Origin: Peptostreptococcus porci
GTDB taxonomy: Bacteria > Bacillota > Clostridia > Peptostreptococcales > Peptostreptococcaceae
Reading direction: 5' to 3'
NCBI RefSeq assembly: GCF_009695815.1
Contig: NZ_VUNE01000001.1
Location: 186,001 to 250,000 of the forward strand
DNA: 64,000 bases
Shown: positions 1 through 64,000 of the stretch, in pieces
Numbering within the stretch: the first letter of the stretch is position 1
Layout of the letters: each line of letters begins with the position of its first letter
Translations under genes and position numbers: made by a program
The notes under the pieces: model-generated
What the model saw: the letters and a program-made list of their open reading frames with translations, nothing else
What the model was told of the DNA's origin: nothing
Database searches by the model: none

Positions 1-740
1 TAGGTGGTAGATTTTCTGTTTTGACAGCAGTCGGACTTCTTCCTATAGCTGCTGCTGGATTTGATATTGATCAAATAATGAAAGGTGCTCAGGATGCGAT
101 GGATGAATTTTCAACTGATGATTTGAGCAAAAATATTGCTTATCAGTATGCCGTTGCAAGAACAGTTCTTCAAAGAAAAGGGAAAGAAACTGAATTGCTA
201 GTAAACTATGAGCCACAGCTACAATATTTCGCTGAATGGTGGAAACAATTATTTGGTGAAAGTGAAGGCAAGGATAATAGAGGTATTTTTCCAGCTTCAG
301 TTAGCTTTTCGACAGATCTTCACTCAATGGGACAATATATACAGGATGGAAGAAGATTCTTGTTTGAAACAATAATCAACGTTGAAAAACCAAGAAGAGA
401 TCTTGAAATAAAATTGGATAACGAGGATCTTGACGGATTGAATTATCTGGCAGGAAAAACTGTTGATTATGTGAACCATAAAGCTTTTGAAGGTACTTTA
501 TTGGCACACACTGATGGTCAGGTTCCTAACTTGGTGCTAAATGTTGAAAGGCTTGATGAATACAATTTTGGTCAGCTGGTATTTTTCTTTGAGAAAGCCT
601 GTGGACTTAGTGGTTGCCTACTAGGTGTTAATCCATTTAACCAGCCAGGAGTTGAAGCATACAAGAAAAATATGTTTGCACTACTTGGAAAGCCAGGTTA
701 TGAAGAAGAAAAAAAGGCTCTTGAATTGAGACTGAAATAA
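1..740 (+). CDS. pgi: Glucose-6-phosphate isomerase, 3' part
   Basis: Interconverts glucose-6-phosphate and fructose-6-phosphate in cytosolic glycolysis. Only the C-terminal half (about 245 residues) is in the window; the frame is open to the left edge, reading [19 protein letters not shown]. The GGR-S-x-L/T-A-V-G block and the later helical C-terminus ([20 protein letters not shown]) are characteristic of bacterial phosphoglucose isomerases of about 450 residues. The TTG at 21 lies inside the conserved block, so it is not a start. The next gene follows after 78 bases. I am sure of the family; the upstream half cannot be checked here. Confidence 0.95.
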
Positions 741-818
741 AAAATAATTTCCTTTAAGTATATTTTAAGATAAGTATTTTATACTCTACTCATATAAAAA
801 TTGAAAGGAAGTGTGATA

Positions 819-1895
819 ATGAAGTTTAAGTCATTAATTATGGTAGTGCTTGTTGCATTTTTTTCATCAATTTGTGGTGGAGTATTCGCTTTAAAATATT
901 TGAATAATTATTCTGCTGATAATTCGAGCAGTTCGACTAGTAGTATAAAGGTTGTTGAAACTGGAAGCACAAAAGCTCAAAATGTATATCAAGCTGTTGC
1001 TGAAAAGGCATCGCCATCTGTTGTTGGGATTGTTTCTGAAACGGTAAATCAAGAGAGTATTTTCAGTAGCTCTCAAGTAGTTCAGGGAAGTGGAACGGGG
1101 TTTGTCGTTGATAAAAGAGGATACATTCTTACAAATTCACATGTAGTATCAGATGGACAAGCAAAGAGTGTAAAAGTCGTTATCGATAAAAATAAAACAG
1201 TAAATGGCAATGTGATCTGGAATGACACTAGCTTGGATTTGGCTATTGTAAAAGTTAATACTTCTGGTTTGACAGTTGCAGAATTGGGAGATAGCGATAG
1301 CGTAAAGGTTGGCGACATTGCTATTGCGATAGGAAATCCGCTTGGAACAGAGTTGATGTCATCTGTTACACAGGGGATTGTCAGTGGATTAAACAGGGAT
1401 GTTTCAACATCTAGCTCTAATATGTCTGGATTAATTCAGACAGATGCAAGTATTAATCCTGGTAACAGTGGTGGTCCTCTTCTAAATCAACAGGGTCAGG
1501 TTATTGGTATCAATACTGTGAAGGCAAATGCAGATAATCTAGGTTTTTCCATTCCGATTAATACTGCGAAAAATATATTACAGAGAGTAATTGAAGATAA
1601 CAACTATGAAAAGCCTCTTCTTGGTGTAACAGTTATAGATATTGCAACATACAAGAGTTATACAGGAAAAGATTTGGGCGTTGAATCTGGTGTAATAGTG
1701 AAAGAAACTGTTAGCGGTTCAATTGCCAAAAAGGCAGGGATTGAAGCCGGAGATATAATTGTGAAAATAGGTGATAAAGAGATAAAAAATAGAGGAGATA
1801 TAAGTAAAAAGCTATATTCTTACTCTAAAGGTTCAAAAGACACAATTACAATAATACGTAACGGAAAAGAAAAGACCTTGAATATAGAGTTTTAA
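819..1895 (+). CDS. HtrA/DegP-like trypsin-type serine protease with PDZ domain
   Basis: Membrane-anchored quality-control protease acting outside the cytoplasmic membrane. The ATG at 819 is preferred over the in-frame TTG at 801 because AAGGAAG lies just upstream of it. The N-terminus has one hydrophobic signal-anchor (about residues 5-25), then a Ser-rich linker, a trypsin-like domain with catalytic His108 (TNSHVV), Asp140 (SLDLAIVK) and Ser217 (NPGNSGGPL), and a C-terminal PDZ domain from about residue 265. The length of 358 residues fits single-PDZ Firmicute HtrA proteins. It is transcribed alone and is followed by a terminator. The paralogue (HtrA, HtrB or YycK type) cannot be decided from the sequence. 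Confidence 0.93.
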   Translation: MKFKSLIMVVLVAFFSSICGGVFALKYLNNYSADNSSSSTSSIKVVETGSTKAQNVYQAVAEKASPSVVGIVSETVNQESIFSSSQVVQGSGTGFVVDKRGYILTNSHVVSDGQAKSVKVVIDKNKTVNGNVIWNDTSLDLAIVKVNTSGLTVAELGDSDSVKVGDIAIAIGNPLGTELMSSVTQGIVSGLNRDVSTSSSNMSGLIQTDASINPGNSGGPLLNQQGQVIGINTVKANADNLGFSIPINTAKNILQRVIEDNNYEKPLLGVTVIDIATYKSYTGKDLGVESGVIVKETVSGSIAKKAGIEAGDIIVKIGDKEIKNRGDISKKLYSYSKGSKDTITIIRNGKEKTLNIEF

Positions 1896-1908
1896 AAAGA
1901 TTTGATAA

Positions 1909-1960
1909 AAGTGGGATGATAAATTTTAGAGATTTTCATCCTGCTTTTTTGTTTTTTTTT
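1909..1960 (+). terminator. Intrinsic terminator after htrA-like gene
   Basis: GTGGGATGA at 1911 pairs with TCATCCTGC ending at 1944, and is followed by two T runs (1945-1950, 1952-1960). Confidence 0.85.
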
Positions 1961-2139
1961 TTGATGTTTATGATATAATTATTATTAAATATAGTATATT
2001 TAACGATAGTTATATCATATATAGGAAAAGGTTTTTTAAAAACTTAATTAAGTCTAAAAAATTTCAAGAGTTAATTGGTTTATTTCGCTACATATTTTAC
2101 AAAAATAATAATGTTAATTTAGAAAGGTAGGGGATTTTT

Positions 2140-4143
2140 ATGAAAAAAATTTTTAAGGTAGTATTATTTATTTTTGTTGTTGGTTCAATTATTTTGTTTA
2201 ACTCGAAGTCCTATGCATCAACATTAAACGAAAAAGAAAAAACATTTTTCAATGATAGCGAAATTGCAATGGAATTAGAAGGAGCAAATAAATCTGATAT
2301 TCTTAAAAAAGCCAATTCTTTATTGTTACTGTTAAATATAAAAAATACTAATTATGAAGAAAAAGTATATAAAATAACTGATAAGAATAATCATAGTGGA
2401 GTGAGTGAATATTACAAAGTCCTATATAATGGCGATTCTTATATTTCATTTTCAAAAGATGGAGAGTTAATTGAGGCAGATACATTTTTCTATAAAGTTC
2501 CAAAATCTGATATAAGAAACAGTAGTTTATATTCACAGAGTAGTATAGATATTCTTTCCCATAAAATTAAAAACAAAGGATATGTTTTGAAAGAAAAAGA
2601 CGATAACTATTTTAATGGCAACACACTATATAGATTTGAAAAAGCTATTCTTGGAGATTTGACAAACAGATTTGATAATTATACTATTGTATATGATACA
2701 CAAAATGAAAATATTGTGAGTTTTATGAAGATATCTAATCCGGTAGAATATAAAGAGCCAACGATATCTTTAGAAGAGGCTAGAAAAACTGCAATTAATT
2801 ACTCTCAAACGAATAATATAAGAAATTCTGTATTGGGTGTATACAAAGATGATAATGGCAATGTAAACTTGGGATATATTGTGGACTTTGAAAATGGAAT
2901 TACTGTTGTTGTTAGTCCATATGAAAATAAAATAGTGCATAGAGACATTGCTAAAGAAAAATTAGATATCAATATTTTGAATGAATTTGACCAAACAAAT
3001 AAATTTATATACGGAGATTTTTTTGGAGCAAAATATATACTAAACGATAAAGCTGTTCAGAAAAAAGTGGGAGAAAAAATCGATTCTTTGAAGGATAGCT
3101 ATTATACTAGTAAAGATAGAATAAAAACCTATTCATTTATTATTGAAACTGATAATTATCAAATTGGAATCCTTAATAAGCCATATGTAGATGGATACTA
3201 TTTGTTCTCAATTTCTAGCTTGAAAAATATGCATTCTTTTAATACCTATAGGACAAAAACGAATGTATACGCTGAAGTAATGAATATTTTGAACTCTTCT
3301 GAAAATGTTGATGTTCAGGTCTTTGATACTCTTTGCCCAGTGTTTCCGGAAAATAGCTCTGTTGTCAATTCCATAAAAACTTCTCAATATACTCATGCTA
3401 GGAGTGAGAATGCTATATTGGTAGGCAAAGATAGTGTACCTGATTCTTTATGCTCAGCTTCGTTGGCAGGCTATTTGAATGCACCTATATTTCTATCAAG
3501 TAAAGACAATATTGATGCGGAGGTTCTTTCTGAACTGGATAGACTTCACGTTAAGAACGTATATATTACATCTGGTGAAAATGTGATATCTAGTAAGGCT
3601 AGAGATGAGTTGAAATCTAAAGGATATAAGCTATTTGATTATTCCGGTATAGACAGGTACGATACATCAAATAAAATTGCCAAGTTGATAAATAAGGACA
3701 ATAAATTTATTTTAGCAAGTGGCGAAAATTTCAATGATATACCATCAATTTCTCCATATGCTTGTGAAAATAAAATACCAGTTGTACTTACTGAAAAGAA
3801 TAGAATACCTAATAGCAATTTCGAGCTATTTAATAAAGCTTCAAACATACTGTCAATCGGTGGATATAAAACAATTGATAGTAAGGTGTACAATCAGTTG
3901 AAGCAAAAGGAAATAAAGGTTAAAAATATCGCTGGTGTTGATAGATACGATACATCAAAGAAGATAGTAGAGTATCTTTACCCAAATTCTAAGCAATTTA
4001 TATATAAGGCTGACAGTAGAATAATCGATGGTATTGTTTTGTCGAACCTAAGTGTTAAGTACAAAAAGCCAATAATGATACTAAAAGATTTATCTAAAAT
4101 TATGCAGTCCGAAAATAATAAAGGCAATATCTTTGTGCATTAG
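2140..4143 (+). CDS. Secreted cell-wall protein: YcdB-like N-terminal half, CWB2 repeats at the C-terminus
   Basis: Predicted exported protein of 667 residues with a signal peptide (KKIFKVVLFIFVVGSIILF, then SKSYA). The first half (about 50-400) resembles YcdB/PepSY-type extracellular domains, for example SLEEARKTAINYSQ and repeated YKV/YTIVYD strands. The C-terminal part has three consecutive cell-wall-binding type 2 (CWB2) units, seen from the repeated boundary motif DRYDTS-K-IA/V near residues 505 and 600; the third unit is shorter. In clostridia three CWB2 units bind the anionic wall polymer PSII non-covalently, so this protein is probably wall-anchored without sortase. RBS AAAGGTAGGGG. 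The YcdB assignment is less certain than CWB2. Function unknown. Confidence 0.8.
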   Translation: MKKIFKVVLFIFVVGSIILFNSKSYASTLNEKEKTFFNDSEIAMELEGANKSDILKKANSLLLLLNIKNTNYEEKVYKITDKNNHSGVSEYYKVLYNGDSYISFSKDGELIEADTFFYKVPKSDIRNSSLYSQSSIDILSHKIKNKGYVLKEKDDNYFNGNTLYRFEKAILGDLTNRFDNYTIVYDTQNENIVSFMKISNPVEYKEPTISLEEARKTAINYSQTNNIRNSVLGVYKDDNGNVNLGYIVDFENGITVVVSPYENKIVHRDIAKEKLDINILNEFDQTNKFIYGDFFGAKYILNDKAVQKKVGEKIDSLKDSYYTSKDRIKTYSFIIETDNYQIGILNKPYVDGYYLFSISSLKNMHSFNTYRTKTNVYAEVMNILNSSENVDVQVFDTLCPVFPENSSVVNSIKTSQYTHARSENAILVGKDSVPDSLCSASLAGYLNAPIFLSSKDNIDAEVLSELDRLHVKNVYITSGENVISSKARDELKSKGYKLFDYSGIDRYDTSNKIAKLINKDNKFILASGENFNDIPSISPYACENKIPVVLTEKNRIPNSNFELFNKASNILSIGGYKTIDSKVYNQLKQKEIKVKNIAGVDRYDTSKKIVEYLYPNSKQFIYKADSRIIDGIVLSNLSVKYKKPIMILKDLSKIMQSENNKGNIFVH

Positions 4144-4180
4144 ATAAAAAATTAATGTAAACAGTTTATTAAGCTAAAAA

Positions 4181-4228
4181 ATATCCACTGAAAGCAGAAG
4201 AATAAAGCTTTCGGTGGATAATTTTTTT
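4181..4228. terminator. Bidirectional terminator between convergent genes
   Basis: ATCCACTGAAAGC (from 4183) pairs with GCTTTCGGTGGAT (ending 4219), with A runs on the left and T runs on the right. It sits between the CWB2 gene (+) and the Gx transporter (-) and could serve both. Confidence 0.85.
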
Positions 4229-4239
4229 AGATTGTAGAT

Positions 4240-4776
4240 CTAGTATCCAATTTTTAAGATTTGTTTTTTTAAAAGTGGCTCTGAAAACTTAACTACAATA
4301 CCGATAAAAACACCAGTTGCCAACGATGCTCCAAGCATCAATGGAAGATATCCCATTATCGATATACTTTCTATTATAAAGCTCGCCATAATCAACTGAC
4401 CGATATTATGTAATATTGCACCAACAATACTTATTCCAATTGTAGATAGTCCTTTGATTCTAATTGCAATTGCCATTCCTATAAAGCTTAGATAACCTCC
4501 AGCCACACTGAATAAAAATGTGGAGGCAGGTCCTGCAAAAATTGAAGAAATAATTATTCTTACAGTTAATATTTTAAACGTATCTCTTTCCCCAAAGCTT
4601 AAAAGGCACAAAAGTGTAATAATATTGCTAAGTCCCAATTTTGCTCCTGGGAACCAGAACAACAATGGGTTTGGTATTTGAGTTTCTATCAAGTAAAGAG
4701 CCAAGCTATACGAAGTCATCAGCCCAAGCAGTATTAATTTTCTGGTATTTGAACTATTTGAATTTGTTTTTTTCAT
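4240..4776 (-). CDS. Gx transporter family membrane protein (heptaprenyl diphosphate synthase component I-like)
   Basis: Integral membrane protein of 178 residues with five or six hydrophobic segments. The opening (LILLGLMTSYSLALYLIE, then PGAKLGLSNIITLL) matches the Gx/Hpre_diP_synt_I family, whose members look like substrate-binding (S) components of ECF transporters. The family often neighbours FMN-binding or NusG-like proteins, but here it stands alone. Despite the old family name there is no prenyl synthase motif (no DDxxD). The start has GAAGGGA upstream on the minus strand. Substrate unknown. Confidence 0.8.
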   Translation of the reverse strand: MKKTNSNSSNTRKLILLGLMTSYSLALYLIETQIPNPLLFWFPGAKLGLSNIITLLCLLSFGERDTFKILTVRIIISSIFAGPASTFLFSVAGGYLSFIGMAIAIRIKGLSTIGISIVGAILHNIGQLIMASFIIESISIMGYLPLMLGASLATGVFIGIVVKFSEPLLKKQILKIGY

Positions 4777-5024
4777 ATTAAATCCCTTCTTTTAACTGAT
4801 AATAATTATTATATCATAAATTTCATAAACATAGTATGAATAAATGCATATATATGAATAAGTTTAAAACAATTATTAATAAAATAATCAAAACCTGGTT
4901 TACTATACTGCACATTAGGTATTATAATAGTATATATGGTGAAAAAATTAATTTTTTAAAGAGCAAGTATAGTTATAAGAAAAGTTATAAGAGAAAAAAA
5001 TATTTGATTGAAATGGAGGAAGCT

Positions 5025-6812
5025 ATGTCAAAAAATAGGGAAGATATACAGTTAGAATATAAATGGAATTTAGATGATATGTACAAAGATAGTGAACAGA
5101 TTAAGAAAGATATAGATTTTATTGAAGGATCCTTTGATATATTTGAATCGTATAAGGGTAGACTTTCTGAATCAAAAGAGGTATTTTATGAGGTTTTGAA
5201 ATTGATGGATGACACCTCTAGAGTATTATCTCATTACTATGTATACACTCATATGAGACACCATGAAGATACAAGAATAAATGAAAATCAGGCAATTTCA
5301 ACAAAGAGTGAGATGATGTCGACGGAGCTTGGAAAGGCAACTGCCTATATTGTTCCAGAGATAATATCAATGGATGAAGAATTGCTAAATGAGTTCCTAA
5401 AAGATGAAAAAATATCTCATTATAAAAAAATGATTGATGAGATTTTGAGAGATAAGCCTTATACGTTGAGCGAAAAAGAAGAACAGATTATGGCTGCTGT
5501 TTCTGAGCTGACTTCTACTCCAGAGAATACATATGAAATGCTGACATATGCAGATATGGAATTCCCAGAGATAATGGATGAAGAAGATAAAAAGGTGAGA
5601 TTGACACATTTCAATTATTCTACATTCATTAAAAGTAAGGATAGAAGAGTTAGAAAGGATGCTTTTGAAGCAGAATTTAGCACATATAAAAAATACTCAA
5701 ATACATTTGCTTCTACATTGTTTGGTGGAATAAAGGCAGAGGTATTTAATTCAAGCGTTAGAAAATTTCCATCGGCAATTTTTGCATCTCTTTATTCGGA
5801 CAATATTAGTGTAGAGGTGTATAATAATTTGATTGCCTCCATTCATGATAGTATACCGGTACTTGATAGATACAACAAATTGAGAAAAGAATATTTTGGT
5901 TTGGATGAAATGCATATGTATGACTTGTATTTACCAATGGCAAGAGATTTCAAGATGGAAATTTCTTATAAGGAAGCCCAAAGCATTATTTTGGAAGCGT
6001 TAAAACCGATGGGTGAGTATTATATTAGTCTGATAAAAAGAGCCTTTTCTGAGAGATGGATAGATGTATATGAAAATGAGGGTAAAAGAGGAGGGGCTTA
6101 CTCATGGGGAAGCTATGATTCGCATCCATATATCTTGATGAGTTATAAGGATGATTTGAATTCGCTTTTTACTCTGATTCATGAGCTAGGTCATTCTATA
6201 CATAGTTATTTATCAAGAGAAACTCAGCCATACATATATTCTGGATACAAGATTTTTGTAGCAGAGGTTGCATCTACTGTCAATGAAACACTTTTGATAA
6301 AATACTTATTGGAAAAATCGAAGGACGTAGATGAAAAGATATACTTATTAAATTATTATCTGGAGCAGTACAGAACAACTGTTTTTAGACAGACTCTATT
6401 TGCAGAGTTTGAAAAAATTGTCCATGAAAAGGTCGAGGAAGGAAACCCTATGACAGCTGATGATTTTACGAAGGTATATTATGAGCTAAATCAGTTATAC
6501 TATGGAAATTCATGCGTAGTTGATGAATTAGTTGGAATTGAATGGGCTAGAATACCACATTTCTATTCTAATTTCTATGTATACAAATATGCGACAGGAT
6601 TTTCCGCAGCTTCCGTACTAAGCAATAAGATTCTTGAAGGCGGGGAGTCAGTTGAAAGATATATTGAGTTTTTGAAAAGTGGTGGTTCGGAATATCCGCT
6701 TGATCAGTTGAGAAAAGCCGGTGTGGATATGGAGAAGAAAGAGGCTGTAGATAGTTCTCTGGATATTTTCTCAGAATTAGTTGATGAGTTAGAAAAATTG
6801 GTAAGAGATTAG
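5025..6812 (+). CDS. pepF: Oligoendopeptidase F (M3B metallopeptidase)
   Basis: Cytosolic zinc endopeptidase that cleaves oligopeptides of roughly 7-17 residues. The chosen ATG at 5025 follows GGAGGA (5015-5020) and gives 595 residues, the usual length. The protein opens with EYKWNLDDMYKD, a typical PepF start. The zinc site HELGH is at residues 386-390 and the downstream Glu (VAEVASTVNE) is present. The C-terminal YATGFSAASVLS block is also typical of the family. The frame stays open 63 codons upstream, but that extension is Lys/Ile-rich and unlike the family. It fits an organism living on peptides. Monocistronic as far as can be seen. Confidence 0.95.
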   Translation: MSKNREDIQLEYKWNLDDMYKDSEQIKKDIDFIEGSFDIFESYKGRLSESKEVFYEVLKLMDDTSRVLSHYYVYTHMRHHEDTRINENQAISTKSEMMSTELGKATAYIVPEIISMDEELLNEFLKDEKISHYKKMIDEILRDKPYTLSEKEEQIMAAVSELTSTPENTYEMLTYADMEFPEIMDEEDKKVRLTHFNYSTFIKSKDRRVRKDAFEAEFSTYKKYSNTFASTLFGGIKAEVFNSSVRKFPSAIFASLYSDNISVEVYNNLIASIHDSIPVLDRYNKLRKEYFGLDEMHMYDLYLPMARDFKMEISYKEAQSIILEALKPMGEYYISLIKRAFSERWIDVYENEGKRGGAYSWGSYDSHPYILMSYKDDLNSLFTLIHELGHSIHSYLSRETQPYIYSGYKIFVAEVASTVNETLLIKYLLEKSKDVDEKIYLLNYYLEQYRTTVFRQTLFAEFEKIVHEKVEEGNPMTADDFTKVYYELNQLYYGNSCVVDELVGIEWARIPHFYSNFYVYKYATGFSAASVLSNKILEGGESVERYIEFLKSGGSEYPLDQLRKAGVDMEKKEAVDSSLDIFSELVDELEKLVRD

Positions 6813-6837
6813 TAAAGTATTAGTCAATAAAGAAGTA

Positions 6838-6917
6838 AAAAATGATTAATACAAAAACGATTAATATAGAAGTAATTAACGCCGAAGTAATTAATACAGA
6901 AGTAATTAATAAAAAAC
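6838..6917 (+). repeat. 15-bp tandem repeat
   Basis: About five copies of a 15-base unit (type GAAGTAATTAATACA) downstream of pepF. The copies at 6869, 6884 and 6899 are nearly identical; two earlier copies (AATGATTAATACAAA and AACGATTAATATAGA) are degenerate. Because 15 is a multiple of three the array stays open in one frame (see the small ORF at 6842). Confidence 0.8.
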
Positions 6918-6943
6918 TCTTAATAAGAGTAATTAAGTTGTGA
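6842..6943 (+). CDS. Possible 33-residue repeat peptide (EVIN repeats)
   Basis: ATG at 6842 opens a 33-codon frame through the 15-bp array, encoding pentapeptide repeats of the form EVIN-T/A, then a basic hydrophobic tail ending LLIRVIKL. Only GAAG is near as a possible ribosome site, with short spacing. The TGA at 6941 is just before the next possible ATG (6947). It may be chance coding of a repeat; there is no homology I recognise. Confidence 0.2.
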   Translation: MINTKTINIEVINAEVINTEVINKKLLIRVIKL

Positions 6944-6967
6944 TTCATGAGACAGGTTGGTGATTTT

Positions 6968-7123
6968 ATGGATTTGATTAATTTTAAATTGATAGCCGTT
7001 GTGATGCTATTTATTATTCTAATATCAATACACTTGACACTAAATAAAATACTTTTGGTGTTGAAGGAAATAAGGGATAATATAAAGGCAAGCGGCTTCG
7101 ATTCTAAATTTAATAGATTTTAG
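6968..7123 (+). CDS. Small single-pass membrane protein (51 aa)
   Basis: Short frame upstream of the cysteine desulfidase gene. It encodes an N-terminal hydrophobic helix (FKLIAVVMLFIILISIHLTL) followed by a charged amphipathic tail (NKILLVLKEIRDNIKASG). An in-frame ATG at 6947 would add seven residues, but AGGTTGG before 6968 makes the later start more likely. It ends 27 bases before the next start, so the two are probably co-transcribed. I do not recognise the family; the small size makes the call moderate. Confidence 0.5.
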   Translation: MDLINFKLIAVVMLFIILISIHLTLNKILLVLKEIRDNIKASGFDSKFNRF

Positions 7124-7150
7124 AATAAAGAAATTTGTGGAGGTATTGTT

Positions 7151-8458
7151 GTGAGAGATTTGAGAAATGAGTTTGTACAAATGCTGAAGGATGAGGTAAA
7201 ACCAGCAGTTGGTTGTACTGAACCAGTGGCATTGGCACTTGCGTGTGCAAAATGTAAAGAGCTGTTGGGCGAGGAAGTCGAAAAAAACAGAATGTTGGTC
7301 AGTCCGAGCATTTACAAAAATGGAATGTGTGTTGGAATACCAGGGACTGAGCGACTTGGGCTTAAGATAGCCTCAGCAATAGGTATAGTGGCTGGAAAGT
7401 CAGAAAATGGACTTAGCGTACTAGAGGGAACTTCATCAGACGATATAAAGAAGTCAGAGGCTCTGATGGATCAAGGTAAGTTGAGCATTGAACCAGCAGA
7501 TACCAAAGAGAAAGTGTATATTTTGGTCGAATTTTGGGGGAAAAATAATTATGCCAAGGTAATAATTAGAACAAAGCATGATAATTTTGTATTCTTGCAA
7601 AAAAATGAAGATATACTTTTAAACAATATTGAAGATGGTGCACATTCAATAGCGGCTGCACCTAAAAAGGCATCAGTTATGGACGATGCCACTTTGGAAG
7701 AAATAGTGAAAAATATTGAATCTTTAGATTATGAGGATATAAAATTCTTGTATGATGGAGTGAAAATGAATTTGGAGATGGCAGAAGCTGGCTTGGATCA
7801 CAAGATAGGTATCGGAGTTGGATATGGAATCAAGCAGTCAATAGAAGATGGAATTCTTGGCGATGATATAATCAATAATTCAATGATGTTGACAGCTGGT
7901 GCATCTGATGCCAGAATGGCTGGACTAGATATGCCTGTAATGAGTTCAAACGGAAGCGGTAATCATGGTTTAACAGCTATTTTGCCGATTGTAGCATATA
8001 ATCAAAAATTCCCTCAGAGCGATGAAAGGCTTTGTAGAGCGTTGGCTCTTTCACATTTGACTACAGCCTATATCAAAAACTTTACTGGGCGTCTTTCTGC
8101 TATGTGTGGCTGTGGTGTAGCTGCTGCAACTGGAGCAACAGCCGGTATTGCATGGCTGATGGACGAAAATATCGAGCAAATAGGTGGAGCAATAAAGAAT
8201 GCTATTGCTGATTTAAGTGGTATGATTTGTGATGGTGCAAAGCCTGGTTGCGCGTTGAAGTTATCTACGGCAGCCTCTGCAGCTGTTAGAAATGCTTTGT
8301 TGGCGAAACAAGGTAACTATGCTCAGTCAATAAATGGAATAGTCGGACTAAACGTTGATGAGACTATTAGGAATTTGGGAAGAGTAAGCGATCTTGGAAT
8401 GAGTGCGACAGACGAGACAATTCTCGATGTTATGAATGAAATGAATAAGGTAAAATAA
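7151..8458 (+). CDS. L-cysteine desulfidase family protein (CyuA/YhaM, UPF0597)
   Basis: Likely an oxygen-sensitive iron-sulfur enzyme degrading L-cysteine to pyruvate, ammonia and sulfide; the family also includes serine-dehydratase-like relatives. GTG start at 7151 after GGAGG. Family blocks seen: VGCTEPVALALA (Cys22), TAGASDARMAGLDMPVMSS, SGNHGLTAILPI, MCGCGVAAATGATAG (about residues 318-330) and MICDGAKPGCALK (about 357-368). The conserved cysteines in these blocks are the presumed cluster ligands. Length 435 fits the family. No cysteine transporter (CyuP) or CyuR regulator is adjacent. Substrate is inferred from the family. Confidence 0.85.
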   Translation: MRDLRNEFVQMLKDEVKPAVGCTEPVALALACAKCKELLGEEVEKNRMLVSPSIYKNGMCVGIPGTERLGLKIASAIGIVAGKSENGLSVLEGTSSDDIKKSEALMDQGKLSIEPADTKEKVYILVEFWGKNNYAKVIIRTKHDNFVFLQKNEDILLNNIEDGAHSIAAAPKKASVMDDATLEEIVKNIESLDYEDIKFLYDGVKMNLEMAEAGLDHKIGIGVGYGIKQSIEDGILGDDIINNSMMLTAGASDARMAGLDMPVMSSNGSGNHGLTAILPIVAYNQKFPQSDERLCRALALSHLTTAYIKNFTGRLSAMCGCGVAAATGATAGIAWLMDENIEQIGGAIKNAIADLSGMICDGAKPGCALKLSTAASAAVRNALLAKQGNYAQSINGIVGLNVDETIRNLGRVSDLGMSATDETILDVMNEMNKVK

Positions 8459-8499
8459 AATAACAAAATATACGGATTGACTTTAGGGTCAGTTATATA

Positions 8500-8549
8500 G
8501 AAAAAGTATCCTACATTCTGAAAAAAATGAATGCTAGGATACTTTTTTG
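8500..8549. terminator. Terminator between convergent cyuA-like gene and hpt
   Basis: AAAGTATCCTACATTC pairs with GAATGCTAGGATACTTT, with A and T runs at both ends. It can act in both directions, although hpt ends 110 bases further right. Confidence 0.85.
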
Positions 8550-8661
8550 TTGAAAACATGTTTTATGTTTATTTTATATACGCTATATATATTTTATGTC
8601 TATTTAGTATATGTTTTATGCTTATCTTAAGCACATTCTATATATTATAATTCTATACATT

Positions 8662-9207
8662 TTATTTAAGCTCCTCAGTTACATTAAAAATATAAGGAAC
8701 ATTTCTATATCTATCCTGGAAATCAAATCCATAGCCTACAACGAATTTATCCTCTATTTCGAAGCCACAATAATCAGGAACGAATTCGACCTCTCTTCTG
8801 CTAGGCTTATCAAGCAATACACAAGTTTTTAAGCTTTTTGGATTTTTTTTGCTGATGTGATTTACAACATGTACCATTGTGTTTGCAGTATCAGCAATGT
8901 CATCAACAATCAAAACATCATAATCTGATATATCAGATAATGTAATGTCTGCTTGAACCTTTACCTTTCCAGATGATTCTTCGGCATCACCATAGCTAGA
9001 TGTAGTCATGAAATTGACTCTTAGAGTTTTTATATCAATACATCTTACCAAATCTGCACAGAAAATAAAGCTTCCCTTTAAAAGTGAGATAATTAGTAAA
9101 TTTTTATCTATGTAATCAAATTTTATTTGCTCTCCCAATTCATTAATACGTTCTCTAAGCTTTGTCTCGTCGAACATAATTTCCCATTTTCTCTTCTCGA
9201 TGTCCAT
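8662..9207 (-). CDS. hpt: Hypoxanthine-guanine phosphoribosyltransferase
   Basis: Purine salvage: joins hypoxanthine or guanine to PRPP. 181 residues, start supported by GGAGG seven bases upstream on the minus strand. Visible blocks: LISLLKGSFIFCADLVR (PPi loop), SSYGDAEESSGKV (flexible loop), VLIVDDIADTANTM (PRPP-binding loop) and LLDKPSRREV...VGYGFDFQDRYRNVPYI (base-binding region and C-terminus). The PRPP loop reads DTANT where most bacterial enzymes have DTGxT or DSGxT, so a normally conserved Gly is Ala. The rest is standard. Transcribed alone from the promoter at 9243-9271. Confidence 0.93.
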   Translation of the reverse strand: MDIEKRKWEIMFDETKLRERINELGEQIKFDYIDKNLLIISLLKGSFIFCADLVRCIDIKTLRVNFMTTSSYGDAEESSGKVKVQADITLSDISDYDVLIVDDIADTANTMVHVVNHISKKNPKSLKTCVLLDKPSRREVEFVPDYCGFEIEDKFVVGYGFDFQDRYRNVPYIFNVTEELK

Positions 9208-9242
9208 TTATACCTCCAAATATTTTTTACTATTAATTATAT

Positions 9243-9271
9243 ATTATATCACATAGGAATTACATGAACAA
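9243..9271 (-). promoter_or_regulatory. Sigma-A promoter for hpt
   Basis: On the minus strand TTGTTC, 17 bases, TATAAT, reading toward hpt and ending about 36 bases before its ATG. Confidence 0.6.
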
Positions 9272-9376
9272 ACAAAAAAATATTTAATTTATTAGACAAT
9301 GATTATGTTAATTAAATCAATAAACATAAAAGACTTAAAATTAATAAAACGTTATCATTATTTTTAAAAGAATAAA

Positions 9377-9391
9377 AATTTTCTAAAAATT
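9377..9391 (+). promoter_or_regulatory. CodY box upstream of the ilv operon
   Basis: AATTTTCTAAAAATT matches the CodY consensus AATTTTCWGAAAATT at 14 of 15 positions and ends one base before the -35 element. CodY represses branched-chain amino acid genes in many Firmicutes when isoleucine, leucine, valine and GTP are plentiful. Binding here is inference. Confidence 0.65.
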
Positions 9392-9392
9392 G

Positions 9393-9421
9393 TTGACATT
9401 ATATTTTAAAGTGTGTATAAT
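9393..9421 (+). promoter_or_regulatory. Consensus sigma-A promoter of the ilv operon
   Basis: TTGACA (9393-9398), 17 bases, TATAAT (9416-9421): a perfect match. Transcription should start near 9428, at the beginning of the T-box leader. Confidence 0.9.
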
Positions 9422-9427
9422 CATTTC

Positions 9428-9725
9428 ATACAAGAAGATAAGAAAAGCAATGACGAAGACAAAGCTATTTTTGTAGTCTGATACAGCAAGCCTAAATGAT
9501 GAGAGATGGCACAGATGTAAATAGGTAATGATCACTTCGTAGCTGTTGTACCGAACAATTATTAGTAAGTATAGCCGTATTCCCACGTTATAGGGATAAG
9601 ATTAAGATAATACTATTATCCGATCTGATGAGAGGTGAATTTATTTCACAAGTAAGGTGGTACCGCGAATATGCTTTCGTCCTTATATGTCCTTTGGATA
9701 TATTATGGCGAAAGTTTTTTTATTA
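9428..9725 (+). ncRNA. T-box leader, probable isoleucine specifier
   Basis: Leader RNA that senses uncharged tRNA. The T-box core AAGGTGGTACCGCG lies at 9654-9667, followed by the terminator whose 5' arm is CTTTCGTCC and 3' arm GGCGAAAG before a T run. A lower stem I helix can form between ACGAAG (about 9449) and CTTCGT (9535-9540). Directly 5' of its 3' strand is AUC-A (9531-9534), the expected place and context of a specifier codon, so tRNA-Ile is the best guess. The downstream genes make branched-chain amino acids, which agrees. Confidence 0.88.
9671..9723 (+). terminator. T-box-controlled terminator
   Basis: CTTTCG(TCC) pairs with (GG)CGAAAG around an inner ATATGTCC/GGATATAT hairpin, followed by TTTTTTT. 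The alternative antiterminator would use the T-box sequence and the 5' arm. Confidence 0.8.
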
Positions 9726-9805
9726 AAAAAAATTGTCCTACACAAATATCCGATGAGAAATATTTCTATCTTCTTAAAAAATTTGAAGTATTTGGAGGTA
9801 TTAAA

Positions 9806-10051
9806 ATGGAAACAACATTGTATGCGAGATTGACACAAGGTATGGATTCTTTTATGAGAGTGTCGATGACACTTAGAAGAAGAGAGTTTAAGTTGAAAAA
9901 CATCAGTTTATCCTTAGAAGATAACATGATGCAGATGACGGTAAATGAAGATGAGTCTAGCTCAAAATCAATTCTAAACCACCTGGAAAAAATGTATGAT
10001 GTGTCAGACGTAACACTTGAAGTTAAACCAGTATTGTCGGCAGTTTATTAG
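9806..10051 (+). CDS. ACT-domain protein, acetolactate synthase small-subunit-like
   Basis: 81-residue protein of IlvM-like size, essentially one ACT domain: LYARLTQGMDSFMRVSMTLRRREFKL, then SLEDNMMQMTV and a C-terminal strand. It probably is the regulatory subunit of the acetolactate synthase encoded by ilvB at the end of the operon. The ATG at 9806 follows GGAGG (9794-9798); the frame runs back through the leader terminator, so earlier starts are rejected. It is the first gene after the T-box. Feedback control by valine is family knowledge only. Confidence 0.8.
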   Translation: METTLYARLTQGMDSFMRVSMTLRRREFKLKNISLSLEDNMMQMTVNEDESSSKSILNHLEKMYDVSDVTLEVKPVLSAVY

Positions 10052-10164
10052 CGAAACTAATATTAAATAAGAACAGGATAAAGTCTGAAAAAATTACAGG
10101 AACAATAGTGAGAATATTTATAAAAATAAGAAAATATTGATAAAAAATAAAGGAGAGAATAAAA

Positions 10165-11160
10165 ATGGCAAAATTGTTTTATGATAAAGATGTAAATGTT
10201 GAAAGTATGTTAAATTCAAAAGTTTGTGTGGTAGGGTATGGAAGTCAAGGTCATGCACATGCACAGAATTTGAGAGATAGTGGAGTGAATGTATGTGTGG
10301 CACTATATGAGGGAAGCAAGTCAAAAGAAAAGGCAGAAAAAGATGGATTCGAAGTATTCAATGTTGCAGATGGAGTTAAAAATAGCGATGTTGTAGTAAT
10401 GCTGCTACCTGATGAAAAGCAAAAGGCAGTTTATGATAAGGATGTCGAACCGAATTTGAGAGAAGGTCAGACATTGGTATTTGCTCACGGATTCAATATC
10501 CATTTTGGTCAGATAGTTCCTCCTGACTTTGTAGATGTTGTGATGGTCGCTCCAAAAGGTCCAGGACATTTGGTAAGAAGTGTATTTGAATCTGGAAGTG
10601 GAGTTCCGGCAGTGTTTGCAGTTCATAATAACCATAGTAAAAATGCAGAAAAATTCGTATTGGAGTATGCAAAAGGAATTGGTGCAACAAGAGCTGGAGT
10701 GCTTGAAACTACATTTAAAGAGGAGACTGAAACTGATTTATTTGGAGAACAGGCTGTACTATGTGGTGGTGTAAATGCTTTGATGAAAGCTGGCTTTGAA
10801 ACATTGGTTGCAGCTGGTTATCAGAAAGAAGTAGCATATTTTGAATGTCTTCATGAAATGAAGCTGGTAATAGATTTGTTGTATGCAGGTGGTTTTGAAG
10901 GAATGAGATATTCTATCAGTGATACTGCAGAATATGGAGATTATGTATCTGGAGCAAGAGTAATAGATGACCATGTTAAGGCTTCTATGAGGGCAGTACT
11001 TGATGATATACAAAATGGGAAGTTTGCAAGAGAATGGATAGCAGAAAATGAAAATGGTAGAGTGAATTTCAATAGATTTAGAGAAGAAGCAAAGGACTCA
11101 GAGGTTACTCAGGTTGGTAAAGAGTTACGTAGTATGATGAGTTTTTTAAATAAAAAGTAA
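10165..11160 (+). CDS. ilvC: Ketol-acid reductoisomerase
   Basis: Second step of valine and isoleucine synthesis: isomerises and reduces 2-acetolactate or 2-aceto-2-hydroxybutyrate with NAD(P)H and Mg2+. 331 residues, class I length. The N-terminal Rossmann motif [17 protein letters not shown] is at about residues 25-41. The metal/substrate blocks follow: [44 protein letters not shown] and the C-terminal region [24 protein letters not shown]. It is followed directly by ilvD after only a few bases, which indicates co-transcription. Confidence 0.97.
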
Positions 11161-11172
11161 GAGGTTTTGAGT

Positions 11173-12822
11173 ATGAAAAGTTCATTGGCAAAGCAAGGAT
11201 TGACAAAAGCTCCACACAGGTCTTTATTAAAGGCTAGTGGGCTGACAGATGAAGAAATAAATAAACCGTTTGTGGGGATAGTAAATTCCTTCAATGAGAT
11301 TGTACCAGGACACGTTAATCTTAGAGAAATAACTGAAGCAGTAAAACGAGGTGTTTTGATTTCTGGAGGAACACCTCTGGAATTTCCTTCTATTGCAGTT
11401 TGCGATGGAATTTCCATGAATCATGAAGGAATGAAATATTCACTTGTCAGCAGGGAGATAATATGTGACAGTATTGAGGTGATGGCTAGAGCGCATAGCC
11501 TTGATGCATTAGTTTTAATACCTAGTTGTGATAAGGTTGTTCCAGGTATGCTGATGGCAGCGGCGAGAGTCAATATTCCCACTATAGTAATAAGTGGTGG
11601 ACCTATGTTGGCAGGTAGATATCAAGACAAAAATGTGGATTTGACTACAGTTTTTGAAGCTGTTGGAAAGGTGACAAATGGACAAATGTGCGAAGAAGAT
11701 TTACTTGGACTTGAAAATAATGCTTGTCCGACTTGTGGATCATGTTCTGGAATGTTTACAGCAAATTCAATGAATTGTATGACTGAAGCACTTGGAATGG
11801 CGTTAAATGGCAATGCGAGTATTCCTGCTGTTTATTCAGCGAGAAAAAGACTGGCGAAATTGGCTGGTATGCAGGTAATGGAACTGTTGAAAAATGATAT
11901 AAAACCTAGAGATATTATGACAGAGAAAGCTTTTAGAAATTCACTAGCTGTAGATATGGCTTTGGGATGCTCTACCAATACTGTTTTACATTTGCCCGCA
12001 ATAGCGCATGAAGCGAAGGTAGAATTGAATTTAGATATCATAAATGAAGTAAGTAAAAAAACTCCGAACTTGTGTAAGCTAAGTCCAGCTGGAGGTCACT
12101 ATATGCAGGATCTTGAAGAAGAGGGTGGAGTAAAGGCTGTGATGAACGAATTGAGTAAGCTTGGAGTAATTAATAAAGAGGTTATGACGGTTTATGGGAA
12201 ATCACTAGGTGAAACCTTGGTTGACAAGAAGTCAGACAGAGTAATTAGAGATTATGATAATCCATATTCAAAAGATGGAGGCATAAAGGTATTAAGAGGA
12301 AATTTGGCGCCGAATGGTGCAGTAATAAAGAAATCAGCAGTTGATTCTAGCATAAAGAAGTTTGAAGGATTTGCAAAGGTATTCGACTCTGAGGAAGAGG
12401 CAGTAAGTGCTATTTTATCAAAAGAGATAGTAAAAGGTGATGTGGTCGTTATTAGATATGAAGGACCAAAGGGTGGTCCTGGAATGAGAGAGATGTTGAC
12501 TCCTACTTCGGTACTTTCAGGGATGGATTTGGATAGAGATGTATGTCTATTGACTGATGGAAGGTTTTCTGGTGGAAGTAGGGGATTTTGTATAGGTCAT
12601 ATATCACCTGAAGCCTATGAAGGTGGTATGATTGGTTTGATTAAAAATGGAGATAAGGTCATCATTGATTTGGAAGACTCTGAGATAAATGTAGAGATTG
12701 ACGAAGCTGAATATAATAATAGAAAAAATAATTTTTCGCCAAAGAAAAAGGAAGTAGATGGATATCTGAGTAAGTATGTTAAACTGGTTTCATCTGCAGC
12801 AGAGGGGGCGATTTGTAGATAG
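11173..12822 (+). CDS. ilvD: Dihydroxy-acid dehydratase
   Basis: Third step of branched-chain amino acid synthesis: dehydrates 2,3-dihydroxy-3-methylvalerate or -isovalerate to the 2-oxoacid. 549 residues from the ATG at 11173 (RBS GAGG at 11161); an in-frame TTG at 11167 is too close to the RBS. Cluster-binding cysteines are visible in SCDKVVPGM and NACPTCGSCSGMFTANSMNC. The C-terminal blocks YEGPKGGPGMREML and LTDGRFSGGSRGFCIGHISPEA are diagnostic. The start lies 12 bases after ilvC, and the stop is 11 bases before ilvB. Confidence 0.97.
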   Translation: MKSSLAKQGLTKAPHRSLLKASGLTDEEINKPFVGIVNSFNEIVPGHVNLREITEAVKRGVLISGGTPLEFPSIAVCDGISMNHEGMKYSLVSREIICDSIEVMARAHSLDALVLIPSCDKVVPGMLMAAARVNIPTIVISGGPMLAGRYQDKNVDLTTVFEAVGKVTNGQMCEEDLLGLENNACPTCGSCSGMFTANSMNCMTEALGMALNGNASIPAVYSARKRLAKLAGMQVMELLKNDIKPRDIMTEKAFRNSLAVDMALGCSTNTVLHLPAIAHEAKVELNLDIINEVSKKTPNLCKLSPAGGHYMQDLEEEGGVKAVMNELSKLGVINKEVMTVYGKSLGETLVDKKSDRVIRDYDNPYSKDGGIKVLRGNLAPNGAVIKKSAVDSSIKKFEGFAKVFDSEEEAVSAILSKEIVKGDVVVIRYEGPKGGPGMREMLTPTSVLSGMDLDRDVCLLTDGRFSGGSRGFCIGHISPEAYEGGMIGLIKNGDKVIIDLEDSEINVEIDEAEYNNRKNNFSPKKKEVDGYLSKYVKLVSSAAEGAICR

Positions 12823-12833
12823 GAGAATTGAGT

Positions 12834-14510
12834 ATGAATGGAGCACAATTAGTATTGGAATGTTTAAAAAAAGAAGGAGTTGATACTCTATTTGGGTATC
12901 CTGGAGGAGCAGTAATACCACTGTACGACGCTCTATATGACTATAGAGCAGATTTTTTTCACATTAGAACTTCTCATGAACAGGGTCTGGTGCACGCAGC
13001 AGATGCCTATGCCAGAAGCACAGGGAAAACAGGAGTGTGTATTACAACGTCAGGACCTGGTGCAACTAATGCAATCACTGGGTTGGCTACGGCATATCTC
13101 GATTCAACTCCGATGGTTATGATAAGTGGACAAGTTGGTACTACAATGCTAGGGAGAGATTCATTTCAGGAGATAGATATAACGGGAATAGCACTATCAG
13201 TGACAAAGCATAATTATTTACTGAGAAATGTACGGGATATTGCTCCTACGATAAAGGAAGCCTTTAGAGTCGCCCAAAGTGGTAGAAAAGGACCGGTGTT
13301 AATTGATATTCCAAAAGATTTATTTACTAGCGAAATTGATTTTGATCCATTTGATGACGAAAGATTAGACGAAATTGACAATAGAAATTTTGAATTTAAA
13401 AAAGATGATAATTTAAAAGGTAATATCGCCAGTGCAATAAAACTGATAGAGAAAAGCGAGAAGCCAATTATTTATTCTGGTGGCGGCGTGAAGAGTAGTA
13501 ATGCCGAATGTGAGCTTTTTGAGTTTGCAAAAAAATGTGATATTCCAGTTGTAAATACGTTGATGGGGCTTGGAACCTTTGACATAAAAGATGAGTTATC
13601 TCTTGGTCTGATGGGAATGCATGGCTTTAAAGAATGTAATCTGGCAGTAGCAAATGCTGACTTGATAATAGGCGTTGGTGTCAGATTTAGCGATAGAGGA
13701 ACTGGACTATGCTCTGCCTTTGGGGCAAATGCAAAAATTATTCATATAGAGTTGGATAGAAGCGAGGTTGGAAAAAATATAAGATGCGACCTATCTTTGG
13801 TCGGAAACTGTAGAGAAATCTTGTCGGAATTGACAAGGGTATGTCCAAATTTAGACCATTCTGAATGGAAGCATACTATTTCAACCTTTGAAGATAAAAA
13901 TAGGATAGACATAAATGATTTTCATCCACAAAATATTTTGAAGGTGGTAAATGAGTCTGTCGATTTAAAAGGAAGCAATGTTTTGGTGACAGATGTGGGA
14001 CAGCACCAGATGTGGGCTGCACAACATTGGCAATTTAAACCAACTAGAAGCTTTATTACATCTGGTGGACTAGGTACTATGGGATTTGGACTTGGTGCTG
14101 CGATAGGGACTGCCGTTGGTAATAAAGATAAAAAAACTGTGTTGGTAACTGGTGATGGAAGCTTCAGAATGAATTTAAATGAGCTTGCCACTGTTAGAGA
14201 ATACAATGTACCGATTTTGATTCTACTATTTAATAATCATACTCTTGGAATGGTTAGACAGTGGCAAAAACTATTTTCAGATAAGAGATATTCTGAAACC
14301 GACATCAATAGAACGATCGACTATACAAATTTGGCAAACTCGTTTGGGATTGATTCAGTTAGGGTAGATAATTTGGTGGAGTTGAAAAGAGTGATTGATG
14401 AGTATAATTTTGAGGGACCTTTATTTGTGGAATGTGAAGTGAATACCGACTATGATGTATTCCCTATCGTGCCACCAAATGATGTTCTTGAAAATTTGAT
14501 TTGTGGTTAA
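12834..14510 (+). CDS. ilvB: Acetolactate synthase, large (catalytic) subunit
   Basis: Thiamine-diphosphate enzyme making 2-acetolactate or 2-aceto-2-hydroxybutyrate. 558 residues from the ATG at 12834 (AGGAGA upstream). Order of domains: PYR domain with GYPGGAVIPLYDAL and the catalytic Glu in SHEQGLVHAADAYAR, central FAD-type domain (about 190-340), PP domain with GDGSFRMNLNELAT and NNHTLGMVRQWQ. It is the last gene of the operon; the order ACT-C-D-B differs from the more usual ilvB-ilvN-ilvC. The small subunit gene lies at the other end of the operon. Confidence 0.95.
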   Translation: MNGAQLVLECLKKEGVDTLFGYPGGAVIPLYDALYDYRADFFHIRTSHEQGLVHAADAYARSTGKTGVCITTSGPGATNAITGLATAYLDSTPMVMISGQVGTTMLGRDSFQEIDITGIALSVTKHNYLLRNVRDIAPTIKEAFRVAQSGRKGPVLIDIPKDLFTSEIDFDPFDDERLDEIDNRNFEFKKDDNLKGNIASAIKLIEKSEKPIIYSGGGVKSSNAECELFEFAKKCDIPVVNTLMGLGTFDIKDELSLGLMGMHGFKECNLAVANADLIIGVGVRFSDRGTGLCSAFGANAKIIHIELDRSEVGKNIRCDLSLVGNCREILSELTRVCPNLDHSEWKHTISTFEDKNRIDINDFHPQNILKVVNESVDLKGSNVLVTDVGQHQMWAAQHWQFKPTRSFITSGGLGTMGFGLGAAIGTAVGNKDKKTVLVTGDGSFRMNLNELATVREYNVPILILLFNNHTLGMVRQWQKLFSDKRYSETDINRTIDYTNLANSFGIDSVRVDNLVELKRVIDEYNFEGPLFVECEVNTDYDVFPIVPPNDVLENLICG

Positions 14511-14583
14511 TAAGCCTTCCTCAAGTTAATGATATTTTCCATAAAATATTATTGCCTTGTAAAAAATAAATAAAATTAGTCTA

Positions 14584-14622
14584 AAAAAGCTATTGACGAA
14601 TTTCGTCAATAGCTTTTTTGTT
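14584..14622 (+). terminator. Terminator of the ilv operon
   Basis: AGCTATTGACGAA pairs with TTCGTCAATAGCT almost without a loop, followed by TTTTTT. A very strong hairpin. Confidence 0.93.
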
Positions 14623-15143
14623 TATAGATAATTGTTTTAAATTATTTTATGATATAAGTTTATGGAAAAATATTTGAGATGATGTTCTCGGTATCAACTA
14701 GTTATTTGTAACGTTTTCAAAAAATATAAGCATGAAAATATTTATTTAACAATTTATTGTAGTGTATTAGTTATTTAGAAAAACTAATTATTTTAAAATT
14801 CTATAAATAGGGGTTACTATAAAACATAATAATATCAAATGGTTAGAATTTGTTATAAAAATATATAAGGATATTAAAATGAAAAATATAAAAAATTATT
14901 AATATTTTTATAGGAATCTAATAAAAAAATAAATATTTTTTAAATATAAACCTAATAATGGTTAAAAAAATCTTTATTATTTACTTTTTTGTTTTAATAT
15001 GATAAAGTGATATTCAAAGTAATTATTAAATTTAATAAATGCATTTTCTAATCTTATGATTATAGATTCTTATTAATTTAAAAAGATAAAAAATAATAGA
15101 AGATAAATTAAAAAATGTACTAAATTTATACAAGGAGAGAAAT
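14623..15143 (+). other. AT-rich intergenic region before the pilus locus
   Basis: About 520 bases of very AT-rich DNA with no frame of note, between the ilv terminator and the tip adhesin gene. The adhesin has an RBS (AAGGAGAG) at 15132-15139. I found no convincing -35/-10 pair, riboswitch or long inverted repeat. The length suggests a regulated promoter or long leader. Confidence 0.4.
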
Positions 15144-18100
15144 ATGAAACGAATAAAAAAAATCGTAACGTTATTTTTGGCAATTATTCTTCTATTTACT
15201 AGTATTCCAATAAATTCATTGTTGGCCGATGATGTTATACGCACGAGTATTGAGGGGAATTATGAAGTAAATCGAGGTGCAGAAAATAATGATGAAAGTG
15301 TAGACGCCAGTAATAATGATGCGATTATAAAAAATGGTGACGAAAACTTAGCTGAACCGATTGCGGAAATGGATGTTGGTCAAAACTTAAATAAAAAGCT
15401 GACATATGCAAATTATAAGTTTGAGCCATTAGCTGCAAATGGCAGGGGAGAATCTTTTAGATTTGAACTTTCTTTTGAGTTTAACACTGTAGAAGGAATA
15501 AAGGCTGGTGACTTTGTAACAGTTGATATATCAAAACTATTGGCAAACAAGGAAGAAATCCGAGATTTAAAGGTTTCTATCGATGATAAAGATATTTCGA
15601 TTGCAGAGGGGCATTATGAAAGTGAATCTAATCAGATTAAATATATTTTCAATAGTGAAGCTGAAAAATTATCTTCAACGGAAGCCGTGAAGGTATCACA
15701 AATATTTGATTTAAACAATAATATGTCTGTTGAAGATATAGAAATAGGGGATGCAAAATCCATAGAAATTATAAATATAATTTTTGATACCATTGAGAAA
15801 ACAAATATAAAAATTGACGATGATGAAAAGGTTGAATTGCCAACGGTGGATAGAGTGACGGATAAAGATACGCCGGAAGAAAATAGAAGTACAGTTAATA
15901 ACCGTTTTGGTTTAAATAGAAGCCTGTTGTCAGAATTGGATATTTTGGATCCTATGAACTATGCCAATTCAGGAAATATTTCAGAGGATTTTATAAGAGC
16001 TTTTTCAACAAACACAGCGTTGTCATCATTTTCAGCTCCGATGTTGTCGACTAGGTCCACAAATGTCGAAGCCACGGGTGATGACGTAAGTGGTAAAATT
16101 ACATTTACAAACAATAATCCAATTGGAACTTACAATAGAATCAGTATTACTGCCAACACTGAAAGTGATACATACCTATTGAACTTATCTTTTCAATTTG
16201 AAAACAGTATAAAGTCTGGTGATTATTTTGCAATTAGAATACCAAGTGTTTTATCGCCGCAATCTATTGTAAAGAGTTCTAATGTACTGGATCTAAAGAC
16301 AAAGGATGGAGAAGTTGTCGCACAGGCAAAATATGATGAAAATACGAGAACTATAACATATGTTTTTACATCATATATGGATAACCATAGAAATGTGAAA
16401 GGAACATTGAAACAACCATTTAATTTAAATCCATATTATGTTACTGCTGGGGATCATGTTTATGTAGGCGAGTTCGAAGTAGCAGGAAAGTATCTAAATA
16501 CAACATATAGCGATTATTATACTAATACAAATGAAAGGGCTGACGATAATAACGGAAATACGATTTTTAAATCGGTTGTGGTTGATGTGGATAGGGATAA
16601 CAAAACATTTACTCAATATATTCATTTAAATCCTAATGGACTTGGATTATATGAGAGTTCGCTAACTATTAGACCGACCGATGAAAATAGTAGTGCTGTT
16701 ATAAATAAAAATACAAAGGTGGAGCTGTACGAGGCTTATTATCCTTACTCATTGAATATATATTCGCCAGCATACCTGTATTCACTTAATAATATGGCGA
16801 ATTTAAGTGTTACAAATGGTGCGGTGAATGCTTATTTTGGCAATTATCTTTATAATAATAACAGATATGTGCTTAAAGTTACTGGTTCAATAGATGATTT
16901 GGGCAAGCCAATATCTTTGAGTGCATCATTTAGCACAAGAAATTCACAAGGATATACTGGAACATTTTCCAAAGTGACATCATATTCTAATCAGTTGGGT
17001 TCGTCTGAATTTAGTGGTGACCCACTCTATAAACCTGTAGACTTTACTATAAAAAAGGTAAACGAAAATGGTGATAACTTAACAGGTGCAAAATTTAAAA
17101 TAACGAGTGATACTGGAAAAACTTGGGAGATAGATGGAGAAAATCTATCTAATTTTGAGTTTAAGCAATTGCCAAAGGGACACTATACTATAGAAGAAAC
17201 CAAAACACCTGATGGATACAAGCCTCCATCAACATATTGGCAATTTACGATAAATGTTGATGAGCAGGATCAGGCATTTATAACAAGCCCAGATTTTCCG
17301 ATGGAAATAAAAACGGATGGAAATACCAGAATTTCTGGAGAGTTTCCAGACCCTTATGAGTCTCTATATTCTGATTTGGTAAGAAATCCAAGAGATTATG
17401 AGGCTGAATTTAAAGATAGTGGATTACTTTCTACAAAAAAGGGAACTGTTAGTAAGAGAATTATAGATAGATTGTCTGCAAATACTTATAAAGTAGAGGT
17501 TATGGTAAAAGTGGATCCAAATCAAACCATAAACAGTGGAAAAATTGAGGACCAAATGGGAGATGTCTTTAATGTTGATTTGGGAGTTGATAGTGGATTT
17601 GCTCGTGAGGACTATTCACTGACAGCATCTGATGGTTCCTTCCTCTATATCGAAAATCCGAATAGTGAAAGCTTCGTTTCCGGAGGGGAACCATTTGCAA
17701 AGGACAAAATATTAACCGGTTCAAAAATTAGTTATGATGCGAATGCAGACAAAATAAATGTTGAAAATCTAAACTTTACAACGAAAGACAAAGGCGCTTG
17801 GATAAAGTTGACATATAATATCAAGTTTGATTTTGATAAGGCTGATGGATTGAATAAAAGCACTTTTTATAAAATAGGAGACACTTCTTTTTCTTGGTTG
17901 AATAACTATAGTCAGAGAGAACGTCAGGCGTTAGCATCGCCATCTGCAAGACCCATAATTCATGGGAAGCAGACGGAAATGGCAGTTACTGTTATCAATT
18001 TTAAGGAAGATGCCAAATTGGAGATGAAGAAGGTCGGGGAAAAAAGAACCTATGGAAGTGATGGCAAATTTACAACAGCGACTGTAGGTCTGCAGGGTGC

Positions 18101-21100
18101 ACAGTTTGAGCTTTATAAGTCGTCAGAAAATAATTCAACTAAGGCGATAACGACAAATAAAAAGTTTATAACTAATGCAGATGGTGAAATTCTTTTTCAA
18201 AACCTTCAAAGAGACTTCGATGATAAGAAGGGTAATTCCAGAAGCACATATTATTGGCTAAAAGAATTATCATCACCTAATGGATATGAAAAAGCGAGAG
18301 ATTTAATTGGACCTTTCAGGATAAACTATGATGGAAGTGTTGATTATTTAGGTAATGATAGCAATACGGTAAAAAAAGATAACCAAGATAATAAATGGCA
18401 GATTGAAAACAAGAGAATCAACCACAAGGGTGAACTTGATATCTTTAAAAGAGCAGGAGATGAAACGCTTGATGGAGGAGGTAATAAACCTCTGAAGGGC
18501 TCTACCTTTACTCTATATTGGGTTGGCGGAACGAACGATAAGGTTGATCCGGTGTCAAATTGGGATAAGTTTTGGTCATCAAATGAGGTTTCTCAAACTG
18601 TAACCTCAGAGGAAGACGGACGAGTATTTTTCAAAGACTTAAAAGAGGGCTATTATAGACTTGAAGAAACAAAGCCTTCGCCTGGTTATGTAAAGGCAAA
18701 TACTATTTGGCAAGTTTATGTAGATGGAGAAGGGATTACAAAAATAACAGATGTTACAAATAAAAAAAGCAATGAAAATAATATCGTGAAGCCGGCAGCT
18801 ATAACGGGTAGTGCGAGACGTTCGTTATTTAGAAGTCTCAGCTCGGAGTTTATTACAGATAGTTTTCATAAACCGATGAGCTTATTAGGTATAATGCCAG
18901 CATCTGATTTGGAATCTGTAAGAGCTGCAAACGTAGAAAATTCCGTTACGAGAGAGTCTACAGGTGGAAATGATTCAGAATCTGGAGAATATGTAAATAT
19001 ACAAAAGATAGATTCGAAATACCATAAAGAGTTATATTCTGCACCTGATAAAGTATATGAATACACAGGTGAACAAGAAAATTTTACAGGATTCAAGGAA
19101 AAGTATATAAATCCAACAGATACAAAAGGACTTTATACATTTGATGGTTCCTATAAAAGCTTGGCACTTAACGAAGTTGCTGGTGTAAATAAATATATTG
19201 TTCCAACTGGAAAACCAGGAGAATATACGGTTCACGTAAGAGTTAAGGGGAATAGAACGAAGTCTAATCTGGGAGTCGTTATTGTATATGATAACTCAAA
19301 CTCTATGAGAAAGAATACGAATAATGCAGACAGGCTATCACAGGCGAATCAAGCCATTTCAAATTTTACAAAGCAGCTGGTTTCGACAGGAAATGAAGAA
19401 ACAAAAGTGGCATTGGTAACCTATGGTTCAGAATTATTTCCTGAATATAGTACTTATAATGAGAGTAATCCATTTACCAATAATCCAGATAATATAATTA
19501 ATAAACTTCCGCAAAAAATTCCAACGGAAAGAAATGTCAGTGGTCTTGGTGGTACGTATACACAGGGTGCGATAGAAAAGGCAAAAGAATTACTGAAGAA
19601 AGAAAGCTTTGACAACAAGGTTATTCTTACAGTAACAGATGGTGTGCCGACCTACTCGAATCTTATAAAATATATCGATGAGAATGGCAAATATGTATTT
19701 GATACAACTAAGACTGGTACAGGGAATAGATTTATTCAACCTTATACTTATAACAGTGGAGGTCTTACAAACTATCAGCAGCCAGAACAGGCTTATTATT
19801 CTGACTACTGGGTTGAAGATAAGACCAAATCATATGATAGTAATGCCGATTATGCCAAATCAAATGGTACGAAATATTATTATAAAAATAACTCCATTGT
19901 ACGAAGCGCTCACACAGAAAATAGATGGGTTAACTCAGGATATTATGATAGTTGGGGTCGTTGGATAGATACAAGTGGTTATAGAAATGTAATGGTTGAT
20001 GAGCCTTTACCAAACAATGGATACGGCTATAAGCTTATAAAAAATCATGGATATGCAACTATTGAATCTGGTGGACAAATTCAAAAAGAAGGCTATCAAA
20101 TGTACACATTAGGTATACAAATTGGAAGTTCGAATATTACAGGAACTCAAAATCCAGATGCCACACGTTTGGATGCCCTTGAGGTTATGTTTGGGATATC
20201 ATCATCAAAGGATCACTACTTTGATGCTCAGAATCTAGACTATTTGGATGTATATTTGAAGCAAATTTTAACTGAATTGGAAGAACAGAATCCACCGACG
20301 GTAAACAATGGAAAGCTAATTGACCCAATGGGAGAAATGGTAACACTGGCAGAAAATGAGCCAATAGTCACTTCCATAAAAGATGTTGGTAGCAAAAAAA
20401 TTCCTATAGAAATTATGAACATGATTTCTACAAGCATTAAAGAAATGAGCTATGAAAAAAATGGAAGCACAATAAAAACTAGGGGCATTGAGTTAGGTAA
20501 TCTAAATATAGGTAAAGACCAAGAAATCGAGCTTACATATAAGGTTCATTTAAATACAGAAAATCCGAAATATGTTCAAGGAACAATGTATGAAACTAAT
20601 GGACCGACTACGTTGCAACCAAATGGTGATTATGACAAAAAATGGCAGCTTCCGATACCAAAAATTTCAGGACCAATGGTTCCTATGGAGTTATCCAAGC
20701 AGTGGCAGAAGGCAGACGGAACTGTGCCAGAAAAGACCAAGCCTGTACAAGTCCAGCTACAAAGAAAATTGGTTGGGCAGGACGATAGTGAGTATAAAAA
20801 TGTACCAGAATATGACGCTCTTGGAAGACAAATTGAAAATCCGATGCCGAAGGAAGTAAATGCTCCAGATTGGAAGATTGAATACAAAAATCTTATTCCT
20901 TTTGATAAAGACGGAAATGTATATGAATACAGAATCCTAGAAGTCAATCCAGATGGGGCGTATACAATTCTCTATGAAGGAAATGGGTACTCTTCTACAA
21001 TTATCAACAGAGAAAGAGTAAAGCAAGATGTTATAAACAATATTAACGAAATATCCTTTGTAAAAAAGGACTCGAAAAACGGAAAAACATTGTCTAATGT

Positions 21101-23081
21101 GAAGTTCCAATTGTTAAAGAATGACGAAAGCTTTATTAGCGAAATACATACTGATACTGAGGGTAAACTAGAATTTAAAAAGCTTCATCCAGGTTCATAT
21201 AAATTGGTAGAGCTTCATCCTCCAGTGGGATACAAAAAGCCAGAAAACCCTGTTAGAGAATTTGTTGTAGGGGAAGATGGAGTTATCAGGAAAAAAGACG
21301 GTGGAGAAATAACAGAAGACTTTAAAACAATTCTAAATGAGCCGACAATTGTGGAAGTAATGCTAAAAAAGATAGATGGAGATAGCAATCTGGCACTGTC
21401 AGGAGCGAAATTCAGACTTTATAAAGACGATGAAAATACAGAGGTAGAACAAAATAGAGAGTATACTTCTGGGCAAGACGGTAAAATTGAGTTGGGAGCA
21501 TTAAGAGCAGGAACATACTATTTGGAAGAAATATCAGCACCATCGGGCTATTTGCCATATAAGGACAAAAAAAGAATAATAGTTCAAGAAGATGGAAAAG
21601 TACTGCTTAGTGGAAATGAAAGCCTTGATGTAGCCAACTATAAAGAAAAAACAGCCGAGATTGGAATAAAGAAAGTAGAGAAAAATTCCAATGGTGGATT
21701 GGATGCATTGTCAGGTGCTACTTTCAAGATATATAAGAAAGATAATAACTCATATAGTGAGCCAAATCCATATCCAGAGATATACTATAAATCTGGTTCT
21801 CATGGTGTATTTAAGCAGCTAAAAGAAGGTGAATACAAAATTGTAGAAGAGCGTGCTCCATTAGGCTACGTTAGATTCGGTGGTCACTACACATTCAAAG
21901 TAGAATCCACTCAGGATGGAAACGGCAAAAAAACATCATTTATTTCATGGATTAAAAAATATGCAAGTGATGAAGATACCACAGGAACAGAAATTTATAA
22001 CAAAGGTAATTTGACTAAAACCGATGAGATTGTAGATGTGGAAGATGGAGATGAAGCGACAAGCAAGGCGATTGGAATACAGGTGGTTAACAGTCCGAAT
22101 AAACTTGTTTTTAAGAAAGTAGATAATTCAGATAATAAAAAAATATTGGATGGAGTTAAATTTGGTCTTTATTATGAAGTTGATGAAAATATTAAGGAAG
22201 TAGAAGGTAGGTTGAAAAATGGTAAAACTCTTTATTTGAGATCTGCAAAGGAAGGAAAGCTGGTCGGAGCCGAGAATACTGACGATTTGACACCTGTCAC
22301 AAGAACCACAAACGATGAGGGTAAAATTGTATTCGATAAGATGCGACAGAGATATGAGAAGTTCCCTGAGATAAAATACTATATCAAAGAGATTGAACCT
22401 AAAGATGGCTATCAAAAACCAGACTACTTTATGGGACCTTATACTGTAAATGAAGATGGAATTCATGGACCAGATGGTAAGCTAATTACCAACGATCAAG
22501 AAATAGAGATTGAAAACTTCAAGAAGCCAGATCTTCAAGTCACTAAAATAGATGCCGATGAAAAAGAAAAGAAGCTTGCTGGTGCAGAATTCGAACTTTA
22601 TAAGGCAACAAAAAGTGAAAATGGATCATATTTGCCAGTGGAAGAAAAAGACAAGGTAGGAGAAATATTGACAACTGATGCTCAAGGAGTTGCCAAGTTT
22701 GAGCAACTAGAAGAGGGTCTATATTGGATACGAGAGGTCAGTGCACCGTTGGAGTATGCGAGAATTCCAGAAGATATTGGACCATTCTTGGTGGAGGATG
22801 ACAAGATATATAAAGTAGAATTGGATGATCAAGGTAGAATTAAAACTGAAAATCCAATAATACCAGTTATTGATATCGGTGCGAGTCAAATAAAAAAAGA
22901 GCTTCTTAAAACAGCCGCAAATGCTTCAACTACAATTCCTACATATGAGCTGGACGTAGAAAATTTCAAAGCTACATACCCGCAAACTGGCGGAATAGGA
23001 AGTGTTCCATATATTGGATTAGGGCTTGGAGTCATGCTTCTTGCAGTGTATGGATTGAGAAAAAGGAAGTCTGATTATTAA
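15144..23081 (+). CDS. Giant LPXTG-type adhesin with VWA and SpaA/CnaB domains, probable pilus tip protein
   Basis: 2645-residue surface protein, probably the pilus-tip adhesin. Signal peptide at 1-30. Residues about 330-460 look like an Ig-like adhesive domain of the Cna/Sdr type. SpaA/CnaB-type domains begin near 631, 955, 1096, 1849, 1969, 2067, 2171, 2320 and 2462, most closing with an E-box such as LEEISAPSGY or IVEERAPLGY; the Lys/Glu pairs suggest isopeptide bonds. A VWA domain (about 1374-1710) has a complete MIDAS: DNSNS, then Thr near 1471 and TDG near 1499. It carries an aromatic insertion (about 1530-1630). The sorting signal is YPQTG at 2612-2616, then a hydrophobic helix and KRK tail. 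Organisation matches RrgA-like tips but is much longer. The ligand is unknown. Confidence 0.9.
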   Translation: MKRIKKIVTLFLAIILLFTSIPINSLLADDVIRTSIEGNYEVNRGAENNDESVDASNNDAIIKNGDENLAEPIAEMDVGQNLNKKLTYANYKFEPLAANGRGESFRFELSFEFNTVEGIKAGDFVTVDISKLLANKEEIRDLKVSIDDKDISIAEGHYESESNQIKYIFNSEAEKLSSTEAVKVSQIFDLNNNMSVEDIEIGDAKSIEIINIIFDTIEKTNIKIDDDEKVELPTVDRVTDKDTPEENRSTVNNRFGLNRSLLSELDILDPMNYANSGNISEDFIRAFSTNTALSSFSAPMLSTRSTNVEATGDDVSGKITFTNNNPIGTYNRISITANTESDTYLLNLSFQFENSIKSGDYFAIRIPSVLSPQSIVKSSNVLDLKTKDGEVVAQAKYDENTRTITYVFTSYMDNHRNVKGTLKQPFNLNPYYVTAGDHVYVGEFEVAGKYLNTTYSDYYTNTNERADDNNGNTIFKSVVVDVDRDNKTFTQYIHLNPNGLGLYESSLTIRPTDENSSAVINKNTKVELYEAYYPYSLNIYSPAYLYSLNNMANLSVTNGAVNAYFGNYLYNNNRYVLKVTGSIDDLGKPISLSASFSTRNSQGYTGTFSKVTSYSNQLGSSEFSGDPLYKPVDFTIKKVNENGDNLTGAKFKITSDTGKTWEIDGENLSNFEFKQLPKGHYTIEETKTPDGYKPPSTYWQFTINVDEQDQAFITSPDFPMEIKTDGNTRISGEFPDPYESLYSDLVRNPRDYEAEFKDSGLLSTKKGTVSKRIIDRLSANTYKVEVMVKVDPNQTINSGKIEDQMGDVFNVDLGVDSGFAREDYSLTASDGSFLYIENPNSESFVSGGEPFAKDKILTGSKISYDANADKINVENLNFTTKDKGAWIKLTYNIKFDFDKADGLNKSTFYKIGDTSFSWLNNYSQRERQALASPSARPIIHGKQTEMAVTVINFKEDAKLEMKKVGEKRTYGSDGKFTTATVGLQGAQFELYKSSENNSTKAITTNKKFITNADGEILFQNLQRDFDDKKGNSRSTYYWLKELSSPNGYEKARDLIGPFRINYDGSVDYLGNDSNTVKKDNQDNKWQIENKRINHKGELDIFKRAGDETLDGGGNKPLKGSTFTLYWVGGTNDKVDPVSNWDKFWSSNEVSQTVTSEEDGRVFFKDLKEGYYRLEETKPSPGYVKANTIWQVYVDGEGITKITDVTNKKSNENNIVKPAAITGSARRSLFRSLSSEFITDSFHKPMSLLGIMPASDLESVRAANVENSVTRESTGGNDSESGEYVNIQKIDSKYHKELYSAPDKVYEYTGEQENFTGFKEKYINPTDTKGLYTFDGSYKSLALNEVAGVNKYIVPTGKPGEYTVHVRVKGNRTKSNLGVVIVYDNSNSMRKNTNNADRLSQANQAISNFTKQLVSTGNEETKVALVTYGSELFPEYSTYNESNPFTNNPDNIINKLPQKIPTERNVSGLGGTYTQGAIEKAKELLKKESFDNKVILTVTDGVPTYSNLIKYIDENGKYVFDTTKTGTGNRFIQPYTYNSGGLTNYQQPEQAYYSDYWVEDKTKSYDSNADYAKSNGTKYYYKNNSIVRSAHTENRWVNSGYYDSWGRWIDTSGYRNVMVDEPLPNNGYGYKLIKNHGYATIESGGQIQKEGYQMYTLGIQIGSSNITGTQNPDATRLDALEVMFGISSSKDHYFDAQNLDYLDVYLKQILTELEEQNPPTVNNGKLIDPMGEMVTLAENEPIVTSIKDVGSKKIPIEIMNMISTSIKEMSYEKNGSTIKTRGIELGNLNIGKDQEIELTYKVHLNTENPKYVQGTMYETNGPTTLQPNGDYDKKWQLPIPKISGPMVPMELSKQWQKADGTVPEKTKPVQVQLQRKLVGQDDSEYKNVPEYDALGRQIENPMPKEVNAPDWKIEYKNLIPFDKDGNVYEYRILEVNPDGAYTILYEGNGYSSTIINRERVKQDVINNINEISFVKKDSKNGKTLSNVKFQLLKNDESFISEIHTDTEGKLEFKKLHPGSYKLVELHPPVGYKKPENPVREFVVGEDGVIRKKDGGEITEDFKTILNEPTIVEVMLKKIDGDSNLALSGAKFRLYKDDENTEVEQNREYTSGQDGKIELGALRAGTYYLEEISAPSGYLPYKDKKRIIVQEDGKVLLSGNESLDVANYKEKTAEIGIKKVEKNSNGGLDALSGATFKIYKKDNNSYSEPNPYPEIYYKSGSHGVFKQLKEGEYKIVEERAPLGYVRFGGHYTFKVESTQDGNGKKTSFISWIKKYASDEDTTGTEIYNKGNLTKTDEIVDVEDGDEATSKAIGIQVVNSPNKLVFKKVDNSDNKKILDGVKFGLYYEVDENIKEVEGRLKNGKTLYLRSAKEGKLVGAENTDDLTPVTRTTNDEGKIVFDKMRQRYEKFPEIKYYIKEIEPKDGYQKPDYFMGPYTVNEDGIHGPDGKLITNDQEIEIENFKKPDLQVTKIDADEKEKKLAGAEFELYKATKSENGSYLPVEEKDKVGEILTTDAQGVAKFEQLEEGLYWIREVSAPLEYARIPEDIGPFLVEDDKIYKVELDDQGRIKTENPIIPVIDIGASQIKKELLKTAANASTTIPTYELDVENFKATYPQTGGIGSVPYIGLGLGVMLLAVYGLRKRKSDY

Positions 23082-23147
23082 CTACGAAGTAATACAATAT
23101 ATATATATATATTATTTAAGAAAGTATTGATATGCGATTGTATATCG

Positions 23148-23192
23148 AAGTTTCGACACCCCAATAAAACTTGGGGTGCGAGACTTTTAAAA
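23148..23192 (+). terminator. Hairpin between tip adhesin and shaft pilin genes
   Basis: GTTTCGACACCCCA (23150) pairs with TGGGGTGCGAGAC (23184) with one bulged A, followed by TTTTAAAA. The T run is short, so it may be a partial terminator or an mRNA processing/stability element. Confidence 0.6.
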
Positions 23193-23298
23193 AATATGAG
23201 ACTTTTAAGCAAATTAGAAAGCCAAATGAATTTTCAATGGAAAAGGCATATAAAAAATAGGCTTTTTACAATGAATTATTAATTGATGTGCCTCTGAT

Positions 23299-23326
23299 TT
23301 GAAATAAATATGCAACTGAATATAAA
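23299..23326 (+). promoter_or_regulatory. Promoter of the shaft pilin gene
   Basis: TTGAAA (23299-23304), 16 bases, TATAAA (23321-23326), 38 bases before the pilin ATG. It would let the abundant shaft subunit be made at a higher level than the tip. Confidence 0.6.
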
Positions 23327-23364
23327 GTGCATAGTGATGTTTGAACGATGAAAAGGAGAAAGAA

Positions 23365-25509
23365 ATGAAAAAAATTAAAAGGATGTTATCATTGATTCTG
23401 TCATTGGTAATGGTTGTTGGAGTTTTGGCTCCGAGCTTATACGCTGCTGAGGAAAAAGCGACGAAAACAGAAACAGTAACGCTTCATAAGATACTTCAAT
23501 CTACAGCAGATATGAATAAAGTAAGTGAATCAGGCAATGAAGCAGTGTTTCCAGGTAAAAAAGGTATAGATGGTACTGCATATGATGGAATGGAGATAAA
23601 AAATATCACAGGATATTTTGGTGGAAATTCCAAAGAAATAGCTAATGTTTATTTTGCATGGCAATTTAAGGATGGAGATACTTGGAAGTATATTAAGGGT
23701 AAAGAAAATCCAGAAGTAAGTGAGGGTAAACTTCAACCAACGGACGATGTAAAAAATGCTTTTGGAAAATTGACTACAGGTAGTGGAGCTGAATTTAGTG
23801 TGTCAATTTTACCACAGGATAAGCCAACAGAATATAGAATAGTGGAAGTAAGAGAATTTTCTACATATGTTGGAAATGATGGAGCAACACTTTCTGCGAT
23901 GAAAGCAGTTCCTGTGGAAATAACTCTACCTTTAGTCAACCAAAATGGAATTCAAAAAAATGTTCATGTTTATCCTAAAAATACAGAAACTGGGAAACCA
24001 GATCATAAAAAAGAATTAGATAAAGATAGTACTGCAAATATTGATAATATTCCTACCGAGTCTGTAGATAAGCAAACTGTAAAAATAGGTGATAAAGTTC
24101 CCTATGTTGTTACATCAAAAATATCTGCTGGTTCTACATATAACAAATTAACTTGGTCAGATAAATTATCAAATGGATTAACCTTAAATAAGGATATAAA
24201 ACTAACTTCAGATCAAGGGTTGAGTTTCGAAGAAAACACTGACTTTAGTATTACTTACACTGATGATAGTTTTATACTCGAATTAAATGATTCAGGTTTG
24301 AAAAAATTAGCTCAGAAAACAGCTCCAAACGATTCTAACTTTAAAATAAAGGGTCAAGGAGAGGCGATTAGAGGTCAGAATATTGAGGTTACATTGACAT
24401 TAAAGTATTCAGCAAATGTAAACAGCAAAGCTATTATAAGCAATCCATTGCAAAACACTAACACATTACACTATGGTAATAATCCGGGTTATACACCAGA
24501 ACCTGGTGACAATAATCCACCACCAGTGACACCAAAGAACGGAGAAATAACAGTAGAGAAATCATTTACTAACGGACCACTAGCATCTAATGATAAGATT
24601 TCCTGGCCTAATGGACTTGAAATTAGGTTAAATTTGCAAGTATATGATCCTATTGGGAATAAGTGGGACAATTTGTCAGAACAAACCAAAACGTTAATGA
24701 GCAGTAAGACTTCAGAAAAATGGACAGGATTAGATGGCAATAAGCAATATAGAGTTGTGGAAACAGAGGTAAAAGGATGGGTTCCAAACTATGCTGTACA
24801 AGAAGATGGTAAGTTAGTGATTGTCAATAAGAAAAATGATAATCCTGAACCAATAACTCCAGAACCTGTGATTGTAAGAACAGGTGGAAAGAAATTTGTA
24901 AAGACAAATGAAGATGGAAAGCAAAGATTAAATGGTGCTGAGTTCGTAATAACTAACTCTGAGGGAAATAAGTATTTGGCAAAATTTGATAAAGAAATTG
25001 TTGATGCTAACCAACAGGCCTTAGTTCTTGCAGAAACAAAATATCAAAATGCAGTAAAAAAACCAGAATCTCCTGAGGAAATAGAAAAATTAAAACTAGC
25101 AAGAAATGAAGCTGCAAAAACTGCCGCTATTCAATGGAAATGGGTTGATTCAGAAAATGACGCACACAAATTTATCACAAATGAGAAAGGTCAATGGGGT
25201 GTATATGGCCTTGCCTATGGAAAGTATAAATATATAGAAGTAAAGTCTCCTGAAGGATATGCAGACCAAAAAGAACCGCAAGAATTCGAAGTATCTCCAA
25301 CATCATTTAACACAAATGGAAATATCAACTATATAGAAGGAGAGCCGTTGGAAGGAAACGCAAATACAGGTGATGCAACTCAAATAAAGAATAAAAAAAT
25401 AACTATTCCACAAACTGGTGGTATAGGTACTATAATATTTGCTGTTGCAGGTCTTGCTCTTATGGGATTTGCCGCATATGCAATAAAGAGAAACTCTAAA
25501 GAAGATTAA
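23365..25509 (+). CDS. Major (shaft) pilin, SpaA/FimA type
   Basis: 714-residue backbone pilin. The ATG at 23365 follows AAAGGAGA; the in-frame TTG at 23341 is rejected. Signal peptide to about residue 28 (PSLYAAEE). The mature start TVTLHKIL is typical of FimA-like pilins. The pilin motif YPKN is at 203-206, with Lys205 the expected nucleophile that joins subunits. A middle domain (about 230-375) and a C-terminal CnaB domain with E-box YIEVKSPEGY follow. The last CnaB domain carries a long helical insertion rich in Ala, Lys and Glu (about 545-600). Sorting signal IPQTG at 681-685, hydrophobic helix, KRNSKED tail. Sortases downstream should polymerise it. Confidence 0.92.
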   Translation: MKKIKRMLSLILSLVMVVGVLAPSLYAAEEKATKTETVTLHKILQSTADMNKVSESGNEAVFPGKKGIDGTAYDGMEIKNITGYFGGNSKEIANVYFAWQFKDGDTWKYIKGKENPEVSEGKLQPTDDVKNAFGKLTTGSGAEFSVSILPQDKPTEYRIVEVREFSTYVGNDGATLSAMKAVPVEITLPLVNQNGIQKNVHVYPKNTETGKPDHKKELDKDSTANIDNIPTESVDKQTVKIGDKVPYVVTSKISAGSTYNKLTWSDKLSNGLTLNKDIKLTSDQGLSFEENTDFSITYTDDSFILELNDSGLKKLAQKTAPNDSNFKIKGQGEAIRGQNIEVTLTLKYSANVNSKAIISNPLQNTNTLHYGNNPGYTPEPGDNNPPPVTPKNGEITVEKSFTNGPLASNDKISWPNGLEIRLNLQVYDPIGNKWDNLSEQTKTLMSSKTSEKWTGLDGNKQYRVVETEVKGWVPNYAVQEDGKLVIVNKKNDNPEPITPEPVIVRTGGKKFVKTNEDGKQRLNGAEFVITNSEGNKYLAKFDKEIVDANQQALVLAETKYQNAVKKPESPEEIEKLKLARNEAAKTAAIQWKWVDSENDAHKFITNEKGQWGVYGLAYGKYKYIEVKSPEGYADQKEPQEFEVSPTSFNTNGNINYIEGEPLEGNANTGDATQIKNKKITIPQTGGIGTIIFAVAGLALMGFAAYAIKRNSKED

Positions 25510-25535
25510 TCAAAAGAAAAGCCGGAGAAAATATT

Positions 25536-26591
25536 ATGAAAAAGCATTTTAAAAAATTAATAAAGATAGCTTTCGTATTTGTTCTAGGCTTTGTATTGAC
25601 TTTATCCTCAGCTTCTGCAAATACAACACTCTACGGGCCAGCTGGTAGTGACAGTGATCAAACAATTGTTAATATATATCTGGCCAAAGAGCTGTTGGAT
25701 AGTACAGCCAAAGCGGATGGTGATACTATTATTGCTGATGCTTCGACAAATGAAAAATACAGAAGGCTTGAAAATAGGAGCCTTCTTATTTGGAAGATCG
25801 ACAATCATATAGAGGGTACGAAAGAGGAAATAGACAAACAAAAATTTTATATTGCCAGTAAGCTGGAGAAGTTAAAAAATAATGAACTGACAGAAAAATA
25901 TGGTCAGCCTTTTAAATCGAATAATTCTGATAAGAATGGACATATCAAGCAAGCATTAAAAAAAGGTGCAACCTACTATGTAAGGGAAAATATTTCTGAT
26001 GAGCAAGTCAAATCTATTGTATCGAGCTTTGTAATAGTCACAAGTAGAAATTCCACAAGTGAATTAGACATTTACAGTAAGTCTGTATACAAGCCAAGAA
26101 TTACAAAAGGTAATAGGTTTGTAAAGGTTGATTTCGAAAATACAAGTAAGCGTCTTAAAGGTGCAATATTTAGAATTGAGGAGAAATCAGGAGACTCTTA
26201 CAAAGCTGTCTTAAAAAATGGAGTGCAGTATGTAGTTTCATCAGATGAAAATGGTGAATTCATTGTAGATGGACTAACACAAGGCACGTACTACTTATTT
26301 GAGGTAAAGGCTCCGACGGGATACCTTCAATTATCGTCTCCGATAGAGTTTAAAGTAGGTGGAGATTATAGTCAAGATGATGTATTAATGATTAAAAATA
26401 AAATCGACACAGACTATGGTGGAGGTAAACAACATGATTCGAGAAATGATGGAAGTGGCAGTGGTGCTAGTGATGGCAAAATATCAATACCAAAGACAGG
26501 GGACATAATGCTACTATTACTTACCATAGGAGGCGTGCTTGTGGCATCATTGGGTCATTTACTTCTTAGAGATAAAAAAGAAAGCTACTAA
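25536..26591 (+). CDS. Minor pilin, probable pilus base subunit
   Basis: 351-residue secreted protein with signal peptide (FKKLIKIAFVFVLGFVLTL, then SSASA), an N-terminal domain of about 170 residues, one SpaA/CnaB domain (about 195-285; KGAIFRIEEKSG ... YYLFEVKAPTGY), a Gly/Ser/Asp-rich linker and the sorting signal IPKTGD with a membrane helix and charged tail. No YPKN-type pilin motif is visible, so it probably cannot extend a fibre; its small size and position suggest the basal subunit that ends polymerisation and links the pilus to the wall. RBS GGAGA. It follows the shaft pilin by 26 bases. Confidence 0.85.
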   Translation: MKKHFKKLIKIAFVFVLGFVLTLSSASANTTLYGPAGSDSDQTIVNIYLAKELLDSTAKADGDTIIADASTNEKYRRLENRSLLIWKIDNHIEGTKEEIDKQKFYIASKLEKLKNNELTEKYGQPFKSNNSDKNGHIKQALKKGATYYVRENISDEQVKSIVSSFVIVTSRNSTSELDIYSKSVYKPRITKGNRFVKVDFENTSKRLKGAIFRIEEKSGDSYKAVLKNGVQYVVSSDENGEFIVDGLTQGTYYLFEVKAPTGYLQLSSPIEFKVGGDYSQDDVLMIKNKIDTDYGGGKQHDSRNDGSGSGASDGKISIPKTGDIMLLLLTIGGVLVASLGHLLLRDKKESY

Positions 26592-26621
26592 AATATATTA
26601 TCGAGATACGCTGACTTTGAT

Positions 26622-27503
26622 ATGTTGTTTCGAGAAAAAGTGAAGAAGATGAGCGAAAATACAAAACATACAATAAAAAAAACAAGAAAAAGGAAGAAAA
26701 AACAATGGCCCTTTATAATTATATTTATATTGGGGCTGTTGGTTTTATCGTATCCGCTGGTGTCACGCTTTTATTATAGAGTGGAGTCTACACAACAAGT
26801 GAAGTCTTTTGATAATAAAAAGAAAGAGCTGACGGCAGATGAAATAAAAAACAGAATTGATTTGGCTCGTGCCTATAACAAATCGTTAATCAATCTTATC
26901 TCAACAGATCCATATGTAAAAAAAAAGTTGGAGGCGGGTAGAAAAGAGTACGGTCGTATGCTGGAAATCAACGAGCAGATGGGACATATAGAAATACCTA
27001 AGCTTGATGTTGATATACCTATCTATGCGGGAACTAATGAGGAAGTTCTTCAAAAAGGTGCAGGTCATTTGGAAGGAACATCTCTTCCAGTCGGTGGAGC
27101 TAGCACTCATACAGTTATAACAGCTCATTCAGGGCTTCCGACCGCCAAGCTTTTTACGGATCTATCAAAATTGAAGATGGGAGATAAATTTTTCATACAT
27201 AATTTATCTCAGGTACTTGCTTACGAGGTCGATCGGATAAAGACAGTTGAACCTTCGAACTTCAGCGATTTGCTAATAGATTCAAATAGAGATCAGGCAA
27301 CGCTTCTCACTTGTACACCAATAATGATAAATACTCACAGGTTACTGGTGAGAGGGCATAGAGTACCATATAATCCAAATGAGTTTGTTTCTATGAACAG
27401 GAATAACAAGCTGATTTTCTGGTTAAAGGTTGCCGGATTTATTCTATTGATATTTTTAATGGCATTGTGGCTATATAGAAAAACAAAAAAGAAGGCAAGG
27501 TAA
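26622..27503 (+). CDS. Class C (pilin) sortase 1
   Basis: Membrane transpeptidase that joins pilins. 293 residues from ATG 26622 (a second ATG at 26649 is equally possible; neither has a strong RBS). N-terminal Lys/Arg-rich region and membrane helix, lid motif DPY (STDPYVKK), catalytic His169 (ITAHSG), Cys231 (LLTCTP) and Arg240, and a second membrane helix with basic tail at the C-terminus; this is class C architecture. It is closely related to the next sortase (shared PIYAGTNEEVLQKGAG-H and EGTSLPVGG blocks), so the two arose by duplication. It lies 30 bases after the basal pilin. Confidence 0.92.
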   Translation: MLFREKVKKMSENTKHTIKKTRKRKKKQWPFIIIFILGLLVLSYPLVSRFYYRVESTQQVKSFDNKKKELTADEIKNRIDLARAYNKSLINLISTDPYVKKKLEAGRKEYGRMLEINEQMGHIEIPKLDVDIPIYAGTNEEVLQKGAGHLEGTSLPVGGASTHTVITAHSGLPTAKLFTDLSKLKMGDKFFIHNLSQVLAYEVDRIKTVEPSNFSDLLIDSNRDQATLLTCTPIMINTHRLLVRGHRVPYNPNEFVSMNRNNKLIFWLKVAGFILLIFLMALWLYRKTKKKAR

Positions 27504-27849
27504 CTGAGTGAATTAAGATGTAAATCGATATAGAATAGATTTATTATAAATTATGAAATTAATGCAGTCAATAAAACAATAAATTAATAAATAAATATAA
27601 ACAATAAAATAAATAAACATAGACAACAAAATAAATGAAAATCAATAAAAAGTACATTATATAGGGCTGGAATTCACCGGCCCTATATAGGTTTATATAA
27701 TTGCAATAATGTACTATTGTCATTATATAAGCCTATATAGGAGTCGATTGAGCACATGAAAAATCAAAAAGTGACAGATTATAGGTGAAGCTTATTGCAA
27801 TAAAGATATACGTAGCTTATCGTAAAAGTAATGGAAGTAGGATGGAAAT
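27504..27849 (+). other. Intergenic region between sortases 1 and 2 with a strong hairpin
   Basis: Contains A-rich low-complexity DNA (27540-27650), then ATATAGGGCTGG...CCGGCCCTATAT at about 27659-27688, a near-perfect hairpin without a proper T run. A partial copy of its right arm, CCTATATAGG, recurs near 27742. It may be a terminator or processing site, and sortase 2 may be separately expressed. Confidence 0.5.
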
Positions 27850-28809
27850 ATGAAAATTCTAAATAGAAAAATGAGTGTTAAAAGGAATGTCAATCGAAAA
27901 AGCAGAAAAACAAAAAATAAATCTAAAAAGAAGATGATGAAAATATGGAAGTATGAGGTAGACCAAAAAATTGTGTTTGGTGTGATTTTTATATTTGGAT
28001 TTTTGATAGCAATATATCCCATTATATCTCAGATGTACTATAGTGTTGAATCTACTCAAGAGATAGAGGATTTTGAAACGACTAGAAAGAAGCTGGATGA
28101 AATAGAAATCAACAAAAAAATTGAACTGGCAAAGGCATACAATTCATCGCTTAAGCCTACGAGCTTCGCTGATCCATATAGAAAAAAGCAGAAAGAAGGC
28201 ATCGCAGAATATGCCAGAATGCTTGAGGTTCATGAAAAAATAGGTTATGTTCATATTCCAAAGATAAAGCAAAAATTGCCAATTTATGCAGGAACTAATG
28301 AGGAAGTGCTTCAGAAAGGAGCAGGGCATATGGAGGGGACATCCTTGCCTGTTGGTGGTTCTAGTACGCATACGGTAATAACAGCACATAGAGGTCTTCC
28401 TAGTGCAACAATGTTTAGATATATTGATAGGTTAAAAAAGGGCGATATTTTCTACATTCATAATGTCAGGGATATACTTGCATATAAGGTAGATAGAGTT
28501 ATTACAGTTAACCCATCTGATTTTGATCCAATTTTAGTTTCTCCAGGAAGTGATAATGCGACACTGCTTACTTGTACACCTTATATGATAAATTCACATA
28601 GGCTATTGGTTACAGGTCACAGAGTTCCATATGTTGCACCTAAAAAAACTATTGATGAAGTTGTGCCATTTGTATGGCTGAAAAACTTATATGTATTTAT
28701 TGTGGTTATGATTTTTTTAGTGCTTTTGATACTTTATTTGTTTAATAGATGGCTGAAATCCAATGATATCAAAATCAAAAATAAAAGTGTAGTCAAAAGA
28801 GAGGTTTGA
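27850..28809 (+). CDS. Class C (pilin) sortase 2
   Basis: 319-residue class C sortase. Long Lys/Arg-rich N-terminus before the first membrane helix, lid motif DPY (FADPYRKK), His180 (ITAHRG), Cys242 (LLTCTP), Arg251, C-terminal membrane helix and charged tail. A later in-frame ATG (27871) would remove only basic residues. Differences from sortase 1 include Arg instead of Ser after the catalytic His. It overlaps the next sortase gene by one base (TGATG), so these two are translationally coupled. The presence of two class C enzymes suggests separate jobs in shaft polymerisation and minor pilin addition. Confidence 0.92.
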   Translation: MKILNRKMSVKRNVNRKSRKTKNKSKKKMMKIWKYEVDQKIVFGVIFIFGFLIAIYPIISQMYYSVESTQEIEDFETTRKKLDEIEINKKIELAKAYNSSLKPTSFADPYRKKQKEGIAEYARMLEVHEKIGYVHIPKIKQKLPIYAGTNEEVLQKGAGHMEGTSLPVGGSSTHTVITAHRGLPSATMFRYIDRLKKGDIFYIHNVRDILAYKVDRVITVNPSDFDPILVSPGSDNATLLTCTPYMINSHRLLVTGHRVPYVAPKKTIDEVVPFVWLKNLYVFIVVMIFLVLLILYLFNRWLKSNDIKIKNKSVVKREV

Positions 28810-29657
28810 TGAAAATGAAGATAAAGAAAATAATAGGGCATTTACTTATAATAGTAGGTATCTGTATTCCACTACAGGCATTTACTCAGATAACTATAAA
28901 AGACCTAACATCATCATTAGAATACAAAAAATATCAGAAGCAGTATAGCAAGGAAAGCTTTGAAAAAAACAATATCGCAAAAGCTTTTATAAAATATGAC
29001 GAATCTGTCGTAGATGGTTATGGCTTAGTAGACCCTTTTGTAGCTGATGATTACAAGAGTGACTATCAAATAAAAGACTGGAAAAAAGACCAGATTTTTG
29101 GATATTTGTTGATACCATCTATAGATGTTAAGTATCCTATTAGATTGGATGCAACCTATGACAACTTGGATAAGGGTGTGGCTCATATTTACGGAACTTC
29201 ACTACCAACTGGCGGAAAAGACAGACGAAGTGTGATTGCAGGTCATAGAGGGTGGTATAGAGGAATAATGCTTTTGAATTTGGGAAAGGTAAAACCTGGC
29301 GACAAGGTGTTTATTGATAGAAATGGAGATCTATTGACGTATGAGGTTAAAGATATTGAAATAATAAGTCCATCTCAATGGGAAAAGCTAAAGCCGATAA
29401 AAGATAAGGATATGTTGACAATATTATCATGCCATCCGATTAGACCGCCAAGCCCATATAGGATGCTAGTAAACTGTGAAAGAGTGGAAGATAAGAGCGA
29501 GAAAAAAGAAATTACAAAACAAATTGATGACAAAATTAATAAAGAAAAACAAAGACCAATTTGGTCCAAATATGTTTTCTATTCGGTTACAATAGTAGGG
29601 TGGCTCTTGATAATGTATAGAGCTTGGAGAATTGTGACCGAGATAAGAAAAAAATAA
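28809..29657 (+). CDS. Sortase 3, divergent
   Basis: 282-residue sortase with an N-terminal membrane helix (LLIIVGICIPLQAF), His146 (VIAGHRGWYRG), Cys208 (TILSCHP) and Arg218 (SPYRMLV), and a C-terminal membrane helix. A DPF sequence (GLVDPFVADD) may be a lid. The active-site strand LSCHPIRPPSPYR differs clearly from the TCTP-type strand in sortases 1 and 2, so it probably recognises another sorting signal or does the wall-anchoring step. ATG at 28809 overlaps the stop of sortase 2; AGAGAGG precedes it. Class C-like by its two membrane helices, but class is uncertain. Confidence 0.85.
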   Translation: MKMKIKKIIGHLLIIVGICIPLQAFTQITIKDLTSSLEYKKYQKQYSKESFEKNNIAKAFIKYDESVVDGYGLVDPFVADDYKSDYQIKDWKKDQIFGYLLIPSIDVKYPIRLDATYDNLDKGVAHIYGTSLPTGGKDRRSVIAGHRGWYRGIMLLNLGKVKPGDKVFIDRNGDLLTYEVKDIEIISPSQWEKLKPIKDKDMLTILSCHPIRPPSPYRMLVNCERVEDKSEKKEITKQIDDKINKEKQRPIWSKYVFYSVTIVGWLLIMYRAWRIVTEIRKK

Positions 29658-29679
29658 TAAAAATCATATTAAAAAAGAG

Positions 29680-29708
29680 TTGACATAAATATTTAAATAT
29701 CGTAATAT
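29680..29708 (+). promoter_or_regulatory. Promoter and possible operator of the arsR-CoADR operon
   Basis: TTGACA (29680-29685), 17 bases, TAATAT (29703-29708). The spacer contains the perfect palindrome ATATTTAAATAT (29689-29700); TATTTAAATA recurs at 29847-29856 just before the gene. ArsR-family repressors bind AT-rich palindromes over promoters, so both are operator candidates. Confidence 0.6.
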
Positions 29709-29876
29709 ATAAATATACGGATTATGAAATGTTTTTCTGTGATTATGTCAATTAAATATAGAATACAAGCTTCAGTAAAAATGAAAATTGTCATTTTAAT
29801 ATTTTATAGCGTGGAAAAAAGGCTAACAATCAATTGAAAAATAAGGTATTTAAATATAAAAATATGGAGGATATTA

Positions 29877-30167
29877 ATGTTAAATAGTAGTTCAATGGAA
29901 GAGTATGAGGCATATGCAGAGGTTTTGAAAGCTATTTCTCATCCAGTTAGATTGTGTATAGTAAAAGGGTTAATTGAAAACGGACCCAAAAATGTGACGA
30001 ATATGTATTCTTGTTTGGGAGTACCTCAGTCAACTATTTCTCAACATATATCAAAGATGAAATCAGCAGGTATTATTAAGGGTGAAAGAAATGGAACTGA
30101 AATCACATATTCAGTTGATAACGAAAAAATAGAAAAGCTGATAAAATGTCTATTTGATTTAAAGTAA
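29877..30167 (+). CDS. ArsR/SmtB-family regulator, candidate persulfide sensor
   Basis: 96-residue winged-helix repressor. Helix-turn-helix region GVPQSTISQHISKMKSAGIIKG and wing ERNGTEITYSV are typical. Start at 29877 follows GGAGG. There is no CxC metal box of ArsR and no obvious SmtB His/Asp site. Instead it has Cys27 in helix 2 (HPVRLCIVKGL), Cys46, and Cys91 in the last helix (LIKCLFDL). A helix-2/helix-5 Cys pair is how BigR/SqrR proteins sense persulfides, and the next genes handle sulfane sulfur, so that role is the best inference. Probably autoregulated. Confidence 0.85.
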   Translation: MLNSSSMEEYEAYAEVLKAISHPVRLCIVKGLIENGPKNVTNMYSCLGVPQSTISQHISKMKSAGIIKGERNGTEITYSVDNEKIEKLIKCLFDLK

Positions 30168-30310
30168 TAGCATAGTGATAAGAAAACTGTTTGCTTTAAA
30201 TCAGCATAGAATATTTAAAGAAGCATAAAAGCTTCAAAACAGTGTAAAAACTTCAAAACAGTATAAAAATATTTGAAAGATAAAAAAACTATTTGAGGAG
30301 GTAAGGTTTT

Positions 30311-32044
30311 ATGAAAAAAATACTTATTGTCGGCGGTGTGGCTGGTGGTGCTACTGCTGCAGCACGTTTGAGGAGACTTGATGAAAAGTCTCAGATAATA
30401 ATGTTCGAAAGAGGCGAATATATATCTTTTGCAAACTGTGGTTTGCCATACTATATTGGAAATGTAATTGAAAACAGAGATGCACTTTTGGTACAGACTG
30501 TTGAAGGAATGAAAAAGAGATTTAATCTGGACATTAGAAACTTTAGTGAAGTTGTATCCATAGATGCTGAAAAAATGGAAGTAACAGTGAACAATCTGAG
30601 CACTGGTGAGACATATGTGGAAAAATATGATGAATTGATTTTATCTCCTGGTGCGAGTCCAATCAAACCACCGATAACAGGTATTGCTGATGCCGATAAT
30701 ATTTTTACTTTGAGAAATATACCAGATACTGATGCCATAAAGAGCTTTGTCGACACAAAAAATCCAAAGGAAGCTGTCGTTGTAGGTGGTGGATTTATAG
30801 GTATTGAAATGGCAGAAAACCTTGCTGAAAGAGGTGTTAGGGTTCATTTAGTTGAAATGCTTAATCAAGTGATGGCTCCAATTGATTTTGAAATGGCTCA
30901 AATCGTACATAAGCACATGGTTGAAAAAGGTGTGGACTTGATTTTGGGAGATGGGGTAGACTCATTTGATGAAAATGGAAGAGTTGTTAAATTAAAGAGT
31001 GGTAGGAAAATAAATTCTGACATTACTATTTTATCTATTGGGATAAGACCAGAAAATGAGCTTGCAAAATCAGCAGGGCTTGAGTTAGGTGATAGAGGTC
31101 ACATAAGAGTAAACGAAAACTTTGAAACTTCCAAACCACATATTTATGCGGTTGGAGATGCGATAGAAACTCAAGGCTTGATTTATGGAGAAGCATCTAG
31201 TATTGCTCTTGCGTCACCGGCAAATAGACAGGCAAGAATTGTTGCAGATAGAATTAATGGAATAGATAGTAAATATAAGGGAGTTTTAGGAACTTCGGTT
31301 GCAAAGGTATTTGATTTGACAGTTTCATCTACTGGGTATAATGAAAAGAAGCTTAAAAATATGGGTAAAAATGATTTCAAATCTATTCATATCCATCCAC
31401 TTTCAAATGCAGGATATTATCCAACTGCCAGACCACTTGATTTGAAATTGATTTTTGAAATTCCTTCTGGACGAGTTTTGGGTGCACAAGCAATTGGTGA
31501 GGTAGGTGTTGAAAAAAGAATAGATGTAATTGCGACTGCAATCGCTGCAAAAATGACAGTAAGAGATCTTCAAGAGCTAGAGCTATCATATGCTCCACCA
31601 TTTTCTTCAGCAAAAGACCCGGTTAATATGGCTGGTTATGTGGCATCGAATATCTTGGATGGAATTGAAACGGTATCAGTTATGGAAATAGATGATATAG
31701 TTGGAAAAGGCGGATATTTGATAGATGTCAGAACAGTGGGTGAATTTATGGCTGGTTCAATGCCTGGTGCTGTAAACATCCCTCTTGACGAGTTGAGAGA
31801 CAGATTGGATGAGATACCAAAAGATAAAGATATTTACATCAATTGTCAAGTTGGTTTGAGAGGATATCTGGCAGTTAGAATACTGAAAAATAATGGTATA
31901 AATGCAGTGAATGTAGATGGTGGATATAAATCATATAGACAATTGAAATTCGGTGTTGAAGAAGATAAGACTGAGAATACACCTACTTTATCAGGTATAG
32001 CTTGCACCGACAATTCAGATGTATTAAAAAAAAAGAAAAGTTAA
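30311..32044 (+). CDS. CoA-disulfide reductase / rhodanese fusion
   Basis: FAD-dependent enzyme reducing CoA disulfide or CoA/protein persulfides with NAD(P)H. 577 residues. The N-terminal FAD motif VGGVAGGATAAARLRRL is followed by redox Cys43 (SFANCGLPYYIG), the position known for CoA-disulfide reductases. A second Rossmann motif (VVGGGFIGIEMAENL) binds NAD(P)H, then a dimerisation domain (about 325-440). A C-terminal rhodanese domain carries Cys512 in CQVGLR. RBS GGAGG. The gene ends in an A9 run with a -1 overlapping frame that encodes TusA and DsrE domains; in related four-domain proteins of about 800 residues these are one chain, so the stop at 32042 may be bypassed by frameshifting. Confidence 0.93.
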   Translation: MKKILIVGGVAGGATAAARLRRLDEKSQIIMFERGEYISFANCGLPYYIGNVIENRDALLVQTVEGMKKRFNLDIRNFSEVVSIDAEKMEVTVNNLSTGETYVEKYDELILSPGASPIKPPITGIADADNIFTLRNIPDTDAIKSFVDTKNPKEAVVVGGGFIGIEMAENLAERGVRVHLVEMLNQVMAPIDFEMAQIVHKHMVEKGVDLILGDGVDSFDENGRVVKLKSGRKINSDITILSIGIRPENELAKSAGLELGDRGHIRVNENFETSKPHIYAVGDAIETQGLIYGEASSIALASPANRQARIVADRINGIDSKYKGVLGTSVAKVFDLTVSSTGYNEKKLKNMGKNDFKSIHIHPLSNAGYYPTARPLDLKLIFEIPSGRVLGAQAIGEVGVEKRIDVIATAIAAKMTVRDLQELELSYAPPFSSAKDPVNMAGYVASNILDGIETVSVMEIDDIVGKGGYLIDVRTVGEFMAGSMPGAVNIPLDELRDRLDEIPKDKDIYINCQVGLRGYLAVRILKNNGINAVNVDGGYKSYRQLKFGVEEDKTENTPTLSGIACTDNSDVLKKKKS

Positions 32045-32877
32045 GCGATAAAATAGATGCTATGGAGTTGAATGACTGTAAAGATTTAAGAGCAGATGTC
32101 AATAACGATAGTGAAAATACGAAGAGAATCTTTGTTGATGCTAGAGGGCTGCAGTGTCCAGGTCCTATTGCCAGAGTTTTTGAAGAATTAGATAAGGCAA
32201 ATTACGGTGATATAGTAGAGGTAATGGCAACCGATGTCGGATTTTCGAAAGATATTTCATCTTGGTGTGCAAGGATGGGGTACAATCTCATAGGGTTGAC
32301 AAGTGAATCTGGAGTAATAAAAGCTCAAATTGAAAAAAATGAGAAAACTGATATCAAAAAAGAATGCTTGATAAATTCGACAAATTCCATGCTTATAAAT
32401 CCACAAGACAAGAAAAAAGCAACAATGGTTGTGTTTAGTGGAGATTTAGATAAAGCGATTGCGTCATTTATCATTGCAACTGGGGCAGCATCAATGGGTA
32501 AGGAAGTGACGATGTTTTTTACATTCTGGGGGCTTAATATATTGAGAAAAAGTAGCTCGAGAGTTGAGAAAAACGGAATCGAAAAAATGTTCGGAATGAT
32601 GATGCCAAAAGGTGTAGATAAGCTGAAAATTTCAAAAATGAATATGGGTGGCATTGGCACAAAGCTAATCAAGCTAGTGATGAAAAACAAAAACGTCGAT
32701 GATTTAGGCTTTATGATGTCGAGGGCGCAAAAGATGGGTGTGAAATTTGTCGCTTGCTCAATGAGTATGGATATCATGGGAATAAAGGCTGAGGAATTGG
32801 TTGATGGTGTTGAAATTGCAGGTGTAGCAAGTTATTTATCAGAAGCAGAGGAAGGTAATCTGAATCTATTTATATAG
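32002..32877 (+). CDS. TusA-DsrE sulfur-carrier domains, -1 frame continuation of the CoA-disulfide reductase
   Basis: Encodes a TusA/SirA-like domain (DARGLQCPGPIARVFEEL; the Cys-Pro pair carries persulfide) followed by a DsrE-like domain (TMVVFSGDLDKAIASFIIATGAAS ... FVACSMSMDIMG, with a conserved Cys). The open frame begins inside the previous gene. Candidate starts (TTG 32002, ATG 32062) have no ribosome binding site. Via a -1 shift at A AAA AAG (32029-32035) it would be joined to the reductase-rhodanese to give about 855 residues. Alternatives: translational coupling with a separate start, or a recent 1-base indel or sequencing error. Confidence 0.85.
   Translation: MHRQFRCIKKKEKLSDKIDAMELNDCKDLRADVNNDSENTKRIFVDARGLQCPGPIARVFEELDKANYGDIVEVMATDVGFSKDISSWCARMGYNLIGLTSESGVIKAQIEKNEKTDIKKECLINSTNSMLINPQDKKKATMVVFSGDLDKAIASFIIATGAASMGKEVTMFFTFWGLNILRKSSSRVEKNGIEKMFGMMMPKGVDKLKISKMNMGGIGTKLIKLVMKNKNVDDLGFMMSRAQKMGVKFVACSMSMDIMGIKAEELVDGVEIAGVASYLSEAEEGNLNLFI
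32029..32035 (+). promoter_or_regulatory. Candidate -1 frameshift site A AAA AAG
   Basis: In the reductase frame the codons are AAA (32030) and AAG (32033), preceded by A, exactly the dnaX-type slippery heptamer inside an A9 run (32026-32034). The A9 run could alternatively cause transcriptional slippage. I see no strong downstream stem-loop. Confidence 0.5.
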
Positions 32878-32908
32878 TCGATAAACGAATTAAAATACAC
32901 AAGACTCA

Positions 32909-32956
32909 CAAATCCATTCTCTTTTTGAAAATGGTATAAAAAAGAGAATGGATTTA
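32909..32956 (+). terminator. Inverted repeat between DsrE gene and M18 peptidase
   Basis: AAATCCATTCTCTTTT pairs with AAAAGAGAATGGATTT, about 16 bp. No T run follows directly (TACTG), so it is a weak intrinsic terminator or a processing hairpin. Confidence 0.5.
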
Positions 32957-32977
32957 CTGTAAAATAGGGAGGTAATT

Positions 32978-34363
32978 ATGAGCTTAGAGCTAGATAGAAA
33001 ATCAGTTTGGAAATCCGTTGATGACAACGGGTATAGAGAAATAATGGCATATGGGGAGAGATATAAAAATTTCTTGAATGCTGCCAAAAATGAAAGAGAA
33101 AGTGTCGATTTCATTGTAGAGCAGGCGAAAAAGAATGGATTTATTTCGCTTTCTGAAGCATTGGAAAATGGCGTAAAAAAAGGAGATAAAATTTACCATA
33201 ATGAAAAAAATAAATCAGTGGTATTATTCGTAATAGGTGATGACCTGACAGAGGGGATGACAATTCTTGGATCACATATTGATAGCCCAAGACTTGATAT
33301 AAAACAGAATCCTCTTTATCAAGATTCAGAATTAGCATATTTAAAGACTCACTATTATGGAGGCATAAAAAAATATCCTTGGCTTACAACTCCTCTTGCA
33401 CTACATGGTTACGTTAAAACAAAATCAGGAAGAGAAGTGAGTTTGAATATTGGAGAAGACGAGAGTGAACCAGTATTTTATATAAATGATCTTTTGGCAC
33501 ATTTTTCAAGAGAACAGGTTAAAAAACCGGCATCGGAGTTTATAAGTGCAGAGCAGTTAAACATTGTTGTTGGGCATTCATCATTTGGAGCTGACGATGA
33601 GAAGAACCCAATAAAGACATTGATATTGAAGTATTTGAATGAAAAATACTCTATTGTTGAAGAAGATTTTGCAGTTGCAGAATTTCATGCTGTTCCAGCT
33701 GGGAAGGCGAGAGATGTAGGCTTTGATAAAAGTCTAATTGCCTCTTATGGGCATGATGACAGTGTATGTGCATATGCGTGTCTGGAGGCTATATTTGATG
33801 TCAAAAATACGGATAGAACAATAGTCGGACTGTTTGTTGATAAGGAAGAAATTGGCTCAGTGGGAAATACGTCAATGTCAGCAAAATTCTTTGAAAATGT
33901 AGTTGCAGAAATAATTAATTCAATGCGTGATGATTATTCAGATTTGTTGGTTAGAAGAGCATTTTCGAAGTCTAAGGCACTTTCTGCAGATGTAACTGCG
34001 GCACTTGATCCAGATTTCAGAGAGGTTTCAGATGATAAAAACGCTGCCATACTAGGTTATGGTATTACAATTAATAAATACACTGGTGCTGGTGGCAAAT
34101 TTATGGCTAGTGACGCAAATGCAGAATTTTTGGCTGAGGTAAGAGATGTATTTAATAAAAATGGAGTGCTTTGGCAAACAGCAGTCATGGGAAAAACAGA
34201 TATGGGTGGCGGAGGTACGATAGCGTATATTCTTGCCGAACATGGTGTGGAAATACTGGATTGTGGAACAGCAATGCTGTCAATGCATTCTCCAATAGAA
34301 CTAGTTTCAAAAGCTGATGCTTATATGACCTTCAAAGGATACAGGGCATTTTTAAACATATAA
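32978..34363 (+). CDS. M18-family aminopeptidase (aspartyl/general aminopeptidase)
   Basis: Cytosolic dinuclear zinc aminopeptidase, 461 residues, removing N-terminal residues from peptides. Metal-binding blocks of the M18 family are seen: GSHIDSPRLDIK (metal His/Asp), DKEEIGSVGNTS (catalytic Glu pair), LSADVTAALDP and the C-terminal GTAMLSMHSPIELVSKAD (metal His). RBS GGGAGG at 32967-32972. It is flanked by hairpins on both sides, so it is probably monocistronic. With PepF it suits a peptide-using organism. Preference for Asp/Glu cannot be read from the sequence. Confidence 0.93.
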   Translation: MSLELDRKSVWKSVDDNGYREIMAYGERYKNFLNAAKNERESVDFIVEQAKKNGFISLSEALENGVKKGDKIYHNEKNKSVVLFVIGDDLTEGMTILGSHIDSPRLDIKQNPLYQDSELAYLKTHYYGGIKKYPWLTTPLALHGYVKTKSGREVSLNIGEDESEPVFYINDLLAHFSREQVKKPASEFISAEQLNIVVGHSSFGADDEKNPIKTLILKYLNEKYSIVEEDFAVAEFHAVPAGKARDVGFDKSLIASYGHDDSVCAYACLEAIFDVKNTDRTIVGLFVDKEEIGSVGNTSMSAKFFENVVAEIINSMRDDYSDLLVRRAFSKSKALSADVTAALDPDFREVSDDKNAAILGYGITINKYTGAGGKFMASDANAEFLAEVRDVFNKNGVLWQTAVMGKTDMGGGGTIAYILAEHGVEILDCGTAMLSMHSPIELVSKADAYMTFKGYRAFLNI

Positions 34364-34377
34364 AATATTAAAAAATT

Positions 34378-34424
34378 GCGAAGAAACACAAGTAGAATTT
34401 TTTGTACTTGTGTTTCTTTGTATA
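34378..34424 (+). terminator. Terminator after M18 peptidase
   Basis: GAAGAAACACAAGTA pairs with TACTTGTGTTTCTT with an internal T-rich loop; long A and T stretches flank it. Confidence 0.75.
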
Positions 34425-34529
34425 AATAAAAAAAACACAAACTTAAATTAGATTATTATCAAAAATTGCATATCTTTTTAAATTCTTTTCATTTTTTCAT
34501 TAAAAAAACACAAAAAAACATTTTCACTA

Positions 34530-34561
34530 TTGATAAAAAAATATTTTACTGGTATACTAGT
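34530..34561 (+). promoter_or_regulatory. Promoter and GntR-type operator of the regulator gene
   Basis: TTGATA (34530-34535), 17 bases, TATACT (34553-34558). The -10 overlaps the near-palindrome ACTGGTATACTAGT (34548-34561), whose GTATAC core is shared with the palindrome at 35428. This suggests autorepression. Confidence 0.6.
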
Positions 34562-34590
34562 GTTAAAGGATGATAAATGGAGTTGATTAT

Positions 34591-35259
34591 ATGGAAAAAC
34601 TTGCGTCGTCGGAAATGATATATAATGAACTATTGGATAGAATAATAAGCTTGGAGCTTCAGCCTGGTTGTAAAATCAGTGAGAATATAATAGCTGAGGA
34701 ATTTGGTGTTTCAAGGTCTGTAGTGCGAAATTCCATTGCTAGATTGGTTCAAAATGGATTTTTGGATGTGTATCCTCAGAGAGGGACATATGTAACATTG
34801 ATAGATTTGAACTATATAAAAACTGCCTTGCTAATTAGGATATCTATAGAAAAGGAAGTTCTTTATAGATTCATGAAAAAGGATGATAAGTCTGAAATAA
34901 TAAAAAAAATGGAGGCTAATATAGATAGCCAAAAGAAGTTTTATGGGTATGATGAATATATTACTGAATTTAAGGTTCTTGACGAGCAGTTTCACGAATA
35001 TATTATGTTGAGTGTTCAAAATGATGATATTTTAGATTTATTAAAGGAACATCTACTTCATATTAATAGGTGGAGAAATGTCTATGTAAAATCTGGGCAT
35101 AATTTATCAAAGCTTATTGATGAACACAGTAAGATTTTGGATTGTATAAAAAAATCTGACACAAAGAGTGCTTTGGCATGTATGTCTGAACATATAGATA
35201 CAGTTACAGATGTGGTAAGTGCGAGTGCGACATATAGTCATTTCTTTAAAAAGAATTAG
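34591..35259 (+). CDS. GntR-family (FCD domain) transcription regulator
   Basis: 222-residue regulator: winged helix at about 5-70 (EEFGVSRSVVRNSIARLVQNGFLDVYPQRGTYV) and a helical FCD ligand-binding domain at about 80-210 with conserved Asp and His residues (LDEQFHEYI; then LIDEHSKILDCIKKSD). ATG at 34591 has GGAG nine bases upstream; ATG 34570 has its AAAGG too close. FadR-subfamily FCD regulators usually answer to small carboxylates or their CoA esters. It is directly upstream of, and in the same direction as, the 2-hydroxyacid fermentation operon, whose leader has a matching palindrome, so it is likely its regulator. The effector is unknown. Confidence 0.88.
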   Translation: MEKLASSEMIYNELLDRIISLELQPGCKISENIIAEEFGVSRSVVRNSIARLVQNGFLDVYPQRGTYVTLIDLNYIKTALLIRISIEKEVLYRFMKKDDKSEIIKKMEANIDSQKKFYGYDEYITEFKVLDEQFHEYIMLSVQNDDILDLLKEHLLHINRWRNVYVKSGHNLSKLIDEHSKILDCIKKSDTKSALACMSEHIDTVTDVVSASATYSHFFKKN

Positions 35260-35363
35260 CGATTCCGATTTGCAAAAGATGAGAAAGTCTTTTGCGAATG
35301 CGTTTAACAAACTTTGTTATTTTTTATTTAACAAAAATAAGTGCATTATCAAGTTGGCATTTT

Positions 35364-35392
35364 TTTACAATTAAGGATTTGTTTGCTAGATA
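35364..35392 (+). promoter_or_regulatory. Candidate promoter of the fermentation operon
   Basis: TTTACA (35364-35369), 17 bases, TAGATA (35387-35392). Start would be near 35399, leaving a leader of about 260 bases with the GntR-like palindrome some 30 bases downstream of the start. Confidence 0.5.
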
Positions 35393-35427
35393 TATGTGTT
35401 AAAAATGCGATGGGTCGTGGGATGATT

Positions 35428-35439
35428 CTTGTATACAAG
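35428..35439 (+). promoter_or_regulatory. GntR-type operator palindrome
   Basis: CTTGTATACAAG is a perfect 12-bp palindrome fitting FadR-subfamily sites (TTGT-AT-ACAA). It shares its GTATAC core with the site on the gntR promoter. Confidence 0.6.
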
Positions 35440-35659
35440 TAGTCTAGAAAACCAAATTTATAATTGAAAGTAAAATTGGTTAGTAGGCAAATTAAAGAGA
35501 TATAATTCGAGGGTGAGTATTTATATTGAGGCATTGTTTAAAACATTCTGTTTTAAGAGTAGTAGAGGTATCATTTTCTGTGAGTGAAAATGAAGCTTAC
35601 GGAAATATGGTTAGAAAACATTAGTGAGCTTGTAGGCTTAATGTTTTGGAGGAAGATTT

Positions 35660-37246
35660 ATGAAATTAGTAGAAAAAACAATTAAAGAATGTTTTGTCGA
35701 AAGGGCAGAGAAAACTCCGGAAAAGGTATTTATCAAGACGAAAAATGATGTATACTCATGGAAAAATGTTGATGATATTACTGAAAAGTTGTCGTATGCT
35801 TTGCTTGAGCAGGGGATAAGGAAAAATGATAAAGTAGGGATTTATGGATATAATACACCAAGTTGGATTATTTCTTTTATCGCCATACAGAAGCTGGGAG
35901 CAACGGCAGTTTTGATAAATTCTTGCTACAAAGAGAAGGAATTGGTGAAGTGTATAAAAATAGCCGACATCAAATATATCTTGTACACTGGCATTGGTGG
36001 AGATGAAGATAATATTTCATCAGTTGTAAGCCAGTTGAGAAAAAATACAGATACAAGAAATATTAAAACCTTTAATATTGAAAGAACATTTGGAGAATGG
36101 ATTTCCTTTTTTGAGCGAAATGTATCCTTGAACCATGATACCATGATGAGTAAGATGACAACCCTGGAAAATGATTGCCAGGATATTGCTTGTATATTGT
36201 TTACTTCTGGAACTACTAATGATTCTAAGGGGGTAATGTTATCACATTACTCGCTGGTAAACAATGCCAGAGAGATAGTAGGTCAGATGAGATGGGGCGA
36301 AGATGATATTATGTGTCTGTCTGTTCCATTGTTCCATTGTTTTGGAGTAAATGTAAGTCTTTTATGTAGCATTTTGGGAGGTATGACAATATCGCTGCTG
36401 AAAAAATATAAGACAACAAATGTATGTAGAGTTATACAGAATGATAAATGTACAATTTTAAATGGAGTCCCAAGCATGTACCTTGCTTTAATTAACAATC
36501 CAATGATGAAAGAATTTGATTTGAGTAGTCTAAAAAGTGGTATAATAGCAGGTTCTCCAATTTATGAGAAGGATTATTACGATATTTGTGAAAAATTAGA
36601 TGGAATAAATCTACAAACGTCTTACGGATTGACTGAGGCGTCGCCTTGTGTGTCAATTACGGGCTATAATGATTCACTTGAGCTGAAGGCGTCATCTTCT
36701 GGAAAGGTGATCGATAATGTGGAAATAAGAATAGTAGATTTAAAATCCAATAAAGAATGTGCAAATGGTGAAGTTGGAGAAATATTCGTAAAAGGATACA
36801 ACATAACAAAGGGATACCTTACAACTGAGCCTATTGTCTGTGATGCGGTGCAAAAGGATGGTTGGTTGAAAACTGGTGATTTGGGCTATATCGACGGAAA
36901 TGGATATTTGTACATAGTTGGAAGAAGAAAGAATTTGATAATAAGAGGTGGAGAAAATATTTCTCCTACTGAAATAGAAAAAGTAATAAAGGAAGTAAAA
37001 AATGGAATAAACGTAAGAGTAGTTGGTAAAAAATCGGAGGTTCTTCAAGAGGAAATAGTCGCTTGTATCGAGGGAAAAAAAGATGATGCATTGGTGGAAA
37101 AGATAAAGAAATACCTCTGTGAAAATTTAAGTAAATACAAAATACCAAGATACTATTTGTTTATCGACAGTTTCCCAAAGAATCAAACGGGAAAAACTGA
37201 CGAGCGAGAGCTAAAAAAATTGGTTGAAGAGGCCGAATTAGTATGA
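35660..37246 (+). CDS. AMP-forming acyl-CoA ligase
   Basis: 528-residue adenylate-forming enzyme that makes an acyl-CoA from a carboxylic acid, ATP and CoA. P-loop FTSGTTNDSKGVMLSH (usual TSGTTGxPKG; Gly to Asn and Pro to Ser here), LQTSYGLTEASPC (A5 motif), GWLKTGDLGYIDGNGYLYIVGRRKN (A7/A8 hinge) and catalytic Lys in PKNQTGKTDERELKK. RBS GGAGG. It is the first gene of the operon; a likely role is to prime the CoA-transferase by making the first isocaproyl- or 2-hydroxyacyl-CoA. This gene is absent from the C. difficile had operon as I recall it. The substrate is inferred from context. Confidence 0.88.
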   Translation: MKLVEKTIKECFVERAEKTPEKVFIKTKNDVYSWKNVDDITEKLSYALLEQGIRKNDKVGIYGYNTPSWIISFIAIQKLGATAVLINSCYKEKELVKCIKIADIKYILYTGIGGDEDNISSVVSQLRKNTDTRNIKTFNIERTFGEWISFFERNVSLNHDTMMSKMTTLENDCQDIACILFTSGTTNDSKGVMLSHYSLVNNAREIVGQMRWGEDDIMCLSVPLFHCFGVNVSLLCSILGGMTISLLKKYKTTNVCRVIQNDKCTILNGVPSMYLALINNPMMKEFDLSSLKSGIIAGSPIYEKDYYDICEKLDGINLQTSYGLTEASPCVSITGYNDSLELKASSSGKVIDNVEIRIVDLKSNKECANGEVGEIFVKGYNITKGYLTTEPIVCDAVQKDGWLKTGDLGYIDGNGYLYIVGRRKNLIIRGGENISPTEIEKVIKEVKNGINVRVVGKKSEVLQEEIVACIEGKKDDALVEKIKKYLCENLSKYKIPRYYLFIDSFPKNQTGKTDERELKKLVEEAELV

Positions 37247-37348
37247 TTGTCTTGACAAGAAGCAGATAAACGGCTTTGAGTCATTTTGATAATAAATAAT
37301 AAATTGTAATATTTTAATGAAAATGTAATATTTTTAGGAGGTATTGTA

Positions 37349-38593
37349 ATGAGCACAAGAAAAAGACCATTAGAGGGTGTAAAAGTAATTGAGTTGGCAA
37401 ATTTTATTGCGGCGGCAACTACTGGAAGATTCCTAGCAGATTTAGGAGCTGATGTAATAAAGGTTGAAAGTTCAAAGGGAGATCCATTGAGATATACTGC
37501 CCCTACAGAAGGTAGACCTCTGGATATGTATGAAAATACAACATGGGAATTGGAAAATGCAAACAAGAGATGTATTTCAATTAACATGAAAGATCCTGCA
37601 GGTAAAGAGGCATTTTTCAAACTTTTAGAAGGTGCTGATGTAATGATAACTAACTGGAGAGTTCAGGCTTTACAGAGAGCTGGTTTGGATTATGAAACAC
37701 TAAAAGAAAGATTTCCAAGCCTAGTTTACGGTATATGTACAGGATATGGTGAATATGGACCTGATAAGGACCTTCCAGGGTTTGACTTTACTGCATTCTT
37801 TGCAAGAGCAGGTTATCTTGAATCACTAAGACAAAAAACTGATGTGCCTATGAACATGGTTCCTGGTATAGGTGATCATAATGTTGGTATCAACTTGGCG
37901 GCTGGTATTCTTGCTGCATTATATCATGCAAAATTAACTGGTGAAGGTGAAAAGGTTGAGACTAGTTTGTTTGAAAGTGCTATATTCAATATGGGTATGA
38001 TGGTTCAGGCAGCTCAATATCCTGATTATGGTGTTAAGTATCCAATAAACATTAGAGAAGCTAACAACCCACTAAATGCAGCATGGAAGACAAAGGATGA
38101 AAGATTTGTTCAGACTTGTATGCCAGACTACAATACTTATTTTAAGAGATTCACTACAGCTTTAGGATTGGAAGAAATGGCTGCTGATGAAAACTTGTAT
38201 CCTGTTCAGAAGTTAGCTGAAAATGGATTAGGTGTTACAATTTACGATAGAATAATGGCTAGATTTGGTGAAAGAAATTATGATGAATGGGCAAAAGTAT
38301 TAGTAGATGCTGATATCCCGTTCTCAAAAGCACAGTCTTGGGAAGAAATTCTTGAAGATAAGCAGGCTTGGGCAAATGATTGCTTCTACAAGATGAAATA
38401 TCCAAAAGGTGAAAGAGTATTGGTTAAGCAACCTGTTAAGTATCATGAAATGGGACCTACTCCATACAACAGAGGACCATTCATAGGTGAACATGGTGCA
38501 GAAGTTCTTAAAGAAATCGGATACTCAGATGACGAAATAAAGGCAATGATAGAATCAGGTACATTGTATATCTGGGAAGATAAAGAAAAATAA
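37349..38593 (+). CDS. hadA: Family III CoA-transferase, HadA/FldA type (2-hydroxyacyl-CoA transferase)
   Basis: Transfers CoA from the product acyl-CoA to the incoming (R)-2-hydroxyacid. 414 residues. Family III features: GVKVIELANFIAAATTGRFLADLGADVIKVE at the N-terminus, GDPLRY, and the catalytic Asp in PGFD (Asp146 by inference), then GIGDHNVGINLAAGILAALYHA. RBS AGGAGGT. It lies just before the activator and dehydratase genes, the same order as hadA-hadI-hadB-hadC (leucine) and fldA-I-B-C (phenylalanine). Leucine is favoured by the nearby BrnQ transporter, but aromatic specificity cannot be excluded. Confidence 0.88.
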   Translation: MSTRKRPLEGVKVIELANFIAAATTGRFLADLGADVIKVESSKGDPLRYTAPTEGRPLDMYENTTWELENANKRCISINMKDPAGKEAFFKLLEGADVMITNWRVQALQRAGLDYETLKERFPSLVYGICTGYGEYGPDKDLPGFDFTAFFARAGYLESLRQKTDVPMNMVPGIGDHNVGINLAAGILAALYHAKLTGEGEKVETSLFESAIFNMGMMVQAAQYPDYGVKYPINIREANNPLNAAWKTKDERFVQTCMPDYNTYFKRFTTALGLEEMAADENLYPVQKLAENGLGVTIYDRIMARFGERNYDEWAKVLVDADIPFSKAQSWEEILEDKQAWANDCFYKMKYPKGERVLVKQPVKYHEMGPTPYNRGPFIGEHGAEVLKEIGYSDDEIKAMIESGTLYIWEDKEK

Positions 38594-38728
38594 TAAAGTC
38601 AGGTCTGTTATTGGATAGGCTTGAATATTGAATTATAGTAATATTTAGTTAGAAAATGTAGATAGTTGAGTATTGCTATCTGACTATTTATTATGTTTGT
38701 GAATTGATATAAATATGAGGATAAAAAG

Positions 38729-39517
38729 ATGAGTGATATATATACAATGGGTATTGACATAGGATCAACATCATCTAAATGTGTGATACTCAAAAATGGA
38801 AAAGAAGTAGTTAGTAAAGGTGTAGTAAACCTTGGTGCTGGTACGAAGGGTGCCGAAAGAGTAATAGAAGAAGTTACAAACAACATAAATTTAGCATTTG
38901 AAGACATTGACGTGATTGTTTCTACCGGATATGGTAGAAACAGTTACGAAGGTGCAAAGAAAACAATGAGTGAGTTGAGCTGTCATGCAAGAGGTGGAGT
39001 TTTTATTTTCGGCGATGTTAGAACAATAATAGACATCGGTGGACAAGATATAAAGGTACTAAAGCTTAATGAAAGAGGTCAGCTTACGAATTTCTTGATG
39101 AATGACAAGTGTGCAGCAGGTACTGGAAGATTTTTAGAAGTTATGGCTGGAGTTCTTGACGTTAAGCTGACTGATTTGGGAGAGCTTGACACTCAAGCTA
39201 CAGAAAAGACTCCTATAAGTTCAACTTGTACAGTTTTCGCTGAATCAGAGGTTATTTCATGTATGGCTAAAAAAATTCCGATTCCAAATATAGTAAATGG
39301 AATTCATGCATCTGTTGCTACGAGAGTGGCAGGGCTTGCCAAAAGAGGTGGTCTTTCAGAGCCAGTAGCAATGACAGGTGGAGTTACTAAAAATGCTGGT
39401 ATAGTTAGAGCGTTGAGCGAGGAATTGGAAACTGAAATTAAAATATCTGACGACTCTCAAATGGCTGGTGCCATTGGGGCGGCGTTATATGCTTATGACG
39501 AATATCTGAAGGGTTAG
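38729..39517 (+). CDS. hadI: 2-Hydroxyacyl-CoA dehydratase activator (archerase)
   Basis: ATP-driven [4Fe-4S] activator that injects a low-potential electron into the dehydratase. 262 residues with ASKHA-fold motifs: MGIDIGSTSSKCVI (phosphate 1), STGYGRN, IDIGGQDIKV (phosphate 2) and MTGGVTKNAG (adenosine). Cluster ligands expected at Cys128 (KCAAGTGRFLE) and Cys167 (SSTCTVFAESE), which would be shared between the two subunits of the homodimer. It is followed by the dehydratase alpha subunit after 13 bases. Extremely oxygen-sensitive in characterised relatives. Confidence 0.95.
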   Translation: MSDIYTMGIDIGSTSSKCVILKNGKEVVSKGVVNLGAGTKGAERVIEEVTNNINLAFEDIDVIVSTGYGRNSYEGAKKTMSELSCHARGGVFIFGDVRTIIDIGGQDIKVLKLNERGQLTNFLMNDKCAAGTGRFLEVMAGVLDVKLTDLGELDTQATEKTPISSTCTVFAESEVISCMAKKIPIPNIVNGIHASVATRVAGLAKRGGLSEPVAMTGGVTKNAGIVRALSEELETEIKISDDSQMAGAIGAALYAYDEYLKG

Positions 39518-39530
39518 AAAGGAGCTTATC

Positions 39531-40766
39531 ATGAGTAATACAGTAGTTGTGGAAGAAAAACCGGCAAAAGTATTGTTAGGTGAAATAGTAGCAAAGCATT
39601 ATAAGGATGCTTGGGAAGCCAAGAATAACGGTGAGGTAGTAGGATGGTGTGCATCCAATTTCCCACAGGAAATATTTGAAACGATGGACATCAAGGTTGT
39701 TTATCCAGAAAATCAGGCGGCGGCAATCTCTGCGAAAGGTGGAGGTCAAAGAATGTGTGAAGTCGCTGAAAATGAAGGATATTCAAATGATATATGTGCT
39801 TATGCGAGAATAAGTTTGGCATATCTAGATGTTCAGGATGCTCCAGAATTGAATATGCCTCAGCCAGATTTCGTGGCATGTTGTAACAATATTTGTAACT
39901 GTATGATCAAATGGTATGAAAATATTGCTAAGGAACGCAATATTCCGTTGATATTAATAGATGTTCCTTACAATAACGACTACGAAGCAGGAGAAGATAG
40001 GGTCGAATATCTAAAAGGACAATTCGATCACGCTATAAAACAATTGGAAGAGTTATCAGGCAAGAAATGGGATGAAAAGAAATTTGAAAAAGTTATGGAA
40101 ACATCTCAGAGAACTGGTAGAGCATGGTTGGCAGCAACTGGTTATGCCAAGTACACTCCATCTCCATTCAGTGGATTTGATGTGTTTAATCACATGGCAG
40201 TAGCAGTTTGCGCAAGAGGTAAGGAAGAATCAGCCATAGCATTTGAAAAGCTAATTGAAGAGTTTGAAGAAAATGTTAAGACTGGTAAATCTACTTTTAA
40301 GGGAGAAGAAAAATACAGAATCCTATTTGAAGGTATAGCTTGCTGGCCTCACCTAAGACATACATATAAAGAACTTCAAGGTAGTGGGGTAAACGTTTGT
40401 GGAACAGTTTACGCAGATGCCTTTGGATATATTTACAATAATACTAATGAATTAATGCAAGCATATTGTGGAACTCCAAATGCCATTTCATATGAAAGAG
40501 CTTTGGATATGAGACTTAAAGTTATAAAAGAAAACAACATTGATGGTATGTTGATTCATATTAACAGAAGCTGCAAGCAGTGGAGTGGTATAATGTACGA
40601 AATGGAAAGAGAGATAAGAGAGAGAACTGGTATTCCTACAGCGACATTTGATGGTGACCAAGCGGACCCTAGAAACTTCTCTGAAGCACAGTATGACACA
40701 AGAGTTCAAGGTCTAATAGAAGTAATGGAAGCTAATAAAGCGGCTAAAATGAAGGAGGCAGACTAA
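39531..40766 (+). CDS. hadB: (R)-2-hydroxyacyl-CoA dehydratase, alpha subunit
   Basis: 411-residue subunit of the radical [4Fe-4S] dehydratase that removes water from a 2-hydroxyacyl-CoA via a ketyl radical. Cys-rich segments are expected cluster ligands: VGWCASNFPQEIFE, FVACCNNICNCMIKWYE and HINRSCKQWSGIMYEMER. It belongs to the HgdB/FldB family. RBS AAAGGAG. Its stop codon overlaps the start of hadC by one base (TAATG), as expected for a stoichiometric heterodimer. Confidence 0.94.
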   Translation: MSNTVVVEEKPAKVLLGEIVAKHYKDAWEAKNNGEVVGWCASNFPQEIFETMDIKVVYPENQAAAISAKGGGQRMCEVAENEGYSNDICAYARISLAYLDVQDAPELNMPQPDFVACCNNICNCMIKWYENIAKERNIPLILIDVPYNNDYEAGEDRVEYLKGQFDHAIKQLEELSGKKWDEKKFEKVMETSQRTGRAWLAATGYAKYTPSPFSGFDVFNHMAVAVCARGKEESAIAFEKLIEEFEENVKTGKSTFKGEEKYRILFEGIACWPHLRHTYKELQGSGVNVCGTVYADAFGYIYNNTNELMQAYCGTPNAISYERALDMRLKVIKENNIDGMLIHINRSCKQWSGIMYEMEREIRERTGIPTATFDGDQADPRNFSEAQYDTRVQGLIEVMEANKAAKMKEAD

Positions 40767-41884
40767 TGAGTAATATAGAATTATTGTTGGAAAAACTTGA
40801 TGTATGTCCATTTGAGCAAATAGACAAATATGTTGAAGGTGGAAAAAAAGTGATAGGTTGTGCGCCCGTTTATACACCAGAAGAGTTGGTATATGCTTTA
40901 GGCATGATACCAATGGGAATTTGGGGAGCAGAGGGCGAAGTTACTCTATCAAAGGAATATTTCCCTGCTTTTTATGCCGCACCAATTCTAAGACTTTTGG
41001 ACTTGGGTCTTGAAGGTAAGCTTGATAAACTATCTGGTATGATAATCCCTGGTTTAAGTGATGGTTTAAAGGGGTTAAGTCAAAACTGGAAAAAAGCTAT
41101 AAAGAATGTTCCTGCACTATATATTGGATATGGACAGAACAGAAAAATAAAAGCTGGTCTAGACTATAATGAAAAGCAATATATAAAATTGATAGCACAG
41201 CTAGAAGAAATATCAGGATCAAAAATTGAAAGCTCTAAGGTAGAAGAAGCTATAGTTCTGTACAATAACCACAGAAAAGCATTACAGGAGTTCAATGAGC
41301 TTGCTTCAAAGCATCTAAATACTATAACTCCAGCTCTAAGATCTAGAGTTATGTCTAGTGCATTCTTTATGGACAAAGCCGAACATTTGGAAATAGTAGG
41401 CGCATTAAACGAAGAACTAAAGAATATGCCTGAAGAAAAATTTGATGGGAAGAAAGTTGTTACAACAGGCCTATTGGCAAACAGCCCAGAGATTTTAAAG
41501 ATATTTGAAACTCATAAGCTAGCGATAGTTGATGACAATATTAATCAAGAATCTGGACAGTTTGATTATTTAGTTGATGAAGGTACTGATAATCCAGTAA
41601 GAGCTTTGGCTAAATGGATTTCAGATATAGAAGGTAGTACATTATTGTATGATCCAGAAAAGCTAAGAGGAAAAATAATAATTGATAAGGTAAGAAAACA
41701 TGGTGCAGATGGAGTTGTATACTTGTTGACAAAATTCAGTGATTCAGATGAATTTGATTATCCAATTATTAGAAAAGAACTTAATCAAGAGGGTATAATG
41801 CACATCTTAGTTGAAGTGGATCAACAAATGACTAACTTTGAACAAGCAAATACTGCATTGCAGACATTTGCAGATATGATTTAA
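40766..41884 (+). CDS. hadC: (R)-2-hydroxyacyl-CoA dehydratase, beta subunit
   Basis: 372-residue partner of HadB in the same superfamily. VIGCAPVYTPEELVYALGMIP at the N-terminus carries the first Cys. It has fewer Cys residues than HadB, in line with the beta subunits of this family. Start overlaps the hadB stop; RBS AAGGAGG lies inside hadB. Confidence 0.93.
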   Translation: MSNIELLLEKLDVCPFEQIDKYVEGGKKVIGCAPVYTPEELVYALGMIPMGIWGAEGEVTLSKEYFPAFYAAPILRLLDLGLEGKLDKLSGMIIPGLSDGLKGLSQNWKKAIKNVPALYIGYGQNRKIKAGLDYNEKQYIKLIAQLEEISGSKIESSKVEEAIVLYNNHRKALQEFNELASKHLNTITPALRSRVMSSAFFMDKAEHLEIVGALNEELKNMPEEKFDGKKVVTTGLLANSPEILKIFETHKLAIVDDNINQESGQFDYLVDEGTDNPVRALAKWISDIEGSTLLYDPEKLRGKIIIDKVRKHGADGVVYLLTKFSDSDEFDYPIIRKELNQEGIMHILVEVDQQMTNFEQANTALQTFADMI

Positions 41885-41911
41885 TTAAAGATAATTTTAA
41901 GGAGGCAATCT

Positions 41912-43042
41912 ATGATTTTCAAGAAAGAACATGAGTTAGTTCGTCAGCTAGCAAGAGAATTCGCTGAAAAAGAAATTAAGCCAACTGCTGAAGAAGTTGA
42001 CGAAACAAGTGAATTCCCGATGGAAATTTACAAAAAAATGGCTGACGCTGGGTTTTTAGGAATTAAAATACCACAGGAATATGGTGGATCTGGTGGAGAT
42101 CACGTATCGTATGCGATAGTAATGGAAGAATTATCAAAAGCATCTGGTGTATCTACTATTTGGATTTCATCACCGAACTCACTACAATCAACTCCAATAT
42201 TGAGAGATGGTACAGAAGAACAAAAAGAAAAATATCTTAGACCAATGGTAACTGGTGAAAAATTATTCTGTTTCGGTCTTACTGAACCAGGCGCTGGTTC
42301 TGATGCAGCCTCTATCTTAACTACAGCAGTTAAGGATGGAGATGACTATATCTTAAACGGAAGAAAAACATTCATTACAGGAGCTCCAGTATCTGACTAT
42401 ATAATCGTATTTGCTAAGACAAGCGACGAAGGTGCAAAAGGAATATCTACATTCGTTGTAGATTCTAAGGCAGAAGGTGTGTCTTTTGGTAAAGCTGAGC
42501 ATAAAATGGGTATGATAGGTTGCCCAACAAGTGACGTAGTACTTGAAAATGTTAGAGTTCCAGCATCTGATATGCTAGGAAAAGAAGGAAAAGGTTTCAT
42601 AAATGCAATGAAAACTCTAAGTGTTGGTAGACTTGGTATAGCTTGCCAGGCTCTAGGATTGGCACAGGGTGCAATGGATGAAGCTGTTAAATATGCAAAG
42701 GCAAGACATCAGTTTGGTAAACCACTTTCTAAGTTCCAGAATACTCAGTTTGTATTGGCTGAAATGGAAACTAAACTAAATGCAATGCGTCATTTGGTTT
42801 ACGATGCAGCTTTCAAGATGGATCAAGGATTACCAGCAGACAAGGAAGCTTCAATGGCAAAATTATTTGCTACAGAAGAAGCTAAGTGGATAATAGACAG
42901 GGCTCTACAGATACATGGTGGATATGGATACATAAGAGAATATCCAGTTGAAAGAATGTATAGAGATATAAGAGTAACTTCATTATATGAAGGAACTTCA
43001 GAAGTTCAGAAGATGGTTATAGCATCAAGCGTATTGAAATAA
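41912..43042 (+). CDS. acdB: Acyl-CoA dehydrogenase (enoyl-CoA reductase of the pathway)
   Basis: FAD enzyme that, with EtfBA, reduces the enoyl-CoA (for example isocaprenoyl-CoA) formed by HadBC. 376 residues. Signatures: CFGLTEPGAGSDAAS, GRKTFITGAPVSDY, the C-terminal IHGGYGYIREYPVERMYRD and the catalytic Glu in LYEGTSEVQK. RBS AAGGAGG. In C. difficile the equivalent complex bifurcates electrons between enoyl-CoA and ferredoxin; applying that here is inference. Confidence 0.92.
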   Translation: MIFKKEHELVRQLAREFAEKEIKPTAEEVDETSEFPMEIYKKMADAGFLGIKIPQEYGGSGGDHVSYAIVMEELSKASGVSTIWISSPNSLQSTPILRDGTEEQKEKYLRPMVTGEKLFCFGLTEPGAGSDAASILTTAVKDGDDYILNGRKTFITGAPVSDYIIVFAKTSDEGAKGISTFVVDSKAEGVSFGKAEHKMGMIGCPTSDVVLENVRVPASDMLGKEGKGFINAMKTLSVGRLGIACQALGLAQGAMDEAVKYAKARHQFGKPLSKFQNTQFVLAEMETKLNAMRHLVYDAAFKMDQGLPADKEASMAKLFATEEAKWIIDRALQIHGGYGYIREYPVERMYRDIRVTSLYEGTSEVQKMVIASSVLK

Positions 43043-43058
43043 GGGGAGGTAAAAATAG

Positions 43059-43850
43059 ATGAAAATTGTAGTTTGCATTAAGCAAGTACCAGATACAACA
43101 GAGGTAAAACTTGACCCTGTTAAAAATACACTTATCCGTGATGGTGTGCCAAGTATCATAAACCCTGATGACAAGGCTGGTATAGAATTGGCACTTCAGA
43201 TAAAAGAATCAGTTCCGGGAAGTACATTGACAGTTGTGTCAATGGGACCACCTCAGGCAGAAGTTGCACTAAGAGAAGCTTTGGCAATGGGTTGTGACGA
43301 TGGAATACTAATTTCTGATAGAGCATTCGGTGGAGCTGATACATGGGCTACTTCTTCAACAATAGCTGGGGCTTTGAGAAAACTTGATTATGACATAATC
43401 ATAGCAGGTAGACAGGCAATAGATGGTGATACTGCACAGGTTGGACCACAGATAGCTGAACATCTTCAGATACCTCAGATTTCTTACTGTGAAGAATTAC
43501 GTGTAGAAGATGGTAAGTTTATAGTTAAGAGACAGTTTGAAGACAGATATCATATAATCGAAATCAAGCCTCCTTGCCTAATTACAACATTAAGTGAAGA
43601 AATAACTCCTAGATATATGTCTATAGGTGGAATATTCAATGCTTACAAGAAAGATATCAAGGTTTGGGGATTAAAGGATATAGAAGATAAGTTGGATATA
43701 TCTAACATAGGTTTAAAAGGTTCTCCTACAAACGTTAAGAGATCATTCACTAAGCAAGCTAAAGGCCAGGGTATAAAAATGGAAGGACTTACTCCAGAAG
43801 AAGCTGCTGATGCAATAGTTGCAAAACTTCAAGAAAAGTTCTTTATATAA
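43059..43850 (+). CDS. etfB: Electron transfer flavoprotein, beta subunit
   Basis: 263 residues. N-terminal MKIVVCIKQVPDTTEVKLDP and the AMP/FAD region DGDTAQVGPQIAEHLQIPQISY are diagnostic of EtfB. It pairs with etfA 53 bases downstream and serves the acyl-CoA dehydrogenase. RBS GGGGAGG. Bifurcating Etfs carry an extra FAD in this subunit; the DGDTAQVGPQ motif is compatible but not proof. Confidence 0.95.
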   Translation: MKIVVCIKQVPDTTEVKLDPVKNTLIRDGVPSIINPDDKAGIELALQIKESVPGSTLTVVSMGPPQAEVALREALAMGCDDGILISDRAFGGADTWATSSTIAGALRKLDYDIIIAGRQAIDGDTAQVGPQIAEHLQIPQISYCEELRVEDGKFIVKRQFEDRYHIIEIKPPCLITTLSEEITPRYMSIGGIFNAYKKDIKVWGLKDIEDKLDISNIGLKGSPTNVKRSFTKQAKGQGIKMEGLTPEEAADAIVAKLQEKFFI

Positions 43851-43903
43851 ATTACTGTGAATTTTAGAAATTAATATAGAATAATTGAAAGGAAGATTAC
43901 CTA

Positions 43904-44911
43904 ATGAACAGAGATATATATGTAGTAGTTGAACAGGTAGACGGTGTCGTACAAAAAGTAGGCATCGAGCTAATTGGTATTGCAACAAAGCTAGCTGCAG
44001 ATTTAGAACAGAAAGTAGTTGCAGTATTACTAGGAGATAAAGTTAAGGGGTTAGCAGATACATTAATTCAACATGGAGCTGAAAAAGTGATATACGTTGA
44101 AGATCCAATGTTGGGAGTATATGCAACTGAACCATATACAAAGGCATTAAATGCAATAATTGAAGCAAAAAATCCTGAGATAGTTCTTTATGGAGCTACT
44201 TCAATCGGTAGAGATTTGGCTCCAAGAGTTTCAGCAAGAGTACATACTGGTCTTACTGCTGACTGTACAAAGCTAGAAATAGATCCAGAAACTAAATTGT
44301 TATTGATGACTAGACCGGCATTTGGTGGTAACATAATGGCTACCATCATTTGTAAAGAGCATAAGCCACAGATGGCAACAGTTAGACCTGGAGTTATGCA
44401 AGCTTTACCAAAGGATTCTTCAAGAACTGGTGAAGTTGAAGAATTCAAAGTTGATTTTGCACCAGAGGATATGAATATTACGATAAGAGAGGTTGTAAAA
44501 TCTACTCACGCAAAAGTTGATATAACTGAATCAAAGGTATTGGTATCTGGTGGTAGAGGTATTGGTAGTGCAGAATATTTTGACGTGCTAAAAGAGCTTG
44601 CTGATGAGTTGGGAGGATTGGTTACTTCTTCAAGAGCAAACGTTGATGCAGGTTGGATAGGAAGAGAAAGACAGGTAGGACAGACTGGTAAGACAGTTAG
44701 ACCTGACTTGTATATGGCTTGTGGTATATCAGGAGCTATTCAGCACTTAGCTGGTATGGAAGATTCTGAATTTATCATTGCGATCAACAAAGATACTCAT
44801 GCTCCGATATTTGGTGTGGCAGATCTTGGAATAGTTGGTGACGTTCATAAGATAATACCGCTTGTTATTGAAAAGGTTAAAGCAATAAACGAGTCAAAAA
44901 AAGATATATAA
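43904..44911 (+). CDS. etfA: Electron transfer flavoprotein, alpha subunit
   Basis: 335 residues. The C-terminal FAD-binding signature is clear: VSGGRGIGSAEYFDVL, SSRANVDAGWIGRERQVGQTGKTVRPDLYMACGISGAIQHLAGM (two blocks), AINKDTHAPIFGVADLGIVGD. It is the last gene of the ligase-to-Etf operon. RBS AAAGGAAG. Confidence 0.96.
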   Translation: MNRDIYVVVEQVDGVVQKVGIELIGIATKLAADLEQKVVAVLLGDKVKGLADTLIQHGAEKVIYVEDPMLGVYATEPYTKALNAIIEAKNPEIVLYGATSIGRDLAPRVSARVHTGLTADCTKLEIDPETKLLLMTRPAFGGNIMATIICKEHKPQMATVRPGVMQALPKDSSRTGEVEEFKVDFAPEDMNITIREVVKSTHAKVDITESKVLVSGGRGIGSAEYFDVLKELADELGGLVTSSRANVDAGWIGRERQVGQTGKTVRPDLYMACGISGAIQHLAGMEDSEFIIAINKDTHAPIFGVADLGIVGDVHKIIPLVIEKVKAINESKKDI

Positions 44912-45252
44912 TATGAATTAATTACCGTTTGTTGACTTATTAATACAGTAATATCTCAACAAAAAGTATAGTTTGTATTAATTTATTATTGAATTGTTTA
45001 AATTAATAAAAACATTCATTTTATTTTAATAATTCATAGAAAAGACTGAAATAATGTAGTATAATATATCTAGGATGACTGTTGATACTCCTAGATATAT
45101 AACTACATTTTAAGGAATTATAGTATTTTAATAGTTATTTATGAGACTCGGTTTGAAAATTAATTGACTGATAATTTAAAAAATTATTCTCTACTATTTT
45201 TTTAAAAAAAAGAGTTAATTAAATAACAAGTATATCTAAGGAGGAAGGAAAA
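44912..45252 (+). other. Intergenic region with promoter and 12-bp inverted repeat before the hydroxyacid dehydrogenase
   Basis: About 340 AT-rich bases. A promoter-like pair TAGAAA (45037), 17 bases, TATAAT (45060-45065) is followed by the inverted repeat ATATATCTAGGA/TCCTAGATATAT (45064-45100, 13-base spacer) that overlaps the -10. It may be an operator or a 5' mRNA hairpin. No terminator with a T run was found for etfA. Confidence 0.5.
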
Positions 45253-46245
45253 ATGGTAAAGGTTAGAGTTACATGCAATAAGAACATTATTGAAAGATTT
45301 GGTGTTGAGAAACCAGCAGGCTGGGATTTCAAATACATCAACTATCCTTGCTCTGATGAAGAACTAGTTGAGCAGTGTAAAGATGCTGATATAGTTTTCT
45401 GTGGACCAGTTGACTATTTCAGAAGAGAAGTTATCGAACAACTTGACAACTGCAAATTAATTCATTCATTAGGAGTTGGTTTTGATAAGATTGATTTGGA
45501 GGCTGCCAAAGAAAAAGGTATCTATGTTTGTAACAACAGAGCTGTAAATGCTGCTCCAGTTGCAGAACTTGCTGTGGGGCATATGATCAGTTGCTTGAGA
45601 AGAATGCCTGAGGCAGATGCTAAAATCAAAGCTAGAGGTGTTGATGGATTTAATGAAAGTTTCAGAGAATACCAGGTAAAAGGTCAAAATGAATTAGGTT
45701 CAAGAGTTATTGGACTTGTTGGTTTGGGCGCAATTGGTAAGGCTGCAGTTAGAATGCTAAGGGCTTTTGGATGCAAAATAATGTACTATGATGTTTTTAG
45801 AGCTACAGAAGAATATGAATTGGAAAACGATTTGACATTCTGTACATATGAAGAAATTCTTAAACATTGTGACATCATTTCATACCATGTTCCTGTTCTT
45901 GATTCTACAAGAGATATGGTACGCAAAGAAACTATAGAAATGATGAAGAAGGATGCAATTATTATTAATGTAGCAAGAGGTGAAATCGTAAATAACGAAG
46001 ATTTGGCTGAAGCACTAAACAATGGCAGAATTTTTGCAGGACTTGACGTTATCGCTCCTGAACCACCAACAGCAGATCATCCATTATTCAACCTAACTGA
46101 CGCTGGTAAGGCTAGACTTTCTATAACTCCTCATATAGCTGGAACAACTGATGATGCTTTTATTAGAATGTCTGAATGGTCTTATTCTGACATGGTTAAG
46201 GTAATGAACGGCGAAAGACCAAACAATGTAGTTAATGGTCTGTAA
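45253..46245 (+). CDS. ldhA: D-2-hydroxyacid dehydrogenase ((R)-2-hydroxyisocaproate dehydrogenase-like)
   Basis: NAD-dependent reduction of a 2-oxoacid to the (R)-2-hydroxyacid that enters the HadA cycle. 330 residues. Rossmann motif GLVGLGAIGKAAVRML at about residues 155-170, the NVARGEIVNNEDLAEAL block with the catalytic Arg nearby, Glu in IAPEPP, and His in SITPHIAGTT. Strong RBS AAGGAGGAAGG. In C. difficile ldhA precedes hadA; here it follows the Etf genes behind its own promoter and is followed by brnQ after 48 bases. The symbol is by analogy. Confidence 0.85.
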   Translation: MVKVRVTCNKNIIERFGVEKPAGWDFKYINYPCSDEELVEQCKDADIVFCGPVDYFRREVIEQLDNCKLIHSLGVGFDKIDLEAAKEKGIYVCNNRAVNAAPVAELAVGHMISCLRRMPEADAKIKARGVDGFNESFREYQVKGQNELGSRVIGLVGLGAIGKAAVRMLRAFGCKIMYYDVFRATEEYELENDLTFCTYEEILKHCDIISYHVPVLDSTRDMVRKETIEMMKKDAIIINVARGEIVNNEDLAEALNNGRIFAGLDVIAPEPPTADHPLFNLTDAGKARLSITPHIAGTTDDAFIRMSEWSYSDMVKVMNGERPNNVVNGL

Positions 46246-46293
46246 AATCACACAGCTTCAAGCTGAATATTTTAAAGAAAAAGGTGAATTAGT

Positions 46294-47619
46294 ATGGAAA
46301 TTAAGAGAAAAGACGTAATCATTTGTGGTTTTGCATTATTTGCAATTTTCTTTGGTGCAGGTAACCTAATATTCCCTCCATATCTTGGTATAGTAGCTGG
46401 GGATAGATGGTATGTTGCTATGTTTGCTTTCTTGCTTTCAGATCCTGTTCTTCCAATCCTTGGTGTTATTGTAACTGCCAAGTTGGGTGGTAGAGCTGAT
46501 GATCTAGGAAAAAGAGTTAGTCCAAAGTTTTCTAAGTTTATTGGTACGATAGCAATTTTGACAATAGGACCTTTCTTTGCGGTTCCTAGAACTGGGGCAA
46601 CAACACATGAAATATTTGTAGCTCCATTGTTCCCAAGTGTTCCTAACTGGGTAACTTGTATAATATTCTTTGCAATCACACTATATATAACTTTGAATCC
46701 TGGTAAGGTTATAGATGTTATAGGTAAATATCTTACTCCTGCATTGATTGTAATACTTACTTTGATAGTAATTATAGCAATAGTTAATCCTCCAGATGCA
46801 AAGGTAACTACAGAAGCAACTGGATTGTTTACAAGAGGTTTCTCTGAAGGATACCAGACTATGGATGCATTGGGATCTCCATTGATGGCAGGTATTGTTA
46901 TAACAGATTTGATTAGACGTGGATATACGGATAAAGAAGTTCAGTTTAAAGCGAGTGTTCAAATTGGTATAGTTTCTTTCATACTATTGGCCCTTGTTTA
47001 TGGTGGATTGACTTATGCAGGTGCGACTGTAGGTGGTCACTTTAATGCTGATAGCGAAAGAACTGCAATCCTAATAGGAATGGTTGAATTGATGCTTGGT
47101 AATGTTGGTAAGGTATTTATGGGTGTTGCTGTTGCATTAGCTTGTTTAACTACATCTTCAGGTTTTTCATCTACTTGTGGTAACTATTTTGAAACAATTT
47201 CAAATGGTAAACTAAAGTATAAGAATGTTGTGTATGTTTGTGTTGCTATAGCATTGGCATTATCATTGATAGGTGTTAGTGGATTGATAGCGATAGCTGT
47301 TCCAATATTATCAGCAATATATCCTGTTTACATAGTGCTTATCATCATGTCTATATTTGATGAAAAGATTAAGTACAACTGGACTTACACAGGTGCTGTT
47401 ATAGGTGCATTTGCTGTTGCATTAGTTGAAAGTATCAACCTTGCTTCAGTAATGAGAGGAGGCACAATGTTACAAGGTGCTGCGGATTCTTTAAGAGCAC
47501 TTCCACTAGGACAGTTTGGTTTTGAATGGTTATTACCAGCAGTGGTATGCTCAGTAGTTCTAACATTGATAAGTATGGTTGGAAAAGTTGGAAAAACAAT
47601 AAACGATCCACTAGAATAA
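46294..47619 (+). CDS. brnQ: Branched-chain amino acid:cation symporter (BrnQ/LIVCS)
   Basis: Imports leucine, isoleucine and valine with Na+ or H+. 441 residues with about 12 hydrophobic segments. Family blocks: FALFAIFFGAGNLIFPPYLG near the N-terminus, GPFFAVPRTGATTHEI, and LACLTTSSGFSSTCGNYFE in the C-terminal half. RBS AAAGGTG. Its place behind the dehydrogenase links the region to branched-chain amino acid fermentation and is the best evidence that the operon's substrate is leucine. Confidence 0.95.
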   Translation: MEIKRKDVIICGFALFAIFFGAGNLIFPPYLGIVAGDRWYVAMFAFLLSDPVLPILGVIVTAKLGGRADDLGKRVSPKFSKFIGTIAILTIGPFFAVPRTGATTHEIFVAPLFPSVPNWVTCIIFFAITLYITLNPGKVIDVIGKYLTPALIVILTLIVIIAIVNPPDAKVTTEATGLFTRGFSEGYQTMDALGSPLMAGIVITDLIRRGYTDKEVQFKASVQIGIVSFILLALVYGGLTYAGATVGGHFNADSERTAILIGMVELMLGNVGKVFMGVAVALACLTTSSGFSSTCGNYFETISNGKLKYKNVVYVCVAIALALSLIGVSGLIAIAVPILSAIYPVYIVLIIMSIFDEKIKYNWTYTGAVIGAFAVALVESINLASVMRGGTMLQGAADSLRALPLGQFGFEWLLPAVVCSVVLTLISMVGKVGKTINDPLE

Positions 47620-47790
47620 TATTATAAGGCAATTCGATAAAATATTAGATATAAATAAATTGAATAATATTTGTAATGGGCAGATTGTGTTTTATAAGAG
47701 ATTTGAGGCTACAATTTGAGATTACAAAGGAAATAAATATATACAATATGGAAATGATTACCTTTTTAGGTAGTAAATAAAAGTGATAAC

Positions 47791-47833
47791 GACTTAACGT
47801 CCCCATCCCTAGAATGGGGATCGTTAGGGCGTC
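47791..47833 (+). other. Strong imperfect hairpin upstream of aminotransferase
   Basis: GACTTAACGTCCCCAT and ATGGGGATCGTTAGGGCGTC pair around CCCTAGA with small bulges. It is GC-rich against its surroundings and about 35 bases before the aminotransferase start. It could end the brnQ transcript, act in the aminotransferase leader, or be a remnant end of an IS200/IS605-type element. Confidence 0.55.
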
Positions 47834-47869
47834 ATAAAAAAACGTTTTACGGTATGGGAGGTAGTAAAA

Positions 47870-49054
47870 ATGGTTTCACAAGACATGATTAAATTGGGTA
47901 CAGCTAAGTCTGTTATCAGAGAATTAGCTGCTTTTGGTGCAGCCAGATCTGCAGTAGTTGGTGCTGAAAATGTATTGGATTTCAGTTTGGGTAATCCAAG
48001 TGTTCCAGCTCCGAAGGAAGTTCAGGATGCAATAGTAGACATAATTAAAAATAATGAACCAAAAGTTTATCACAGCTATAGTTCAGGTGCTGGACACGAT
48101 GCTTGTAGAACTGCAATTGCAAATAATTTAAACAAGAGATTTGGAACAGATTACACAAAAGATAATCTGTTGATGACTTGTGGTGCAGCTGCTTCACTAA
48201 ACATCGTTTTCAAGGCTTTAATAGCTTCAAATGATGATGAAATAATGGTATTAGCACCTTTCTTCCCTGAATATACAGTATGGATAGAAGGTCACGGAGC
48301 AAAGCAAGTTTTAGTTCCTTGTAAAGATGATATGCAGTTGAATGTTGAAGGAATTAGAGAAGCACTAACTCCAAATACAAAGGCTATTATAGTAAACTCA
48401 CCTAATAACCCATCAGGCGTTATATACACTAAGGAAGAGGTTGAACAGCTTTGTGCATTGCTAGTTGAAAAATCTAAGGAATACGGACATCCTATCTACC
48501 TAATCACTGACGAACCATATAGAGAATTAGTATTGATAGATGGTCTAGAAGTTCCATTTATACCAAACATGTATGACAACACAGTAGTTTGTTATTCATG
48601 GTCAAAATCTTTGTCACTTCCAGGTGAACGTATTGGATATGTTCTTGTTCCAAACAAGGTGGAAGATAAAATGGTTATGGCAGCCGTTGCTGGTGCTGCG
48701 AGAGTATTGGGATACGTTTGTGCTCCAACATTATTACAGATGGTAATTGAAAGATGTGTAGATGTTGATCCTGACTTGACAGTTTATAAAAAGAACAGAG
48801 ATTTATTGTATGATGGTCTTACTAAACTAGGATATAGAGTTGCTAAGCCAGCAGGTGCATTCTATCTATTCATAGAAGCTCCAGATGGTGATTCAGAAAA
48901 ATTCTCTGAAAAGGCAAAAGCTTATGATATGCTAGTTGTTCCAGGAACAGGATTTGGATCAAAAGCACATATGAGATTATCATATTGTGTTGAAACTGAA
49001 AAGTGTGAAAAATCACTTGCAGTATTTGAAAAGTTGATGGCAGAGTACAAGTAA
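47870..49054 (+). CDS. Class I/II PLP aminotransferase
   Basis: Probably converts the fermented amino acid to its 2-oxoacid. 394 residues. Fold type I features: FSLGNPSVPAP at the N-terminus, VNSPNNPSG, ITDEPYRELV, and PLP Lys246 in SWSKSLSLPGERIGY, then MRLSYCVE (carboxylate Arg). RBS GGGAGG. It follows ldhA and brnQ, so a branched-chain or broad-specificity role fits, but the sequence belongs to the aspartate aminotransferase superfamily (fold type I), not the BCAT (fold type IV) family. Substrate uncertain. Confidence 0.87.
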   Translation: MVSQDMIKLGTAKSVIRELAAFGAARSAVVGAENVLDFSLGNPSVPAPKEVQDAIVDIIKNNEPKVYHSYSSGAGHDACRTAIANNLNKRFGTDYTKDNLLMTCGAAASLNIVFKALIASNDDEIMVLAPFFPEYTVWIEGHGAKQVLVPCKDDMQLNVEGIREALTPNTKAIIVNSPNNPSGVIYTKEEVEQLCALLVEKSKEYGHPIYLITDEPYRELVLIDGLEVPFIPNMYDNTVVCYSWSKSLSLPGERIGYVLVPNKVEDKMVMAAVAGAARVLGYVCAPTLLQMVIERCVDVDPDLTVYKKNRDLLYDGLTKLGYRVAKPAGAFYLFIEAPDGDSEKFSEKAKAYDMLVVPGTGFGSKAHMRLSYCVETEKCEKSLAVFEKLMAEYK

Positions 49055-49352
49055 ATTAGGTTTTAAATAAGAAAAATTACATGCGATTAATAGCAGATTT
49101 TTACAGGTATATTGTTTAGAAATGTGCATAGTAGATGACAAAAAATGTCAAAGTGCAATCAAGTAAGGAACAACAATAGTATATGGCAAAAATCTTGAGA
49201 TTAATTATATAGAAAATATAAAAAAAAATAGTGTTAAGAACACAAAATATTGTAATACAAAAAGATAAAAATTATTTTAAAACAACAAAAAACAAAATCA
49301 ATTCGAAAATCAAAAAAATTAATTTATAACTAGGGGGCTATCTTGTAGCTCA
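49055..49352 (+). other. AT-rich intergenic stretch
   Basis: About 300 bases after the aminotransferase without a plausible gene. Only a small inverted repeat (TGACAAAAAATGTCA near 49136) is visible. Confidence 0.4.
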
Positions 49353-49401
49353 CTAACAAACACCATAGGAAAGTGAGATTATCCTATGGTGTTTGTTTTT
49401 T
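49353..49401. terminator. Strong bidirectional terminator
   Basis: AACAAACACCATAGGA pairs with TCCTATGGTGTTTGTT (16 bp, 11-base loop), then TTTTT. It lies between the aminotransferase (+) and the AI-2E family transporter (-). Confidence 0.92.
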
Positions 49402-49430
49402 AGTAAGCATAAAGACATTTGTATTTTAAG

Positions 49431-49516
49431 CATCATTTATTTACATGGCTTGTTTGTGTCATCTATTTACATAGTTTGTTTATATCATTTATTTACATAG
49501 ACTATTTATTTACATA
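49431..49516 (-). repeat. Tandem copies of the 3' end of the AI-2E family gene
   Basis: On the minus strand the last codons and stop (TATGTAAATAAATAG) are followed by further similar units (CTATGTAAATAAATGAT, CTATGTAAATAGATGAC, CCATGTAAATAAATGAT), spaced about 13-27 bases. This looks like local duplication of the gene end. Confidence 0.6.
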
Positions 49517-50596
49517 ATTTTTTAAAATTTTATAAGCAGTGGCTGCCAAAGGTAGTCCAAATAGTATTCCGTTTATTCCTAAAAGGCCACCACCAACGAC
49601 AATTGCGACCATTACCCAAAGTCCTGGTAATCCCACTGAATTCCCAACAACCTTAGGATAAATCACATTTCCTTCAATCTGTTGAAGTACTATTAAGAAC
49701 AGTATAAAGAAAGCTGCTCTTACAGGATTTACTGTCAGCATCATAACAAATCCAAAAGCACCTCCAATATATGCACCAACGATTGGAAGTAATGAAGTTA
49801 ATCCTACAACTGAACCGATCATTGTAGGATATGGGAATCCAAGAACAACCAGTCCTACAGTACAAAGAGTACCAAGTATTATTGCCTCTGTAAATTGGCC
49901 TATTATGAATGCTCTGAAAGTATCATTTGCTATGTCAAGGACATAGTAAGCTTTGTCTATTATGGACATTGGTAAAACCTTCTTGAATAATTTATCAAAT
50001 TGACCTTTTAATTTTTCCTTGCTGGAAACTATGTATAGGGCAATAATTGTGCCCATTACGAGATTGGTAGCAATGTTGAAAATAGATCCCAAAAACCATA
50101 CAAAACCACCAGTCCATGATGTGATTATTTTTAGTAGTTTTTGAACTATATCCTTTGCATCAAGATTTAATTTGGATAATTCCTTGCTTACTGATGTGAA
50201 TTCGCTGAAATTACTTTCCAAGCTCTTCTTTATTGTATTTACGAAATCAGGAAATGATTTAGAAAATATTACAATTGAGTTTTTTAGTTGAGGTACTATC
50301 AATCTCGAAACTAAAATTGCAAATAGAATTATCAATAAAAGTGCCAATAATATGCTTAGACCTCTTTTAATTTGTGGTTTAATTTTTATTTTTCTATCGG
50401 TAAGTACCTTTTTTTCTAAAAAGTCAACAAGTATACTTATAATAAAAGCGAGTATTATGCCTAATATCACAGGACTGAATACGGACAATACTTTAGATAA
50501 TAGCTTTGTGATACTATCAAGCTTCATTACGATTGCCAGTATAACTCCAATAAATATCACTAATTTATAGATGTTTTTATCAATTTTTTTAATCAT
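49502..50596 (-). CDS. AI-2E family transporter (PerM/YdbI/YtvI-like permease)
   Basis: 364-residue integral membrane protein with about eight hydrophobic segments. The order fits the family: N-terminal pair of helices (SVFSPVILGIILAFIISILVDF), a soluble segment (about 120-165), then the C-terminal helices with LGFPYPTMIGSVVGLTSLLPIVGAYIGG and GLPLAATAYKILKNYV. The start at 50596 has AAGGAAG on the minus strand; an ATG eight codons upstream lacks one. Members may export AI-2, ions or small solutes; the substrate here is unknown. Confidence 0.88.
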   Translation of the reverse strand: MIKKIDKNIYKLVIFIGVILAIVMKLDSITKLLSKVLSVFSPVILGIILAFIISILVDFLEKKVLTDRKIKIKPQIKRGLSILLALLLIILFAILVSRLIVPQLKNSIVIFSKSFPDFVNTIKKSLESNFSEFTSVSKELSKLNLDAKDIVQKLLKIITSWTGGFVWFLGSIFNIATNLVMGTIIALYIVSSKEKLKGQFDKLFKKVLPMSIIDKAYYVLDIANDTFRAFIIGQFTEAIILGTLCTVGLVVLGFPYPTMIGSVVGLTSLLPIVGAYIGGAFGFVMMLTVNPVRAAFFILFLIVLQQIEGNVIYPKVVGNSVGLPGLWVMVAIVVGGGLLGINGILFGLPLAATAYKILKNYVNK

Positions 50597-50801
50597 TATT
50601 TCTTCCTTTACAAAATACAAAACTCAAATATTTCTAGAATGTGTTCCACTTTATTTTCAGTGTTTCCTTACACTGATTACTATATATTCTACCTTATATA
50701 AAAACTAAATACAATATTTAAAATATATGATAGAATATTAATAAGAAATTATAATATAGTTATGTGGTAGCAATTCTAAAAGCTTCAAAGGAGGAATTTA
50801 T

Positions 50802-51197
50802 ATGTTAGAGTTTTATAATGATGAAAAAGTTATCGCCAGTTTGGAGACAAAAAGAAAGCTGGATTTAAAAAGTCAAGGGACGAATATGGTTGCAAATTGT
50901 CTGTTGGGGCAAAATAGGACATCAGGTATGGTTCCTGATTTATATACTTTGATTCTTACTGAAAAAACTTTTTATGCAGAATATAGCAAGAGCAGTTTGC
51001 ATGGTGTTAAGCCTAAGAAAATAACAAAACTAAACATACCTAATGAAGATATAAAAGAAATTGATTTGGTTGACAAGGAAATGGATAAATATTTATATAT
51101 AAAATCTGATTGGGGTAAGGAATACTATTTCGTAATAGATTCTGTAGAGAAAATAGGAATAGTGTCGAAGTTTATCGATTATTTTAAAAAGGATTAG
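50802..51197 (+). CDS. Unknown 131-residue protein
   Basis: I do not recognise the family. Predicted soluble, mixed alpha/beta, no signal peptide or membrane helix, alternating hydrophobic strands ([32 protein letters not shown]) ending in an amphipathic helix ([17 protein letters not shown]). The pattern of strands plus a C-terminal helix resembles PH-like/YcxB-type domains, but this is only an impression. RBS AAAGGAGGA is strong. It is 38 bases before uvrB, so it probably shares its transcript. Confidence 0.7.
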
Positions 51198-51235
51198 TAT
51201 ATGTCGAATATATTTTGATGTGGATAGGAGGAAAA

Positions 51236-53212
51236 ATGGAGTTTAATCTTGTTTCTGATTTTAAGCCGACCGGCGATCAACCTGAAGCTATTGGAAAAAT
51301 TTCAGAGTCGATTAAAAACGGCGAGAAATTTCAGACTTTGATTGGTGTTACCGGTTCGGGTAAAACTTTTACAATGGCAAATATAATTCAAAAAGTTAAT
51401 AAACCAACATTGGTGCTGGCTCACAACAAAACTCTTGCAGCACAGCTGTACAGCGAATTTAAGGAGTTTTTTCCAAACAATGCAGTAGAATACTTCGTTT
51501 CATATTACGACTATTATCAACCGGAGGCATATGTCGCTCACAGTGATACATATATAGAAAAAGATGCAAGTATCAACGATGAAATAGATAAGCTGAGGCA
51601 TTCAGCCACTGCATCAATATTGGAGAGAAGAGACACAATAATCATTTCATCTGTTTCTTGTATTTACGGTTTGGGGGATCCAAAGGACTATAAAGAACTG
51701 ATGTTATCACTCAGACCAGGTATGATAAGAGATAGAGATGATATAATCAAGAGGCTTGTTGAAATACAGTATGAGAGAAATGATGTGAATTTTGTCAGAG
51801 GTACGTTTAGGGTCAGAGGAGATGTGTTGGAGATTTTTCCGGCTGGAAATGACGAGAGAGCCATTAGAATTGAGTTCTTTGGAGACGAAATAGATAGAAT
51901 TACGGAAATTGACTATTTGACAAATAAGGTATCTGGTGAAAGACACCATGTTGTTATTTTTCCCGCATCCCATTATGTAACGACTCCTGAGAGAATTGAA
52001 ACGGCTATAAAGTCGATAGAAATTGAATTGGAAGAAAGGATTAAATTCTTCAAGGACAATGATAAGCTACTAGAGGCACAGAGAATTGAGCAGAGAACAA
52101 ATTATGATATCGAGATGCTTAGAGAAATTGGATTCTGTCAAGGAATAGAGAATTACTCGAGACATATTACTGGAAGAGCAGTTGGCGAGAAACCATATAC
52201 CTTGATGGACTTTTTCCCAGATGATTTTTTAATCATAGTAGATGAATCTCATGTTACAATTCCACAGGTTAGAGGGATGTATGCAGGCGATAGATCGAGG
52301 AAGACGTCGTTGATAGATAACGGATTCAGACTTCCATCTGCATATGACAATAGGCCGCTGAACTTTGAAGAATTTGAGGAAAATATAAATCAAATACTAT
52401 TTACAACGGCTACACCAGGACCGTATGAAATGCAGAATTCAGAAGTTTTTGCTGAACAGATTATACGACCTACTGGACTATTGGATCCACTAATTAGTGT
52501 TAGGCCCGTTGAAAATCAGATTGACGATTTAGTAGTTGAGATAAATAGAAATATTGAAAGAGGGGAAAGGGTTCTGATAACGACACTTACCAAGAAGATG
52601 AGTGAAGATTTGACGAACTATCTCTTAGAGTTAGGAATTAAGGTAAAATACCTTCATTCAGATATCGTGACTTTGGAGAGAACAGAGATAATCAGAGATT
52701 TGAGGTTGGGAAAATTCGATGTTTTGGTTGGAATAAATTTGCTTAGAGAGGGACTTGATATTCCTGAGGTATCCTTAGTTGCAATTCTTGATGCTGATAA
52801 GGAAGGTTTTTTGAGATCTGAAACATCGATGATCCAGACCATCGGTAGAGCTGCGAGAAATTCGAATGGTAGGGTAATAATGTATGCTGACAAGATAACG
52901 GATTCTATGAAGAGAGCAATTGATGAAACTGAAAGACGTAGAAGTATTCAGATGGCATACAATGAAAAATATGGTATTGTTCCGAAGACTATCAAAAAAG
53001 ATGTCAGGGATAGTATAGAGGCGACAAAGGTTGCTGAAGAGGTTGAAGTATACAGCAATATGGATGTTTCAAAGATTAAAAATCAATCCGATATTTCAGA
53101 TTTAATAATAGTATTGAAATCAGAGATGATGCTGGCAGCCGAGAATTTGGAATTTGAAAAAGCGGCTCAGCTTAGAGATAAGATAATAGATTTGGAAAAG
53201 AATTTGAAGTAA
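51236..53212 (+). CDS. uvrB: Excinuclease ABC subunit B
   Basis: Nucleotide-excision-repair helicase-like subunit that verifies the lesion and loads UvrC. 658 residues from ATG 51236 (RBS AGGAGG). Walker [10 protein letters not shown] at 37-45, beta-hairpin region [11 protein letters not shown], motif II DESH, helicase motifs [13 protein letters not shown] and TIGRAARN, and the C-terminal UVR domain [15 protein letters not shown]. All are standard. Confidence 0.98.
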
Positions 53213-53326
53213 TTTAAAGTAATGTAATGTAATTTGATGTAATGCAATATAAAACAATATAATGTAATATAAAGCAATATAGTATAATATAAAATTATTT
53301 AATGTATTATAAAATAATATAAAAAA
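53213..53326 (+). repeat. Low-complexity TAATRTAA repeat
   Basis: About 110 bases of short degenerate repeats (TAATGTAA, CAATATAA, TAATATAAA) with period near 10, between uvrB and the nitroreductase gene. Stops occur in all frames. No hairpin. Confidence 0.75.
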
Positions 53327-53338
53327 ATGGAGGTTGCT

Positions 53339-53914
53339 ATGAATTTTAAAGAATTGGTGATATCAAATAGAACTTGCAGAAGATATGATTCTTCAAAGAA
53401 GATAAGTAGAGAAGAAATGATTGATTTAGTGGAGCTTGCCAGATTCACTCCAAGTGGAATTAATAAGCAAGGGTTGAGATTTGCAGTGGTTTGTGATGAT
53501 GAAACAAATGCAAAGGTATATGATAATCTGGGTTGGGCTGGATATTTGAAGGAATGGCCGGGTCCAATAGAATCTGAAAGACCTACAGGATATATTGTAT
53601 TCTTGACAGACGAAGAATATGGAAAACCAATGGCTGAGGATGTTGGAATATGTTCACAGACAATATCATTGGGTGCAAGAGCTGAGGGAATGGCGGCTTG
53701 TATTTTTAAGAGTTTTAAGGGAGAGCCAATTATCGACATATTAGGCTTGGAGAAAGAAAGATACAAGGTTATTTTGGTTATGTCGATTGGATATCCAGTT
53801 GAGGAAGTTGTTGTTGATGATATCAAGCCAGGTGATGATATCAAATATTATAGAGATGAAAAGCAAGTACATCATGTTCCAAAGATAGTCCTTGAAGACT
53901 TGATTGTAAAATAG
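53339..53914 (+). CDS. Nitroreductase-family FMN oxidoreductase
   Basis: 191-residue FMN-dependent NAD(P)H oxidoreductase. ATG at 53339 follows GGAGG. FMN-binding pattern: SNRTCRRYDSSKKISREEM with the Arg pair, LARFTPSGINKQGLRFAVV, and SLGARAEGMAACIFKSFKGE near the C-terminal third. It lies between uvrB and uvrA with only 27 bases before uvrA, so it is in their operon. Physiological substrate unknown. Confidence 0.88.
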   Translation: MNFKELVISNRTCRRYDSSKKISREEMIDLVELARFTPSGINKQGLRFAVVCDDETNAKVYDNLGWAGYLKEWPGPIESERPTGYIVFLTDEEYGKPMAEDVGICSQTISLGARAEGMAACIFKSFKGEPIIDILGLEKERYKVILVMSIGYPVEEVVVDDIKPGDDIKYYRDEKQVHHVPKIVLEDLIVK

Positions 53915-53941
53915 GAACATAGTTAATGAAAGAGAGAATTG

Positions 53942-56767
53942 ATGAAAGATTTTATTACAATAAAAGGAGCTAGAGAAAACAATTTAAAAAATGTAGACCT
54001 AGTAATTCCAAGAAATAAGTTTATAGTGTTTACAGGGCTTTCGGGTTCTGGAAAGTCTTCTTTGGCATTTGACACGATATATGCAGAGGGGCAGAGAAGG
54101 TATGTTGAGAGCCTGTCCTCCTATGCCAGACAGTTTTTGGGGCAAATGGATAAGCCGAGCGTGGACTATATTGAGGGACTTTCCCCAGCAATATCAATAG
54201 ATCAGAAAACTACTTCGAAAAATCCACGTTCGACTGTTGGTACAGTTACAGAGATATATGACTATCTTAGACTATTGTTTGCAAGAGTTGGAGAAGTTCA
54301 TTGTCCGATATGTGGAAATGTAATCAGTCAAATGACGATCCAAGAGATTGTGGACAAGGTTATGGCATACGACGAAAGATCGAGAATCCAAATTTTGTCT
54401 CCAATGGTTAGAGGTCAAAAAGGAACTCATAAAAAGACTTTGGATTTTATCCAAAAAGAGGGATATGTAAGAGTCAGAGTAGATGGTGAAAACTATGAAA
54501 TTACTGACGATATCGAGCTTGAAAAGAACAAGAAACACTCTATTGAGGTGGTTGTCGATAGAATAGTTGTAAAGGGTGGCATTGAGGCCAGATTGGCTGA
54601 TTCCATCGAAGCAGCAGTAAAATTATCTGATGGATTAGTTGCGATTCAGGATTTAAACGGAGACGAAACACTTTTCTCCACAAAGTTTGCCTGCCCTGAT
54701 CACGGTGTGGGAATTGAAGAGCTATCTCCAAGAATGTTTTCTTTTAATGCACCATTTGGTGCGTGCGAGGTTTGTAATGGACTTGGGGAAAGTAAAGAGG
54801 TAGATGTCGATTTAGTCGTTCCGAATAAAGATCTTAGTTTAAAGCAAGGAGCAATTGCAGCTTGGTCGAGCAATGGACTTAACGACAATACCTATTACAC
54901 GAAGATGATTTTGGCACTGTGCGATAAGTTCAATGTTTCGATTGATACGCCGTTCAAAGATTTACCAGAAGATTTTGTACAGGAACTGCTATACGGTGAT
55001 GAAAATGTGATTGTGTCGTTTGAATTTGAGTCGAAATTTGGTGGCTATAAGGAATACAAAAATTATTATGAGGGTGTCATCGTCAATCTTGAGAGAAGAT
55101 ATAAAGAAACGTACTCGGATGCAATGAGAGATAGAATCGAAGAGTTTATGTCGGAAAAGCCGTGTCCAAAATGTAAGGGAAAAAGGCTAAAGCCAGAAGT
55201 ATTGGCAGTAACAGTCGGAGGCAAGGATATTATTCAAGTCACAGAACTGTCTGTTGAGGATTTGGTGGACTTTATGAAAAATTTGCAGCTGAGTGAAAAA
55301 AATTCATTTATAGCAAAGGATATACTAAAAGAGATCATAGAGAGGTCGAGCTTTTTGAACAATGTCGGATTGGGATATCTCAACCTATCGAGAAAGGCAG
55401 GCACGCTTTCTGGAGGAGAATCGCAGAGAATAAGGCTTGCGACTCAGATAGGTTCAGCCCTAACTGGTGTTTTGTACGTATTGGACGAGCCTAGTATTGG
55501 GCTTCATCAAAGAGACAATGATAAGCTGATTTCGACATTGAGAAAGCTGACTGACTTAGGAAATACACTTATCGTTGTTGAGCATGATGAGGACACGATG
55601 AGAGCCTCAGATCATATTGTGGATATAGGTCCGGCGGCAGGTATTCATGGTGGAGAAATCGTGGCACAGGGTACGGTGGAGGAGATAATAAAAAATCCAA
55701 ACTCTATTACAGGGAAATATTTGAGTGGCGAGATAGGTATTCCAATTCCTGAGGCTACAAGAGAAGGTAATGGTAACTTTATTCGTGTAATTGGAGCAGA
55801 GGAAAATAATCTTAAGAATATCAATGTTGATTTTCCATTGGGTAAGTTTATTAGTGTTACTGGGGTATCGGGATCTGGTAAGTCGACACTCGTAAATGAA
55901 ATATTGTATAAGGGTCTTGCGCAAAAGATAAATAAATCGAAGTCTAGGCCAGGAAAGCATAAAGAAATACTTGGAATTGAAAACATTGATAAAATAATAA
56001 ATATCGATCAGAGTCCTATTGGGAGAACTCCTAGGTCAAATCCAGCTACATACACCGGTGTTTTTGATATGATTAGAGATCTCTTCGCATCAACTAATGA
56101 AGCAAAGGCGAGAGGATATAAAAAAGGAAGATTTAGTTTCAACGTAAAAGGTGGAAGGTGTGAAGCCTGTAAGGGTGATGGAATATTGAAGATAGAGATG
56201 TTCTTCTTACCTGATGTATATGTTCCATGTGAGGTATGCAAGGGCGAGAGATATAATAGAGAAACCTTGCAGGTAAAATACAAGGATAAAAGTATTTCTG
56301 ATGTTCTTGATATGAATGTAGAAGAAGCATTGAGCTTTTTTGAAAATATACCTACTATTAAAAGAAAACTAGAAACCTTGATGGATGTAGGCTTATCATA
56401 TATAAAATTGGGGCAACCTTCTACACAGCTTTCAGGTGGAGAGGCTCAGAGAATTAAGCTTGCAACTGAGTTGAGTAAAAGACCAACTGGAAAAACAGTT
56501 TATATATTGGATGAGCCGACAACAGGTTTACACTCAGAAGATGTCAGAAAATTGATTGAAGTGTTGCAGAGAATTGCTGATACAGGAAATACGGTAATTG
56601 TTATTGAGCACAATTTGGATGTGATTAAAACAGCAGACCATATAATTGATCTTGGTCAAGAGGGTGGCAATCTTGGAGGTAATGTGATTTTCACAGGTAC
56701 ACCAAGAGAAATATGTGATTTTAAGGAAAGTTATACAGGTAGATACTTAAGTAAAATTATGAAATAA
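53942..56767 (+). CDS. uvrA: Excinuclease ABC subunit A
   Basis: Damage-recognition ATPase of nucleotide excision repair. 941 residues from ATG 53942 (weak GAGAGAA upstream). Two ABC modules: Walker [10 protein letters not shown] at 32-40 and GVSGSGKST around residue 641, each with a signature LSGGESQR or LSGGEAQR. Zinc-finger cysteines: CPICG, CPKC and CEACKGDG...CEVCKGE. Standard length and order. Confidence 0.98.
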
Positions 56768-56864
56768 CGCAAAAAAATCAATACAATAAACATTTATCAT
56801 ATATTAATATTAATATATTTTGAACTATGATTTAGTATATAAAGAATTATTAAAAAAATGAATA

Positions 56865-56950
56865 TTGTATAGATAATAATTGCAAAATATTATATAATAT
56901 CTATAAATATGAGACACTGTGCTCTGAATTTGCGGCACAGTGTTTTCTAT
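56865..56950 (+). promoter_or_regulatory. Promoter and leader hairpin before the SstT-like gene
   Basis: TTGTAT (56865), 17 bases, TATTAT (56888-56893), then hairpin ACACTGTGC (56914-56922) with GCACAGTGT (56935-56943) followed by TTTCTATT. The hairpin could be the uvrA terminator or an attenuator in the transporter leader. Confidence 0.5.
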
Positions 56951-57000
56951 TAAGTGTAGAGTTATTATTTTTAATATAATTTTTATAGGAGGTATTTACT

Positions 57001-58263
57001 ATGAGAGATTTACTCAGCAAGTGGAATAGCATAAGTCTCGTAAAGCGTATTATTGTTGGTATGTTTATCGGTGCTATTCTTGGAATTGTTGTCCCGAAAT
57101 GGGAAGGAATAGGGATTTTGGGTTCTCTATTTGTAGGTGCATTGAAGGCAGTGGCACCATTGTTGGTTTTCTTCCTAGTTATAGCTGCGATTTCACAGCA
57201 TAAATCAGGACATAAAACTAATATGAAAAACATTATTGTGTTGTATTTGATAGGAACATTTTCAGCTGCACTTGTAGCAGTTTTGGCTAGTTTCATTTTC
57301 CCAATTGAATTGGTATTGGCAGAAGGAGCAACCGACGTGACGGCTCCAGGTGGAATCGCAGAAGTATTAAAAACGTTACTAATGAATATAGTTGACAATC
57401 CAGTCAATGCATTAGTTTCGGCTAATTATATCGGTATTTTAACATGGGCAATTATTTTTGGTTTCGCTTTGAGAAATTCCTCTGAAGGAACAAAGTCACT
57501 TTTGGTTAACATTTCTGAAGCAGTATCACAGGCTGTTAGATGGGTAATAAGTTTTGCACCGTTTGGTATTTTGGGCTTGGTATATAGTACAGTATCTACA
57601 AATGGGCTTGGAGTTTTCGCTGATTACGGAAAACTGCTGCTAGTTCTTGTTGGTTGTATGTTCTTTGTTGCACTAGTAGTAAATCCTATAATAGTGTGGA
57701 CACAGACGAGAACAAACCCTTATCCACTTGTTTTTAGAACGCTTAAAGATAGTGGATTATATGCATTCTTTACTAGAAGTTCTGCTGCAAATATTCCTGT
57801 TAATATGAAGCTTTGTAAGGATCTTGGGTTGGATAAGGATACATATTCAGTTTCGATTCCTTTGGGAGCAACTATAAACATGGCTGGTGCATCTGTCACA
57901 ATTGCAGTGTTGGCGTTGGCAGCTGCTAATACTTTGGGAATCAAGGTCGATTTACCAACTGCAATTATTCTTTCTGTATTATCTGCTGTATCTGCTTGTG
58001 GAGCGTCAGGTGTTGCAGGAGGATCGTTGCTATTGATACCACTTGCGTGTTCACTATTTGGTGTACCAAACGATATAGCAATGCAGGTTGTTGGAGTTGG
58101 TTTCATAATAGGGGTTATTCAGGACTCTTGTGAAACTGGACTTAACTCTTCTTCAGACGTTCTATTTACAGCAACAGCAGAATTGGCTGAGAGAAGAAAG
58201 GCTGGCAGAAAGGTAGATTATGCATCAATAATCGCCGATGCAAAAGCCGTAGAAAATAATTAA
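57001..58263 (+). CDS. sstT: Serine/threonine:Na+ symporter (SstT-like, DAACS family)
   Basis: 420-residue sodium-coupled amino acid importer with about eight hydrophobic segments and two re-entrant loops. Family blocks: [13 protein letters not shown] at the N-terminus, [14 protein letters not shown] (serine-rich loop), [15 protein letters not shown] (NMDGT-equivalent), [19 protein letters not shown] and [18 protein letters not shown]. These match SstT better than glutamate transporters (NMAGA instead of NMDGT). RBS AGGAGGT. Confidence 0.92.
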
Positions 58264-58320
58264 TTATTAGAAAAAGTCGACTGAGGAAATGTGTCGACAT
58301 AAAAGGAAATATTGAAAATA

Positions 58321-58352
58321 ATAATATAATAATATAATAATATAATAATATA
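58321..58352 (+). repeat. Octamer microsatellite (ATAATATA x4)
   Basis: Four exact copies of an 8-bp unit, extended by one partial copy at the left. Confidence 0.85.
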
Positions 58353-58479
58353 ACTACACTGAAATTGATTTATAAGTATTGAAAAATCGGAATATTTATG
58401 AGATATTATCTTGGATAATATTTCGATTTTCGATAGTAAGTTATCAATTAGATCATGAATAAAAACTGAAACATATGTG

Positions 58480-58525
58480 GCAGCATCTTGGATACTTGGT
58501 ATTCTGGGTGCTGCTATTTTTTATA
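58480..58525 (+). terminator. Strong terminator
   Basis: GCAGCATCTTGGATAC pairs with GTATTCTGGGTGCTGC (one mismatch, several G-T pairs; loop TTG), followed by TATTTTTTAT. Confidence 0.85.
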
Positions 58526-58532
58526 AAAAGGG

Positions 58533-58560
58533 TTGATTGTATGATGAATTAGTTTATAAT
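58533..58560 (+). promoter_or_regulatory. Promoter before the unknown gene and uvrC
   Basis: TTGATT (58533-58538), 16 bases, TATAAT (58555-58560), 41 bases before the ATG at 58602. It may drive the whole uvrC-hprK block. Confidence 0.65.
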
Positions 58561-58601
58561 AAAAAGTAAATAAAAAAGATTTTAAGCAAAGTGATATAAA
58601 A

Positions 58602-59333
58602 ATGAATTGCTACCCTAGTTATTTTTTCGTTGGTAAAAATAATATCTATACAATTGAAATATTAGTGGGTAAAGCTAATTTGAATATATATGATAAAGAA
58701 AAAAATACTTCAATAGCTGATGAGAAAATAAATCATACATTATCTCCTTCAATGTTCGAGTATAATTCGGATTTATATTACTATATGAATGATAAAAATA
58801 AAGTAACTCTTTATAACCATACGAAGAAAAAATCTAAATTGACACTTGAAGGTATTAATGAGGTTCTATATACACATCTTGATGGTGATACGATATATGT
58901 TTTAGGAAAATTTATTGAAGATGATGAAAAAGGACAAATAGGCAAATATGATTTAATAGAGTATAATCTGAAGACGAAAGCAATATCAAAGACAATTATT
59001 AAAAATGATTCCTATAGATATATGTTTTCTGATTTGATACTGTTTAACAATAATATTATTTTGCAGGAAGATATTACTATGGTACTTTTTAAAAATAAAA
59101 AGGAAATAGTATATTTAGATAGAGTTTCAAAGCAAACAAAAAATATTATAGTAGACGAATATCCTCAATCAATAAGCGTAGATAATGAAAATAATCTGAT
59201 ACTAGTATCCAAGAACAGTATCTCTATATACGATAAGGATTTTAAATTAATAAAACATAAAAAAATAGATATTATCGAAAAAGATGACTATGGTCGAAGG
59301 TTTAACTCATACATTGTAATAGGAGGAAAGTAG
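58602..59333 (+). CDS. Unknown 243-residue protein, beta-propeller-like
   Basis: I do not recognise the family. The sequence is a run of short beta strands with repeating patterns of the type NNIYTIEI, SDLYYYMNDKNKVTLYN, GDTIYVLGKF, NNLILVSKNSISIYDKDFKLI; this resembles WD/SMP-30-like propeller blades, about four or five of them. No signal peptide or membrane helix, and no good RBS before the ATG at 58602. A normal propeller needs more blades, so it may be a truncated relic of a secreted or lipoprotein propeller. Its stop is two bases before the uvrC start. Confidence 0.6.
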   Translation: MNCYPSYFFVGKNNIYTIEILVGKANLNIYDKEKNTSIADEKINHTLSPSMFEYNSDLYYYMNDKNKVTLYNHTKKKSKLTLEGINEVLYTHLDGDTIYVLGKFIEDDEKGQIGKYDLIEYNLKTKAISKTIIKNDSYRYMFSDLILFNNNIILQEDITMVLFKNKKEIVYLDRVSKQTKNIIVDEYPQSISVDNENNLILVSKNSISIYDKDFKLIKHKKIDIIEKDDYGRRFNSYIVIGGK

Positions 59334-59334
59334 T

Positions 59335-61149
59335 TTGTTTGATATTAAGGCTCATTTGAAGATTTTGCCGGATAGTCCGGGTGTCTACATAATGAAAGAC
59401 AAATATGATAATGTAATTTACGTTGGAAAAGCAGTATCTCTAAAAAATAGAGTAAGACAGTATTTTCAGTCATCGAAAAATCACGCTGATAAGGTGAAGT
59501 CGATGGTAAAAAATATTAGTAGCTTTGAGTATATAATGACTGACTCTGAATTAGAAGCATTGATACTGGAGTGTAATTTAATAAAAAAATACAAGCCGAA
59601 GTATAATGTATTGTTGAGGGATGACAAAACCTACCCATACATAAAGGTTACCGTTAACGAATCTTATCCAAGAGTGATTAAAACTAGAAGGATATTAAAG
59701 GATGGAGCAAAATATTTTGGACCATACTCGAATGTTTCTGCTGTAAATGATACTTTGGAAGCTATAAGAAACATATATCAGCTTAGAACCTGTAATATCG
59801 ATATAGACAAGGCGATTAGACAAGGGAACAGACCATGTCTAAATTATCACATAAAAAGGTGTACAGGTCCTTGTACAGGAAGAGTTGATAGAGCTGAATA
59901 CATGGATATGGTAAATGAAATAACACTGTTTTTATCTGGTAAGCAGGAAAATCTTATTGATACGATGACTCAGAGGATGAAATACTATTCTGATAATCTG
60001 ATGTTTGAAGAAGCCGCAAAATTTAGAGATAAGATATCGAGCCTGAATGATGTAATTGAAAAACAAAAGATTTCAAATGTACAAAATAATTCTGATCAAG
60101 ACGTGATTGCTATGGCAAATACTGAAGATGAGGCGTGTGTTCAGGTGTTTTTCATTAGAAATGGTAAAATTTCAGGCAGAGAAAATTTTATGCTAGAAGG
60201 TGTACAAGGTAGTGACAGAGAGGTCATATTGGGATCATTTATCAAGCAGTTTTATATGTCTCAGGAATATATACCGAAAGAGCTGATAGTCGAAGAAAGC
60301 TTTATGGATTTGGAGATTGTTACAGAGATGCTTTCTTCCAAGAGAGGTACAAATGTCAGCATTAGAGTACCACAAAAAGGAGAAAAAAGAGCACTCATAT
60401 TGATGGTTAGAAAAAATGCAGATGAGTATTTGACAAAATTTGGTGATTTGAAGAAGCGTAAGTATGAAAAGAGTCTGGGTGCGTTGGAAGAATTGAAGGA
60501 GCTGTTGGGGCTGGATTCCATGCTAAATAGGATAGAGGCATATGATATTTCTAATATTCAGGGAGTAGATTCTATCGGAACAATGGTAGTGTACACCAAT
60601 GGGCTAAAAGATAAAAAAGAATACAGAAGGTTTAAGATAAAAACAGTTGAAGGTGCTGATGATTATGCTTCTATGGCTGAAATACTTGATAGACGATTGA
60701 AGCATGGGAATTTACCAGATTTGATTTTACTAGATGGTGGAAAGGGTCAGGTTAGTGCCGTAAAAAAAGTTTTAGATGAAAACGGTGAAGATATACCACT
60801 TTGGGGTATGTATAAAGATAACAGACATAGAACTAAGGGCTTGGTAAATTCTGAGATGGAGATTGAACTAGATAATACCTCTGGAATATATAGGTTTGTC
60901 GCTAGTATTCAAGAGGAGGTGCATAATTATTCTGTTTCATACCATAGAAGCTTGAGAGACAAGAAGATGACAAAATCGGCATTAGATGACATTTCTGGTG
61001 TAGGACCAAAGAAGAAAAAAGCACTGATGGAAAAATTTGGAGATATAGATTCTATCAAAAATTCGAAGGTTGAAGATTTAGTTTCCATAAAAGGGATTAA
61101 TGAAGAGCTGGCAAAATCTATTTTGAAGCATTTAAAGAAAGTGAGATAA
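59335..61149 (+). CDS. uvrC: Excinuclease ABC subunit C
   Basis: Dual-incision nuclease of nucleotide excision repair. 604 residues. TTG start at 59335 after AGGAGG (59321-59326). GIY-YIG domain at the N-terminus (PDSPGVYIMKDKYDNVIYVGKAVSLKNR), UVR motif NLMFEEAAKFRDKI, RNase H-like domain (AYDISNIQGVDSIGTMVVY; LLDGGKGQVSAV) and C-terminal helix-hairpin-helix pair (ISGVGPKKKKALMEKFG). Only 3 bases separate it from hprK. Confidence 0.98.
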   Translation: MFDIKAHLKILPDSPGVYIMKDKYDNVIYVGKAVSLKNRVRQYFQSSKNHADKVKSMVKNISSFEYIMTDSELEALILECNLIKKYKPKYNVLLRDDKTYPYIKVTVNESYPRVIKTRRILKDGAKYFGPYSNVSAVNDTLEAIRNIYQLRTCNIDIDKAIRQGNRPCLNYHIKRCTGPCTGRVDRAEYMDMVNEITLFLSGKQENLIDTMTQRMKYYSDNLMFEEAAKFRDKISSLNDVIEKQKISNVQNNSDQDVIAMANTEDEACVQVFFIRNGKISGRENFMLEGVQGSDREVILGSFIKQFYMSQEYIPKELIVEESFMDLEIVTEMLSSKRGTNVSIRVPQKGEKRALILMVRKNADEYLTKFGDLKKRKYEKSLGALEELKELLGLDSMLNRIEAYDISNIQGVDSIGTMVVYTNGLKDKKEYRRFKIKTVEGADDYASMAEILDRRLKHGNLPDLILLDGGKGQVSAVKKVLDENGEDIPLWGMYKDNRHRTKGLVNSEMEIELDNTSGIYRFVASIQEEVHNYSVSYHRSLRDKKMTKSALDDISGVGPKKKKALMEKFGDIDSIKNSKVEDLVSIKGINEELAKSILKHLKKVR

Positions 61150-61152
61150 AAA

Positions 61153-62094
61153 ATGAGTGAAGTTACAGTTAGAAATTTAATAGATGATTTGAAATTGACC
61201 GAAGTAATATCGCCAAAGGGTAAGGCGGAATTGACGGTAATTACTGAGCAAGAAATAAATAGACCAGGGATACAGCTGGCAGGATATTTTGATTACTTTA
61301 CTGCCGAGAGAATACAGATAATTGGTAAAACAGAATATACTTTTTTTGGGAATTTTGATATGAAGCATAGAGAAGATACCTTAAAAAAGCTATTTTCATA
61401 TGATATTCCTGTAATAATAATCACAAGAGGTTTAAATCTAAGAGAAGATTTTTATTACTGGGCAAAAAAATTCGATAAAATTGTATGCACGACTGATAAG
61501 GAGACTACAAAATTTATCAATAAGATGTCGTCCTATCTAGATGATAAGATGGCACCACAGGAAACCATACATGGAGTGTTGGTGGATATCAATGGTGTTG
61601 GGGTTTTGATAAAAGGAGAGAGCAGTATCGGAAAATCGGAAACTGCACTTGAGCTTGTCCAAAATGGAAATAGATTGGTTGCCGATGATGCTGTGGAGAT
61701 TAAAAAAATAGACGAGGGTGTATTGGTTGGACAGGCGCCGGAGATCCTTAGAAATTATCTTGAAATAAGAGGGATAGGTATTGTAGATATCAAAAACCTA
61801 TATGGTGCAAAGAGCATTAACATCAGCAAGAAAATAGATATGGTGGCATATCTGGAAAACTGGAAAGAAGGCAAATATTACGATAGACTTGGATTGGATA
61901 GAGATTATGAATATATTTTGGGTGAAAAAATCGAAAAAATAGTAATACCTGTCAAGCCGGGAAGAAATGTTGCCATGGTTTTAGAGGTTGCTGCTATGAA
62001 CTATAGACAAAGACAATTGGGTATGGATTCGGCAATCGAGTTTACCAGTAAATTGGAGCAAATAATAAGTGAAAAAACTGTAACAAAAAAATAA
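61153..62094 (+). CDS. hprK: HPr kinase/phosphorylase
   Basis: Phosphorylates Ser46 of HPr and so controls carbon catabolite repression. 313 residues. Conserved His140 (ETIHGVLVDI), Walker A GESSIGKSE at 155-163, LVADDAVEI, the HPrK signature region EIRGIGIVDIKNLYGAKSI, and the C-terminal KPGRNVAMVLEVAAMN. It suggests that CcpA-type repression operates in this organism. Confidence 0.97.
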   Translation: MSEVTVRNLIDDLKLTEVISPKGKAELTVITEQEINRPGIQLAGYFDYFTAERIQIIGKTEYTFFGNFDMKHREDTLKKLFSYDIPVIIITRGLNLREDFYYWAKKFDKIVCTTDKETTKFINKMSSYLDDKMAPQETIHGVLVDINGVGVLIKGESSIGKSETALELVQNGNRLVADDAVEIKKIDEGVLVGQAPEILRNYLEIRGIGIVDIKNLYGAKSINISKKIDMVAYLENWKEGKYYDRLGLDRDYEYILGEKIEKIVIPVKPGRNVAMVLEVAAMNYRQRQLGMDSAIEFTSKLEQIISEKTVTKK

Positions 62095-62221
62095 ATTGAT
62101 TTTGCTATGATTGAAACCATACATTATTTAATTATTTTTTTACAAAGTATTGTTATTTTTTTATATTTTGGTTATTATATAAGGTGGTATAGTTTTATGT
62201 AATTGAAAATAGGAGGAAGAA

Positions 62222-63136
62222 ATGACTAAGAATGAATTGTATGGAATGCTTAAAGACATTATAGATGAAAATTCAATTTTTATAGATGAGTCAATGAAAA
62301 AACATATTTCCTTCAAAGTAGGAGGTCCGGCAGATGTTTTGGTCAGACCAAAGACGGAAGACGAAATAAAAGACATTTTTAGCTTTTTAAATGATAATAA
62401 TATACCTTTCCTTGTAAAAGGAAATGGTTCAAATATATTGATTAAAGACGGTGGATTTAGAGGTGTAGTGATTGAAATTGCTGATAATTTCAGTTCGTTT
62501 GAAATTGTTGGTGACGATATGATAATTCAGACTGGTGCATTGTTATCTTCAATCGGCAGGGCTGCGATGGAAAATAATTTGACTGGGTTTGAGTTTGCTT
62601 CTGGGATTCCGGGAACGCTTGGTGGTGCATTGGCTATGAATGCGGGCGCATACGGTGGAGAGATGAAAAATATCGTTAAATCTGTGAGATTGATGGATGA
62701 AAAAGGAAAAATAGTCGAGTTTACAAATGAAGAAATGGAGTTTGGATACAGACACAGCATACTGTCAGACAGAAAAATGATAGCAATTTCGGCAGTTATA
62801 TCTTTGAAAAACGGAAAATTTGATGAGATAAAGGAAAAGATGGAGGATCTTGCATATCAGAGAAGAACGAAGCAACCACTTGAATATCCGAGTGCAGGTA
62901 GTACATTCAAAAGACCAGACGGATATTTTGCTGGTAAGCTGATTCAAGATTCAAACTTAAAAGGTGCGAGTGTGGGTGGAGCGATGGTTTCTGAAAAGCA
63001 CTCTGGTTTTGTCATAAACTATAACAATGCAACAGCCACTGACATTATCAATTTGATTGAGCATATCAAAAGCACTGTATATGATCAACAAGGCGTAAGG
63101 CTTGAAGAGGAAGTAAAGATTTTAGGTGAAGATTAA
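62222..63136 (+). CDS. murB: UDP-N-acetylenolpyruvoylglucosamine reductase
   Basis: FAD/NADPH enzyme forming UDP-MurNAc for peptidoglycan. 304 residues, type II MurB. FAD-binding motifs FKVGGPADVLVRPK, KGNGSNILIKDGGFRG and ASGIPGTLGGALAMNAGAYGG; catalytic Ser in YPSAGSTFKRP; C-terminal YNNATATDIINLIEHIK. RBS AGGAGG. It is two bases before the PHP gene. Confidence 0.97.
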   Translation: MTKNELYGMLKDIIDENSIFIDESMKKHISFKVGGPADVLVRPKTEDEIKDIFSFLNDNNIPFLVKGNGSNILIKDGGFRGVVIEIADNFSSFEIVGDDMIIQTGALLSSIGRAAMENNLTGFEFASGIPGTLGGALAMNAGAYGGEMKNIVKSVRLMDEKGKIVEFTNEEMEFGYRHSILSDRKMIAISAVISLKNGKFDEIKEKMEDLAYQRRTKQPLEYPSAGSTFKRPDGYFAGKLIQDSNLKGASVGGAMVSEKHSGFVINYNNATATDIINLIEHIKSTVYDQQGVRLEEEVKILGED

Positions 63137-63138
63137 TT

Positions 63139-63876
63139 ATGAAAATTATTGGAGACTTTCATACACATACGATTTTCAGTTGTGGAAACAATGAAAAGAG
63201 AAGGCACGCAAAGGGGACGATTGAAGAAAACGTCTTGGTTGCGATTGATAAGGGTCTGAAGAAAATAGGAATTTCGGAGCATGGATTTTCTCATAATTTT
63301 TACGGATTATCGAGAAAAAATGCTCTAAAAGAAAGAGAAGAAATAGATAGATTAAACGAGAAATACAGCGATATTGAAATTTTGATGGGGATGGAATGCA
63401 ATATACTAGATGACAGTGGAAAAATCGACATGGAAGAGGATTTGATAGACAAGTTCGACTATATTCTAGCAGGATATCATTATGGTGCAAAGCCGACTTC
63501 ATTGAGATCTCTATTGCATAACATAGACAATCTTTTATTTGGTGGAATATTCTCAAAGGAATATAACACTAGAGCCGTTGTAAATGCCATGCAAAAATAT
63601 AATATCCTATATATAACGCACCCTGGAGATAAAGGGAAAGTGGATATTGAGAGGGTTGCTGACATGGCTGAAAAGACAGGTACAGGGCTTGAAATAAACG
63701 GTCATCATAGGAAGCTTAGTCCGGAGATGATCAAGAAAATTGGAGATAGAAATATAAAGTTCTATATCGGTTCTGATGCACATTCTCCAGAGAATGTTGC
63801 GAATTTTGAAAAGGCGTTTAAAATTGTAGAGGAAGCCGGTTTGGACGTCAGTAGAATAGAAAATATTGAAATTTAA
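63139..63876 (+). CDS. PHP-domain phosphoesterase
   Basis: 245-residue metal-dependent phosphoesterase. PHP motifs: DFHTHTIFSCG (motif I), GISEHGF (motif II), GMECNILD, THPGDKG and GSDAHSPENV (motif IV). It is in the well-known murB-PHP-rapZ order of clostridia. Substrate unknown; YcdX-like proteins are related. Confidence 0.9.
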   Translation: MKIIGDFHTHTIFSCGNNEKRRHAKGTIEENVLVAIDKGLKKIGISEHGFSHNFYGLSRKNALKEREEIDRLNEKYSDIEILMGMECNILDDSGKIDMEEDLIDKFDYILAGYHYGAKPTSLRSLLHNIDNLLFGGIFSKEYNTRAVVNAMQKYNILYITHPGDKGKVDIERVADMAEKTGTGLEINGHHRKLSPEMIKKIGDRNIKFYIGSDAHSPENVANFEKAFKIVEEAGLDVSRIENIEI

Positions 63877-63903
63877 GTGTGGCGTAAAAAAGGAGGTTTT
63901 GAT

Positions 63904-64000
63904 ATGAAATTTGTCATAGTAACGGGATTATCTGGTTCTGGAAAAAGTGAAGCAATGCGAGCATTAGAAGATATGGGGTATTACTGTGTCGACAATCTAC
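63904..64000 (+). CDS. rapZ: RNase adapter RapZ (YvcJ), 5' end
   Basis: First 32 codons only: [20 protein letters not shown] (Walker A) then [12 protein letters not shown], the signature N-terminus of RapZ/YvcJ P-loop proteins. RBS AGGAGG. It is cut by the window edge. Confidence 0.95.

Follow-up and report, generated by a model that had tools for sequence, protein, structure and literature searches.

A candidate two-product CoA-persulfide reductase gene with a poly-A tract in Peptostreptococcus porci

The window analysed here is a stretch of 64,000 nucleotides within the 2.16 Mb genome of Peptostreptococcus porci (contig NZ_VUNE01000001.1, positions 186,001 to 250,000). It contains a CoA-disulfide reductase-rhodanese-TusA-DsrE2 gene that is divided between two reading frames at a run of nine A residues. 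With moderate confidence, we interpret this locus as one gene with two products, made through slippage of RNA polymerase on the A9 tract. By default, translation would give a 577-aa reductase-rhodanese ending at a stop codon seven bases past the tract. Slippage of the polymerase on A9 would alter some of the transcripts, and the ones that gained a single A (or 3n+1) would lead into the TusA-DsrE2 frame, giving an 855-aa protein with its own sulfur carriers. A -1 ribosomal slippage on the heptamer A_AAA_AAG may contribute. Slippage in vivo, its rate and the need for both forms are points that we infer from the sequence comparisons presented below.

The divided gene

The reductase-rhodanese frame (ORF1) was originally predicted to stop just after the A9 run, and this is the arrangement found (Table 1); the junction reads ...GTA TTA AAA AAA AAG AAA AGT TAA in frame 0. 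Likewise, the heptamer lies in register with ORF1, at 32029-32035, and the open stretch of the -1 frame starts at about 31975, spans the A9 run and extends to the stop at 32877. The computed product of a transcript with one additional A, or of a -1 shift, has 855 residues, the size that had been estimated. ORF1 matches the Pyr_redox_2, Pyr_redox_dim and Rhodanese domains and ORF2 matches TusA and DrsE_2. The four domains are therefore spread here over two frames, and the fusion protein that joins them is a predicted one.

Table 1. Features of the divided gene and its surroundings (positions in the window)
Feature	Position	Strand	Remarks
ArsR-family regulator gene	29877..30167	+	upstream; conserved next to the reductase gene
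Strong ribosome-binding site region of ORF1 (GAGGAGGTAAGG)	30293..30304	+	pairing -12.8 kcal/mol
ORF1, CoA-disulfide reductase + rhodanese, predicted short form	30311..32044	+	C43 and C512 present; solved homologues 3icr, 8a56
TTG in -1 frame, candidate start	32002..32004	+	in sp. D1, closed off by a TGA in frame
A9 tract, putative site of transcriptional slippage, holding most of A_AAA_AAG	32026..32034	+	same tract in Peptostreptococcus sp. D1
ORF2, -1 frame part (280 aa after the tract): linker, TusA, linker, DsrE2	32035..32877	+	domain matches, purifying selection
Frame-0 stop TAA ending the short form	32042..32044	+	seven bases past the tract
ATG in -1 frame, candidate independent start	32062..32064	+	no SD; TTG in sp. 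D1

Distribution of the break and selection on the second half

Nine Peptostreptococcus genomes, one per species, were compared. The gene is split at A9 in two of them, P. porci and Peptostreptococcus sp. D1, whose ORF1 protein is 96% identical and whose A9 break is the same. Three species encode a single frame of 828-844 aa (G002 with A9, G004 and G005 with A10). In three more, the C-terminal half is lost and ORF1 ends at 576-582 aa: G001, which keeps a TusA remnant, G003, where the tract is A7 and a TAA close behind it ends the frame, and G006. The ninth genome, G008, has no close copy of the gene. Conservation of the break and the A run in close relatives, raised as a check with the original prediction, was thus observed in sp. 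D1; the three species with one intact frame have an A9 or A10 run and no break. The tract difference from these three species is real, fixed and frame-changing. In a tree of ORF1, both split species group as a single clade (support 100/100), and G001, which lost the half, pairs with the intact G005, indicating that the C-terminal half was lost at least twice. Since three sister species live without it, this half is dispensable in the genus.

Relatives had been expected to carry the four domains in one protein of about 800 residues. This was borne out by the congeners (about 830 aa) and by the order, where 108 of the 129 genomes matching the C-terminal half have an open frame of at least 800 aa. 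Besides the two split species, the rest comprise loci at contig edges, DsrE2 genes standing alone, TusA and DsrE2 in separate ORFs, a partial match (G104) and a stop elsewhere. Among these 129 genomes, no such break was found outside the genus. G129 looked split by length and was rejected as a similar case, its stop lying inside the reductase and its linker being intact; the locus concerned (L180) is a four-domain gene with one in-frame TAA within the reductase domain. Five genomes (G040, G047, G058, G110 and G146) carry TusA and DsrE2 as separate neighbouring ORFs, an unfused version of the set.

A one-base indel introduced by assembly or sequencing had also been considered as the origin of the break. 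Homopolymer indels are common errors, and a further frame break exists in the genome, in an asparagine-synthetase-like gene near G000:C1:801378. We nevertheless regard this origin as very improbable, because a second species, 4% apart in the ORF1 protein, has the identical A9 break. Tract and frame-break statistics, drawn from 820 kb of contig C1, gave just one other break at a run of at least eight A residues; an assembly riddled with homopolymer errors was rejected on this ground, and, with its recurrence in sp. D1, the present break exceeds what chance would give. That other break belongs to a MATE-like pseudogene with further damage (G000:C1:348730, outside the window): the transporter gene has one frame break at an A8 run and probably a further one downstream of it, and looks like a true pseudogene. 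The break in the asparagine-synthetase-like gene, also outside the window (G000:C1, about 801378-801420), is located near a short T run and could be a pseudogene, an error or a polymorphism.

Between the two split species, dN/dS was 0.05 for the first half and 0.086 for the second, the values for the second half ranging from about 0.06 to 0.09. The second half showed 63 synonymous and 29 non-synonymous changes; with a neutral expectation of 80%, 29 of 92 non-synonymous changes has a P of about 2e-23. For TusA-DsrE2 alone, dN was 0.033 and dS 0.53, and the 5' part of the ORF2 linker was poorly conserved (omega 0.57). Assuming one break shared by descent, on which this test depends, the C-terminal half has apparently been kept by strong purifying selection since the two species diverged. 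If the breaks were recent and separate in the two species, the selection seen could pre-date them. Constraint was slightly weaker on the second half than on the first (Fisher P 0.036), as expected if it is made in smaller amounts or is less needed. In the split pair, dN of the C-terminal half was somewhat raised, its ratio to that of the N-terminal half being 2.15 versus about 1.1-1.2 among the intact congeners. Along with the poorly conserved linker part, the dispensability of the half and a split state known from two species, this counts against the slippage reading. With selection evident on both halves, the gene does not appear to be dead, the MATE-like pseudogene serving as a contrast.

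Routes to the second half

The joining of the domains by a programmed -1 frameshift, as originally proposed, stood in part: recoding into one four-domain protein is the most likely outcome, while a ribosomal shift is not supported as its main mechanism. Such a shift at A_AAA_AAG, of the Escherichia coli dnaX type, would give the long form from the A9 mRNA itself, and the heptamer is exactly in register and conserved in sp. D1. We consider it an unlikely main route, as several observations speak against it. Downstream, no RNA structure beyond that of shuffled sequences is common to both split species (z between +0.9 and -1.8 in the window). The upstream SD-like stimulator is absent (+0.4 kcal/mol), and the register at the tract differs among orthologues. 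Work by Tsuchihashi and Brown in 1992 reportedly tied the strength of the heptamer in E. coli to the unstable pairing of tRNA-Lys with AAG. In the present genome, decoding of AAG does not fall to tRNA-Lys(UUU) alone, two tRNA-Lys(CUU) genes that should read this codon properly being found besides it. In the tRNA clusters of G000:C4 and C6, ARAGORN calls a tRNA-Pyl (CTA), whose offset anticodon position suggests a mis-set tRNA-Arg(UCU).

The absence of a stimulator, the tRNA-Lys(CUU) genes and the register differences together favour slippage of RNA polymerase over a -1 ribosomal shift. Slippage of the A9 run during transcription, which had been named as an option, is thereby preferred; on sequence grounds it is the likeliest route, and both a short and a long form, as predicted, are expected from it. 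Register variation among orthologues is regarded as a sign of transcriptional realignment by Antonov et al. (PMC3711429), and frameshifting reached 40% with a 9-A cassette tested in E. coli reporters (PMC3711429). In many bacterial genomes A9 is the length at which slippage-prone runs become selected against (PMC1088944). In 724 kb of coding sequence of the P. porci genome, we counted 584 A7, 135 A8 and 14 A9 runs, and none of A10 or longer.

Alternatively, the second half could be a separate protein of 250-290 aa, translated beyond the ORF1 stop through reinitiation or from an internal ATG 32062 or TTG 32068. Each half would then work as a protein of its own, as happens in relatives whose tusA and dsrE2 genes are separate, such as the five genomes of the order mentioned above, and ATG 32062 is positioned only 17 nt past the stop. 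The original prediction that neither TTG 32002 nor ATG 32062 has a ribosome-binding site was upheld, with SD pairing energies of -3.8 and -1.1 kcal/mol respectively, to be compared with -12.8 for ORF1 and with -8.7, the median over 359 long ORFs; the value for ATG 32062 is weaker than in 95% of the calibration genes. Nor are the candidate codons conserved in sp. D1, where the ATG is a TTG and where TTG 32002 is followed two codons on by a TGA in the same frame. By SD pairing and comparison with sp. D1, the second gene has no ribosome-binding site of its own and no conserved start. An internal promoter for ORF2 was rejected, promoter-like matches being no commoner than in shuffles. An own start for the second half is accordingly considered unlikely, and the lack of both a ribosome-binding site and a conserved start makes recoding the best account.

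Slippage could also act at the DNA level, the tract gaining and losing A residues during replication, so that both isolates would have been caught in a short-only phase. Tract lengths do vary in the genus (A7, A7, A7, A9, A9, A9, A10 and A10), but they are an identical A9 in both split species, and a cytosolic metabolism gene is not a typical contingency locus. We hold such phase variation to be improbable.

Recoding of the transcript is also compatible with the state of the tract across the genus. The five species with the full gene, split in two of them, have A9, A10, A10, A9 and A9 at the same linker; in other genera, the region examined contains A7 at most (25 loci). Each of the five has one register that leads to the long protein, and the other registers stop within about 5 codons, giving products of 572-580 aa (frames computed for longer and shorter transcript tracts). 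For G002, G004 and G005, either off-frame runs into a stop within two codons, as occurs after 2-3% of the A6-A8 runs of the P. porci genome; these three cases are not independent, the species being related. Where the C-terminal half has been lost, in three species, the short form is all that is encoded. This pattern would fit a site that always makes a short form, and could instead reflect a slippery hot spot drifting between states. Tentatively, the A9-A10 linker tract may be a kept two-product switch, whose default flipped between species according to register and which collapsed to short-only in three; we see this as a possible but doubtful extension of the slippage reading.

Predicted products and comparable systems

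Among solved structures, ORF1 is closest to the CoADR-rhodanese 3icr (588 aa) and the CoA-persulfide reductase 8a56 (571 aa), which match its residues 2-543 and 1-546 respectively. In the alignment, C43 and C512 take the places of the active-site cysteines of CoADR-Rhd enzymes; the catalytic cysteines of the Enterococcus faecalis CoAPR are C42 and C508 (PMC9405070). Against NCBIfam, ORF1 scored 541 with TIGR03385 (cut-off 579) and passed NF010037. On account of the match to 3icr and 8a56, the short form is predicted to be a complete enzyme of a known kind, the CoA-persulfide-reductase type composed of reductase and rhodanese. It has the whole domain set of these proteins and both catalytic cysteines. 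The solved enzymes are stand-alone two-domain proteins, whereas TusA and DsrE2 can be appended in the Peptostreptococcus gene.

Enzymes of this family probably reduce CoA persulfide with NAD(P)H, sulfur passing through the rhodanese cysteine, and TusA and DsrE-type proteins are sulfur carriers. The same reduction scheme is proposed for CoA-persulfide reductases in PMC9405070. In the long form, sulfur bound to the rhodanese may thus be handed on to the TusA and DsrE2 of the same protein, and the short form may mainly release sulfide. A four-domain homologue of Bacteroides fragilis, BF638R_0572, shares with the long form its four domains and their order (CoADR-rhodanese-TusA-DsrE) and affects diamide tolerance (PMC6158253). 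It differs in being described there as one product with all four domains, a frame break being unmentioned.

The P. porci locus resembles the dnaX gene of Thermus thermophilus and the two-ORF dnaX of Chlorobi (PMC1088944, PMC3711429), which have a late A9-A10 tract, a stop near it in the remaining frames, a short and a long product, and orthologues with the tract in frame or with two ORFs. In T. thermophilus, half of the dnaX product is the short one, made via A9 (PMC1088944). The dnaX systems differ in belonging to a DNA polymerase family and not to sulfur metabolism, and in that slippage in Peptostreptococcus is a prediction. In tssM1 of Citrobacter rodentium and tssM3 of Yersinia pseudotuberculosis, a poly-A run likewise stands right before a premature stop; the default is short and slippage gives the long product in one species, and the reverse holds in the other (PMC4256274). 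Within the genus Peptostreptococcus, both of these states are represented. The C. rodentium run is A11 and not A9, and both forms are needed there, those of Peptostreptococcus being predicted.

Three sequence marks of the poly-A slippage class are present at this locus: a run of at least nine A residues at the break (also in sp. D1), a shift that restores a full-length protein of 855 aa as known from relatives and, assuming one shared break, an omega of 0.086 beyond it. Our literature search returned no paper on slippage in Peptostreptococcus and no report for this gene family. The best reading is that of a known kind of event, poly-A slippage with two products, in a gene family for which no report was found. 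Gene callers would label such a locus as a truncated gene next to an orphan or pseudogene. As both parts are kept, the sole TusA-DsrE2 of the organism probably relies on an unorthodox read-out. For a metabolic enzyme of anaerobes, the occurrence of intact, split and collapsed states in one genus offers a natural test of how slippage sites originate, flip their default and decay.

A search of the genome revealed no second copy of the TusA-DsrE2 half. A second CoADR-rhodanese paralogue is present at G000:C5:148544-150157, a 606 aa open frame with 44% identity, in one frame and without TusA-DsrE2.

An ArsR-family gene lies upstream of the reductase gene here and in most of the 17 orthologous loci compared, this one included. 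It is conserved as a neighbour across the family, also where species have lost the C-terminal half, which is consistent with putative sulfur-responsive control. Elsewhere in the window, positions 25536-29657 hold a probable pilus locus, in which three tandem sortase-like genes come after that of a surface protein carrying an IPKTG anchor.
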